A stretch of 64,000 nt of DNA from Gonapodya sp. JEL0774 (Eukaryota > Monoblepharomycota > Monoblepharidomycetes > Monoblepharidales > Gonapodyaceae), in assembly GCA_027604505.1 (NCBI GenBank), contig JADIIX010000047.1, positions 62,001-126,000 on the forward strand, given 5' to 3'. This document shows, piece after piece, positions 1-64,000 of this stretch (the first letter of the stretch is position 1; each line of letters starts with the position of its first letter). The notes beneath the pieces were generated by a model. That model was not told where the DNA came from and made no database searches. It saw nothing but the letters and a program-made list of their open reading frames with translations. A program made the translations under genes and the position numbers.

Positions 1-250
1 AAGGTTGCCAGTGGTGCTCCAGAAATATAAGACAACAATATCAGAAAAACCACCTCATCGCCCTGCAAATACACCCGTTCGACTACACGGACAGCGGTGC
101 ACCGAATGCAAGTACTTCCGCCAGCTCCGTTGTAGACTTGAGAGACGCGTTTGGGATATTCGCATCTCGCTGCAATTGTGGATGGTTTGCGGTCGAGACC
201 GAAGTTCCGAGTCGAGATGAAAGAAGGCAAGCGAAAAGTGTTTGTCCAGA

Positions 251-1542
251 CTAATGCAATCGCTTATTATTTTGGTTAATAATGGCACTCACCTCATCCA
301 AAACCCGTTTCGCCCTCTTACTGAGTTCATCGATCCTCGCGAGTTTTTCATATCGTTCCTTCACAACTTTCATCAAGCCCGCGTTGTCCTCGCGCAACTC
401 AGCCTTACGGGCCCGCAAGACTTCAAGCTCAGCGCGTTTCCGCGGATAAACGGAGGCGCGAATGGCTTTGCGTGGAGTGATGCTTATAGCGAGATGGGAT
501 GTGAAGGAGGCGAGAAAACGAGATGAGTTCCAGTGGGGCATGTAGACACAAACAGCTGACAATTCATTCCTTTCGAAGCACAGTCGGACCACTTCAATGG
601 AGCACATTCCAGAAACGGTTAATCTCAGAGAAAAACGCATGAAAGCGCTTCAAGAACACCACATGCTTCAAAACATGCTCCTCAAGGCACTTTCTCTTCA
701 AATGCTTATCTTGCATCAAAGGCGAGCTCACCTTCCAGGCACGTTCGCCTTCACTGTTGCTTGTTGCCCCGTCTGCAGTCTCCTTTGCGCGTCTTCACAC
801 ATTTCCCACACTTCATCCAGCTTTTTAGGAAGATTGCGGTTCGCAAGGATGGTTTCGAGTTCGGACTATGGGAGGGCAATCGATTCCTTGAGCGCTCCCG
901 CATATGACGAACGGGAGCAGCACGGTCCAATCATATTACGGACTCACGAGGAACGACTTTTTCAAGAAGTCTATAATTTGATCGTGGACAATGCGTAGGG
1001 CCTCGGGACTGTGTTCCGCGAGTCGCGGTAACGCTCGTTCGAACTGTTGGTAACTGAACGCACAAAGGTCCAGTTCCGATTGCAACATCCGAGAAAGAAG
1101 TTGAGATAGTGAGGCCAAACGAAGTCCCGATGTCCAGTAAGAAGGTTGTGAATAGGATTGAAGTCCCCGTTCGACACATCCAGATTCCGAGTCCCCACAA
1201 GAGTGATCGGACGCGAATCAGACATTGCGAGAAACAAATTTGAGATACAAGTTCTTTAGAATAGGGAGAAAAGGGGAAGAATCGAGTCGCTGTTGGACAA
1301 GTGCCTCACCTGAATGCAGCCTCTATCCCGTTCAAGTACTTCCCCGCCGCTTCCCTGATAATCAGTTTTCTGTCCAGCATTGGATCTTTAATCGGCGCTT
1401 CAGGTGTCTCCATGTGCCATGCGGTTCCTTCAGGGCTTGGAGTTTGTGCTGAAGGGAGAGCTGGAGTAGAGACGGCGGGTGGATTCGTAAGGAACGTCGA
1501 AGGAGACGAGACGTAGATTGAATCAGTGATTGTCGCGGTCAT
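251..1542 (-). CDS. NNF1: Kinetochore protein Nnf1/PMF1 (MIS12 complex subunit)
   Basis: This is a subunit of the MIS12 (Mtw1) complex, which links centromeric chromatin to the NDC80 microtubule coupler. Four exons join cleanly on the minus strand: 1542-1310, 1053-948, 865-732 and 482-251. All junctions are GT-AG and the phases agree. After a roughly 50-residue Ser/Pro-rich leader, the product follows the family order. It starts with a helix (LDRKLIIREAAGKYL), then AAFSYQQFERALP, matching the SYQRF region of human PMF1. Next come PEALRIVHDQIIDFLKKSF and LETILANRNLPKKLDEV (the Nnf1 signature E-x-IL-x-x-RN-x-x-x-KL), and last a C-terminal coiled coil from IRASVYPRKRAELEV onward. The total is about 235 residues, usual for the family. 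A GT donor at about 291 followed by an AG near 253 could give a different C-terminus. The family call is firm by motif; the exon ends are my inference. Confidence 0.85.
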
Positions 1543-1977
1543 CGTCCAGATCCGTCGGCTCAATCGGTGAAATGGACAAATGCGGCGGGGTGCAAGGGCA
1601 TACATACATGACCGCGGCCGAAACATGTGGTCGTTCAGAACCGAGTCTGTCTAGTATTAGCGCCATACCGTGAATTGCCTTCATTGATTGAAGATTCAAG
1701 TTCAGAGTCCGGCGCTGATGGACAAGTGAGTTTACATTTCGGCAACATGGCACGGATAGGCGAGTGCAAGAACAAATACCATCGCATTATCAGGAAATGG
1801 TTATTAGCTGAAAATTCGTCATGGCTGGCAATTTTTAACGGGTATTCAGTTTGAGCCTCGCTGTGCACTGGTGGTGTCTACCACCGCCAAGAACGCTGGA
1901 ATATTACCAGGGCTTTGAGCTGTCCGCCATTGAATCTTTTCTTTGACTCTCTGCGCCTTGATCAACTGTTTGCCGGG
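1543..1977. promoter_or_regulatory. Divergent intergenic region NNF1 / LKR-SDH
   Basis: These 435 bases separate the start codons of two divergent genes, so they must hold both 5' UTRs and promoters. I see no gene, RNA or clear motif in them. Confidence 0.5.
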
Positions 1978-4900
1978 ATGCGCCCATCAATTTTTCAATC
2001 GCTCCACCCGTTCCGACATCGGGCGGCGCCGTCACTGACATCGTCATTACCCTTGCGAAAATCATTTACGAAAACGCCTTCTTCATCATCAAATGCGACC
2101 GTCTTAGAGTCATTGTTACTGGAACGAAAGTTCTCTTCTGCGAGTTCATCTATACTTCGAACAACCACCCCAACCCACCCACTTTCAATTGGGATTCGCC
2201 GGGAGGGGAAGAATCGATGGGAGCGACGAGTGGCATTATGTAAGTGGCCACGCACTTGATTCGCGAAGGAGGCAAAAATGGTTCAAAGTTCCAAATCTGT
2301 GGGCTTGGGAGACACTTGATCACTCCAGTTTGGTCTGCGATCTCCGAGCCTCTCTCTGACAGTTTGCTTACCAAACAGCACCGAAGGTTATTGAAAAGCT
2401 CATCAAGGACTTCAATTGCAAGGTTTATGTTCAACCATCTACAAAACGGATATTTGGAGATGATCGCTATGCTCGCGCGGGAGCAGGTACTGTCGCTGTC
2501 GCACGGAAGTCGGCCTCATTGAGTTGTAATAGTTTGCTTTTTTGTTGGCTGGCCAGTCGTCCAAGAGGACCTCACCCCAGCTGACGTTATTTTCGGGGTC
2601 AAGGAAGTCGCTATCAATGACCTTATTCCCGAGAAGACCTACGTGTTTTTCTCACACAGCCACAAGGGCCAACCATATTCTATGCGAATGCTGAAAGAGA
2701 TAATGGACAAGAAGATCCGGCTCATTGACTACGAACTGATGACTGATGACAAAATGAAGCGGCTTGTCCTCTTCGGTACATTTGCGGGCTATGCTGGCAT
2801 GGTGGACTCATTGCATGGATTGGGTCTTCGTCTGCTCGCTTCTGGTCATGGGACACCCTTTTTGCACGTGGGAATGACACATATGTATCGCTCACTGTTT
2901 GATGCGAAGGCGGCCCTTCGAATGACCGGCCTCCACCTGGAGCATGAAGGTCTGCCAAAGTCTCTGGGCCCGACTACAATTGTGTTTACAGGGTCAGGCC
3001 ACGTTGCACAAGGTGCCAAGGAGGTGTTTGAATGCCTACCTCATGAATACATTGGGGCGGCTGACTTGAAGGCTCTCGTAGAAAGTGGTGGTGGGTGGCA
3101 AGCCCGTCTCACTTCCAAGTGAATGGTTCTTTTGAGCGTCTGGCTTTGCTAGATTTCGACCCGAAGCGGCTGTACGCGTGTCAAGTGAAGGCCGAGGATT
3201 ACGCTGTTCGCAAGGACGGAAAACCTTTTGAGCGAGAAGATTATATGAAGCATCCCGAGCTTTACGAGTCCGTCTTCCATGAAAAGGTTGTGCATTTTGA
3301 ATGTGTAGCTTCTACCTTTGCTGTTGACGCCCTATCTCCCCGATTGCAGTTTGCACCCTATACGACCCTCCTTGTAAACGGCATTTATTGGGATCGGTAT
3401 GCTACGCCTATTGTCTCATACCGAACGCTTGCGAGATAGTTTCTAAGCTACTCTCCCCGAAGTCGCTTTCCACGAATCCTTACGCGGGATCAATTCAAAC
3501 AAGTGACAGCAGATGCTGAGAACCGTGGTTTGAAAGGTCCGAAAATGATGGCCCTAGCTGACATTAGCTGCGATATGGAGGTAAGATGGGGTTTGGATGT
3601 TAAGACGTCAAATGGTCGGTTGAATGTTGCCATCTCCCAATCCAGGGTTCCATCGAGTTCATGAACAAGGCTTCCAGTATTGACTCGCCATTTTACTATT
3701 ATGACCCTCTTCAGGGTACCTACCACGGAAATATTGAGGGACCAGGAATTCAGATTATGTCTATTGATAATTTGCCGACAGAACTTCCGCTGGAGGCAAG
3801 CGAGTACTTCAGCCAGGCACTCTCACCGTTTGTGAGAGAGATGGTCGGTGGTTTTACGACGCTTTGAAGATTTCGAGCTATTTTATTGATGCGTGAAACA
3901 GATTTCAGGGAATTTCGACCATCCTGTCGTTGCCCGAGCGATGATTACGGATACTGAAGGCAAACTCATCAAGAGACACCAACATCTATCGACATCTATC
4001 GAAAAGTATGGAACACCAGCGTGAGTAACCAAGATTACGGTAATCTCCTTGTTGGGGCAATCTATTGTGGAGTTTGAATTCTATAGACCCCCGATGGTGA
4101 AACCAAACGCCAAAGTACTCGTCCTGGGCTCTGGCTTGGTGGCGTCTCCCGCAATCGAATACTTGCTCAAGAATCAAGCTTGGTCTGTCACTATTGCCTC
4201 AGCTGACACTGCGGAGGCTAGAAGACTTTCCCGCAACCGCCCGAGAGTTCCCGTAGAACAACTGGACATATCTGACGCCCAAAACCTCTCACGACTTATT
4301 GAGGATGCTGATTGCGTGGTTAGCTTGGTACCTGCGAATCTGCACCCAACAGTTGCAAGAGAGTGTCTGAGGCAGCAAACGCCGCTTGTTACGGCAAGCT
4401 ACATTAGCGCGGAGATGAAGTCGCTGGATGCCGAGGCTAAGCGGCTTGGAGTGACTATCGTGAATGAAATTGGACTTGACCCTGGTCTAGATCACTGCGA
4501 GATCATGCGAATTGTGGATCATGCGCAGAAGGAAGGGAGCACAATCGATAAGGTCGTCAGTCTATGTGGTGGTCTCGTGAGGTTCGCTGAATGTTACCTG
4601 CTTGCTTATGGGTGCATTCTTTAACTTCATTTTGTTGATGAATGAACAGTCCCGAATCGTCGGACAACCCGTTGGGATACAAGTTCAGCTGGAGTCCTAG
4701 AGGTGCCCTCACTGCCGCACTCAACCCTGCACGGTTCAAGGAGAACAACAAGATAGTAGAAATCCCTGGCGTGGATCTTCTGCGGTCTGCTCGTCCGTTG
4801 CCTCTGTACAAGGGATTCAATTTTGAGGTCATCCCCAACAGAGATTCCATTTCGTATGCGGAGATGTACGGCGTTGCAGACGGTAAAGAAGCCAAAGCTC

Positions 4901-5919
4901 TGGACACCATAATGAGAGGGACTATTCGCTTTAAAGTGAGCTCGTGTGTGACGTGCAATGTTATCAGATTTGGTGACCCTCTTTGACCAGGGTTACTGTG
5001 ACATAATGGACGCGTTTCGAGAGTTGGGGATTCTTTCTTTGGATCCTGCATCTAAAGTTCTCGGTGTATCTGTTGGAGAGGGCGCCTGGGTGAGAACTGC
5101 AGATTCAATCTCGAAAATTTTTCGGTATTGAACTGTGCGGGGGGTAGGGAGACGCACTGCAACATCTACTCGGTGCCAAATCATCATCAAAGAGTGATCT
5201 TAAAACTGCTGTAGTATACAAGCTACTCGGTGGAGAGAGTGTAAGGAAATGGAAGCCCGAGGAGGTCGAGCAAGTCTGGGAAGCGTTGGAGTGGTAAGAA
5301 TGTATTGCACTCAAGAACGCCATAAGGTTCATCGCTGATTTTAGATCAAATGCTCGACGTAGGTTCGACTTCACGAACACTCGTAGCAAGCTTCCTTGGC
5401 CACAGAGTAATGATATTCAATCCGCCACGCTGATGGTTGACCTCCTCACGAACGTGCTCTCCCGCCGCCTTGCCCTTACCCCACACGAACGAGATCTGGT
5501 ACGCGGATTTGATAACTGGCCATTTGTCGCTTTATCTCACATGAATGCTTTAACTCAGGTTGTGATGCACCACGAGATAGGCCTTGTACGGCCGGACGGA
5601 AAGACCCGTCAAGACATTACATCGACTCTCATAATGTACGGCGAGATCAATGGTCAGACTGCCATGGCCAAGACGGTTGGTCTTCCTGTTGCCATCACCG
5701 CTGAGATGATTGTTAAAGGTGGGATTATATGAATCGCCGCAACGTCGCATTCTGTGCGAGACCCACAATACCCATTCCAAATGCAATAACTACGTAGGCG
5801 AGCTCAAACGCCCTGGCGTTCTTGCTCCACTCACGTCAGACATTTACACCCCAGTATTGGCACGTTGCGAATCGGAAGGCATTCGCTTCGTCGAAAAAGT
5901 TTCTACTCGGCTGATCTAG
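1978..5919 (+). CDS. AASS: Bifunctional lysine-ketoglutarate reductase / saccharopine dehydrogenase (AASS type), mitochondrial
   Basis: The LKR half condenses lysine and 2-oxoglutarate to saccharopine; the SDH half splits saccharopine to glutamate and aminoadipate semialdehyde. About 14 exons join in phase: 1978-2239, 2379-2486, 2557-3090, 3153-3286, 3350-3396, 3448-3580, 3646-3847, 3909-4020, 4087-4581, 4650-4935, 4991-5089, 5148-5293, about 5327-5718 and 5798-5919. The N-terminus (MRPSIFQSLHPFRHRAAPS) is Arg/Ser-rich and acid-free, like a mitochondrial presequence. LKR landmarks are REGKNRWERRVAL, QPSTKRIF, FFSHSHKGQPYSM, GSGHVAQGA and VNGIYWD. SDH landmarks are KVLVLGSGLVASPAIEYL (dinucleotide fold), NEIGLDPGLDHCEIM, NPLGYKFSWSPRGAL and a C-terminal YGEINGQTAMAKTVG stretch. 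The exon 12/13 junction uses a 33-nt intron and is the least certain. The fusion order LKR-SDH is that of animal and plant AASS, whereas most studied fungi encode separate LYS1 and LYS9. A lysine-degrading role is inferred from the targeting and the fusion. Confidence 0.9.
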
Positions 5920-6282
5920 GCTCATTGTTGAATGCAATAAGAGCGAATTTGATTTAATGATCTCGTTGCAGAGTATAGCATTTGGATACCCGACCAGCAG
6001 ATAACAATTGTATGGAACTATCAAACATGTGCGGAACTTTATTTCCTGCACGTCCTCTAGTCCCGTTCTGCAAAGGTTTTCAGGCGGTACAAGTCTTTTG
6101 TCGTCTAAATAAACAGGGTTTGCGATATCTTGTCCTGATCCTACAGCGTTCCCACACCATACGCCTCCACACAGAGGAATAACTAAGGTTGCGGAACACA
6201 CCCATTTAAGCACCAACTGCAGCTCTGTTACTCAACCCGAGGCATTGTTGAAGGTGAGGAACCTATCCCAGCACGATTAATG
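5920..6282. other. Convergent 3' intergenic region
   Basis: These 363 bases separate the stop codons of LKR-SDH (+) and the NDR kinase (-). No frame resembles a protein and no RNA gene was recognised. It presumably holds both 3' UTRs. Confidence 0.5.
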
Positions 6283-8960
<2,678 letters not shown>

Positions 8961-9974
8961 CGTTGGTGCTAGTTGAAGGAGTTTGTTGTTTGGATGGTGT
9001 CTATATGGCTGTCAAATTTCGGCCCTCGGTATCCAGCTCCACTCCCGTGTCTCGATGCCGCAAATTGCAGTCAATGTTTTGACGTTGGTTATCGATTCCA
9101 GCTCGTTTTCCTCGACCACGCTCTCGCTTTTTGATCTTTGGTTCCCCAAACAAGTCAATTCGGTCGGTGGATGAGGGCCCGAGTTCCCAGCCGTTCATTG
9201 TTTGAAGACCCTTAGACTACTCCCAACGAAATAGTGGCCATCGTTCTTTACTGGAACCGAACTGGCAAGAAGGTCGTCAGGGGTTCAGAATTATGTCGGG
9301 TATGGTGGATATGTATGGAGGTCAAGTTCGACATTGGAAACACATCTTTGCAAAGAGGATGAAATCAAAATGACTTTTTATATATCAAAAATGACGTTAC
9401 CGAATCTGAAGGTCCTTTGTTGCATGAAAATGCCTCCTTCAACAGTGTGAGTGCCGAGAGTAACCCAACATCATCTGCCTGTGTGCCTGGGTGTGCCTGA
9501 CCGCAAATCAACCATTATTGTTTCGGTCGACGGACGTGGACTAACAGGAAAAGAAGAGCATAAAGAAAGAAGGGAACAGAGCTGGAGCGTCTGGGTGTCT
9601 GGGCGGCCGTGCCAGGAACGAGAGCCCCACTCTGCTACTGAAACCGGCACACTTCACGGTCTGAGTCCGGGATTGAGCGATCGCAGAGGTGACGGAAACG
9701 GAAAAGTCGCTTTGAGCGTTTGTAGAGCCTGCAAGTGAAAGCTGGAGAGTTGCAGCAGCGCGAATCTACTGAGGAGCTGATGCTTGAGGAAACTGGGAAA
9801 ACGAACTGAACTCCACTCGAGCCTTGCAAGTGTGGAAACTCCACTCCTCGCTTGTCGTTTACACTCTACTCTACGTTGCTCGAGGAGAACTCTTCCGTAG
9901 TCCTCACCTCCACCAACTGGGAATCCTTTGCCGGCTAGAACGTGCTTGCACACCTCTCCGTGTCCACCAACATC
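8961..9974. other. 1-kb divergent intergenic region, NDR kinase / DENND11
   Basis: No convincing coding exon was found. A short minus-strand frame starting at 9198 (MNGWELGPSSTDR) is Lys/Arg-rich but has no obvious donor joining it to the kinase. The region probably contains both promoters and 5' UTRs. An in-frame Met at 9942, 11 codons upstream of the DENND11 start chosen here, lies at its right edge. Confidence 0.4.
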
Positions 9975-12900
9975 ATGGCCCCTGCTCTCTCCGTAAACTG
10001 GTCGTCTGCATCACTTTCTTCATTACCAAACCCAACAAACCTTTCCCTCAACCCCTCCCTGACTCCCCCGCCGCCACCCCCTTCACTCCCCCCTCTATCC
10101 GGCGTCTTCATTGCCCGCTTTGATGCCCGACTGGGAAACATAATCGAGTACTCTTATCCTCCTGAATGTGATGTTACCGGCGTGGAATTTGCAGCTATCC
10201 CAGCTGGTGCACACTTGAATGTCGCCGGAGGCACTGCCGAGGATGTCATGTGGGTATCTGATGACAAGTTGGCAGGATGATAGGGGTGAAATTGAGAGGT
10301 ACTGTGGTGAAAGTGCGGGTTGTGTTGTGTGTTCTTTTGGGATTGGCGAACAACAAAGCTTGCGATTTCTGTGGGCCATTATCCCTAGTCGCCTGCCGGC
10401 ACCATTGTGTAAAGGATATTTGTCGGCTAAGAATGTTGAAGCATTTCCACTGCAACCTCACAGTATGCCTCTAAAGCTGTTTGGAGTGCGCGACCGATCC
10501 GGAATGAAGAATTTATGTAGTCAAACCTGACTTTCCTCATCCGCCAGCTACTTCAAACACAACAATCTCTACGGCCTCGCAGTTTTTGCGTCTGCCTCGG
10601 TGCCCGCCCCACCATCTGTCTCCACTTCCACCTCTACCTCATCCTCCCCTTCAGCCACGAATCCACCCACCTCGTCAGCCGCCCCTTCACTAACACCAAC
10701 CCCCCCTCGCCCGCCACCTCTGTTACCTTCCGAACGAGGCGCACGCCTGCGCGCAGTCGGTATACTCGCACGTGGATGGTGGGGACTGGCTGGTGAAGGC
10801 GGGCCGAGCGCCGGAGCTGGCGGAGCAGGCTGGGTCGACGTTGCGGGTAGTAAAAATGAATTCGGAGGTGGAGGAGGAAGTAGCGCTGGACACGACCTGC
10901 CCCGAACGAGCCTTCCCTCTCTCGCTCTCCAGCCTGATGGCCTCCGCCACTCCTTCTCCAATTCAACAATAACCACAGTCAGAACTCGCTCTGCCGACAC
11001 TCAAGCACCCGGTTGGGAAGCAAACAAAGACATAGACGACCCCTCAGCACCCTTCATCAATTCCAGATCGCGATCTCGATCTCGAGGCCGACGGGGCCAA
11101 TCGTCGAACTCCACCACGACCCCATCCCCTCTTTCTCATTCCCAATCCACCGCGTCCATATCTTCACCCCTTCGCACACCCCTTCACCCTACCATTCCTC
11201 GCCATCCCCCTTCCTACTCCGCCTATGCTTCTTCTTCAGCGTCGCTGATGGGATACATCCCCTGGCTCCGTTCCCAGGTCCATTTCCACCTCCACAACCC
11301 CTTGGCTCTGGCTGCCTTGGCATCAGCAGCTGCTTCGGGAGGCGCAGCAGGAGGGCCGGGAGGCCAAGCTGGGGTAATTGCGGCCGCATCAGGTGCCGGC
11401 GCCGCAAACGCGGCAGTGGCATCGACTGTGTTGACGCCGGCTGGTGGGAGCGCTGGAGGGGAGAAGTCGGACGCTTCTTTGCTTCAACCACCTACGCCGA
11501 CATTTCGTCGCACACTGTCTGTGGAGAAACTCTCCATCGCTTGCTTACCGTCCACGTCCTTACCCTACACTCTGTTACGCAATTTTTATGAAGCGCACAA
11601 AGATGCTGGCCAAATCGGAGTTGGACATGGGAGGCGGGTTGGGGCGAAAATGAGCCAGAGTCCGCTGACCCCAACGATCCTGGCCGCAGCGGCTCCAACA
11701 CCAACGGAGGTGTCTTCCGTCTCGGAAGCATCGCCATCTCCACCATCATCCAGCCCTATCACACTTGATCCCTTCGCCGACCGCGAACCGGTGGCTTATT
11801 CTGAGGCGGGTACTGATTCGGAGATTGAGCGGAGCTCCTCGTGGCCCCCACAGTCGCCAACGTCTACGCCGGCCACGCCAATACTGCCGGGGAGAGAGCT
11901 GCCCCTTGGGTTTGGCGGGATTGTAGAAGATGTAGGTCGTGCAGGATCTGCCCTCTACGATGCGAACGTTGGTGATGGAGATGAAAAATGGATCGAAGGG
12001 GGGACAGGAGTGTTTTCAGATGGAAATGCAAAATCTTCCGAGCCGGGTTCTTCAAGTTCGGAAAGCAGGCCACAGCTTCACCCACGGAACTCTCCTTGTT
12101 CCTCCACAAGCAACGTCCCCGGCCTTACATCACTCCAAGCATATCCTCCCCGCCCAGCTCCCAAAGCACCTCCGTTTTCACCTTCTTTTCTCCCCGCTGA
12201 GCCCGCACCGTTTCCTACGCCAAACGGCACCGCCCACCCACACCCACCGGAGAACCCTTCCAAACCCCCGCCGCGCTCTGCATCGGTAGGCGCCATGCGT
12301 GGTGGAGCGGTGGATTGGGCAGGGAACTTTGCTGGGGCTGTTCATATCAACTCTGCAGCTAATGGTGATCTCCGGGTCGGGTGGAAAGAGAAAGGAAAAG
12401 AAGTTGTGCGCAAGAGAGATGACGAGAGGGGGAAGCAAAACACATTGGCGTCGCCAGTGCAGCTGCAGGTGGGAGATAGAGCTCAGGCTGGGTTTTGGGA
12501 GGGAAAGCCCAGTATTGGGAGGTTATTGGTGTGTGTTCATGGGTGTTGGGTGAGAACTGCGCACCAATTTAACAATTGTTTTTGGCTTTGCTGTCGGTTT
12601 GCGCACCCTGCGTTGTCGTGCGGTTTCCCGCTACTCATCTAGAGAGAGCTTCCGCCGGGTTACCTGTCGCACTTTGTGGACTATTTTGGTCCGCAAGTTT
12701 TCTTGGTAAGAAGGATTAGTTTAACAAGACCTCTGCTATCTTTGGTTTCACTATTCAATCCACTCGCAAAACAAACATTACCGCGCAGATATGGAAGTAT
12801 GCACTTACCCGTAAGCGCATCATATTCTACGCTGATCCACCTGTGTTGACAATGGTGCACCGCGGTATGTAGGGTGGTTATGTCCTTGTGATCGCTTCAA

Positions 12901-14439
12901 TAACAGCTTCCTCTCACCACGACTTGTATTCATCTAGTCGTTGCTGCTATTATGCTAACCACACACCTCCTCCCCGACTCCCCCGATTCGTTTTCTTTTG
13001 CATCGTCTGCACGTGCGCAAGCTGCAACAGAGACATTTCTCCCCTCGGACTCGCACCACCCCGAAATTTCCAACTCCACAGCATCCGAACCTTCCCCGCT
13101 TCCATCACAACTCCAATTACCCGTATTCTACGTAAATGTGAATGATATTCCTCACTTGCAACACCTAAGTAGGTCTCGACGAGGGTTCGTTGCATGCACA
13201 ACTGAGAGTATCTTCAGGCAGAAAACGGACTTATGGGACTTGTGGGTGGAATATGGCATCGTGGTGCCTAATGAATTGGGAGCAGTGAGGGCGTCGAGGG
13301 GAAGGGCACCTGGTAGACAACGGTCAAGGAAGCAGTCCCCGGGGGTTGGAGCGCAGGGTACTGAACAAAGGGCGGCGTCAGTAGATCGGGGGCCCACAGC
13401 AGTTGGACCGGAGAAGCTCTCGGTGATGTTCCCCCTCACACCTGCTGACCGCACACGATACACAGCCTTGCGACGATCCATTCAGGAATTGGAGAGGGAG
13501 GAAAACGGATTTCGAAGACGGACATCACGCACGCCAGACGGACGGAGCTCTTCATCGTCGGCGAGGATCCAAGGTGCGGATGTGGCGGCGGTCGAGAGGT
13601 TGCATAAAGCCGCCGATGATTATGGGGAGGAGGACGATGTCGGTTGGCCTGTGCCATCTGAGGAGAAAGCGTTTTTGTTCAGGAGAAGCTTAAGCGCTAG
13701 CGATTTAGATAGTAAGGTACGAATATCCGGTGTGTCGTCGGCCGGACGGAACAGTTTTGGCGGTCAGAGTGTGAGCGGGAGATCCAGCATCGGCGGGAGG
13801 TCAAGCATGGAACCCAGGAGCTCCGGGCAACATGATTGGGAGAGGGAGATGACACCATGGGAAGAGGACGCAGACGAGTACGCGGGTTTGCTGGGTGGCG
13901 ACGATGAGAGGAGCGAAAGGTGGGAATCTGGTGGGAGGAGGAAAGCAGGGGGTGGAAGACAGTCGCCAGATTTTGGCATTGTTTCTAACTTCTCCGAGGT
14001 GAACACAGAGCGCCGGGCGGATCGGCTGGTGGCGCGATACTTTTGCGCCCTTAACACGCAGATTTTGCAGACTCTTCTGTTATCATCCTCTGCGGGTACC
14101 CCTGTCACCCCACACACTCTCAGGGAACTAGGACTGGACTCCTCTCACGACTTTGACTTCCTGGACGAGGTTGCCAAAACCAACGCCGACTTGTATGAAG
14201 TGGAGTTTTCTCGGAAGAAAGGCGGATTGTGGGGTGCCATTACAGGGCTGATCGATTCCAGACACCAAGCTTCGATACGTGATGGAGTGACTCGAGCTGC
14301 AGACACAGCGGTAGAAGTTGGGGAGGCAATCGGCGGGGGCATGACACGGGGTTGGGGTGCATGCTCGAACGTACTCGGGTCCTGTTTGACCTGCATAGAA
14401 CGGTTTGGTAGAAGAGAAGATGGTGGAATTCGCCTTTGA
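9975..14439 (+). CDS. DENND11: DENND11/LCHN-like DENN-domain protein (DUF4484 family)
   Basis: DENN proteins are usually Rab GEFs; LCHN/DENND11 itself is poorly characterised. Exons join at 9975-10249, 10548-12528, 12643-12705, 12789-12864 and 12938-14439, all GT-AG. Blocks matching LCHN in order: GVFIARFDARLGNIIEYSYP; VIYFKHNNLYGLAVFAS across the first intron; GYLSHFVDYFGPQVFL; IWKYALTRKRIIFYADPPV; FYVNVNDIPHLQ; RGFVACTTESIFRQKTDLWD; TPADRTRYTAL; and a C-terminal RYFCALNTQILQTLLL...LGLDSSHDF block. Between the second and third blocks exon 2 adds about 600 residues of Ser/Pro/Ala/Gly-rich, probably disordered sequence that human LCHN lacks, though it keeps the short blocks GARLRAVGILARGW and TLLRNFYEAHKD. 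The start is either Met at 9975 (MAPALSVNW) or the in-frame Met at 9942. Confidence 0.85.
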
Positions 14440-14530
14440 GTCATATCAAATAACGCTCGGGATTGGATGTATGTTCATGTATCAGTCCGAATGTATTACT
14501 GAATAATTTTTGAGATGCAATGCAATACAT

Positions 14531-17500
14531 TCAACCGACAACTTGCTCGCTCAATCCTGCTTCTTGCCCGAATGCCCAAAAGTTGTTGTAGTTCAAGCGC
14601 AAAAGAAACTGGTCAAGATGAACAATGTGCTGATACATAGTGTTCGACCTCAAAGACCCCACAGTCTGGGGCGATGAGACGGCGGGCGTCGTTCCGGGGG
14701 GCGCAGAAGATGCATTTAAGACACCAGAAAATGTACGAAATAGGAACTTGGTATCCGTCCAGAAATACTGGGAAAACAAGGTAGGTGGGCGAGTCTGAAG
14801 AGAGTTAACGTGCGGTCCTTAACCCACCTCTTCGAATTCGTGAAGCTCCTTTTCCATCCTGCTGAGAGCTTCTGTGTCCCGATTTTTCCTTCTTCCTGCA
14901 GCTACAGCCGATTCGATGGAATCGGGTACCGTCGGTAGGATGTTATCCCAACCTTTCTCCACAGATGACGCGAATCGGCCGCATGTCTCCAACACTGCTT
15001 TGATGGTCGTTCCAACCATTGCATACACATTCTGCTCGAGAAAGCATCCTTTCATAATCCCTTTCAAAAATCGACTGTGAACTTCTGAGAGATGCGTAAT
15101 TGTCGGTGATTGACCTGTCTGAGAAGACAATGTGCGGCGGGACTTGAGAGATCGAAGGAGATTTTGGAAATTAGGCTCCAAAATATCTGACTGTAGGGGG
15201 AAAAGAACGTAAATAATGAAATCGAAGACAAATGGAGGCGCGAGTTTACCTGTAGATATGCCCAAAGCGCCCCAACAAAGAAGCTCATCGCTGCTCTCAG
15301 GCTCCACACTCGTCTCCCCAGATCAAGTTTTAGTCGCTCGATCAGATCTTCCACTTCCGGTGCAGCAGCGACCGCAGGAACCCCATTAACACTGTGTCTC
15401 AGATTCCGAGCTTTAACTACCAGAACCCACACATCACGGTCCAGCCGCAACTGAATACGCTTGATGGTGAGAAGAAATGAATAAAGGGCGGAATACCTAA
15501 TGGATGTAATGAGGTTGCGATGCATACAGGAGATGTTCCTAAGTTCGGATGTCTCACCCCTCCCAGCTTTCGCCTCCGACAACAGCATCCAGGGGCCATT
15601 CTGCATCGCACTCCAGTGTCACTGGTAGTCCAACGAGCTCGCTTGCATAAGGATCTCCTGGTTTACCAGATTTTCTCACTGGCGGCCGCTTGGGCTTTGA
15701 TGGCAGCTTTGGAATCTCCATTTCTGGCACAGAGGATCTATCTGGATTCGTGCTACTATCACGTTGTTCGTCTTTGCGGCCAGGATCTTTAACTTTAGCG
15801 GCTGTTTCTTTCTCTTTACCCTTGCCGAGATCTATCCTCGCCTTCACCCCAGCGTATTGCTTTGGCACCGAGTACTTCTTCACCGGTCTTTTGCCTTTGT
15901 CTCTGATTGGGGATTGAGCGGAGGACTTGCCCTTAACTCCAGATTTTTCTCCGTCTGGCATCGCCAACGGTTCGGGACTGGTCGCAGGAGATGGATCACT
16001 CTGGACAGTCTTTGGACCCTCAGACTCGGCCACCACCGTCCCGGGAGCAGATGGGTCTTCTAACGTGAGATACTCGTCCTCATCGATTACACGTTCTCGA
16101 ACCCGGAATCTGAACGCTGATATCGGGTACGGGGGAGCCGTTCGCGGTGTTCGTACACGATGTCGGGGTGCAGGCGGTTGAGGAGGTATAGCGGTGCGAT
16201 TGGGTGCTTGAGGAGTCACCACATCATTTGGCTTGTGAAGTTCATCCTCGTCCGAGACCCATTCCACTCCATCATCGGCTTCATTTCCCGTGTCAAGACC
16301 TAGACCATGTGGGCCGGCATCATCATCCTCGGGTGTTAGGGACCGATAGGTAGAATGTAGAAGCATGGTGAGGTCTTACGTTGAAACCCAGAGTGCAATC
16401 AATAAAATTTGTCGTTAACACCACTTGTGGGTGGACCAATTCACCAACCCACCATGTTCCAAAACTCTGTTGTTCACCGCCACTCCCGACCAGCTACCCC
16501 CCATCGCTAGTCCGGCGATTCCACCGGCTCCGATTGCGGATCGCCGCCCTGCTACCTTCCATCCTTCACTCCACGCCTCCCAAACGTCTCCTCGTCCGAT
16601 GAGTGCAATCTCCCGCACAGAGCGAAGGAGTCGTGCGAGACTACGTGAGAGAAGGAAGTGGTGCAGAGCGGAAGACAGGCGGTTGGCAATAGGGTGAAGG
16701 TGCGTGAGGAGGCTGGTGGTTGGAAATCTTGGAAGTGACGAAGAAGGGGAAGATGGAAGGAAGTCCAGTTTCGCAGTACCACTGGCATCACTCGCCGAAT
16801 ACAGCGGCGACACGGTGGCGAAAGCTGTCTTCACATTGGCTTCGTGTTCACTTAAAAGCACACGAGCCTCGATCGCCGCTCTTCGCTCCGTTCCAGCCAC
16901 ACGACGGATCATGGAAGTGGCCTGACCGATGAAAAGAACTTCCTCGGAGAGCTTGCGAGGAACGTAGCTCGGTATAAATTGTGAGGAAACTACAAATTCT
17001 GAAGGGTCAACCGGGGTTTCGGATTGAGGTGGGAAGTAGTCCGCAAAAGTGGTACGAGTGCGGTCCGTGACTCGAGAAGCGCCTACTTGTGCGAGAGCAC
17101 TCTCAGTCACTCGGTCCTCTCCTTTCCTCCTGATCCACCATTCCTTTGATGGATCCCATACCCTGCCATATGAGCACCACACAAAGCACTGTGCCAGAAG
17201 CACACCGTGCTCGACCAAAGCTGTTATCTGCTCAAAGCAATCGCGGATATCGGGATCTCCGGAGAGGGAGCGTTCGTAAAGGAGGGTGAGGAGTGGGGGC
17301 GCGGGGTAAGGGGAGTCCGGAGGTGGGTAAAGGAGGTAAAGGAGGAACGAGTGTAAACTAGGGAGAACGATGAGATACTTCATACACGAGGAGAAAACCG
17401 GAAAACGTGGGAGGAACCGCCGTTGTCGCAGAAGAATTCTTAGTATTGATCAAAATGAGAATTCACCGTCCCGCGACTTACGCACTTTCGCGAACGCACT

Positions 17501-18274
17501 CCTGAAATATGTTACTGATGTCGAAGCTACACCACCCGTTGTGTTGAGCCGGGCATTCTCAGAGTTGGCTTCGAACTGGCTGAGGAGTCGCTGTTCGGTC
17601 TCGACAATAAGCGCACGGTACGGCTTCAGCACAGCAGTTTCGGCAGCTCGGGCAAGTGCGTTAATGTAAACGGAGCGTGGCGGGTACAGTGGTGATGAAG
17701 GGGTTTGAAACGGGTTGGGAAGAGATGATGATGCAGATGTATATGAGCCAGGCCCAACACCATCACCAGGACTCCAGCCCGCACTGGGCAGTCCAGTTAA
17801 CACATCAGCACCAGCACCAGGGATGGCGCCAGAAAGTGAAGAAGTCGCAACGGCGGCATTCACGCTGTCCGGTTGTGCGTCGATTGGGAGGTTGTTCAGA
17901 ATAGATCCTGCCACCTCCAGATTCACATTCCCACTGGCATCTGCCCAATCGACATATTTCGCTGCAAATGCGCTGGAATCGGTAATCCATTCGAGCATGG
18001 TTACAACCTCCAGGTACTGCAGGCCAAGGAAGCCAACCGAATCCTCCAAGACCGACCGTTCACCTGGGTGAAGAAAAGGGTAGTCCGTAGGTATCAAAAA
18101 CGCCCTCCGCTTTCGAGACACTAGCGGCTCCGCAAGGAAATGGCTTTCGTTCGTGGATCCAGTGGGCCGGAGGAAAGATGGCGGTCGTGGAGGGAAGGAG
18201 TAGAGCGGGGGAAGAACGAAAACTTCTCCGGTGATTCCTGACAGCGCCATCAGCGACTCCTGCATGAAAACCAT
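14531..18274 (-). CDS. TUBGCP4: Gamma-tubulin complex component 4 (GCP4 family)
   Basis: GCP4 is a non-core gamma-TuRC subunit that helps template microtubules at MTOCs and basal bodies. The N-terminus MVFMQESLMALSGITGEVFV matches the GCP4 start (LLLALSGYPGSIF). It is followed by DYPFLHPGERSVLE, then a GRIP1-like region (DCFEQITALVEHGVLLAQCFVW) and the diagnostic IPSYVPRKLSEEVLFIGQA (human IPSYIPVRVAEKILFVGE). The GRIP2 half contains ECDAEWPLDAVV, YSFLLTIKRIQLRLDRDVWV, LRAAMSFFVGALWAYLQ and a C-terminal LLRLNYNNFWAFG, matching the human LLLRLDYNKYY tail. Coding blocks lie near 18274-17484, 17383-16415, 16366-15554, 15480-15250, 15190-14819 and 14779-14531. The 16366-15554 block carries about 240 residues of charged, Pro/Lys-rich sequence inserted between the two halves. 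Exact splice ends were not all resolved. Confidence 0.85.
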
Positions 18275-18637
18275 TGTCAGGAATCTTCAAATCAATTCGG
18301 TAGATGGGTTAAAGTGAATGTCTTCGGACCACAGCATCACCGAGTTCTCAGGTGAGTGATCCTTCTTCGGCACCTCACCAACCACGTCCTCACGGACATG
18401 ATATGCACTGAAGGTGACGTGGGAGAGGAAGGCGGAACACATCAAATAAATATTCTATCCTTCGCATGACGCTTTGCCATGCTCACGTGGCTCAGGGTCA
18501 TGAGATCCGAAGGCGCCTAACATATAAGCTCTCTTTTACTCGTGATGCAATGCAAATCTCTATCTCTTTACACTTCATGCGGACCACTTTTGGGGCCGTG
18601 CAAACTATAGTATTAGTCGCATGCACACCACACATCT
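18275..18637. other. Intergenic region between GCP4 and ABCG transporter
   Basis: These 363 bases lie between the GCP4 start and the ABCG stop, both on the minus strand. I see no gene. It should hold the GCP4 promoter and the ABCG 3' UTR. Confidence 0.4.
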
Positions 18638-21117
18638 CTATCCCATCTTCAACTTGATGGGTTGACGAGATCCTGTCGTTCTGGCAATATTGTTCAATCC
18701 CAAATAGGCTAATAGGAGTAAACTCATTCCAATCGCCAGCAAGATTGCACGCAGCACTGGAATGTCCAAATTGTCATTGAACCCAAACCGAACAATGACA
18801 CTGCCCCCATCGATTTCGAAGACGCTATCTGGAACAGGAAAATAAAGATCTGTCATTTCGTTCTTGACAAGTCCCTCAAACGTGTACTTCTATATTTTTA
18901 GGTGCCAAGTCAGACTAATAATTGACGCTGGAGAATTCAAAGAAAGTACTCACCATGGGCGAGATGTACTTTATCCAGTTGAATGATTGCGGAATGGTGT
19001 TGTTGTTAATCAAGAATCCTGAGTACATCGTGAACGGTATGATAACCATCGGTACCACGGTGAGAGCCAATTCTAGATTAGGTAGAATGCAACCTAGCGC
19101 GATGCCGGCGGAGAAACCACACATGGACTGCACCGAGTGCAACCTATGAGTCACATAAGAACCAATACAATCTGATACAAGCTCACTTACGTTCAGAACA
19201 TAGAAGGAAGCAGCGATGCTGTAATGCCCCCAAGTTTGTTGTAGTCCCACCAGCCAGTAGCTCAAAGAAATCCCGGCAAGGGGCACAAGGATCTGATATG
19301 GCAGCTCCACGGCAATTTTACTGAGGAAGTAACTTGTGACACCGTAGTAGCCAGAATGGTGCTCCCTCTCGAAGACGTTGCGCTCCAACAAAAATGTCCC
19401 TAGGACATTTATCAGGCCAGTCATAAAGCTGCTGGCTGTGTATATGAACAAAAGCCCTGCTCGGTTCTGAACTTGCGCGTCTCCTGAACGCGACGGTAGA
19501 TCCTGATAAGTAAACCTGGATTCGAGTAAATCTGATTAAGATTTCCTGTTGTCTTTTGCAATAGACAGTAGTTTCAAGCGCATGGCCTACCCAGCAATCA
19601 AGTTGATAACCATTATTTGCGCTATCCGAGCGCGCAACATGAGCCTGTTGCGCAACGCATTTCGCAGCGCTCGTGTGTAGAGGAAGCGAAACTTCAGCCA
19701 CGAGGTTGAAAAGGTTAAAGGGGTGTGTCGTTCGTCGATGCATCCTCATCGACTCACCTGCCCCACAAAAGAAGAATTTTGCTTGCCAGCTATGTGTGGA
19801 CTTGCGGAGTTAATGCACGAGTTCTCAAAGTTGAGTTTCTTTTCCTGTTCGCGTTTGAACGAAGCTATGAGACCCTTAACGGGCGAAGGATGCACTTTGG
19901 GGCTCAGAACACTCAGAAACACTGATTGAGGGATGAAAGAAGATACAAAAACTTTAAAATGCACCAAGCAACACTTGAACCAGGAATCTCACACGGAAGT
20001 CTGCCGGGTTTGAATAGCGAGGACACTCGAAGCCCTGATTTGCAAAGTATTCCACAAGATTTGATGTGGGTCCCTGGTAGAGAATGTTTTGGTCTGCGAG
20101 AATGAGTATGTCGTCGAAGAGATTCAGGATTTCTGAGGATGGTTGATGAATCTGCGAACAAAAAGCTCTCTTTGTGAGGCTTTTGGGTGACATTGCACAA
20201 TTCCGAGATGCTCACAGATGCAACAACTGTTCGTCCACTTGCCGCCAACTGTTGGAGAGACTCCACGACACTGAAAGCTGAAAACTTTGGTATAAATTGA
20301 ATGCAGCGCCCTACTCTAAAGCACAAGCTCGTAGTTCCTACCGAGTCGAGTCCTGAAGTCGGCTTCAAAACACAAATGAAGATTCGGGAATTTACGAGCC
20401 AAACAATCACAGTATGAATCGCACCTCATCCAACAGCAAAATGGAAGGATCAGGAAGGAGCTCTAATCCTATGCAGAGGCGTTTCCTCTCTCCACCTGAT
20501 ATACCTATATAAAGAAGACAAAGTCAGAAGAGAAAGAGGGACGGAATTCGACAATCTGATTACCGTTCTCAGGTAACCCCACGATACTGTCAGCTACCGA
20601 TTGCAGTTGCAAAGCACTCAGAGTCTCTTCCACTCTTTTGTTTCTCTCAACATTTGAGAGCGCTTCCGGTAAGCGCAGGGCAGCGGACTGCCAGAGATAC
20701 TCGCGCACCGTCATGGTGGGCAACAGCAAATCATCCTTTGGACGCAAAACATTAATCTAGCTTTAGGAAGAGACACAGTGACGCTAGTCTGAAACTCACT
20801 TGAAAAACGAAGCCAGTCATCTGCCGTAATTCGAAGGGAGTTCGCTCGCGACCGGTCACCAGCACTCGTCCTGAGGATGATCCAGCAGAAAATCCCGAGA
20901 TGGCTTTGAGAAGTGTTGTTTTACCCACGCCAGACACCCCCAATATACCGGTCAATCGTCCTGGGTGACTGATTTGGTTGTCAGATGCAATCTCATCGTT
21001 CAATCAGGACGAACTCCACCCCAACCACCCCAATTCTTACAAGTCAGCATCGATGCCATCAAGAATGGTCCGCGAGACTGGCTTCGTGATACTGTACCGA
21101 AAACTGCGAATGTTCAT
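18638..21117 (-). CDS. ABCG-family (White-type) half ABC transporter
   Basis: This is a single nucleotide-binding domain followed by one membrane domain, the half-transporter layout that works as a dimer to export lipids, sterols or xenobiotics. The likely start at 21117 gives [26 protein letters not shown], then a short intron. Motifs seen in order: Walker [13 protein letters not shown]-loop region [31 protein letters not shown] (an ABCG hallmark); signature [16 protein letters not shown]; Walker B ILLLDE with PTSGLDS; and H-loop [18 protein letters not shown] restored across an intron ending near 20153. The membrane half (about 19450-18640) shows [30 protein letters not shown] and [15 protein letters not shown], typical ABCG sequences, followed by several hydrophobic helices. 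The C-terminus is QPIKLKMG. Linker exons around 19.5-19.9 kb are Lys/Glu-rich. The substrate is unknown. Confidence 0.85.
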
Positions 21118-21517
21118 TTTTGAGGTGTCGGTGTTGGGAGTGGGAACCGGGAGGAGGCACAAATAATATGTGCAGGAACGCATATATTCAAAACGGCTTA
21201 TGTTTTGTGGGCAGTAAACATGAACATATTGGAAATCAGGTGAATCTCAAAGATTTATGGATGCCAATGGGATTGGATTGACATTCTGTTGTTCTGTGGA
21301 TTCCCTTATATATTTTTGTTGTGGCTGGCATTCAGATCAGTGTGTATTTTCCTCACCGAGAACCAGCGTTTGTGCAAATTCTGTCTGCTTGGCGTGTATA
21401 TTTGTACAATATATGTAAGGTAGTTCTCTGTGGGGCTGTGTTTGGTGATGTACTTGAACTGTTTCGACAAGTTTATCCAACTTGACACGATTCTTGACAC
21501 CGCGACCATCAGACACA
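21118..21517. other. Divergent intergenic region, ABCG / secreted protein
   Basis: These 400 AT-leaning bases separate the start codons of the ABCG transporter (-) and the small secreted protein (+). Several TATATA-like runs occur (near 21307-21316 and 21406-21416). No gene was recognised. Confidence 0.4.
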
Positions 21518-22129
21518 ATGAGAGGCCAACTAAGCTTGCTCTTGAATTTCGCAATCACGCTCTTGATCGCGGGATGTGTCTTGGCGGATGCCAGTGAGTG
21601 TTGAGTTGAGCATGTAGCAGAAGGGATCTTGTGTTGATGGGTTTTCTTCCGTTGAAGACGGCGGTAAAGCCAGGTGGCAAGATCAACATGATGGCAAAAA
21701 GTACACAGGCTACTCTACAACGTGCCCAATGCCCAGCGATTTCATGTGAGTTCGGAGTTGCGCCCTGAACTGAACCTATTGTAACACCTGCCGTCCCACA
21801 GGAAATTTTGCTTCGATGGAGGTTACAAGATTGAGGGCGGATTCGCCATCCCACTTGCCGGCAAATACTCTGATGGGCGGAAGTGTTTGCGCATGAAACT
21901 CCCCGACACTGTGGAGGAAAAGACATACGGCGTGCAAGCACTTGACGGAAAGCCAGCACCTGTCATGCAAACTTTCCATGGAAAATTCGCCCCAAGCGTG
22001 CGAAATGGCGGGATTGATGGCACGGTTCAAATCTCGGGCGATTGGCTGACTATTACATTCTGGTTGGCCAATGGTGATACCTGTTCGGCCAGCTTTACTT
22101 CTTCCCCTACATACCTTCATTCGAAGTAA
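21518..22129 (+). CDS. Small secreted cysteine-containing protein, unknown family
   Basis: The start at 21518 gives a textbook signal peptide: MRGQLSLLLNFAITLLIAG followed by CVLADA, with cleavage expected near ADA. Three exons join in phase: 21518-21593, 21657-21745 and 21802-22129 (introns of 63 and 56 nt). The mature protein is about 140 residues. It has Cys residues at a TTCPMP site, a KFCFDGGYK site, a GRKCLRMK site and a GDTCSASF site, allowing two disulphides. The second half (GKFAPSVRNGGIDGTVQISGDWLTI onward) looks like alternating beta strands. There is no membrane anchor or ER-retention signal. I do not recognise the family. A secreted or cell-wall role is inferred only from the signal peptide and cysteines. 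Confidence 0.7.
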
Positions 22130-22290
22130 ACTGCGAGTAACTTGTAAAGGCTTTCGTGTAAAAGAACAAAGAAATGCGTAAGGGTGGGAAATGTGTCATT
22201 CCTTCTGTTTGCGGGCAACAAACGATGATCTCCTTTGTATATACATATCTAATCCAAAATCATGCTGAATGTCATGTCACACAATAGTAA

Positions 22291-25200
22291 TCATGCCTCG
22301 TCCAGAGACAACTCAAATTGGAGGTAATCCTCGTCCACCAACTCCCCCCCTTCACTCACACCTGCACTCATACCTTCCTTTACGCTGCTCCGTCTGCTTG
22401 CGGCAGCCGAAGTCGGTACTGCGGGGTCAACACGACTAGAACGCTTCCCTCGAATACTACTCCCACCACTGTTACTTCGTGTGAGCTGGAGGTTCCGTGC
22501 AAAATCCAGCTCTCCCGATGCAGACGAGCGTCTCACAAACGCGTTAGGGCTATTGGCAAGTGATGAGGAATCGTGTCCACCTGACATAGAAGTAGCCCCT
22601 ATTCGGTGATGCGAGTGATGCCCCGCACCCTGAGATTTTCCATATGATCCCGACCCTGTCGCCGATTGGTGGAGTTGTCGATTCATTAGAGGACCCGATA
22701 TATCCCGAGGGAGACTTGTTGGTGGGCTCATTCGCGGAGAAAGAGAGTGCGCCGAGTGTAGAGACCGGCGAACGCTGGAAGGTGAATGATCCGAAGCCGC
22801 CGCTGATACCAGCGCATCCGCGAACTGAGTAATGTCTGACTGAACCGCTTGAAACCTTGCAAGAGTTCCCTTGAGGCGAAACAGCTTCAGGTCAGCAGTG
22901 CTAGTGGCTTCCTCTTGCGCAAACTACTCACCGCCATGCCACTGTCTCCACCTGTGGCACCAATGCCAGATTCACTTGAACCAGCCAATCCCTTCCCTCT
23001 CCGGGTTTCAACCATTCGCAAAAATACCTCCAATTCCTGTTTATCTTCTATTTCGCGTTCGTTGGTTTGTCTCGACAGTGATTCGTCCGCAGGAGGTTTG
23101 CTCTTGGTAGCCTTTCCAACACCCCCACGACCAACACTCCCACTAATTCGACCCCGTCTCATATCTGCCCCTTCTAGTGCAACACCGAGGCCCACAGCTC
23201 CTGGTGCCGCATTCAGAGTCATGCCGACATACGGTTCGGTCGCTCGTTCTTTTCCTTTATTCCACTCTGCTGGATCCCCGCCACCACAGCTACTTATCGT
23301 GCTCGTTAGTCCCGGGCTCGGGGGACGTGGTTTTGCGAAAGATTCTCGGCGAATTGCTTGTGGAGGAGCTGTGGTCGAACGGCCTGGCACGCCAAATGTC
23401 GGATGTGAGTGAGCTTGCAAAGTGGGGCCTGGCTCTGTCGGTTGGAGCATTGAGACTGGGAGAGTTGTCACCGGAGCCGAGGGCGGACGGGCAGGAACGT
23501 TTAGAGGCGAGATGGCACCATGAGATCGCACATCGTCACTCTCCGGTAACGGGACAGGTGTATCCACGTATTCGGCTCGGCGACTCAGAGATGGACCACT
23601 GCCGGCCTCCTCGTTGGTAGAGGATCCAGTGGCTGCAGCGAGCAGATCCGATCCACTGCCGCTGCCACTCACACTGCCACTCCCGGCCATAGCGAGTCTT
23701 CCAGCAAGCTCACGGCCAGAAAATCGAGCAGGGAGGCCGGGTGGGCGTGGACGTGGGGATAGAATAGGCGCGATGGATCCTCCACGGCGGGAACTCGGTG
23801 ATTCCAAGGATGACGTGGGGGAGTCAGGCCCTGTGGAGGCGGCCCGGACGGATTGGAAAGACAGAGCCTGCGGTGCCGAGCCGCGAGACAATGGGGTGAA
23901 GGGCTGTGTTTGCGTTTTAAAAGTGTCGTGATGTGGAGGTCTGGTGCGGTGTGGGTCGTCAGTCATGGTTGCACGACGACGGTGTTCCAACGGAAAGGCT
24001 GCTGGCGGTGATGGTGCCGCAAGGTCAGCAAGGTACCCGAGTGATAAGCCAGACGGGTGGGATACTGAAGGAGATAATGCGGGACGTTGGGATACTCGCA
24101 GCTGCGAGACATTGCTTGGCGGGGTTCGAGAGGGTACGTTCGAGGAGTACTGAAAATGTGGGGGCACGGAAGACGGGTGCGGAAAGAGGATGGGCGATGG
24201 CGAAGTGGACTCGACCACAAAATCACAGTTCAGGCGGTACGTGGTGTGAAGAGAGAAGACGCTGTGGACGGTACAGACATCACCCAAACAACACCTCCCT
24301 GCCGATGCGGTGCGGTTTCACTCCTCACTCACCCGAACGGTGTTTCCACTTTCCCAAAGGTATACTCCTCGACATCTCCCGCACCGAACGGATATTCCAT
24401 GCCAAGGTCACTCCCACCATACGTCCTCTGAGTCTCTAATCGGTATCCGACGTGGACGGCGGGGGGAGTTTCACGGCGTAACCGGCGGACGAGGCGATAT
24501 GCAGGAAGAAGGCGGACGTGGGAGAAGAGGGAGCGGAAGAAAACGACAGATTTTTTGTAAGCGACGGGAAGGTCGGGAGGGGTGGAGTCTGTTTGGGGTG
24601 ACGAAGCGAGTGGCCTTGGATCGAATGAATTCAGATGGGACCAGTTAGCGCCCAGAAAAAAAAACTCCATCGAGTAAAGGAACAGCAGAAGCATTGGAAG
24701 GACAAGAGCAACAAAGAGGCGAAATCCGAAGCATGACTCCTCCTGTGGCCCCGACTTCGGCAAATCCAAGCTTTGCTCCACTCGCCCGGGAAGCAAATGC
24801 GGCAAAATAGAGCGAACATCGACGCTGACAGACGGAGTGGCAGATGCGTTTTCAGGTACAATTGTATGCGCAAGAAACGTTGTCCCTGATTTCTGTATGT
24901 GTCCACCCAACGTCCATCATGAAATCGTCGGAACCCGGAGAAACCCACGTTAGAGTCAACTGCCACGACTCCAAAAGCACCCGGTGAGGTCCTCGAGGTC
25001 CAAAGGCAGACGGCGACGTTTGTCCGAAGATTGAATCTCCAGTCTGATTGACGTCCGTGTCCGTGACCTTGCGCCGCACACCAGATTCCCGATCCGCCAC
25101 ACTGAGCACGAGCCCTTTATCAGAGAAGTCAGCAATGTCCAGAAAAATGTCAATAATTAAAGCCGGTGCAGGCACTTGTGTGATGCTGAGCTGCTTCCAT

Positions 25201-25657
25201 GGGCGAAGTTCGTCACGGAGTACTTCGTCCTCAGGAAGTTCGATATTGAACCACTTGTTGACACGACGGGGCGTCTGAGACGCAGTCGACGGTCCATACA
25301 CGTAGTCATATGAGTAGTTTCGAGAGGTCGGGGTGGGGCTCAGAGCTCTGTGATTAGGGGGAGCTCCGCTGGACGTTGATCTGCCCTGGACGACGATCGC
25401 AGCGACTTTTGCATAGAAATTCTGACAAGAGCAGAACCATAACATAACCCAGGATAGTTTCAGATAGAAAAGGTGGAAGAACACGTTGAGAATGTTCGGG
25501 ACGAGAAGGAGTTTGGTCAGAAAGGGGTGATAGACGATGAACTCTGTCTGTCTACCTGAGTCAACTGCTCCTGCCGCGAGAGACCCCTCGATGACCCTGT
25601 TCCAGCTGAGAATGCGGATCCCTCCAGCCTTTGGGCCGGGGATGCTCTCTCACCCAT
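22291..25657 (-). CDS. ATG13: Autophagy protein Atg13 (HORMA domain, Atg1 kinase complex)
   Basis: Atg13 is the regulatory scaffold of the Atg1/ULK1 kinase complex that starts autophagy and is controlled by TOR phosphorylation. Exon 1 (25657-25556) begins MGERASPAQRLEG and splices in phase to NFYAKVAAIVVQGR at 25421, matching the conserved QNFYTKAAQ start of the HORMA domain. Further HORMA landmarks are NKWFNIELPEDEVLRDELRPWK, PALIIDIFLDI, VLLESWQLTL, and the very typical VAYKKSVVFFRSLFSHVRLLPAYRL followed by VGYRL and FGKVETPFG. The rest (about 24290-22291) is a long Ser/Pro/Gly-rich tail, as in other Atg13 proteins, with an acidic hydrophobic end (DEDYLQFELSLDEA). A hydrophobic stretch in the open frame at 24.65-24.75 kb (LFVALVLPMLLLFLYSM) falls where the family alignment is interrupted. 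I read it as intron, not as a membrane segment. Confidence 0.85.
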
Positions 25658-26100
25658 TCACCGGTGAAGATGTGTGGAGATAAGTGATCAGTATGAGCAA
25701 ACCTAATCCCACCTGCCCAAAGCAGCACCATCATTTTGTAATTGTCATAATTCATCCCTACGAACACACTATTCAACGCTCAGTCACATAATGGGGCTCG
25801 CTCTTACGACTTCCCCATGAAGCGGTAGCAGGAAATTGCAGTGTATGATTCCCTCGCGGCAAGGTCACAGATAACTAAGTTGGAGTGACCAATATAAGTT
25901 GCTCGATTTGTCCTCGGTGACGAGTCTCCGCTATGTTCGTTGAATCCGGCGGGGGAAAGGGGGAGACGGCGGGGAACGGAAAGCGCACGAATTCAAGCGA
26001 ACACTCGGGGCAACACACGCATCTACTGGGCGATTCTCGCGCTGAATATTGACGCCGCGCACCGCCCTTCCCATCTTGCCCCCTATTTTCTGCTGCTTCA
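25658..26100. promoter_or_regulatory. Shared divergent promoter ATG13 / SGT1
   Basis: These 443 bases lie between two divergent start codons. No plus-strand frame here could supply the missing TPR domain of SGT1. No specific motif was recognised. Confidence 0.45.
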
Positions 26101-26760
26101 ATGATGACTTCAGATTCGGCCCCGGCATCAATACCCCGCCCTGATGCTTCCCTCGCACCTTCCAAAATCCGACACGAATGGTTCCAGAACGACAACTTTG
26201 TCACAATTACCGTCTTTGTCAAGAATCTTCCAAAGGACAACGTCCAACTCATCCTGGAACCGCGAGTCCTCTCCCTCACTGTCAAGCTCCCCAACACCGG
26301 CTCCGACTACTCCCTCGAGCTTGACCCGCTCGCGCACGAAATCGTACCGGCTGAATCTAAACACTCGGTCATGTCCACCAAAATCGAGATCAAGCTCAAA
26401 AAGTCCGAAGTGGGCATAAAGTGGGGTGCCTTGGAGGGCCAAGAGTTGTTCCCCGTGGGCAAAGTCGCCGGTTCGACAGACGTCCCCGAGCAACCTCCAG
26501 CTTACCCTTCTTCCTCGCGGAAGCGCGTCGACTGGAACAAACTTGAGAAACAGGCAGAGGAGGACAAGGAGGGTGAAGACGCGCTCAACTCGCTCTTCGC
26601 CAAAATTTACAAAGACGCGGACCCGGACGCACGGAAGGCTATGCTGAAAAGCTACACTGAATCTGGTGGGACGGTGCTCAGTACGAACTGGAAGGAGGTC
26701 GGAGAGAAGCACGTAGCTCCCTCGCCACCCGACGGAATGGAGGCGAGGAAGTGGGGTTGA
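26101..26760 (+). CDS. SGT1: SGT1-like HSP90 co-chaperone (CS + SGS domains, no TPR)
   Basis: SGT1 bridges HSP90 to SCF ubiquitin ligases and kinetochore assembly. A single 219-codon exon encodes a CS domain from about residue 20 to 108 (KIRHEWFQNDNFVTITVFVK, LSLTVKLPN, YSLELDPLAHEIVPAES, STKIEIKLKK, IKWGALEG). After a Ser/Pro linker come the SGS block SRKRVDWNKLEKQAEEDKE, then GEDALNSLFAKIYKDADPDA, RKAMLKSYTESGGTVLSTNW and a PPDGMEARKW ending, all diagnostic of SGT1. Yeast and plant SGT1 begin with a TPR domain. Here the Met is only about 20 residues before CS, and no TPR exon is visible in the 443 bases before it. It looks complete, not truncated. A Met at 26104 is an alternative start. Confidence 0.9.
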   Translation: MMTSDSAPASIPRPDASLAPSKIRHEWFQNDNFVTITVFVKNLPKDNVQLILEPRVLSLTVKLPNTGSDYSLELDPLAHEIVPAESKHSVMSTKIEIKLKKSEVGIKWGALEGQELFPVGKVAGSTDVPEQPPAYPSSSRKRVDWNKLEKQAEEDKEGEDALNSLFAKIYKDADPDARKAMLKSYTESGGTVLSTNWKEVGEKHVAPSPPDGMEARKWG

Positions 26761-27068
26761 ACACACACGAACATTGCCGATATTGCATGGGATCGAGAAA
26801 TTTGCGTTTGTGTCCGTGACATGAGCAATTGTTGGATGTTGAACAATTCTATTAGAGAGACCACCCTCATCAACGTAAAAGCCACAGCATTCATTTGACA
26901 GTTGAGAGAAAAATATAGCTTTAGTTTGTAAGGGTGATATGCAGGGCAAAACTAAGCAGAGGCCATTGTTTTCGTTGTTCTCTTCTACTCCTCCAGATAA
27001 GTAGTACATGGTACGAATAGCCCATTCCGAAGTCTATACATCCACAATCCAGCGTTCTCTCCCCGTAG
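26761..27068. other. Convergent 3' intergenic region, SGT1 / mitochondrial carrier
   Basis: These 308 bases separate two convergent stop codons. No gene was recognised; they presumably contain both 3' UTRs. Confidence 0.4.
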
Positions 27069-29009
27069 TTAGTAGCCCCTCTTCGCCATAATATCTTGGA
27101 AGTCTTGTGAATTTGAATGAACAACAAGTGAGATCAAGCCATTCCTCACCATGCTACGTCATACTCACATTTCCACAAAACAGAAAACATCAGACCCTGC
27201 ATACCGTTGGCAACAATACGAGTGCTCAAACCACGACCAAACAGCCCAACCCATCCGTCCTTGGCAACGACATCACGGACAGCAGCCGAGTAGGAAATCT
27301 GCAAATGACATCGGCAACCCCAATAGAATTGAAATTTTGCTCGACCGCAAAACTGACTGACGCTAAGTGGTTGCGGGTACTCGCCTTTTCGGGGTTTGCT
27401 TGCTTGTAGGTCTTGACGACACGGATAGAGTTGGAGATGGTGTCCGAGGCGACGGAGGCCACGAAACCGATACCAGCGTTACGGGCCAGACGCTTTGGAG
27501 TGGAGTCCTTGTATCTGGGGGAGAAAGCTATGGTGTGAAGGGTGCGGGAAATACACGAGAAAACGCGTGCGGCTTACTTGGGCAGAGTGGCGTCGAGGTA
27601 GTTGAAGGTGAAGCTGGAGCGAGAGGCGGGGAGACGATGGTGAGATACAACTCCATGCAGATTTGAAGATCGGCCAAAGTGCGATGCTCACACTACACCA
27701 AACGTCATAATCCGCATCCCAAAGTGGTGATCGCAATTTTCTAATCAGCTCCAGTGCCACACTGAAAACGATAGCTCTCCCCACTCACACCACGGGTAGT
27801 GCCCAACAAACGTAGCGGCACTTGCCGCAATAGCACCGTACCACAAAACCTGCGGCCCGTTGGTGGCGATTTTCGTTCGGAGCACCTTGAGACCGTCGGC
27901 ACCGACCACCTGCATAGTGGTCTTGACCGTGTCGACCGGTAAAAGAAGAATACGGAAGCTGGCGGCAAAGGCTGAGGCGAAAACAGTCTTCAAGGCCACG
28001 GGCCAGTTTTTGGCGGTTTCGTTAGACTCGAGGAAAGCGAGGGCACCGGCGTTAGCGGCTTTGAACGGCAAAAGTCGGGACGGATGACAAGGAACACAGA
28101 TAATTGGAAGTCAGGAGAAAAGGGGCGAAGGGAGTTCAGAGTCTCCATTACGTGATGCAAACCTGGGGGAGCTCACCAGTGTCACCAAATCGAGAAACAG
28201 GTCCTTGGATCAAAGCAGGGAGGTAACCACGGTAGAAGCGCAGGAATCCTCCTGAGGATTGCCCGGATCAATTGAATTGACTTTCCACAACGCGAAATTT
28301 GTTGGTAGCTGGTGATCACTGACCTTCCTTGTAGAGAGTCGTCAAGGCTGTCATCATAGAGGTGCCGTGTCTGTTGTTTTCATTATGCAATGTCCCCACA
28401 AAATAAACGACCTCAGAGGGTTTGCATAACTTGATAGTTGCGGAGGATACCCACCGGTATTGCCAGTTCATGGTCTACAGCCATCCATTTCATTGGAACT
28501 TTGACAAGTCAGTCCATCATTTCGGAACTGCCACCCATCCCCCGATTGAGCATGAGAGCACCAACGCACCGTTCGCATCCACTGCAAGAGGCAATGAAAT
28601 AAAAGACTCCACGTTAGATCGATCTCTCACTATCTTTTGAGTGTCTGTACGCGAAAACGGAACACATCTCACCATCAATGTCGTAACCTGGACGTTTCAA
28701 AGGTATGCGGGGCAGTTCCAGTTTGAGTAGGTATAAACAAGAAAGGTATCAGGCGCCGTTCAAAGTGATTACGAAATGGGGGATCAACGTTCCGGTGGGG
28801 CCCGAACCACAACCGAGTCTCTGTGTGTTCTTTTCGCTCATCAAAGGGCTTTTATCCCATCATAGATAATCGCTTGTTGTTGTTTGACCCACCTGGATGG
28901 CCATTGCCGACGCTCCAGCCACACCTCCACCCATTGCTCTCTTCAGCGCCTTCTGAACATCGAACTGGGGTTTGGGCTTTTCAACCACAGATGTAGTACT
29001 CGCACTCAT
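27069..29009 (-). CDS. Divergent mitochondrial carrier-family (SLC25) protein
   Basis: The start at 29009 gives MSASTTSVVEKPKPQFDVQ followed by KALKRAMGGGVAGASAMAIQV, a carrier first helix (G-x-x-x-G rich). Exons around 28.49-28.14 kb supply a TTMNWQYR-like loop, FLRFYRGYLPALIQGPVSRFGDT, then NAGALAFLESNETAKNWPVA and LKTVFASAFAASFRILLLPVDTVKTTMQV. The last contains the carrier signature P-x-D-x-x-K. Next are ATFVGHYPW and a third repeat (ASVASDTISNSIRVVKTYKQANPEK, GLFGRGLSTRIVANGMQGLMFSVLW). The last junction (donor near 27180, acceptor near 27103) yields KYFQDIMAKRGY and a stop at 27069. The first and third repeats have weak signatures; the family is conserved in eukaryotes, but its substrate is not known to me. 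Localisation to the inner mitochondrial membrane is inferred. Confidence 0.8.
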
Positions 29010-29698
29010 ATTAAAAACGAGGGGATTGAGTGCTTGGGTGATAAAGAGGTTGGGAGCGAGCGATGCGGAAAGAGGTGGAGGTGATAATGATTCCGAGATT
29101 ATGTCGAACAATCGATTGCGCACACGATGAGCACCGGAGCTCCCTAGAAAAGAGTGCAGCAAAAAACTACCTTCAATCAAGAAGGAACTGTGGAGAAATC
29201 GAGAGGAAAAGGGGGAATTCGTTTGTTCCGGAGTTGGGCCGCATGATCCCGGCCAGTGCATCCTCAAAGGACATCGAATCACGTGAATACATCACATCAA
29301 ACAAAATTTAGCAACATTTCAGGCTAAGAGGTTCTGAAGATGCTCGGAATTAGATTTCCCCTGCAGTGATGGCCCTGAATTCGCTGAATGATTGTGAGTG
29401 GAGCCAGAACCGGGGTTGCCACAGCACTTCCGACATGATGCCAGAACGGCCGGCACGTCCCGGAACGCACACCCTGCCACCTTTGGTGCATTAAACACGT
29501 CAGATAGTACTACGAGAAAAGAGAAGAGGATTTATTGTGGAATGAGAAGGAAAGAAGTTCTGGGAAAGGGGAAGAGGAAAGAAGAGGAGGGTTTCCCTGA
29601 AGTCTTCGAGAGATGACTTTAATATGTGCACAATTATACAATCCACAGTCCTGCAAAATGTACAGTAAACACGAAAAAACGGGGCCTGTTGCCCACGG
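29010..29698. other. Intergenic region between PPIL1 and the SLC25 carrier
   Basis: These 689 bases lie upstream of the carrier and downstream of PPIL1, both on the minus strand. No protein-like frame or RNA gene was recognised. The carrier promoter and the PPIL1 3' UTR belong here. Confidence 0.4.
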
Positions 29699-31022
29699 TC
29701 AAACATCCACCGCCTTTGCCCTTACAATGATTACATCGGTCTTTGGTCGGTCAGTAGAGTCGACGGGGACAAGGCTAATGATGGGGACGACCAGTAGAAC
29801 GGCGGAAGGAGGATCCACAGAGGGCTCGATCAGCACCACCGAAAGTTGGAGTTTAGAGGGAATATGACGTACCCGATTTTGTTGAGGGTTTTAATTCCCG
29901 AGAAGAGACGACCAAAGATGGTATGTTTGCCTGTGCAATGTTAGAGATGTGCGAAGGCGATCAAGAAAGTTATTACATCAGCCGAGACCATTTGAATGAG
30001 TTCGCAGAACCGTGAGATTCCACACCGTCAAGCCAAGGAGTAGGAGCGAGCGTCATGAAAAACTGAGATCCGTTTGTGTTGGGGCCGCTGTTGGCCATTG
30101 AAAGGATACCGGCACCCGTCTGGGGTCAATGGGATTTATTCGAGATGGTGACATGGCCAAGTGAGCAGGAAACAGCGATGCGAATGGACTGGAAATGGAA
30201 ATTTACATACATGCTTGAGTTCCTTCGTCAGTTCATCCGCGAATGCCTCGCTAGATTCCAGTAGGGGTGGGTGTGTCATGTTTTTTGGACAAGAGGGAGG
30301 GCAAATTGAGACAAGACGCGTGGAGTAAGAAAAGAATGGAGGAACTACTGCAAGGACACTAACCCGTAGATAGATGTTCCACCCTTTCCGGTGCCGGAAG
30401 GGTCACCCCCTGACAGAAGCAAGATGGGATTAGGACGTGGAAACGAGCGGAGAGACCAAATGCCCTAGAATGAGCCAGGGTCACTGAAGTAGGGCACCGC
30501 TGCGTACCTGCTTACCTTGCACCATGAAGTTCGTGATAACTCGGTGAAACTTTGTACCATCGTAGTAGCCCCGTTTCGCCTGAGGAGTGAGACGCACGGA
30601 AGTCCAGGTGTCATAGTCAGGGTGACGTGTTGTGCAAGAGAGGAAACGAGGACTGCAGGGATAAACGCACGAGCTCAAAGAAGTTTTTGCAGGTTTTTGG
30701 AGCATGTTGCCAGTACTTTGCGATGAGAATGGATGGAACAAGACGATGTGATTGAAACGCGCAGGAGACACCGGAGATGGAGAGGTGAATAAGAAGCGAA
30801 CGAGATCGCATTCTCCAAATACAGCACCCACTAGTTCACATCCTATACTTCCCTATGTCCATGAGAGTCGGTTGGGGTGGGAAAGGGAGTAACGGCATTG
30901 GATGAATGTGATATTCGGAAAATAGGGGGCGATTGGAGCCCTGAAAGCCGTGATTGCAAAGAAACTGAGCGTACCGCCGATGTCTCGAGAATGACGTAGG
31001 GTTGGGAGGGTAAGTTTGCCAT
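29699..31022 (-). CDS. PPIL1: Cyclophilin-type peptidyl-prolyl isomerase, PPIL1 type
   Basis: PPIL1 is a spliceosome-associated cyclophilin catalysing cis-trans proline isomerisation. The start at 31022 reads [16 protein letters not shown], then by splicing to [17 protein letters not shown]. Next comes [20 protein letters not shown], with the catalytic Arg and the substrate-pocket Phe and Met in FHR and [15 protein letters not shown]-like sequence follows in the exon near 30.4 kb, then [20 protein letters not shown] and [11 protein letters not shown]. Across an intron comes [20 protein letters not shown], with the usual Trp that binds cyclosporin. The C-terminus is [21 protein letters not shown]. 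The size is close to the 160-166 residues usual for PPIL1, with no extra domain. At least five introns interrupt this short gene. Not every exon end was fixed. Confidence 0.88.
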
Positions 31023-31316
31023 GAGAGAGTTTGAGTTTGATTGTGGTTTGTCCAGCATACACAGGTCACTACTATACAACAAGCGTGACACCACTGGCTA
31101 CAACCACAAGTGAACAACCTTGATCAATCGCAGATATACACCTTTCTTCCCCAAGCAAAACCGACATTTGAGTGGAAGATCACATTTGAAGACTTCTAGG
31201 GTGACCGAATCGCCACTGGAGCTTCAAATCTTTCCGCAAATCGGGATATTGTTCGGGTCCAGCCGGCGTTCAATTCTCTTACTTGGATACAAGTGCACCG
31301 GACACAGGACAAGACG
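31023..31316. promoter_or_regulatory. Shared divergent promoter PPIL1 / CEP70
   Basis: These 294 bases separate the start codons of two divergent genes. The CEP70 frame is open upstream to an in-frame Met at 31293. No specific motif was recognised. Confidence 0.4.
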
Positions 31317-32410
31317 ATGGACGCCGCTGAGCGAGAGACTGTTTTCAGGAGCTATCTGGCTCAGGGCAAGGGGGGTGGAACTACAGACGGCAAGGAGGGA
31401 TCGGGATCCGCAACCGGATCTGCGGCGTCACTACAGCGGGATTCACCGTCGCCGTCTGTTCTGCCCGCACTGCCATCGCTGCAGCCTCTCCAATCGCAAC
31501 GCGGGTCTTCATCCGCAGTCTCCGCGCCGCCCCCACCGCTCCCTCCACAACCACCTCCTCCCACCATCGCTGTGCAGGCACCAACTCCTTCCTCTGCGGC
31601 AGCACCTTCTCCGCCTTCTCTTGCCCCTTCTCTCTCCTCCTTGTCTGCTAACTCTCCCTCTCCTGCTCACAATGATTCTTTCGCTCCGACCGCAAGCCGA
31701 ACGAAACTCTATCGCTCTTACCTGGACACTCCGACCGGCCCTCTGTCCGCTATGAGCAACTCCGCTTCATCAAAATCTGCTTCGCGCACGCACTCAGCCT
31801 CTGCATCAGCTGCGAATCTACCCCCCGCTATAACCCCAGCAAGGGCACCTGCGTCCAACTCTGTGCGTTCCTCCAATCCCTCGTTACCACCTAATTCCTT
31901 CACACAAGCTGCGGGCACTGTATCTACAGGAACTCTATCCTCTTCCAATGTCGCTATTGCCCAACCTTCCTCCTCTTCCTCTGGACTCTCAGGCCTTTCG
32001 TCCTCTACATCACCAGCGTGGAACACAGTTTCCCGCGAACGCCTCTACAAGGGCTACGCAGAAAGTTCTGCCCAATCCGGGGAAAGCGGTGGTCGCAGTG
32101 GAAGTATATATGCTCTCGCACCGAGTGAAGATCGAGCGAGAAAAGCGAACGGGGAGGACAATCCAGATCCTTCAACGGCTTCCAAACCCGCTCCCACCTC
32201 AACCCGCCCCTCCAACTCTGCTCCCCCTGCTCCCCCTTCTTTACCTTCTTCCTCGACATCTGCTCCACCTGCACGTTCTTCCTCTTCCTCCGTCCCCAAT
32301 CTTGCATCATCGTCCTCCTCGAAGGCACCAATTTCTTCTTCCACCACCCCAGCTTCTTGGAATGCCTCATCGCGTGTTCGTCTCTACAAAGACTACGCTG
32401 ATGGGTCCGG
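31317..32410 (+). repeat. Four-copy protein motif R-x-x-(L/V)-(Y/F)-(R/K)-x-Y-(L/A)-(D/E/A) in CEP70
   Basis: With Met at 31317 as residue 1, copies begin at R6 (RETVFRSYLA), R128 (RTKLYRSYLD), R240 (RERLYKGYAE) and R353 (RVRLYKDYAD). Spacings are 122, 112 and 113 residues. Copies 2-4 are preceded by Ser, and copies 3 and 4 also by an A-W-N or A-S-W-N segment. Linkers are low-complexity Ser/Pro/Ala. The motif is far more conserved than its linkers, which suggests a bound partner. Confidence 0.8.
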
Positions 32411-35317
32411 GACTGCTGTTGGCAACTCCGGTTCTCAGTCCCACCGGTCCGCCGATCGGCCACCTCCTCCCGCCACACCGACACCCTCTATCCCGCCTCC
32501 GCATCCTACCTCTATCCCATCTACACCTGCGAATGCCAGTGGAAACTTCAATGATACCATGCTCACGCCGGACATGTCTCCACCAGCCGGATACTCACCA
32601 CCGGTCACAGCAAGTGCAAGGTCGGAGGGCACATCGACAACAGCGACAGGAGTTGGGGGACAGAGTACGTGATAAATCCTCTACCACGTCTTGAATTCGT
32701 TTTCTCATACCGTGCTCGAAACACTCCACCTCTGTCGCAGCACCTACCGACCTTTCTCTGTATGTCCGATTTCTCCTCTCCGGCACGGGGGCAGAACATC
32801 AAGTCGATTACGCCGCTCTCCGCAGGGAGCTGGACAATGACGCGAGTTCTCGAGGCGGGGGGAGTGTGGCAGGTAGTATCATAGGGGAGGACACACCCAC
32901 ACCAACACCGTCGCAGACCTTTACACCAAAGTTTGAAGGAGGAGAGAGGTGGGGTGTTGACGCCTCGCCAACACCTGCACCTGTTCCCAATCGTACTCGC
33001 ACTACAACCACCACAACCGTGACAGCAGGGACAACTGGAACCACGATAACTCCCCAAGTCACTTCGATGGCCGCCACTACCACCCCGGGGTCGGCCCGGT
33101 CCGAAAAGTCCGATAGACTTGGTGGACCGATGACGGAAGAAGAGGTAGAAAGGGCTCTGGACAGCTGGAGGGAGAGGGAGAGAAGAAGGAGGCAGGAGGC
33201 TGAACAGTGGGAGATTGATGCTTCAGAAGGTGGGAGAAACACGGAGAGGGGGAGGGAGAGAGGGAGGGAGAGAAGGAGGGAGAAGGAGACCGTGACACGC
33301 CATTCACGGGTTTCCACTGCTAGTGTGCATGCGGCAGCCTCTCTCGTGCCCGGCACGGGACCTAGTACGCGCTTGTCACTTTCCCGATCACGGTCCCGAT
33401 CACGAACCTTGTCTAGATCTCGATCGCGTTCGCGCTACTCGGATGGGGAGAGAGAGGAGACAGTGACGGGGAAACCACGCTCCACGTCAGCGCACATGTC
33501 GGTGTCAACGCCTCACACAAAGGCAGTTGACTTTCCGAATTCAACGTCTCGTTCTCGGTCCAGACATTCGGAAGCACTTTCAGATGACCGGACGCCCCGA
33601 GCGATGTCAAAGACTCCCCCACCTCTGCCTTCAGCCACTGCAGCTGTGCACGTACCCTTGCCGGCAACTTTGGACACATCGACCGCTTCTTCCACCCTTC
33701 TCGCCCGTGTCGCAGCTGCAGACGCCCGAGCCGTCGCAGCAGAGCGTGCTGCAGCTAGCCTCAGGCTAGATCTGGCGGAGGCGCGGGAGCGACTTAGGCG
33801 GCGGGATAGGGACGCCGAGCAGGCGTGGCGGGAGGTTGGGGAACCAGCTGCGAGGAGAGCCAGGGTGCGCGGTGGAGATGGAGACAAAGACAAAGGGGGG
33901 ATGAAAGTTGAGGCCGCCGAAAGGGTTGCAAGGGAGGTGGCCAAGGGATATGAAGGACGGGTTGCGATTTTAGCAGAGCGAGTAAGATTGTTGGAGGAAG
34001 AAGTCGCCGCAGGGAAGAGAAAGCTTGCGGAGGCAGAGCGAAGGGCATACATGGGAGCCGCGGAGGCAGCGAGAAGTGAGGTACACGAGCTGAGGCGAAG
34101 GGCGGAAGAGGCCGAAGACAGAGGAAGGAGAGCAGAGGCTAAAGTTGCGAGATTGCAGGGTGAGGTGGAGGCGGAGAGGGAGGAAAAAGAAGTGCTGCAA
34201 CTGAGGATGTTGGAGAAGAAAGTGGGCAAGGTGGAGGAGTCGGGTGAGTTTTGCCAGGGCCCAGGAGACGTCAAATTGGTCACCGGCATTTCAAACTTAA
34301 TCTCATATCCACCGTCTCTCAGTGCCACCCCCTCCCAACTTGACAACCCGCGACCTCATTCGCCGGGATAAGCTGGCCGCACAGGCGAGCAATCTCCCAC
34401 CTTCACTCACGTCGCTCAGTGCTGACGCTGCTCGTGCTCTCCTCGGCCAAGTCACCAACCTTCTCGGCGTCCCCGATGTTGATTCGCTGATACCCGGCGT
34501 CCGTGACGTTGCAAAGGTAATCAAGGCGTTGCCGGATGTGCAGAGGTTTGTTCGTGAGGTGGATGAGGTTGTGTGGGGACAGTTTGAGGACGAGAATGGG
34601 GAGAAAAACGTGCACAAGCTCGTAGAGACGGCGAAAAGGCTTCGTGAGTGGAGAGAGGATGTGAAAAGAGCAAAAAAGCTCGAGGTGAGTTGACCCGATT
34701 GGTGTACTATTCCACCCAGCACTTTCGAGATGTTAATTATGGAACGCTTCCCACCGTCCACCTTCACGCCTCAGACATTCCGTCGACGTGTGTATCGTCA
34801 TCTGGGGATGGAGCCACGGGAAGCTGAATCAGCCGTCCTGGATCAAATCGCTCATTCACTTCATGATGCTCCTAAGCCGGGGGATACTGCCTCAGACCGC
34901 CTCGTCGCCCGCTTTCAATCTCTCTTTGATGTCGCGTCGATCGATGGGGTGCAGTCCGCGATGGATAGACTCTATACCCAAACGTCTGTTGCGGATAATG
35001 CCCTAAGAAGATTGAAGAGAGCAATTGGCAAGGATACAGGAAGCATCACCGCGGTCGTGGATGAAGCTTGCCGCATTGTGGATATGTGGAAGGATATGGA
35101 GGAGGAGCTTGAAAGTGCAGGAAGTGTCGAGGAGCTCCGACATGGGAGGGGCACTGGGTACCAAGCTGAACGACGTGCGCGGAGGGTTGATCGGGGGGAG
35201 GACGAAAATCGCTTCGATGGCAAGCATGCGGAGGAGGATCCTGGCATGAGCGAAAGAGAGGGGGACGAGGCGTTCAGAGAGCTTGGCAAGCTCTTGGGAA
35301 GGGGGAATCGGACATAA
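31317..35317 (+). CDS. CEP70: CEP70-like centrosomal/basal-body protein with an N-terminal four-copy motif
   Basis: CEP70 is a centrosome/basal-body protein that binds gamma-tubulin and is found mainly in organisms with centrioles. Exons are 31317-32664, 32741-34243, 34323-34684 and about 34730-35317. Residues 1-450 are Ser/Pro/Ala-rich and contain four spaced copies of R-x-x-(L/V)-(Y/F)-(R/K)-x-Y. Next come an Arg/Ser region (SRSRSRSR) and a long coiled coil (about 33.70-34.23 kb; AEARERLRRRDRDAEQAWRE, AILAERVRLLEEEVAAGKRK). The C-terminal domain matches human CEP70: DAARALLGQVTNLL...VRDVAKVIKAL, and above all RFQSLFDVASIDGVQSAMDR LYTQ against human [23 protein letters not shown], then NALRRLKRAI. 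The extreme C-terminal human block (EEHEEFFPAFQAF) is not seen. The domain match is good but rests on remembered sequence. The start could be Met 31293. Confidence 0.75.
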
Positions 35318-35534
35318 GCCGAATAGGTGTTGGGAGAATCATGTGGTGTATTTTTGCGACACACTAGCTGTGGTTTTGAATTAATTTAAAATTGTCATCG
35401 TGGGAGCGTTCTTTGAGTGTGCTCATGTAATGGCTGTGGGCGGCAGCCGGCCCAACCCAAGCCGAAAGAGATCCCGTCGAAACATCGACGTTTACTTCCT
35501 AAATCAACTTTTATCTCTGATTCATTTGATCCAT

Positions 35535-37478
35535 ATGGGACTGGTTCCTTTGGCACACGAAGTCTCGAACCCAACGTTCACTTCTTTAACTCCCCTCGGT
35601 ATTGTCAACGACGCATTTCGGTTGGCACAATCTTATTCAAACGGAATCAATAAACGGATAATCTTCGCGAAGCGCCCTGAGGGCGCCCTTAAACTCGACA
35701 GCTTTCACCTACGGGAGGAGCCAATTGATTTGGCGACAGCAGCGGCAAACCTGAATGATGGAGAGGTTCTCCTCCGCAATTTGACACTGTCGATTGATCC
35801 TTCCCTCAGAACTCACATGCTGCATCACAAGAGTGCGGTGAGTACAATTGTTCTTCGTCGTGGAGGAAACCAACAAGAATGTGAATGTGACTCTACCCCT
35901 CAGAATTACGTACCCGATATGGAAATTGGTGATCCCGTTCGCGCTCGAAATACATCGCTGATAATAGCCTCTAAGCACCGGGACTGGATTGTTGGGGAGG
36001 TCGTATGGGCGTCCTCGGGATGGGAGTGAGCTTGCACTCCACTCCGAATGACCGCGCGTACGTCTTTCTCACATCCATACTTGATTTCAACAGAGATTAT
36101 TCTGTCATGAAGCCATTTCCATTCCAGGTTGATGTTGTTGGGCTTCGGAGACTGCCGTTTCTTGCCGATCCTCGGATCGAATGGAACTTGCACCAAGGCC
36201 TACTCGGGCTTCCAGGTATTACAGCTTGGATAGGTCTTGTTGGGATCGGCAGGATAAAAGCTGGACAAACGCTGGTTGTCAGTGGAGCTGCAGGAGCTGT
36301 GGGATCCGTGAGAAGCTTTTATCCCTTTCTCCCCGTTTTCGTCTTCTAAAGCGGAAGGACCTTTCCACAGGCAGCTTGTCAAATCGCAAAATCAAAGGGA
36401 CTTAAAGTAGTAGGCATCGTGGTACGTGGGCGAGAATCACACTTCTTACTCTCATTATCAGATGCTTGTTCTCACCAGGTCCGCATTAGGGCAGTGACGA
36501 GAAAGTCCGTTGGTGTAAGGAGATTCTCGGATGTGATGGAGTAATTGTGAGTGAAGCAAGTGAAGCATCTATGTGTGCTCTGTTCTGCTGTTGGACGAAC
36601 GAGCAAGCCTGTTCTTTCAAATAGAACTACAAGACGGAAGAATGGAACGCCGCGATAAGACGTGAAACTGCAATCAAGGGGGCTCCCGGGATTGATGTGT
36701 TTTTCGACAACGTCGGGTTGGTTGATTTTTCGCAGTTCCATGTTCAAAGCCAATTCATTCTTCCTGTTGAACCAAACCAAGTGGTACCATGCTTGATACC
36801 ATGATTCGGCATTTGAAATGGCACTCGACAGTTGTCGTAAGTGGTTCTGATGCATTATTTGTTTCTGTGGGTTCCTCATAAATGCGTTTGGCTTGGTACA
36901 GAGCTGTGGTTCCGTTAGCCAATACGATTCAATGGGTGGACCCAGTCCACCGCCAGCTACCCCCATGCGTAGCATTGGGGCTCTTGTCACGAAAAGGATT
37001 CGCATTGAGGGATTTGTGGTGTCGGATTGGATGTTCGCTGGAAACGAAGTATATGAATCATTTTGGAGGTGAGTTGGGGATGGTTTCAAAGTTGTCCAGG
37101 ATAAGCACTGAGGTTTGATGAATACTTGAACAATTGCGTATTCAGAGAAATGCCAGATCTGATCCGATCGCGCAAAATTGTCGGCAAGCACGACGTCCGA
37201 AATGGAGTAGAAAAGTGAGTGGAAGGATCCGCCACAAATATGTATTGCTCTGACTGTAGTTTCGATGGGAAGCGCGCCGAGGGCATTGGTTGACATCCTC
37301 GCTGGAGCAAACGGTGAGTTCGATAGTCTGGTTGGCAAGGAACCACCACCAGTCTCCTCATTCGTGACCATCAGTCGGCAAGATGCTTGTACAAATTGCA
37401 CCTGCTGCTGAAAGGGAAACATATACCAAGAATTATGTGGGGAAACAATACGCAACAGTGTGGGGTCCAAAGCTGTGA
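35535..37478 (+). CDS. MDR-family NADP-dependent alkenal/prostaglandin-reductase-like oxidoreductase
   Basis: This is a zinc-independent medium-chain reductase of the LTB4-12-hydroxydehydrogenase/curA/Arabidopsis AER type, reducing alpha,beta-unsaturated carbonyls with NADPH. Exon pieces join to give NKRIIFAKRPEGAL, LRNLTLSIDPSLRTHM, then GEVVWASSGWE. Next are RIEWNLHQGLLGLPGITAWI (family LGMPGLTAY-like), TLVVSGAAGAVGS (NADPH-binding GAAGAVG), AACQIAKSKGLKVVGI, GSDEKVRWCKEILGCDGVI, NYKTEEWNAAIRRE and GIDVFFDNVGG. The end is SCGSVSQYDSMGGPS, GFVVSDW and NGVENAPRALVDILAGANGK, with stop at 37478. Each intron is 50-210 nt; two acceptors (36490 and 37276) were chosen by family fit over nearer AGs. 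The start is uncertain: Met 35535 leaves a 35-residue leader before NKRIIFAKR. Confidence 0.85.
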
Positions 37479-37690
37479 TTTGCAAAGAAATGTAATACCA
37501 GGAATTACATTTCCTCTATCATATTTTGCTTGTCTTTTCAAGGCCCACACCGTCTTTCCGATCTATTTTGTTTCGTTTGTTATTGATTTATTAAATATTT
37601 TTTTCGGGTNNNNNNNNNNNNNNNNNNNNNNNNNNNNNNNNNNNNNNNNNNNNNNNNNAGAAAGAGGGAAGTGGGGAGCATAGTGTTCCA
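37479..37690. other. Convergent intergenic region with assembly gap
   Basis: These 212 bases lie between convergent stop codons, MDR reductase (+) and oligopeptidase B (-), and include a run of 49 Ns. The AT-rich flank before the gap holds no recognised gene. Confidence 0.5.
37610..37658. other. Assembly gap (49 N)
   Basis: A run of undetermined bases. The size may be an estimate from scaffolding. The oligopeptidase B stop lies just to its right, so its true C-terminus could extend into the gap if the last GT (near 37741) is used as a donor. Confidence 0.98.
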
Positions 37691-40600
37691 TTATGAGGAT
37701 GTGGAGCAGAAGCACCCCGGCGTCAATCGCAACTTACACTTCGACATATAACCGATGGTGAAAGCATATGATTCCGCAGTATACCTGGCATTTCGTGGTC
37801 ATGGGTCAATCGAAACGCACCATGCAGGTTACTAGTGTGCTTTGGTACTCACCGCAGGTACTCGTACCGACCAGAGTTTCCGAAGTGTCCACTGCCCATT
37901 TCCACCAAATACAATAGGTCTCCACGACTTTTCGGACCGCCGACACCGAGCTCCCGCATCTTGGCCACCCATTTTGAGGGCTCCCAATAGGCAACGCGAG
38001 GATCATTGATACCGGCCTGAACTAAAATGTCAGGAAAACGAGAGCTTGCATCTTCAGGGACGTTGTTGTATGGGGAATAGCTGAGCATGTAATCGAAGAA
38101 CTTTCGGTTATTGGGGTTGCCCCATTCCTGACATTACAATTTTCGTGGATGTGTCAGTGCAAAACGTGGCTTAAAAGGTCAGCGAAAAACTCACCTCGTA
38201 TTCTTTGTCAGCGGAAGCATTGATGGGATTGGATGGCAGGAGACTGGTGTTAACCTCGTGAATGTGGACTTTCAATCACAAGTCAACGTACCGTTGACCG
38301 TAAGAGGGATAGACGCATCCATCATCGTGTTAATTACGTCCACGAAAGGAACGCCTGCGATCGCGAGTCTAAACAGCTCCGGTTTAGCATTGAGAACCGC
38401 ACCCATCAGCATTCCTCCAGCGGAGCGGCCCTCCATGGCAAGAATATCACTGGATGTGATCTTCTCCTTGATAATATGCTCCGCACCAGCGATGAAATCG
38501 ACAAAGGTATTCTTTTTGTGTAGAAAACGGCCGTTTTCATACCAAGATTTTCCATTGTCACCGCCCCCACGGATGTGGCACACTACCCGGGTGAATCCCC
38601 GATCTAGGTACGAAATGACATCGCTGCGGAATGCCATGTCCATAGAAACTGCAAATAGGAGTTAGCAGACGATTCTGCAACTAGTTTCAACAGGAAACTC
38701 CGAACTACTTACTTCCATAGGAGCCGTAACCGTAAAACAAGCATGGATTTGTTCCGTCTCTCCTGAAGTTATCCTTGCGGTAGACTACTGAGATCGGTAT
38801 TGTGTTGGGAACGGGAGTTTTGAGGAACACCCGATCATCCGGGTTGTGCTCTGGGTCTGGCAAGGTGGCGGGGTCGACTGGAGCAGAAAGTCGAAGCACA
38901 CCGTAAAGGCTAGGATCATAATTGGGTACAACAGTGCGCTTCAGAATGGTGTTGGTGCGGGTTGGAATGTGGTGCAAATATACAGTGCGAGGTGTGACCG
39001 GCGACGAGTACGCGAAGCGGATATATGGTAACGAAAACACTTGGTTTGAGCCCTGATTGAGACGAGAGTGATTTCATTCAATTGCATTAAGTAAGGATAT
39101 TAAGAAACGGATGATTCTCACTCCGAGCGGTTGCACGGCGTACACCTCCTCTTCAAACTCGAGGTGATACGATTTTGCGAGGTCAATCGCTCCATTCCCC
39201 GGGTCTGGGTGATGAATGCGAATTTTATTCAGACCATCGTTCTTCTCGTAAACTGCGTTCAGCAGGAAACAACACCGACATTACCCCATAAGTTTTCATA
39301 GATCAGCTCAGCATGTAGACAGATTGCACATACCAGCGATGAAGCTCTCTAAGGATTCAACTCCAAGGAGATGAGTGAATGGATCATATGGCATGATTTC
39401 CTTCCAGTTTCCCTGCCCGGTTGAGTTGATAGGACACCAACAAAGTCTGTTCTGTAGTGTACGCGCACAACCACCTTTAGCGGCTAAAAATCTGGCGCCA
39501 TTAGAGGTACTCGGACTCACGTTGATGTGTTCCCTTCCATCATTCGTAAGCACTAGAAAGCCCTGTCCAAAGTGCTCGACATCATACATCAGTTCATGCG
39601 TTCGTGGTTGGAAAACGCGAAGTTCTGGGGCATGTCCGTGGTCGGATTCCGGGCAACGAACGCACCCTTCCCTCAAAATCAGACAACACATACCCTTAGA
39701 TGGATCCTCGGAATCGATGTACCGTGTCTCGCTCGTCAAACCGGACTCCAGGACCACAAAAATAAAGCGCTTGGAGTTTGACGTAGTAACTCCGACGCGG
39801 AACCTTTTCATAAAAGCAAAGGAGGATTAAGTCTGGCGATTTGTCTCTTAAGTGCAGCGAGAGAAATGATTTCAGGACCTACTTTTCATCAGTCTCCTCG
39901 TACAGCAGGACATCCTCGTCCGTGAGGGACCCGAGGGTGTGCCTCCAAAGTTGATGTGGTCTTTGCGCCGAGTCATATTTCGTGTAGTAGATTGAGAGAC
40001 AGTCGTGGCTCCAGGTTATATCTGATGTCACCTGTTGCCTGGCGGTTGTCACCAATTCGGTCACATCTCCGGAAGAAAAGGGACCAACCTGCTTGAGAAC
40101 ATCGGGAAGAACCGAGCCAGAAGAAAGGTCCTTGAATGAAATATCGTAGTATTCGCTTCCGGTCGTGTCGAGTGCGTAGGCAAGGATCTGGGGCAACAGC
40201 AGGATATGATCACCCCCTACTCGCGATCCTTCAAACAGGATCACACCTACCTTGTTATTTGGAGCTGGACTAAATGATCCAAGTTCCAAGTACTTATGCT
40301 CAAACGAGTTCAAGTCCAGCACCACTTCTTCTGGGTGTTTGGAGCCATTAATCTCCTTTAAGTCGTCGACAAGGCGGGAATCGTCTGCCGGGCGGCGGCA
40401 CCAAATCGGATACTGCTTTCCCTTCTCGGCTAATTGAGATAGTGTTAGCCCGTATACGACCGACATGCCCAAAAAGGGCAATAGCACCAAACTCGACTCA
40501 CTCCGCTTGTAATACAAGAATGATGACTTCACGAGCGGTACATCAGTGTCATCTTCCTGGATACGGCCGAGAAACTCCTGGTACTATCATGTGACCAATG

Positions 40601-40954
40601 TCCAAAGGCCACAGGTCCAGAGTTTTGGTGGTAGTTGGTCCGAATAAAATGGTTGGAATCACAAAACACCAGTCCGTGGAGGCGGGAGACTCACAAGGGT
40701 TTCCTTGAGCTCTGCAAATGGCGCCAGCTTGGCATGTGCATACTCATTCTCCTTCGTTAGGTGCTCCACGATTTCCGGCCGTTTCTAATGGCATGAAATG
40801 TCAGATCTCTGCATCAACACCAAAGACAAGTGAAACGGGGAAGTACCGCTCCCTTAGTGTCGTCTCTCAGCCATTGATAAGGATCAGGGAAATCTTTTCC
40901 GTGCCATTTGTGGACATAATCAACTTTCTTCGCGACGGGTGGGGTGATGGACAT
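37691..40954 (-). CDS. OPB: Oligopeptidase B (prolyl oligopeptidase family, S9A)
   Basis: This serine peptidase cleaves small peptides after Lys or Arg. The N-terminal stretch ITPPVAKKVDYVHKWHGKDF followed by PDPYQWLRDD is the typical S9A start. A beta-propeller spans about 40.5-38.7 kb (IWCRRPADDSRLV, DITWSHDCLSIYYTKYD). The catalytic domain shows LFYGYGSYG (oxyanion Tyr), DRGFTRVVCHIRGGG, and the nucleophile in ILAMEGRSAGGMLMGAV (GRSAGG). The acid is in QAGINDPRVAYWEPSKWVA and the catalytic His in EMGSGHFGNSGRYEY. The frame stays open upstream to a Met at 41086, adding 44 residues (MECMQAFAFATNSALSNFF...) that resemble a mitochondrial presequence, so two start sites are possible. About eight exons; the last is joined across a 92-nt intron. 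The C-terminus is next to the gap. Confidence 0.88.
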
Positions 40955-41200
40955 CTCGAATCGTGTAGGGTTGTAAGTTGAAAAGAAGCTTGAGAGCTTG
41001 ACCCGTTGAGGGATAATGACAGCGACCCGAAAAAAATTGCTTAGCGCTGAATTCGTAGCGAATGCAAACGCTTGCATGCACTCCACGAGACGAGAATCCA
41101 GGTGTCTGGACGGTGTGCTTGTGGGTGAAGAAGATCAGCCGAGGTGTAACCCACTTTCCGCGCTCTGGTTTCTGATTGATTGTAGGCAGCAATTTAAACC

Positions 41201-42765
41201 ATGACCAGTCTTCGTCGCTCGTCACGGAAACGTACTGCTGACGATTCCATTGGACAACCCGAAATCGAGAATGCGAGCGAACGCCGTGACGCCTCTCGTG
41301 GTTCGTCATCAAAGAGGGCAAAGAGCAAGTCCAAAGCAGAACAGCCCCTGGAAAGCACGAATGGCCTCGCGCAAATTAATGACGACGAAGCACAGCTCTA
41401 TGATAGACAGATTCGACTGTGGGGAATGGATGCTCAGACGCGGTGGGTGTACTCTGTGTGGTCTTCACCTGTGCCAATCCCCAAATTTTCTTTGATTCGG
41501 CTCTAAAACGGACCGTTGGTTGACCGCTTCTATCCAGCATGAGAAATGCCTCTGTCTGCGTCATTAATCTCGGAGCCCTGAGCACGGAGGTCATCAAGAA
41601 TATTGTTCTTGCTGGGATCGGCTCCCTCACCATAGTGGACAATGAAAATGTCAGTGCTAAGGATCTAGGAGCGGGTTTTTTCTTTAGGGAGGAGGATCTA
41701 GGACAGAATGTGCGTCAATCTCGGACAATTTTAGTTTCGTTTTGATGGCTACGTGATACATTTTCCCCTAAAGCGTGCCCAATCGGCAAAGGATCGGATT
41801 CGTGATCTTAATCCGCGAGTCAGAGTTGAAGCAGTTTCCAAAGACCGAAGTGAACTAGAGAGTGCCTATTACTCTCAGTTTCAATTCGTAATACTCACCC
41901 AGGCGGACCTCGACACCATGGTGAATACTCCTTTCGTCCTCTGTATTCAGGTTCCATTGACGCACCCGCTTCTTCTGCCTGAGCACACCAGCTCCGAGTT
42001 AATAGGCTCTGCCGTGAACAGAAAGTCAAGTTCTTTGCCGCGGGTATCTATGGCCTCCATGGGTTCGCCTTCGCAGATCTCCTCCAACACACATACAGAA
42101 TGTACGTTATCCACATATATTCATATTTTTTCCTAATCTTTGATTTTCTTCGCGATTAGGCCAAATCCAGCCGCTGTGCGAGATCCCTCTGCCCCAAAAG
42201 ATGTTCGCAAGGAGGTGCAGTATCACTCGGTAGCGGAGGCAATAGACCGACGATGGGAAAGTATGCGTGATGTAAGGGCACGTGACACTGCCAGACCTAA
42301 ATTCTACGGCATTCTCGGTGAGAATTTGTACAGCATTGTTTGTCATTTTCTCCGTCGGAGTGGAACATTTTCCTGTGCGACTGCTTCACACCTCACAGCT
42401 CTTCTCACATATCAGCAACAGCATGGTGTTCTTCCTACCACATCGGATGATGACCTTGCCCGTCTCGCCGCCATCAAGGATCAGATGATGACTAAGGCGA
42501 ACATCAACCCGTCTTTCGTCTCTGAGGAATTGCTCCGGTGAGGTGCATCGCCACGCTTGCTTATTCGACCGAATACCTGCAATGAAGTCTTGCAAGTAGA
42601 TCTCTGTCATCTTCCGCCTCATCGGAACTATCCCCCATCGCGTCCATCGCTGGGGGACTGTTGGCGCAAGAACTTCTGAGAGCTATTGGAGAAAAGGATC
42701 CCCCGATGGACAACATTCTCTATTTAGATGGCGAGCAGCCTTTGGCAGGTATTGGAGGATACTAG
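41201..42765 (+). CDS. AOS1: SUMO-activating enzyme E1 subunit AOS1/SAE1
   Basis: AOS1 pairs with UBA2 to adenylate SUMO and start sumoylation. Exon 1 (41201-41442) encodes a 65-residue basic leader (LRRSSRKRTADD; SSKRAKSKSKAE) that looks like a bipartite nuclear signal. The diagnostic DDEAQLYDRQIRLWGMDAQT follows. Exon 2 gives ASVCVINLGALSTEVIKNIV and LAGIGSLTIVDNENV (Rossmann-like fold), then DLGAGFFFREEDLGQN with the Arg-Glu-Glu of E1 folds. Later exons give RAQSAKDRIRDLNPRVRVEA, FQFVILTQADLD and HGVLPTTSDDDLARLA. The C-terminal exon reads LSPIASIAGGLLAQELLRAI then GEKDPPMDNILYLDG, matching the Aos1 end. As expected for AOS1, no catalytic cysteine domain is seen. Start codons of this gene and oligopeptidase B lie only 114-246 bp apart. 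Confidence 0.9.
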
Positions 42766-42923
42766 TGAGGAAAAGCTATTAGTCGGAGACAACCCGTACC
42801 CGAATCTCGTTGTGATAAAAAGTTCTAAGCGACACTCTTTAGTATAATAGTATTGCGTACACTAACTGAAACGGCATCCGGTCGGGATAGACTCAAAATG
42901 TTTGAGAATGCCCAGTTCGGACA

Positions 42924-44842
42924 ATGTCACACTTGGGTTGGTTGGTTCAGCCAACGAATCTCTCACAAATGCCGCGAGATTGGCGATCTCCACGCCGATC
43001 TCCGTCCCCCCCGGTTCCTTCACTTGCACGTGCGCGCCGCTCTGCTGCCTCCTCCCACGATCCCGAATCGTTGCGCAAGCGTGCCCAAATCCTTGCCCGG
43101 GAGACCGAAAAGCGCAGACGGTGAGCGATCTCACTGCGATACTCTTTGAGCTGATTGCTGACATACCAAGAATGTGACTTACTCTAAATCATGCAATTGC
43201 CGGGTGAGACAGTGTCCTTCTCGCGCGCGCTCACGAAGCCCGTCTCTTGGATATCCGGGACCGAGAAGAGGCAGCGAGAGAGCGAAAGAGGATAGCTCAA
43301 GGGCGGACAGAATGGTTTCGAAACGTGCAGGAGGAGGAGAGAAGGCGGCGGGCCCTCGGACAAAGGAAACAATCGAAACAGGATGTCAACCGTTCCCCAG
43401 ACAAACAGCGCGCAAACCCCAAGCTATGTGGGACCAATGTCCCTGGGGTACAACCGACAAAGCAAAATGAAATTATTGTGGATTGCCAGTGGGTCACTCA
43501 ACCCATGGAAGTCACGGAACTAATGACCAATCCAACCACCGTTCCACCATCGCCACCGTCAACCCAACCACCTGACGAACTTCAATCCCCCCGAGCTCTT
43601 CCTTACAATGTGGACTCTAGACTGAAGCAAGTTGAAATCGGCAGACGTATCTCTGGGAGGCCGGCAATTGTGGCGGTCGACCCAACTCCGACTCCTTTCA
43701 GAAGCCGAAACCTTTCACAGCACACTAAGGAAGTGGCCAGCAGTAAAAATGCGTCACTTAAGTCTGCAGGACCGTCTCCTCTCAATAGCAACACCTCAAA
43801 TGAAACCCCGGCCTCGCATTTACCAATCCCGGCTCGACGCCTCCGCCGGTGCACCTTACGCTTAGGCTCAGCCGCCTCATTACCAGAAAAAGTTATTTCT
43901 TGCGAGTCAGCTCAACCGACATTGTCGGCTGTAGACTGGGGGGCAGAATTTCGCTTACTGTCTGGTTTCCCACCACCTCCCGTGAGGGCAAAATCTGGAC
44001 CACCGAGATTGGAACGTCAAAAGCGACATCTTGACACCGAAGGGGCTAACACTCGTGGGAAACCCACGGACATCGTTTCTCAAAGTGGTGTGCTTTTAGA
44101 CTCTCCTTGTCAACCGATCTCGTCGAACATTCCGTCCTCAGCTCTGGACAAGCTGCATAGCTCTTTGCCTTCTTCGGTCTTTCTGAGTTCCAGTTTGATA
44201 GAGAAAGTAACCTCGCCCGACTGGACAATTGGTTATCACCAGTCGGAACGCCAACCCGTGCCTCCACAAGGAATCGGACCCTCAAATAACTCGTTGCAAC
44301 GGAAGCGCCACGACCATACCTGCAACAAGTCTATACCCCCTCCGTCCATGTTTCGCACTCCCGAAAAGTCTGGTGGCTCACACACGTTTCCGCCAGCTTC
44401 GCTCACCGCGTCTCTTCCGAGTCTCCACCACAATGCCTCCTCTTCGAAAAGAGCGCACTTCAAGCCGCCACCAGAGCAGTACAGCATGACCAGGCGTAAT
44501 GTATCCCAGACAACCGCAAGCAGGATCCTCACCAGCCCTCAACCTCTGCAATATGAGCTGGATCAGCCCTTACTCCCACATTTTTTGCGAATGCCAATAT
44601 TATATGAACAGAGCGCACGCGCGTCTGTCTCACTGCCAGTTTGCTCACCCCACTCACAGATGAACCAACGACAAGGTACTATATGGATAGAAGATCCAAT
44701 GACACTAGGATGGGACAGCTTCCCACCTCCTGCGTCTGAGGTTCCAGTGCCACACCCACATCCCACACAAAATGGTAGTTTTAGGGCACACCAGAAGAAC
44801 TGGAGACCTCACAACTGGGGCTCTGCAGGGGTTATGGTATAA
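42924..44842 (+). CDS. Uncharacterised coiled-coil / disordered protein
   Basis: Two exons join in phase: 42924-43120 and 43213-44842. This gives about 608 residues from MSHLGWLVQPTNLSQ. Residues 40-125 form a strongly charged helix (SLRKRAQILARETEKRRR, then LLARAHEARLLDIRDREEA and RERKRIAQGRTEWFRNVQEE), a likely coiled coil. The rest is Pro/Ser/Thr-rich and without obvious domains, with a few possibly conserved short patches near SAVDWGAEFRLLSGFPPPP and GTIWIEDPMTLGWDSFPPP. I do not recognise the family. The start codon is a guess: an earlier in-frame Met was not found, but upstream exons could exist. No function is assigned. Confidence 0.55.
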
Positions 44843-45016
44843 ATTCAATAGCTCTCATTTATGTTTTCATGACGGATATCCAATGCCATAAATTTATTCA
44901 GGTGTCTGCGTCTGTCGTGGCTTCACTACATGTTCCTGAGGAGGAGGACACTGGAAACAGCGACGGAACTGCGAATCACCGAGTGATGGACTGATGAAAA
45001 TAGCATCAAAATTCCA

Positions 45017-46415
45017 ATGATTGAAGGAAAAACGATCGCCGAAGAAAAGGCAAACGACTGGAGTCGTCCAGACACCCCAGAAGAGGGAGAGCTATCGGAC
45101 CCGGGTACTGATGTCTCAGAGAGCTTCAAGAGAGTAGAACCAGAATACGTCCATCGATACGATCCTCCGTCGGGTTATACGCTCACGACGGATGGCCGAT
45201 ATTACACGGACAAAAACGGATTTTACTACTTCGACACCTACACGTGCACCTATTCCTACTATGATGCAGCAACGGGAGGGTATATTACTCTTCAAAACAC
45301 TGTGACCACTGAGAACCCGGTGGACTCGCCCACCGCAGAGCCCACCGCAGAAATTGAGGATAACGACGACGCACCCTCGTGTCCACCCCTCCGGCTCATC
45401 GTTCGCTCTAGTGGTGTCCTTGAGCGGCGTGCTGTCATTAACGTAGAGAATCAAATGAGTTTCGGAAGGGATCGCTGGGATCGAAGGGTCCGACTGAAAG
45501 AGATGGCGGTGAGCGACGCGAGGGTGGAGCATTGGCGTTTCTCGATTTGACGCACTGAAGAAGGCTATGTTGTTTTTGTGTCTGGGAGAGGCGTTTGTAT
45601 CCTACAGGGTGAAGGGGAGTCGGAATGTGGTGAAAATCCTCATTCCTTGCGTTTCCACCCTTCAACAGGTCTCCAAGTTCCATTGTTCAATTTTTTTCTC
45701 AGAAGACCTTCTCCCTCAACCGGATATCCTGGCTGCCCTGAGCTCTGCATCCAGTCAAACTCAGAACACCAAATCCGGTTATAAAGCACCCTCTCCTTAC
45801 TCTCTCATCGATCACGGATCAACACACGGAACTTTTCTCAACGGCACTCGTATAAGCGCTGCAAAGACGGCGTCAATTCCTGTCCGACTCTCGCATGGGG
45901 ACATTATCGAAGTCGGTTCCACCGAATTCCTGGTTCACTGGCATGGTTATGCAGCGAATGCAGGTTGCAGCAAGTGTGCTGGGGAGGGCATTAAGATCGT
46001 TGAGCCAGAAGAGGCGACTGCAAAGGTAGCAGGGGGGGGAGCCAGTCGCAGCGGTTCGTCTCGGCGAGACGCTCGTCTGGACAAAACACGAAGAGCGTAC
46101 AAACCAGCCCGTGGAGAGTCGCCTGGCAAAACAAACTGGCCTGGAGTGGCGGTAGATGGCCGATCCGCACTGCCCACCTCTGCCGGTCCCCATTCATCAT
46201 CACCCAATTCCTCTCAACCTGGGAAATACGTAGACCGTGCTCGGTTGCGACGTGAATTGCACCCGGAGGACTCTGCTTATATGAGGCAAGTGGAAGAAGA
46301 GAAGCGGCGACTCCGTGAAGCGGTGATGGGAAGCGGGGACGACGAATCGCGAACTCCCGAACAAACTGTCGTGGTGCAAACGCGGATAGGCCTGGGCTTC
46401 GGTCGCGATTTATGA
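45017..46415 (+). CDS. AGGF1: AGGF1-like protein with OCRE-type repeats and FHA domain
   Basis: AGGF1 (VG5Q) has OCRE, FHA and G-patch domains and is linked to RNA processing. Exons are 45017-45508 and 45669-46415, joined at KEMA/VSKFHC. After an acidic start (PDTPEEGELSDPG) there is an OCRE-like aromatic repeat: YDPPSGYTLTTDGRYYTD, NGFYYFDTYTCTYSYYDAAT and GGYITL. The FHA domain follows (about residues 122-245): LRLIVRSSGVLERRAVINV, MSFGRDRWDRRVRLKEMAVSK, FHCSIFF, SLIDHGSTHGTFLNGTRI, LSHGDIIEVGSTEFLVHWH. The C-terminal part has KYVDRARLRRELHPED, like the AGGF1 YKDRAGKRRE segment, and ends in VVVQTRIGLGFGRDL, like the RRTHAGLGTG that follows the human G-patch. The G-patch itself is missing. 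Start Met 45017 is the first in frame after stops. Confidence 0.8.
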
Positions 46416-46506
46416 AATATATTCAGAAATATCAGTATTTGATGGTAATGCAGTGGAATCATGTATAATGTTACGTCAAATCATGGCAGGTCATTTTGCA
46501 GAACGA

Positions 46507-49184
46507 TCACGTCTCCCCAACCACCGGCTGATCCTTTTTGTGCTTATTCAAGAAGTCTTTCAGCGACGCAGGCATATAGTACGGCCTTTGCGAGGAGCCA
46601 TCGTTTCTCTCTGAGTCTTCGCCTGGAAAGAGGAAGGGGGAGCTCAGTCAGAATAAGAAAGCAAAAATGTGAACGTCAGCCGATTTCTCACAGAAGCACA
46701 CAAAGAGAGTATCAACCGTCATATCAAAAACGCTAAAGAAACCGGAGGCGATGAAGTATGCGGAAATGAAAATGATCTGTTCGGGGATGGTGTTAATCAA
46801 AAGTGCAACCCTGTTACGCTCCTAAAGTCATCGAGTTTCGTGCTCTCACCAACAGCGGCACCGCATACACATCGGAATTGCCAACGGAATTCCGCACGAG
46901 AATCCACACTCCAAACACAGTCGTCGCACTTGCCACCGCAATCTTTCCGAGGAACACGATCAAGGCGGTGATTCCATCCACAACGACCAGCCTGTTTGGG
47001 AAGCATCGTTCACGCAACGCTTTTAATTCCCAAGTGCATGCTGCGCCGTGTGAGGAAATACGCACCTGAAAGCGTTCCGGAGGATCAAATCCCACGCTGC
47101 TTCGGCACTCACGCAGTAGCTCTTTCCATACACAGCAATCTCGACATACGCCCTCACGTTGACCACCTTTACGATTTTCTCGATCACAGCACAACAACAT
47201 TGCAAGCAGCATACAATGTACTGAGCGATCTTGTTCTGCGACTTTTTCGCGTCTGCGTAGAGTTTGGCCAGCACGAGCCGAACGAGCGACAAAAGAGCGA
47301 GCACGAGAGATCCGATCGCAGCCGAGCCGAGGGAGTATCGGGTGCAGCGTGAGAGGGATTGTAGGAAGGTGAACGTTGGTAACTGCGATTTGTCCCGGGT
47401 CCAGTACCACGTTGAGATGGCTCCGGCGACTGTGATTTGTCCGATCGCAAGAACTTCAGAAAATAATTATGATGTTTTGAGCTCATTGGCCGTTTGAGAG
47501 TGTCCTCTTTTGCCAAGCTCACCGAAATACGTCAACCAAAACATTCCCAGAACATAGTAAATTTCGAACCACCTGAGAACCCTGTTTGCACAACGATTTG
47601 GGAACAAAACACATCGTCTGATTTTGCTCTCTTTACACACACGCACAGTTTCAACCTTTCCGAACTCACGTGCTTGGTTGGAACACCTTAGAGTACCCCT
47701 TGGTGACTCCACTTGCGAGGTCCTGAGCGGTCACTGCGATAACATCACCCGACGTGGAGAGGAGAGCGTAAATCCATATGCACCACGCGCATATGCCAAC
47801 GAGGAGTATGTATTTGAAGACGGGCCAGACGAGACACATGGGGACGGCGCGGAGAGCTCTGAGGAAAACAAGAAAAGAATTCGATGCATACCTCCGTTGT
47901 GAATGAGAAAAATGAACAACTCACTTTGCGGCCTCTTGGATTAAGTTGACTGCGAGGCCGATCCTCTTTCGTGCCCATACCAATAAGAAAAACAGGACAA
48001 ACGCGACCACCGCGCACGCAATCGCCAGCGCGAGCAGCAAGTTTTGATTGTACACGTTCGATCTGACAAAGTCCTGTACCTTGTACGAGAGTTGATCGTT
48101 GGCTGCGATGCCGACGATGGGCCAGGATCGACCCTGGACGTACACCTGGTAGTAGGCCCAGCCGAGGTATCCCGCGATCGCGGTCACAAGGCCTTGGCCC
48201 GCTAAGATGGTCATCCATACGAATGCGGACGTGAAAAGCTGCATGATGACGAGCCAGACGAATGAGATGCCGATTGCGACTCCGGCGGAGCTGTGTTAGT
48301 GAGTGTGAAATGGGATAGTTTGAAAAGGGGAAAGTAATTTGCAGAGTGAGGTTAAAGTCACAGCTCACATGAGAATGTACTTCCAGGTCAGTTGGATATC
48401 CTGGAATATGATTGCCACTGTTTCCCTGGCGCTTAAGTCGACAAACACTGCTTGGTACAGGGCATCACTTGAGGATGAGTTGGATGCAGATGCTGGTACG
48501 GTGATATTCATAAAAGCAAGTGCTTGGATGATTGCAGAGATGTCCGAAGGAACGCAACGGTTCAATACTGTAAATCGCAGGGGAGGTGATGGTGACGTTG
48601 AGGAACCCCATGGCGTTGCAACGTCGAGAACGTCTCCCCCACAGAAAATGCAAACGCACCAGAGGTAGTGCTGTACATGGGGAAGCATTTGCCAGTGGCA
48701 ACTTGTTGCAGTCTTGCACTGTTGTCAGAACCTGGTGTCACACCGTACGCGCAAATGATGTTGGCCAGCCCGATGGGAGATATCGGATCCACACAGCTCT
48801 CCACACATTGACGAGGTGTCGAAAAATTTGCAGGGTTCCAGTAATAGAGGTTCGGTTTGGACGTCATGTCGGTAGAGCCAGAGTTTGTGCCGCACAGGTT
48901 GCCCGCAGAATCGTAGCCGTACCGTAACCTGTCAAAACGGCGCGATTCCCGCCCCAGAACCGACGTAGGATGGTGACGAATCGATGATTGTATTGAAATA
49001 CGATGTGATGAATTTCGCACCTGTTCAAATCCCCTTTCTGGATCGCGACGATTCCGATTGCAACCATGCCCCCGATGAAGAGGATGAAGAGGAGCAGCCA
49101 AAAGATGTCCTGGCATCTTCTGCCCTTCTTCTGGACTCCAGGATCTGTATCATACTGCGGCTTTTCGTCTCCAACACGCGGCAT
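46507..49184 (-). CDS. SLC44 / choline-transporter-like (CTL, Pns1-type) membrane protein
   Basis: This is a multi-pass plasma- or organelle-membrane protein of the CTL family, proposed to move choline or related amines. The start at 49184 gives MPRVGDEKPQYDTDPG, then a first membrane helix (DIFWLLLFILFIGGMVAIGI) and LRYGYDSAGNLCGTNSG (family DYRGNTCG-like). A Cys-rich extracellular loop follows (FSTPRQCVESCVD, NIICAYG, GKCFPMYSTTSGA). Middle helices lie at about 48.24-47.92 kb (MQLFTSAFVWMTILAGQGLV; LLLALAIACAVVAFVLFFLL). Then come the highly characteristic QNKIAQYIVCCLQCCCAVIEK and VNVRAYVEIAVYGKSYCVSA, the LILRNAFR region, IVFLGKIAVASATTVFGVWI, and a C-terminal YYMPASLKDFLNKHKKD tail (human YFMSSTLKKLLNK). 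About nine exons; exact ends were not all fixed. Substrate not determinable from sequence. Confidence 0.87.
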
Positions 49185-49318
49185 CTTTTCTGCTCGGATC
49201 ACTCGATATTTTCGATGTGGCTCATCACATAACTGCTGTGGCCTCGCCCCGGGCGCACATCGCCCCACCAACCCCACTCGTTTCTTCTGTTGTCTTCAGG
49301 TCCAGAATCAAAAATTCA
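49185..49318. promoter_or_regulatory. 134-bp divergent promoter SLC44 / DNAAF6
   Basis: Only 134 bases separate the two divergent start codons, so 5' UTRs and any shared promoter must be compact. No motif was recognised. Confidence 0.45.
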
Positions 49319-50302
49319 ATGAACTCGTTTGAAACTCTCGAGGCGCTCAGAAATCTGCTGGTGCCCGAGGAAGCGGCGTCAAACCCGAAACCGCCATCGC
49401 GAAGAGCTGCGGTGCGTTGCCCGATATTGAAGACCTTGAGCGCCCCGCCCTCCATCGCTCACCTAATCCCCCATCCACCAACCTCTTACACCCCAATTTT
49501 CTCACGCATAACCCAAAAGAATCCCAACGCCCATCTCTCCCCGGCTTCCATCGGCCCCCCGTCCTCCCCCGCCTCCAGAAGCAGCACCTCGTCGAAGAAA
49601 TCCAAACGGGACATTCGACAGGATATGAGCATATGGGATGACGATGAGATCGAAGATGTGGTCGATGCGGTGAAGGACGAGGTGCTTTTGGATCCGAGGG
49701 AGAGGCCGACGTGAGCTGCGGCGGTCTTTTTGCTGGTTGAGTCGTCACCGACACTCATCTCCTACTGTCTCGTCGGTTGTTTTTCGGTTTTTGTACTAAA
49801 AAGCTATGATATTCGATACAGGCAGAATGTGGACAGTGCGGACGTCTTCTTGGGCATGTCGGGCAAGGCCAACTCGTCCATGCACGCAGACGAAATGGTG
49901 GTGGAGGTAGACTTGCCGGCCGTGCAAGCCGTCAAGGAGCTCGAGATTGAGGTGCAAGATACGCTCGTTGACATCCGATCGCAGAAATAGTGAGTTATTG
50001 CTGTTGGTGTTGCCGTCTCTCTGCGTGGTTCTGTTCCCACCAATACCCCTTACGCCGTATGTGGTGCGCAAAACACAAAACATGTACCAATCGACCCCTC
50101 AATGCCTGCCCACCACCCACCTCCCTGCTCCCCCCCCCTCTCCCGGCCCCCCCCCCTGCCCCCCCTCCCTTCCCCCCCTCTCTCCGCCAGCCGCCTTCAT
50201 CTCCCCCTCCCAAAGCCCGTCGACGACAAGTCCGCCAAAGCGCGATGGGACACCGGAAAACACGTACTCTCCATCTCACTTCGCATCAAGCCAGAGTTCT
50301 AA
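49319..50302 (+). CDS. DNAAF6: Axonemal dynein assembly factor DNAAF6 (PIH1D3/Twister)
   Basis: DNAAF6 helps HSP90/R2TP pre-assemble axonemal dynein arms in the cytoplasm. Three exons join in phase: 49319-49710, 49804-49989 and 50191-50302. The product is about 229 residues. The N-terminus NSFETLEALRNLLVPEEA matches human TALEALSKLLNPEEE. After a Ser/Pro linker comes MSIWDDDEIEDV (human DMWDVREIPE-like). The core is TYDIRYRQNVDSADVFLGMS (human YEIIFRQQVGTEDVFLGLS). Next comes DEMVVEVDLPAVQAVKELEI then EVQDTLVDIRSQKYRLRLPL (human [24 protein letters not shown]). The C-terminus is PVDDKSAKARWDTGKHVLSI followed by SLRIKPEF (human [22 protein letters not shown]). This CS-like fold is complete. 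Intron 2 is pyrimidine-rich with long C runs. The gene implies motile flagella in the source organism. Confidence 0.88.
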
Positions 50303-50431
50303 GGAGTCACGAACAACGCCGCACATGCACATAGTACCAACGTACCACACGGGCATGTATATGTACCCACACCCACACGCGCATATTGCATTACATACAT
50401 AACATGACCAACCTAAGCAATCCAATTGTTC

Positions 50432-52708
50432 TCAAAACGTGATGATCTCCACCGCCAACCCGCACACGCTACACTCCCTCTTTCCGTCTTCCCGCGGGGG
50501 TCCGTACACGTGGTCGTGCCGGCTGGACTCGGCCAGGTTGCGAGCCCAGGTTGCGGTGCGGGTTTTTTTGCGGAGGTCTGTGGGAGTGGGGGGGGGGGCG
50601 CGGGGGTTGGGTTGAAGGTTTGGTAAGGGTGTGAATGGAAAACGGTAGGTGAAAAGGTGCAATTAATACAAGCGTCATCAAGATGCTCGCGAGGCTCTTT
50701 GGGGGGGGAGGGGGGGAGTTTGGCGGCGATGGACGGCTTGTTCCACCAGGGTGTGCGCTGTTCTGCAGGTCCGCCATTCCGCCAATCCGCCATTCTGCCA
50801 ATATCTACTCCACCGGTTCCCCGTCCTTGCCCTCGGTCCCCATTCCCCGTGAGACCCACCACCAACCCACTCGCCCCCCCTCCCCCCTTCTTGCGCACAC
50901 GTCCAACCCACCGTTCAACTTCTGCGTAAACACCTGTTCCTTCTTCGTCTTCTTTTGCGCGTCACGGCGTTCGAATTCCCTGTCCAGGTTCTCCTCCGAC
51001 CCCCACTTCTCCCACGCGAAGGCTTCCACCTGTTCACGGAGGTAGAGGAACATGTTGGACCAGGTGTTTTTGCTGGTCGTGGAGGTGGGGGAAGCGGGTG
51101 GGTGAGGGAGTATGGTTGAGAGGACCGAACGGGCGAAAGAGGGAAGGTGGGTGGGTCGGGGCACTTACTGGGGGTTGGGTTTCTCCCATGTGGGGAGTTT
51201 TTCAGAGTCTCGGAGTTCACCTGGTGACGATTACGATAACCAAAGAGGTAAACCAACGGAGGAATCGCCAACGGTCTTGGTAAACTACCATTGTCACAGC
51301 TTGGGAAGCGGCATGTGCAACACGGTGTGACCCAGCTATCCGAATAGCAGACCTCATCACCTCGGAATTCAATCTTCCAAGCCTCGCGATCTTGTTCGAG
51401 CCCACGCCTATGCCGTGCCCTCATTCCGGCCTTGGCACCCCACCCGTTTGACCGCTCACCCCATCGGCCGAACCACAAAGCCACCCCTCGCCCGCAACCC
51501 CCCCCCCCCAGCCACAACCCAAACCAACTCACTCTCGGTCAGCAAGTAATCCTCCCTACACTCTGTCTTTGTTAGCAAGCTGTACTTTTCTGGTTTGGCC
51601 TTTTTACAGTTCCTGCACACATTGAGGTGGAAGAAGCGCTGGATGATCTTGTCGAGTTCCAGGGAGCCACAGTCCCTACAGCGGGGGTTCTCCGAGAGGG
51701 GAAGCTGGATGGCTTGGAGCGGAGGGGTGGGGCGGGGGAGAAGATGAATAGGGGAATACAGGGATGGATCAGATGTGGGAGTTTGATGTGGTGGGAATTC
51801 CGAGATGCGGGTACCAATTATTCAAAAGAAGACCTCCAGCCAACTTCCACAAACATCATCAAGGGGGACGGGTGAGTAAGAAAGGTTTTCGGCGTTGTGG
51901 AGGGTTTCACCATTACGTTCCTCAATCTGTGTCAAAACACTCGAGCTCCAACCCTTCCCACATCCTGCAGAACCCGCCCAATCCCTCCCACTCCACGAGC
52001 CCCGACACCCTCGAACCGTCTGAGCCCTCACGACCGCGCCCAACTCAACTCACGCGGATCATCGACCACCTCCCTGTCCATCAACCTCGCCCTCTTCGCA
52101 GCGTGGAGGGCCAAGGCATCGTCCACTGCCGACGTCGCCGACGAGCCAGCCACTCCTGCACCAGCGGGCAGTCCACTGGCCTCGCCCCCGCCACCGCCGA
52201 GGTCAGACTCGACCAAGAACCCTCCCTTGGTGTCGACCATTTCCGTGAAGTTGTACTCGTAGTAGGACATATACTGGCGCTTGGACCTGCGAGAGGCATT
52301 TGGGCGGGGTGGTGCGGGGTTGGGTGATGGTGTGGGAGGTGCTGCTGGTGCGGGTGTGGGGTGTGCAGGTGGGGTGTGGTGTGTCGAGGTTGAGTTGGCC
52401 GTCCCAGTCGCGGCACCTGCTGCATCGGATCGTAGCACACCAGGTGGCTGAGATCGTGTCTGTGTATCTATCTGTGAAACTTCCCGTCCTCCTTCTCCTC
52501 CTTCCCCTCGTTGTGGTTCCCCTTCCCGTTGGCGCTGAGCAACCCTCGCAGCCCGCACGTCGAGCGCTCGAAGACGCTTTTCCTCGATAGCGGAGAGTTG
52601 CGAGGGCGTTAGTGGCGTGGGACGGGGTGCGGTGTCGGGTGGAGGTGGGGTGGTCATTTTGGAGCCCCGATGGATCGTCGTGCCCTCGAGGACAATCTTC
52701 GCATTCAT
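50432..52708 (-). CDS. XPA: XPA/Rad14 nucleotide-excision-repair damage-recognition protein
   Basis: XPA verifies DNA damage and scaffolds the excision-repair complex. The first block (52708-52028) contains the helix LSAIEEKRLRALDVRAARVA then QRQRE, and the diagnostic YMSYYEYNFTEMVDTKGGFL followed by VESD (human KMTDTKGGFLLEE). The zinc finger is encoded near 51.70-51.54 kb: CRDCGSLELDKIIQRFFHLN, VCRNCKKAKPEKYSLLTKTE and CREDYLLT, a C4 finger. Next are ELRDSEKLPTWEKPNPQ and, from about 51.08 kb, NTWSNMFLYLREQVEAFAWE then KWGSEENLDREFERR (human MKLYLKLQIVKRSLEVWGS). The last exon gives HDHVYGPPREDGKRECSVCG then LAVEIITF, the second Cys pair seen at the XPA C-terminus. The start could be Met 52708 or Met 52657 (MTTPPPPD). 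Pro/Thr-rich expansion follows residue 60. Confidence 0.85.
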
Positions 52709-53352
52709 TCACGGACATCACACCCCGAAGTCCCCAATTCTCGACCGGTCATTCGAGCGGAACACAACAGTTACTCAAGAAATTCATCCCGGACACGATA
52801 AAATAAAATGAATTGTTCCAAATTTGATGAAGGAACTCCCATGAAGTTCTTTGATGCCATGCGACACATCCTCATCTTTGATCGTCGTCACAGCACACAT
52901 CATTCCCGTCCTTGTACAGCCGCTCGGTCTGTGACAATTCCCACTCGCCAGGATACTCAGGGTACACAAATTCATGTTTGTACCGGGGCGACGTGTGAGC
53001 CATCAGCAATTTGGGGGAATGGTAAAACAAACATTCGCAAGTAATTCCGACTCTGCGATTGTACTAGATTTTTGAGCCGGTAACAAAGAAAGCAGTTTTG
53101 AAAACATGTGGTAGGATCAAGCTCACATAGATAATCTGTTGCTTCTACTGCTAGGATGACTGACATAAATTGTATCGCTCGAAGTGGATGTTCGTGCAAT
53201 TTCCAGGTGGATCATAAAACGAATACATGGCAAATTAAAGGCACCGTACTCCCCCACAACGCGAAGCACTTGTCCGTCCGATGTCGATTAAATCATCCAT
53301 ATTCGACACAACCCTATTTACATGTGATAAGCTCGCCCTCGCACAAGAAAAT
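52709..53352. other. Intergenic region between GST and XPA, with repeat element
   Basis: These 644 bases hold the XPA promoter and the GST 3' UTR (both genes on the minus strand). A roughly 65-bp sequence at 52736-52801 has a diverged second copy at 54639-54710. No gene was recognised. Confidence 0.5.
52736..52801. repeat. Palindromic repeat copy 1, upstream of XPA
   Basis: The first 33 bases match copy 2 at 29 positions by eye. The core has inverted arms CTCGA and TCGAG around CCGGTCAT. Further matching is looser: CAAGAAA, a TCATCC/TAATCC stretch and a GGAC...CGATA end. It lies 28-93 bases upstream of the XPA start codon at 52708. Confidence 0.65.
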
Positions 53353-54250
53353 TCACAAAGCTCCGCTCGCCCTGAAGAACCCATACCGCGGTTTGTCCGC
53401 CGTCAGCCCCAAATCCACCACCGGACACCCCGCACGTACGAGCTCCTCCTTCCTGCGTGCACTGGGCGTCGCAAATGTGATATCTTCCCAGAGCGCAACA
53501 TTTCCAAACGCAGGGTGGTCGAGCACACGGTCAATGTACGCAAAGGCGTTTGGCCACTTGGAGGGGTCCAAGAGCGCCTCTCCTCGACCCCACCTCAGGT
53601 TCCGGAAGAAGGCGCACAGAGCCACCTCGGGCACTAACGGGTCTTTTGTTCCAAACATGAATCCACCGCGATCCTGCATCCCTGGTGTTCCCTGGAGGAG
53701 TCCTTCGATGTACGTCAGCACGTCTGGGATGTCCACCTGCTCCGCCTTTCGTACTCGCTCCGGGTCGGGCTTCTCTCCAAACGTGACCACCCTTAAAACT
53801 CTTTGCGCGAAATAAGACCATGTCACGGCGTCCCCGACCCTCGTGTCTGCGTACTCCTCGATCCACCGAGCACGGGCACGGGCCTTGGGGTCTGTCACAG
53901 GCGGATAAAGTGGTGGGCCTTCGGGAAAGGCCTCAGAGATGTACTCGCAGATTGCAGTAGAGTCGCAAACCGTGAAATCGCCGTGGATGAGGACCGGTAT
54001 TCGCCTGACGGGCGAAAGCTTTGTGAAAGCGTTGTTTCCCATCCATGGACTGAGCATGCTGCAGGGTAGATGATCCATTTCAATACAACATCTGATCGAG
54101 CAAATCGGGGTGCACCTTCATAAGAGGATGATCGGAGTATACGTACTCGACTTCCCACTTGATTCCCTTGAGATTCAGAGCATAAACGACCTTGCGGACG
54201 TAGGGGCTCAACAAGGAGCCGACGATGATCACTTTTGGTTTTTCGGACAT
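53353..54250 (-). CDS. Glutathione S-transferase
   Basis: Two exons, 54250-54090 and 54058-53353, join through a 31-nt GT-AG intron, giving about 288 residues. The thioredoxin-like N-terminal domain starts MSEKPKVIIVGSLLSPYVRK then VVYALNLKGIKWE, with SPYVRK where the catalytic Ser/Tyr usually sits. It continues after the splice with AFTKLSPVRRIPVLIHGDFT and CDSTAICEYISEAFPEG, whose PVL and DSTAI are the glutathione-binding signatures. The helical C-terminal domain contains ARARWIEEYADTRVGDAVTW and a C-terminal DITFATPSARRKEELVRA helix. The class is not certain; it is like fungal Ure2/omega-like or uncharacterised bacterial-type GSTs. Without the mini-intron the frame would stop after DLLDQMLY, so the alternative is a frameshifted pseudogene, which I think less likely. 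Confidence 0.82.
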
Positions 54251-54907
54251 GCCCGGAAGCGAGGCAACGTTACTTGGACGAGTCGGTGACGGGCGTAGGT
54301 GACGGTCGGCGCCCAAGTGCGGATCAAGGGAGAGAAAACGTCCGGTGATAGACTTTCGATGTGTACGGATCTTGCCGAGAAGGAATTGCGGAGGGCGCGG
54401 GGAACTTTCGGTGCCGATAAGGTCCTTTGCAACCGAAAAGTCGATTCCGGCCTATGTGTACCTCTTGTTTGGTTCCGGCTTGTCAGTCAAACCACAGCAA
54501 GTAAAATGAAATATGTACAATCCGCGTCATCACAGCTGATTTGAAGAGAGATAATCCTGCCAGAAGTTTGTTCGCAATTCACAGACATCATGATCACTTT
54601 ACCCCAAAGTTTAGAAAACCCGACCCCGCCGTGGGGGGAATTCTCGAGCGGTCATTCGAGTGGAACCCAAACGGGGGTTGTTCCAAGAAACAATTAATCC
54701 TGGACGATACTTTGTTTTCACAAATAGAGTACGTTAAGTGCACGTTGGGGTGTCGCCCCTGTATTGTTGAATTCACCACACACAAGAGGGCAGTCCACCA
54801 ACCAAACTCAAGCTCAAACCACCTCCACCTCTACAAATCGCAATCCACATGCTGCTCCCCGTTTTCAACCCACTGCCCCACTCCCCCACTCCCACACCAC
54901 TCCATAT
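54251..54907. other. Intergenic region between RPL14 and GST, with repeat element
   Basis: These 657 bases contain the GST promoter and the RPL14 3' UTR (both on the minus strand), plus repeat copy 2 at 54639-54710. No gene was recognised. Confidence 0.5.
54639..54710. repeat. Palindromic repeat copy 2, upstream of GST
   Basis: This is the counterpart of 52736-52801. The inverted arms CTCGA/TCGAG around GCGGTCAT are kept. It lies about 390 bases upstream of the GST start codon at 54250. Confidence 0.65.
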
Positions 54908-55932
54908 CTAGGCCTTGAGCGCCTTGTGCACCGCGAGGCGTTTCTATCGGCGCGGGGTGCGTGTGTGTGGAGGGGGGGGGGGGGGGTATCGCAACGAACC
55001 GTGTCAGCAAGCACACAAGCGATCGAGACGAGAGCGAGGGTAAAAAAAGCGGCCCAGACGTCCTCGCCCCGTCGCCTCCGTACCACTCCAACCCTCATAC
55101 CGCCCCCGGTCCGGTCCCACCAACCAACCCACCTCTTTCCTGGCCAGCATGACCTTGAACCTGTCAAAATCCGACAACGCCGCTCTCCTCTTCCTCCTCT
55201 CGAGTTTCTTCGCCCAGCTGGTTTTCTCCCACTTTTCTGAGACGCCTTCCTTTTCCCAGGCGCGGGCCACGGCGGGGGAACCAGAGGTGCGCGCGAGACG
55301 GATTTTCAGAGGGGTGAGGACCAGACGTTTGAACGCAAAGGATTGCCGGGGGACAGAGGTGGTGGGGCCGTCGATGAGGGCCTGAGCGGGTGAAGGGGAG
55401 GGGAGGGGAGAGGGGAGAGGGGGGGTACGGCGGTGAGATGGGGTTTGGGTGGACGGAGCGGTATGACACACAGAGTCATGACCCGGTGTGGGGGCTCCAA
55501 GGTGAACGAGGGACGACCGACGCGGTCCTGTACAGACTTATCCTGGCCAGGCACGGCTTTCGTAGCACGGTTTCCATCAAAGGTCAAACAGGTGTTCCAT
55601 GGCCTCCGGCCATGAATGGACTATCTCGCCTGGTCCGTACGAAGGTAAGGTTCAACGGTATACATGGCCTCGGCCATGAAGTGTTCCATGGTTGGGCTAT
55701 CTCGCCTCACGGCTCGCGACCATTCCGTGGTATACATGGCCTCCGGTCATGAATGGACTATCTCGCTCACGCTCGACAGGGCCTCGCCTGGCGGCTCTGC
55801 CCATCGCTCGCTACCAAACGACCAACTCACCCTGTTGTGGTCGATGATATCGACAATGACGGCCAATTTTCCGGCGTCGGGACCGTAGTTGAGGAGGACC
55901 ACTCGGCCGACTTCGACGAGGCGTTGGAAGAG
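54908..55932 (-). CDS. RPL14: 60S ribosomal protein L14 (eL14), start exon unresolved
   Basis: eL14 is a structural protein of the large cytosolic ribosomal subunit. Three exons are clear: 55932-55831, 55381-55133 and 54943-54908. They give [20 protein letters not shown] then [20 protein letters not shown], which matches eL14 ([20 protein letters not shown]). Next is [20 protein letters not shown] then [20 protein letters not shown] and [10 protein letters not shown] 36-nt last exon encodes [11 protein letters not shown] and the stop, like the KKALAKA end of fungal eL14. The initiator exon, probably only a few codons, lies upstream of the acceptor at 55933 and was not found. The span therefore lacks the start. 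The first intron shown (55382-55830) is unusually long for this window and carries a three-copy repeat; the second (54944-55132) has a long G/C homopolymer. Confidence 0.9.
55597..55767. repeat. Three-copy degenerate repeat inside an RPL14 intron
   Basis: Copies start near 55597, 55662 and 55733 (spacing about 66 and 71 bases). Each contains (A/C)CATGGCCTC(C)GG(C/T)CATGAA followed within 5-25 bases by CTATCTCGC. The first half is a perfect or near-perfect inverted repeat (CATGGCC / GGCCATG), so each copy can form a hairpin. Copies 1 and 2 also share GTGTTCCATGG. Confidence 0.75.
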
Positions 55933-55959
55933 CTGGGGGGGAGTGGGGAGTGGGGAGGG

Positions 55960-57318
55960 GTAGAGTGGGGAATGGGGAATGGGGAATGAAGGGAAAGAGT
56001 GAGCGAGTGGAGACAAGCGACAAGTGCGGTGCAAACAGGATTCCACAAGTGGGGAGCAAGAAGCGGGGGAAGAGAAGGAGAGGAAGGAATTGAGAGGAGG
56101 AGGAGCGAGGATGGCGCGGGAGAAACAAAGGGACCCGTGCATCCTCCCCGGGACACGGATGGGGGCCACACAGATGGAGGAACAAGACACGAGGCAGGCA
56201 AGTGCAGACAGACATGTGGTGGGTTCGAAGGCCGGGGGATGGAGATGGAAAAGCGAGAGTGGAGGAGGATTTGAGCATGAGGATATGAGGATTGGGGATG
56301 TTTGGTGTTGGAGGGCGTTGAGGAGTGAGGAGTGTGTTTGGAGGGTTGGTTTATGAGATGGGGAACGAGGTTGCCGGTCTGGGTGTGTGCGTCCGTGTGT
56401 GGGATGAGTTGTCTGCCGTGGATGCTGCCGGTCGTTTCCCGCTTGTGTCTGTTGGTCCCGTCCACCCGTCCCCCCGTCCACCCGCTGTGCAGCCGTCCTT
56501 TCCTGTGCAGCCGTCCCTATGCCATCCATCCGGTTCCCACACTCGACTCCACCCCCCCATCCCACCCCACTGCACCCCCTTGTTGCCCACATCCATCCAT
56601 CGCATCCTGCGCTCTGCCAGTGGCGGCTTCCCGCACTCCACATCCACAGCATCTCCACCGCTGTGCTGCCCCAGTCCCCACTTTGCTCACCATCGATGCG
56701 TCGTTGTCTGCTTGCTGGGGGATGCGGACTTGGGCTTCCCTTTGTGGCTCTGGCCAACACACACACACACACAAGATATTGTGGCACGTCTTGTTTTGGT
56801 TTCCCCTCTTGTGCAATTCGCTCACTGCCATTCTCAACTTTGGAATTTAAATAATTTCGGAATCTATTACTCCTCCTCTGTGCCCCCCCACCCAACGCCA
56901 CCCCACGCCAAAGTCCTCCTTGTTCTCCAAGGAATGAGCGTCGGTTCGTTTACATAATACAATGCAAATTTCTCAATAATTTTTGGACATGGGTACCTAT
57001 TGCCTGCAGTGAATGGTCCCTGGAGGTGTGTGGTGGGAGGGGTGACGTCATTCCTGCACATCCACCAAACCTCCAACCCCATCCCCCAATCCCAACACCC
57101 AAAAACCAACACCCCCCTCACTCACTCACCCATGCTCGGCCCTTAGCAAACACGGGCGGGGCCCGCGCCCCCCCCCCCCCCACAACCCCCCCCCCCTAGG
57201 ACTAAAACACATCGACTCAGAAACAGCAGCAGGACCACCTCGANNNNNNNNNNCCCCTCACTCACTCACCCCTGCTCGGCCCGTCCCACCCTCCCCCCCC
57301 ACCACCCCCCCCACCACT
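55960..57318. other. Low-complexity region with assembly gap
   Basis: This stretch has long purine- or pyrimidine-rich tracts, poly-C runs (57171-57198), a (CA)n microsatellite (56756-56771) and a 10-N gap. Long open frames on both strands (for example 55747-56901 minus and 56325-56957 plus) come from biased composition and show no family motif. The missing RPL14 first exon and the 5' end of the downstream zinc-protein gene may be hidden here. Confidence 0.5.
57244..57253. other. Assembly gap (10 N) flanked by a duplicated sequence
   Basis: Ten Ns. The 29 bases just right of the gap (57254-57282) nearly repeat those at 57113-57141 left of it, pointing to a collapsed tandem repeat or an overlap the assembler failed to merge. 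Confidence 0.9.
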
Positions 57319-58128
57319 CCCCTACCGTGAAGGTCGCTCCAAGCTCCTCTGCTCCCGCTGCCTCGTGCCCTCCACCCTCGACCCCTCCAACTGGCGCCGC
57401 GTGGTCATCGACCGCATAATCCACGCATCCTCAGCCTCAGAGCAGAACGACGTACAGAGGATGTTCGCCTGTAACGACTGTTTGCTCAGGAGTAGGAGGG
57501 AGGCACCCAGGGAGGAGAAGCTGTGAGTCTGAGTCTGAGTGGCCAGGGTCCACAGTCCCCAAGTGGGGCACCCTGGCCCGGACGCAAGGGAGCGAAGCGA
57601 AGTGGGAGTCGTCTGGTGTCTGTGTCGGGGGCTGTCCTGTGCCCCGCCGACCATCTCGTCCCCGAACCCGCCCGCCCGCGCACCCCGCGTACCAAGTCCC
57701 ACTCACTCGCTGACTGTTGATCGTCATACCCCTCTCACCCTTCCATCCAGCGCCAAAGTCTGCTCGGCCTGTCAACTCCGCCTTCATAAATGCGAGGTGG
57801 GTTCGGGCTTTGTTGTTCGTCGGTCTCGGTCGGGGTCCACACAACCATGTCCACAAACGACATCCATCTCGCGCCTTAGTACTCCGCCAGACAGTGGAAA
57901 GAAAAGTGAGTCGCGCCTTTCCCCCCCACAACCACAACCGCGCCGTTTCTTTTGTTCCTCACAGCTGGTCCACACACAATACACTCGGCGCCCCAACCTC
58001 GCCACCGCTAGCGAACAACCCCGCTGCGAGATGTGCGTCAAGCTGGACATGGACGTGGCGAAGGCGGTCGTGTGTGAGTTGGAGATGGCGGGCCGAGAAA
58101 GGGAGGAGAGGGGGAAAGGGTTGTGGTG
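57319..58128 (+). CDS. Uncharacterised zinc-ribbon-like protein with four CxxC motifs (5' end missing)
   Basis: Three exon pieces read in phase, at about 57319-57522, 57752-57797 and 57965-58128. The joined product contains KLLCSRC, then WRRVVIDRIIHASS, MFACNDCLLRSRRE, AKVCSACQLRLHKCE, and TRRPNLATASEQPRCEMCVK. It ends in a charged helix (CELEMAGREREERGKGLW). Four CxxC pairs (CSRC, CNDC, CSAC, CEMC) suggest two treble-cleft or zinc-ribbon sites. No initiator Met is found between the gap at 57244-57253 and the first piece, so the start is upstream or in the gap. I do not recognise the family; the pattern does not fit GATA, RING or Zn2Cys6 spacing. Confidence 0.5.
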
Positions 58129-59188
58129 AAGTGGAGGATGGGCACGTCACGAACGATCGGGACCAGAGCATCGTCTCGGTCACGGACAATTCTCATCTGA
58201 TATTTCCCCTCCTTCCCCTCCTCCTCCCCTCCCTGTTCTTTCTCGGGTTCCTGTTTACTCGACCGGCGTTCGGGGTCTCCACGTATCCCGTCTCGGGGTG
58301 CTCGGGTGTTCGGGTCCGCGTGTTTGGAACGGTGCCCCGACGCTGCACAGGCGACCCGTACGCGATCGACGAGTGATGGGCGACGGTGGACTCGGGGCGG
58401 ACGGGAAGGAGGACCATGTGGGCGTAGAAAAACACGAGATGACGGGAAATGGGAGCTTGCGGGCGTAAAATCACACGAGACCAAGTCGTAAACTCAAACG
58501 ACGTGAAGGGCTTCAGAGGGCAGAGAGGAGATCAAGAACCTGTAGATTTGGACCGACTCGAGACATTTTTTTTTTCTCTTCCTTCTTTGTTTCTTCGATC
58601 TTGTGCAAAACTGTATGTAACACACGTGAGAACAGAAAAACACCCACAATTACCAAACTTGCCACATTGGGCGTTGCGGTTCAGGTCGGTGATTGAACTC
58701 ACTGCCCGCGGATGTTCCCAAATAGGAAGTGAGTCTGTGGGCCCGCCCGGTGCTCGAACCGTCACACGATCGCCTGAGGACCTTCATGTGGGATGATTGG
58801 TACCACTAGAGAGCCAGTTGATCAACACACGAGTCATGGTTGAACCATGGTCGATCTCCCAGCCGGAAAGAACCAAATTAGGAGAACCTATTTTACAGGT
58901 AATTCTATCTTGCACTCGCGAGGTTACACCACTCCAACTCGAGCTCACGAATCGGACGCAAGCAGTCGGTCTCAGTTGCTGATGGATCGCTTTTTCTTTC
59001 CTCCTCTCACACGAACCACCCAAATACGGTTACTATTATACTTAGGCTCTGATAAAGATATACATGCCAGATTAATTCTGGGAGTTGGTAGTACCGCGCA
59101 TTATATTGTGTGCGTACAGTTTAGTGGGCCCAAACCCCGAGCTCCGAATGCCCCACTGAACCAGTGTCTGTCGAAAACAAACCCAACG
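58129..59188. other. 1.06-kb intergenic region upstream of CEP135
   Basis: No protein-coding frame with family resemblance was seen. It should include the CEP135 promoter and the zinc-protein 3' UTR. Short inverted repeats occur, for example CATGGTTGAACCATG near 58836-58850. A tRNA-like A-box/B-box pair on the minus strand (58741-58815) was examined and not accepted. Confidence 0.4.
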
Positions 59189-62100
59189 ATGGCAACCGTG
59201 AGCCCCATCCGGGGTTCAGGCGCCTCGCCCATGCGCAGGAATGCATCTCCTCCGGGTCGCAGCCGTGTTGCGTCTCCAGTGCGCACAAATCTCGCTCCCA
59301 ATAATCCCGCGCTGTCAGCGCTCAACCCTCCAACAGCTTCTCTTGACCAAACCATGAGACTTATTCGCCATCGACTTGATATGCTGGACTACAGGGACCC
59401 TTTTGACATCGAATCACTCCCCCTTATTTCCAAAATCTCTCTCGACCTTGTTCAAACCACTGAATCACTGCGCCGTGCAAAATCCGACCGGGATCGCTTA
59501 GAGAAGGACAAGCGCTCTGCTGAAGAGCAAGTTGTGCCTCTACGGCAGGAGATTGGGCGCTTAACTGCAGAAAACAATCGGCTTCATGTGGAGCTCATAA
59601 AAGCTGCGGATACTCGCGATGCGCGAGAGAAGGAGACGCTCAAGCTTGTGCGCAAACTGGAAACGGAGCTTTCTGATGCTCGGTTTATGAACTCTCAGTA
59701 CCTTCAAAAAATTGCCGCGGAACAGCAAAGGGCCGATCGTGAGCGCTCAAAAGTGGAGGAGCTGCTCTCGAAGATGGGTTACTTTGAGCGTTCGGACGGG
59801 AAAGGTCCTATCAGAGTGCCTGCCACTAAGGAGAAACTTTTCCAGAGAATGCAGAACATTGATTTAGAAACAGGCTTAGGTGAGTTGTATAATCCTCCGC
59901 TGAACAAATGTGGAGGACCGAGCTCACCCGCTCACAGAACCCATGAAACCCGGAACTGCACCGAAGCTCGGACCGGATCCAGTCGCTGTGGATGTTGCCC
60001 CAATGTATCAGGCGCGTGTGGAGGCGCTTGAGAAGGAAGTTTCCGATGTCAAGATGCGCAGTGGGGATTTGGAGAACGAGGTTCGCGATGCTAACTGCGC
60101 TCATTCCGAATGCACATATTTTAATCTTTTGTTGCCTAGATTGAAACTTTGCGCTCTCAGCTCTCTTCCCGAGACCAGGAGATCCAGCGACTGGGTTCTC
60201 AACTGGAAGTTGCCCAGAGCAACCAGTTTTCGCACACCGTATCCCGTGTTCCTGTGTCGCGCTCGCCAGTACCCTCGTCGGGAGTCAAGACGGAACCAGA
60301 ATTGGCTGATTCGAACCTTGAGTTACCTGCCGCAAGGAGGAGAATCGCGCAGTTAGAAACACAGGTGGAATATCTACAAGAGCACGTCGAGGATTTGGAA
60401 AAAGTGAGTCTACATTGGAGTGGTGGTGCTTAAAGTAGTCTCGAGAGTTTCTTGCCGTGCGCATTTTCATTCATTGGACTTCCTTCACTCACACATTCAG
60501 GAGCTCTCCACCGTATCTCAAACTCGTCTCGCGTCCTTATCCGCCGCCCAGTCTCGATCCTCTGAGCTCGAAGATGACCTTGCTAGAGAGCGAGAGAGAG
60601 CTGCCACTCTGCTGAAGAATCTTAACCGGTTAGAAGGAATGGTGAATGAGATGCAGGGGTTGCAGCCCGTGGACGTGAAGAGACCAGGACAGAAGCCCAA
60701 ACCAAAGCCTATGCTGAGACAACCGAATACCGGCGGACTAGACAAGGTGACGTGAACGTTGATAGATCTCCTCTAGGTACCTCAACTTACCTCTGGTCTC
60801 AGACTCCAGCTGCGAAGGTAAAGGAGCTTGAGAAGCGGATTAAAGTACTAGAGAGGGAGCTATCGGAATCTACAAAGAACGTGGAACAGATGAAAGGGGA
60901 TATTGAATGTGAGGGCCAAGTGCAAGTTAGTGATTGCAGAACATCGGACTGAGCAGAAACTCAGTGAAAACGCAAGACCTCACACGAACACAAACCGCCT
61001 TGGCTGATAGCAACCTTAAAATGAGCCGGTTACTACAGGAGCGAGTTATCGCAGTATCTGGTGAGGGTGAAGCCCGAGACATTCGTAGGGCTGCGGAAGA
61101 CCATCTTAGACGGACCGAGGGCGAGATGGACCGAATGAAAACCCAAGTGAGCGAATTAGAAATTATAGATAGCGGAAAATTCTCTAACGGTCCTCTTCTG
61201 ACTCTTCTGCCAACAGCTGGCATCTGCTGATGCGTTACGGACAGAATTGGCAGGACAGACTCGACTGATTGAATCGCTCGAGAAGACAGTTTCAGAACAG
61301 GAAGGGAGAATACAATTGATGCAAGAGGAGATCACGCGAAGAGAAAGGGGTGAGGCGAACGTGAGTCTGAATGATTCTGATATCCGTCCCACGTTCGCCG
61401 ACAACGTGATTGGTTCCAAAGGCGAACATTACATCTCAGAAATTGCAAGAGGAGCTTACCGTGATACGAAGGTATTTTCTTTTGATAAATTGGTGGATTT
61501 AAGTTCATCTGCAGCTCAGTTCGCGATATATCTGAACCGATAGAGAACGCGATGAGATGCTCGCGGGCTTGCAGAGGTTTGAGGTCCAAATAACTGAACT
61601 CCACACTCATGCAGAAGAGATATCAAACGATCGAGATAACTACGTGCACAAATTTGGAGAGGTGGTTAAGCACTGAGATTTCGTCCACCTTTGTTTCATT
61701 GACGTGAATCCATTTTCTGCAGGCTACGGAGCGTATCATGGAGCTTCAACAAAAGCTTGAGGAACAACGTGCCAATCATGAACCTCCAGCACCGACAGTC
61801 GGTGATGCTGGTATGACACTTTCGTCATTGAGGGCAATGCTTCCTGGAGATCGGGAGAAAGAGCTAGTGCGACAAGTGGAGGAGTCTATCGGAAGGAACA
61901 GAGACTTAACGGAGCAATTGAGACAAGAAAGGGAAAGAAGCTTGTTGTTGGAGGCGGAGTTGACGGGGAAAGTGAGGGAACTCGAGGTACAGCGCGATGG
62001 GTGAGTCCGGAACTGCTTCGGACAGCCCGTTGTTTGCCCGCATTGATTGCCATTCCTCAGGTTGCGTCGGCAACTTGATGAAACGGAACAGACACTTCGG

Positions 62101-64000
62101 AGACTCCGGGAGGTAGAGCCAGCCATCAACCAGTTGCGTGTGGACATTGCCGATCGAGACAAGATGATTGATGAGCTTAGATTACAAGCATTAAACCTTC
62201 AAGCCGAGAAGTCGAAGGAGGTAGGCGCTCAGGACAAAGAACTGACGCGTTACTTCCTGAGCAGATATTAACCTGTGTTCCATCCGTAGTCGGAAACTAA
62301 ATCCACTCTTCGAACTCATCTCAACGACGTTGAAAGTAAGTTGGGGCGCACGGAGGCAGAGTTACAAAGGGTGAGGTACGAATACGAGCAGCAAGCTCAA
62401 CGATTGGATCAGCAGCGGAGGGCCCTCACAGAGTTGGACCGGGACCGGGATGCGGTGAGAGCAGATGCAGACCAAAAGACAGAGACCGTCGCAGAGCTGC
62501 AAGGTTGGTAAGGGACCCATCACTCGAAGGTACTAGTTTGAAATAACAACCTTGCTTCTCAAAGCATATGTTCAGCGACTCCGAACAGAGGTTATAAGTT
62601 CCCAGCGGGAAATTGATGTCCTCCGCGATAAGCTCGACTCAACTACTCACCAAGTTAGTGAAAGTGAACATGAGATTGCCAGCTTGACGAGGCAGGTGTC
62701 CATTCTTTCTCGGGATCGGGAGCAGTTTTCCACGGTCGCACAGGTACGTCCAAAATTGGTGTCACACTTCTTTGGGCGTTTTCACAATGGGGTAACCACT
62801 GGTTACCCGTGCAGCAAAATGCGGAAGAAGTTCGAAACATAAGTGCAGACCTGGCAACAATGACACGAGAGAACCAGCTTCTAAACACCGAAATTGCGGA
62901 GGTAAACCAAATTTTCTTGAGTCGCTTGAGCCTTTTTGTTTTAAAAGATCTTGAGAAATAGATTGTGCGCGAACGGGATCGAATACGGAAAGATCTTGAG
63001 GACAGCGACAAGCAATTGCGATACTTGGATGATCTTGTTCGGTCGAGAGATCACGAAAAGGATCAACTGATGACCGCATACGAGAAACTTGTTAACGATC
63101 ATGACCGTTTGGAGGGAATAATCAAGGATTCAAGCTACGATATGAGCAATGCCAGGTGCGCGGATTCAGTTTTCGTTCCGAATTCTGCAGTTTACGACCT
63201 TCTTTGGTAAACCCACAGAATGGAGGTCTTGCTAAGAGACAAGAAGGTTCAGAGTCTACAAAAGGCGCTAGAAGAGGCATCTGATGAGATCAAACAACTC
63301 AAAATTGATTTAGTCGCGTTTGAGAAGCAAACAACACGTAAGCGCGCAACGTCTTGGTTTTAGCGCTACAGCAACCCGCAGTCTTTGTACTTTGCTTTTG
63401 GCAGACATGGCCCGCTCACTTTCCACTGCAGAGAAGGACATGAGACAACTGGAGGTATTTTCAGATGAATGCCTTTCCGATATTGAACGGTCGCTCATAT
63501 TTGCTTATGTTGTCCCACCAGATGGAGAAGGGAAAGCTACTTCGCGACATTGCAGCCTCCCGTGATTTTGCCTTTTCGGTGGACCGCTCAAAGGACGATG
63601 TCCAAAAGCACATGACAACATTGCAAATTGAAGTGGATAGTCTCAAAGCCACCATCAGAAGGCTCGAAATCGACAATGAGGCTCTCTCCAGTCAAGTGAG
63701 ATCTGAGGTCAGTTTTGCACTTCCAAAACTCCATTGCCACGGCTAAATCCAAAACTCCGCCATCTCAGAGGTTAAAAGGTGAGAGACTCGAGCACTTGAT
63801 TGCCGTGGAACGGACGAAACAATTCCACAGCGACAAGACTTCCAAGGTGAGCCTCAAGTGTACCAGTGATCCGTTCTCACAGTAATCCAACGGACAACCG
63901 CAGGAAACCGGCAACTCTCAAGAGTACCTAGTGGAACAACTGCAATCCCTGAACAAACAACAGAGCTTGTCGCTTGCAACAGTTACCAAAGAGCTTCGAG
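59189..64000 (+). CDS. CEP135: CEP135/Bld10 centriole cartwheel protein (3' end beyond window)
   Basis: CEP135/Bld10 links the SAS-6 cartwheel to microtubule triplets and is needed to build basal bodies. The start at 59189 (MATVSPIRGSGASPMRRN) precedes the conserved N-terminus: MRLIRHRLDMLDYRDPFDIE then SLPLISKISLDLVQTTESLR (human IRKRLDQLGYRQTLTVECLPLVEKLFSDLVHTTESLR). Next come RLTAENNRLHVELIKA and DARFMNSQYLQKIAAEQQRA (human DLKFLNNQYAHKL). A middle block at about 60150-60403 reads LRSQLSSRDQEIQRLGSQLE and IAQLETQVEYLQEHVEDLEK (human IAHLNIQVDFLQQANKDLEK). The rest to the window end is exon after exon of coiled coil (e.g. SLEKTVSEQEGRIQLMQEEI, LDETEQTLRRLREVEPAINQ) separated by 40-100-nt introns. 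At least 14 exons are visible. Full length is over 1,000 residues; the C-terminus is not in the window. Confidence 0.88.

Follow-up and report, generated by a model that had tools for sequence, protein, structure and literature searches.

The window analyzed here, a stretch of 64,000 nucleotides from Gonapodya sp. JEL0774 (a zoosporic fungus of the Monoblepharidomycetes, with a genome of 25.0 Mb) located on contig C47, carries a spliced gene of 4 exons and 1251 residues that likely codes for a homologue of the centrosomal and basal-body protein CEP70, with a repeated short peptide in the product of its first exon (Table 1). Its introns have 76, 79 and 90 bases. The downstream part of the spliced gene is already deposited as the hypothetical protein HDU93_007292 of the same organism (NCBI model, 803 residues), of which residues 2–803 map onto positions 32741–35317 at 99–100%. 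The deposited protein begins MAPTDLSLYV, i.e., at the start of exon 2, and all four copies of the peptide hence fall outside it. The first methionine past residue 450 of the spliced protein is residue 559, so that translation has to begin upstream of exon 2. If the acceptor is kept and the donor is GT, a start at MAPT requires the sequence ATGG/GT, the sole instance of which in positions 30801–32740 lies at 32401 and would give a 4-base coding exon inside the frame of exon 1. We judge the long open frame to be the better first exon of the two, and the omission of this 1.35 kb motif-bearing exon from the deposited model is probably a mis-annotation.

Table 1. Features of the CEP70-homologue gene and its repeated peptide (positions in the window).
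Feature	Positions	Strand	Remarks
Exon 1	31317..32664	+	449 codons including the start codon, and one further base; tail rich in Ser, Pro and Ala
Motif copy 1, RETVFRSYLA, residues 6-15	31332..31361	+	Weakest copy
Motif copy 2, RTKLYRSYLD, residues 128-137	31698..31727	+	
Trp-Asn before copy 3	32019..32024	+	Trp five residues upstream of the copy 3 Arg
Motif copy 3, RERLYKGYAE, residues 240-249	32034..32063	+	
Trp-Asn before copy 4	32358..32363	+	Trp five residues upstream of the copy 4 Arg
Motif copy 4, RVRLYKDYAD, residues 353-362	32373..32402	+	
Inferred intron 1	32665..32740	+	76 bases, GTACGT...CAG; reading frame continues from exon 1 into exon 2
Exon 2	32741..34243	+	Predicted coiled coil and low complexity; the HDU93_007292 model starts at the first codons
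Exon 3	34323..34684	+	C-terminal part begins here
Exon 4	34775..35317	+	Segment resembling the human CEP70 C terminus (provisional sequence), then stop codon

The assignment to CEP70, made in an earlier note on this DNA, is upheld by the C-terminal region: residues 941–1251 align with the C-terminal 257 residues of a provisional human CEP70 sequence at 36.1 bits, as against 5.5 bits for the best of 2000 shuffles and -1.8 for the reversed sequence. BLASTP against the same provisional sequence, as a two-sequence comparison, gives 27/107 identical positions with an E of 1e-9. This sequence has 597 residues, the length also given in PMC10820798, and the name CEP70, which rests on it, is likely right. 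A Pfam search of the protein at E up to 1 returned no family, and comparison with solved structures stayed at chance level (best E 0.74 for the motif profile and 0.15 for the NCBI model). A structure model of HDU93_007292 built without an alignment places long helices at residues 134–191, 314–378 and 387–496 (block pLDDT 48–86), from which the central coiled coil expected of a CEP70 is predicted, and, in the C-terminal part, for which CEP70 has a TPR annotation, predicts helices at low confidence. What the Gonapodya protein appears to share with CEP70 of human, zebrafish and Chlamydomonas is the C-terminal segment and the long predicted helices of the middle part, whereas it is about twice as long as the human protein (1251 vs 597 residues) and adds a Ser/Pro/Ala-rich N-terminal tail of ~450 residues that bears the motif. 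No convincing second CEP70 copy was found in the genome, the other matches being at E 0.3 or worse. A partial match to SAS-6_N above the curated cut-off (E 3.1e-8) suggests that this genome keeps a centriole gene. By eye, the start of exon 2 (32741–32860, forward strand), TDLSLYVRFLLSGTGAEHQVDYAALRREL, stands out as an ordered island amid low-complexity stretches, and, likewise by eye, it may be the counterpart of the N-terminal part of animal CEP70.

The motif resides in a region in which Ser, Pro or Ala account for 234 of the first 450 residues of the spliced protein. It had earlier been described as R-x-x-(L/V)-(Y/F)-(R/K)-x-Y-(L/A)-(D/E/A) at residues 6, 128, 240 and 353, with spacings of 122, 112 and 113 residues, and recomputation returned the same pattern, positions and spacings; alignment of the copies also bears out the upstream Trp-Asn common to copies 3 and 4. 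Shuffled sequence rarely matches the pattern: when the first 450 residues were shuffled 200,000 times, the strict form never occurred, and a looser form occurred once in 170 of the 200,000 and more than once in none. Since the two patterns derive from the copies themselves, more weight falls on tests with less circularity. When each copy was scored with a profile built from the others, copies 2, 3 and 4 reached 30.0, 30.7 and 28.0, with the best non-copy 12-mers of the whole protein at 14.0, 13.0 and 12.3, whereas copy 1 (18.0) fell under the best non-copy 12-mer (19.7). There are thus three secure copies, with the consensus S-R-x-(R/K)-L-Y-(R/K)-x-Y-(A/L)-(D/E), and one weaker N-terminal copy. 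With a profile from all four, the copies score 28.25–38.25, and nothing above 23.5 was reached when the first 450 residues were shuffled 2000 times. Of the 9 tyrosines in the first 450 residues, 7 fall within the copies, and both tryptophans sit shortly before copies 3 and 4. The four-copy motif in exon 1 is, in sum, confirmed as real and non-chance, with copy 1 the weaker member. A further candidate copy, degenerate and located where exon 2 begins (LSLYVRFLL), was rejected at a profile score of 4.75, as against 28–38 for the copies, and a possible EF-hand at copy 4 (ADGSGT, by eye) was set aside since it is not common to copies 1–3.

The motif itself is also the strongest sign that exon 1 is coding. 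Its core residues are kept across synonymous codon differences: over the ten core positions, copies 3 and 4 agree in 7 residues and only 3 codons, copies 2 and 4 in 5 residues and 2 codons, and copies 1 and 2 likewise in 5 residues and 2 codons. Codon usage is of no help on this question, as the mean synonymous score of the exon 1 frame (-0.021) lies below that of three of the five other frames (+0.025, +0.059 and +0.020). This indifference of codon usage, together with the start of the deposited model at exon 2, lends something to the view that exon 1 is a short gene of its own, or an untranslated or spurious open frame, that does not belong to the CEP70 protein. The exon 1 frame, moreover, meets a stop at 32670–32672, i.e., in bases 6–8 of the proposed intron 1, and the first donor (A/GTACGT) departs further from the standard form than do the donors of introns 2 and 3 (G/GTGAGT). 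Against this view, the junction of exons 1 and 2 is in frame across a GT-AG intron of a size with its neighbors, the alternative start at MAPT implies the 4-base exon mentioned above, an open run of at least 449 codons in any of three frames was reached in only 1 of 2000 first-order Markov sequences, and no stand-alone exon 1 protein was found among 468 candidates scored. A separate exon 1 hence appears rather unlikely, and we infer that exon 1 is part of the CEP70 transcript.

The copies could have arisen by duplication. In its strongest form, such an account would take them as relics of an internally duplicated unit of ~113 residues, kept by recency rather than by selection for binding. The nearly equal spacings (122, 112, 113) have a chance of 0.0017 for four random places, though this was judged post hoc, and the Trp-Asn of copies 3 and 4 comes with a similar flank; furthermore, 5 of the 6 pairs of linkers, compared with the motifs masked, score above the shuffle mean by about 9 or more. 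No linker pair, however, is clearly homologous, with the observed score being reached in 52 to 480 of 1000 shuffles across the six pairs (52/1000 for the closest); at the DNA level, no tandem repeat of ~113-residue period was found and none of the direct repeats of at least 18 bases pairs the motif copies; and the synonymous changes in a core whose residues are kept speak against mere recency. The earlier picture of a conserved core amid diverged linkers therefore holds on the leave-one-out scores and the codon differences, with the qualification that the linkers, without clear homology, might retain a faint similarity, and copies preserved as relics alone are unlikely.

The exon 1 protein folded alone by AlphaFold2 without an alignment has a mean pLDDT of 42.5, with a helix only at residues 3–16, over copy 1, and with copies 2–4 devoid of structure (block pLDDT 36–42); the N-terminal tail is probably disordered. 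The idea that the copies are short helices gains no support from this prediction, in which copy 1 alone is helical. By inspection, the conserved positions 0, 3, 4, 7 and 8 would line up on a single side of a helix, yet the copies do not stand out by their hydrophobic moments at the helical angle of 100 degrees (ranks of 383, 110, 123 and 73 among 439 windows for copies 1 to 4). At 170 degrees, corresponding to an extended chain, the ranks are 324, 39, 41 and 7 of 439.

Disordered tails of scaffold proteins can carry multivalent short linear motifs, such as the arrays bound by dimeric hubs like LC8, and a parallel might be struck with the Gonapodya tail, in which several copies of a short core are likewise set in low-complexity linkers. 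In contrast to such arrays, the Gonapodya copies are spaced by ~113 residues and their core fits none of 12 working patterns. These come from a set of 14 working patterns of known motifs tried against the four copies, of which 12 fit no copy: the D-box, KEN, RVxF, LxxIxE, SxIP, LC8, cyclin RxL, YxxPhi, CM1, 14-3-3 and two centrin-binding forms. The gamma-tubulin-complex-binding CM1 motif is also a short basic and aromatic peptide in centrosomal proteins, but its core in simplified form, [KR][LI][RK][IVL]Y, occurs in 0 of the 4 copies. Similarly, the centrin-binding repeats of Sfi1 and POC5 are a short hydrophobic and aromatic element repeated in a centriole protein; they stand in short tandem, unlike the widely spaced Gonapodya copies, and their working patterns (a hydrophobic 1-4-8 with Trp, or the Sfi1 form LL...[FL]..W) are absent from all four.

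The two patterns that do fit are the ABBA pattern, in copy 4 only, and bare RxxL, which is found in all four copies but is nearly built into the motif. The latter would allow the copies to be read as APC/C destruction boxes that time the turnover of CEP70. All 5 RxxL of the first 450 residues do lie inside copies, although the motif alone accounts for three of them; on the other hand, the fuller D-box pattern R..L..[LIVM] fits 0 of the 4 copies, a KEN box is present in none, and the conserved Tyr-x-x-Tyr is not known to be part of a D-box. Destruction boxes are accordingly a very improbable reading. We found no literature that pairs Cep70 with a chytrid or with a short linear motif, and the main text of PMC13358043 mentions neither CEP70 nor Gonapodya.

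Taken together, these features point to a tail of repeated peptides that may act as a multivalent docking tail on a basal-body CEP70 scaffold, a reading to which we give a probability of about 0.5. Under this proposal, exon 1 would encode the long, probably disordered N-terminal tail of the CEP70 homologue, each motif copy would dock on the same surface of one putative partner, and the CEP70 chain, doubled by its predicted coiled coil, would link several molecules of this partner to one another at the centrosome or basal body. What is known of CEP70 in animals gives this a plausible setting. In the human protein, the N-terminal half with its coiled coil directs centrosomal localization, the coiled coils bind gamma-tubulin, and ALMS1 and CEP135 are among the other proteins bound by a C-terminal fragment (PMC10820798). 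Zebrafish Cep70 is stated to bind itself, as data not shown, in PMC2662791. By analogy, a long tail of repeated short peptides on a self-binding protein would suit a multivalent scaffold, in which the copies would presumably bind a partner and act together.

The same observations might also be turned to an intramolecular account, in which the copies bind the C-terminal helical module of CEP70 itself and so keep the protein closed or self-assembled. The self-binding reported for zebrafish (PMC2662791) and the role of the human C-terminal fragment as the protein-binding part (PMC10820798) fit with this, whereas in the provisional human sequence the C-terminal module is present and the motif is not. 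That human CEP70 has nothing like the motif had been stated in the earlier note, and for the provisional sequence it agrees with the score of the best 12-mer, 11.25, being reached or passed in 459 of 1000 shuffles. An internal target for the copies is improbable.

In chytrids (Chytridiomycota, to which Gonapodya does not belong), most animal pericentriolar components, e.g., pericentrin and CDK5RAP2, are without clear orthologues (PMC12659703), and the Monoblepharidomycetes may similarly lack the animal pericentriolar scaffolds. One might then conceive, quite speculatively and with the odds well against it, that CEP70 of the Monoblepharidomycetes gained a multivalent disordered tail whose new motif brings in a microtubule-nucleating or centriolar partner in several copies, giving rise to a lineage-specific centrosome scaffold. 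If the motif does bind such a centriolar or microtubule partner, it would both name a new docking motif and show how a fungus without most of the animal pericentriolar scaffolds builds a centrosome. At a minimum, a coding exon is probably absent from the deposited protein, and with it a motif invisible to scans of that protein.

The distribution of the motif was followed in the genome and among relatives. A nine-codon degenerate DNA pattern derived from copies 2–4 has 4 matches in the 25 Mb, 3 of which are these copies; the remaining one lies on contig C235 and, translated by eye as TRRRFYHQY, departs from the amino-acid motif. As the reversed control of this pattern gives 12 matches in the 25 Mb, the single outside match is background. 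A narrower pattern found copy 4 only across the genome, and the exon 1 protein, searched against the genome at E up to 1, found only itself, as did copy 3 used as a query of 22 residues; the latter search missed even copy 4 and is therefore insensitive. We conclude that the motif is no common peptide of this genome at the stringency of the scan, looser forms in partner proteins lying outside its reach. Among relatives, HDU93_007292 was the only protein recovered with the C-terminal part of the full protein among a capped set of 7996 candidates scored, with that of the NCBI model among 2860, and with a query assembled from the four copies plus the beginning of exon 2 among 468. Since the deposited model of the species itself is without exon 1, models from other species may lack it too, and the blank in protein searches, for which the length and shared-word limits of the search or absent or broken models may account, does not show that relatives lack the motif.

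The window holds further open frames around the CEP70 gene. One on the reverse strand at 16418–17383, ~14 kb from the gene, has a match to Pfam GCP_N_terminal (gamma-tubulin complex component; E 1.1e-9), and another on the forward strand at 12952–14439 matches Pfam DENND11 (E 3.9e-11). The frame on the reverse strand at 30481–30852 resembles by eye what we take to be part of a cyclophilin-type prolyl isomerase.
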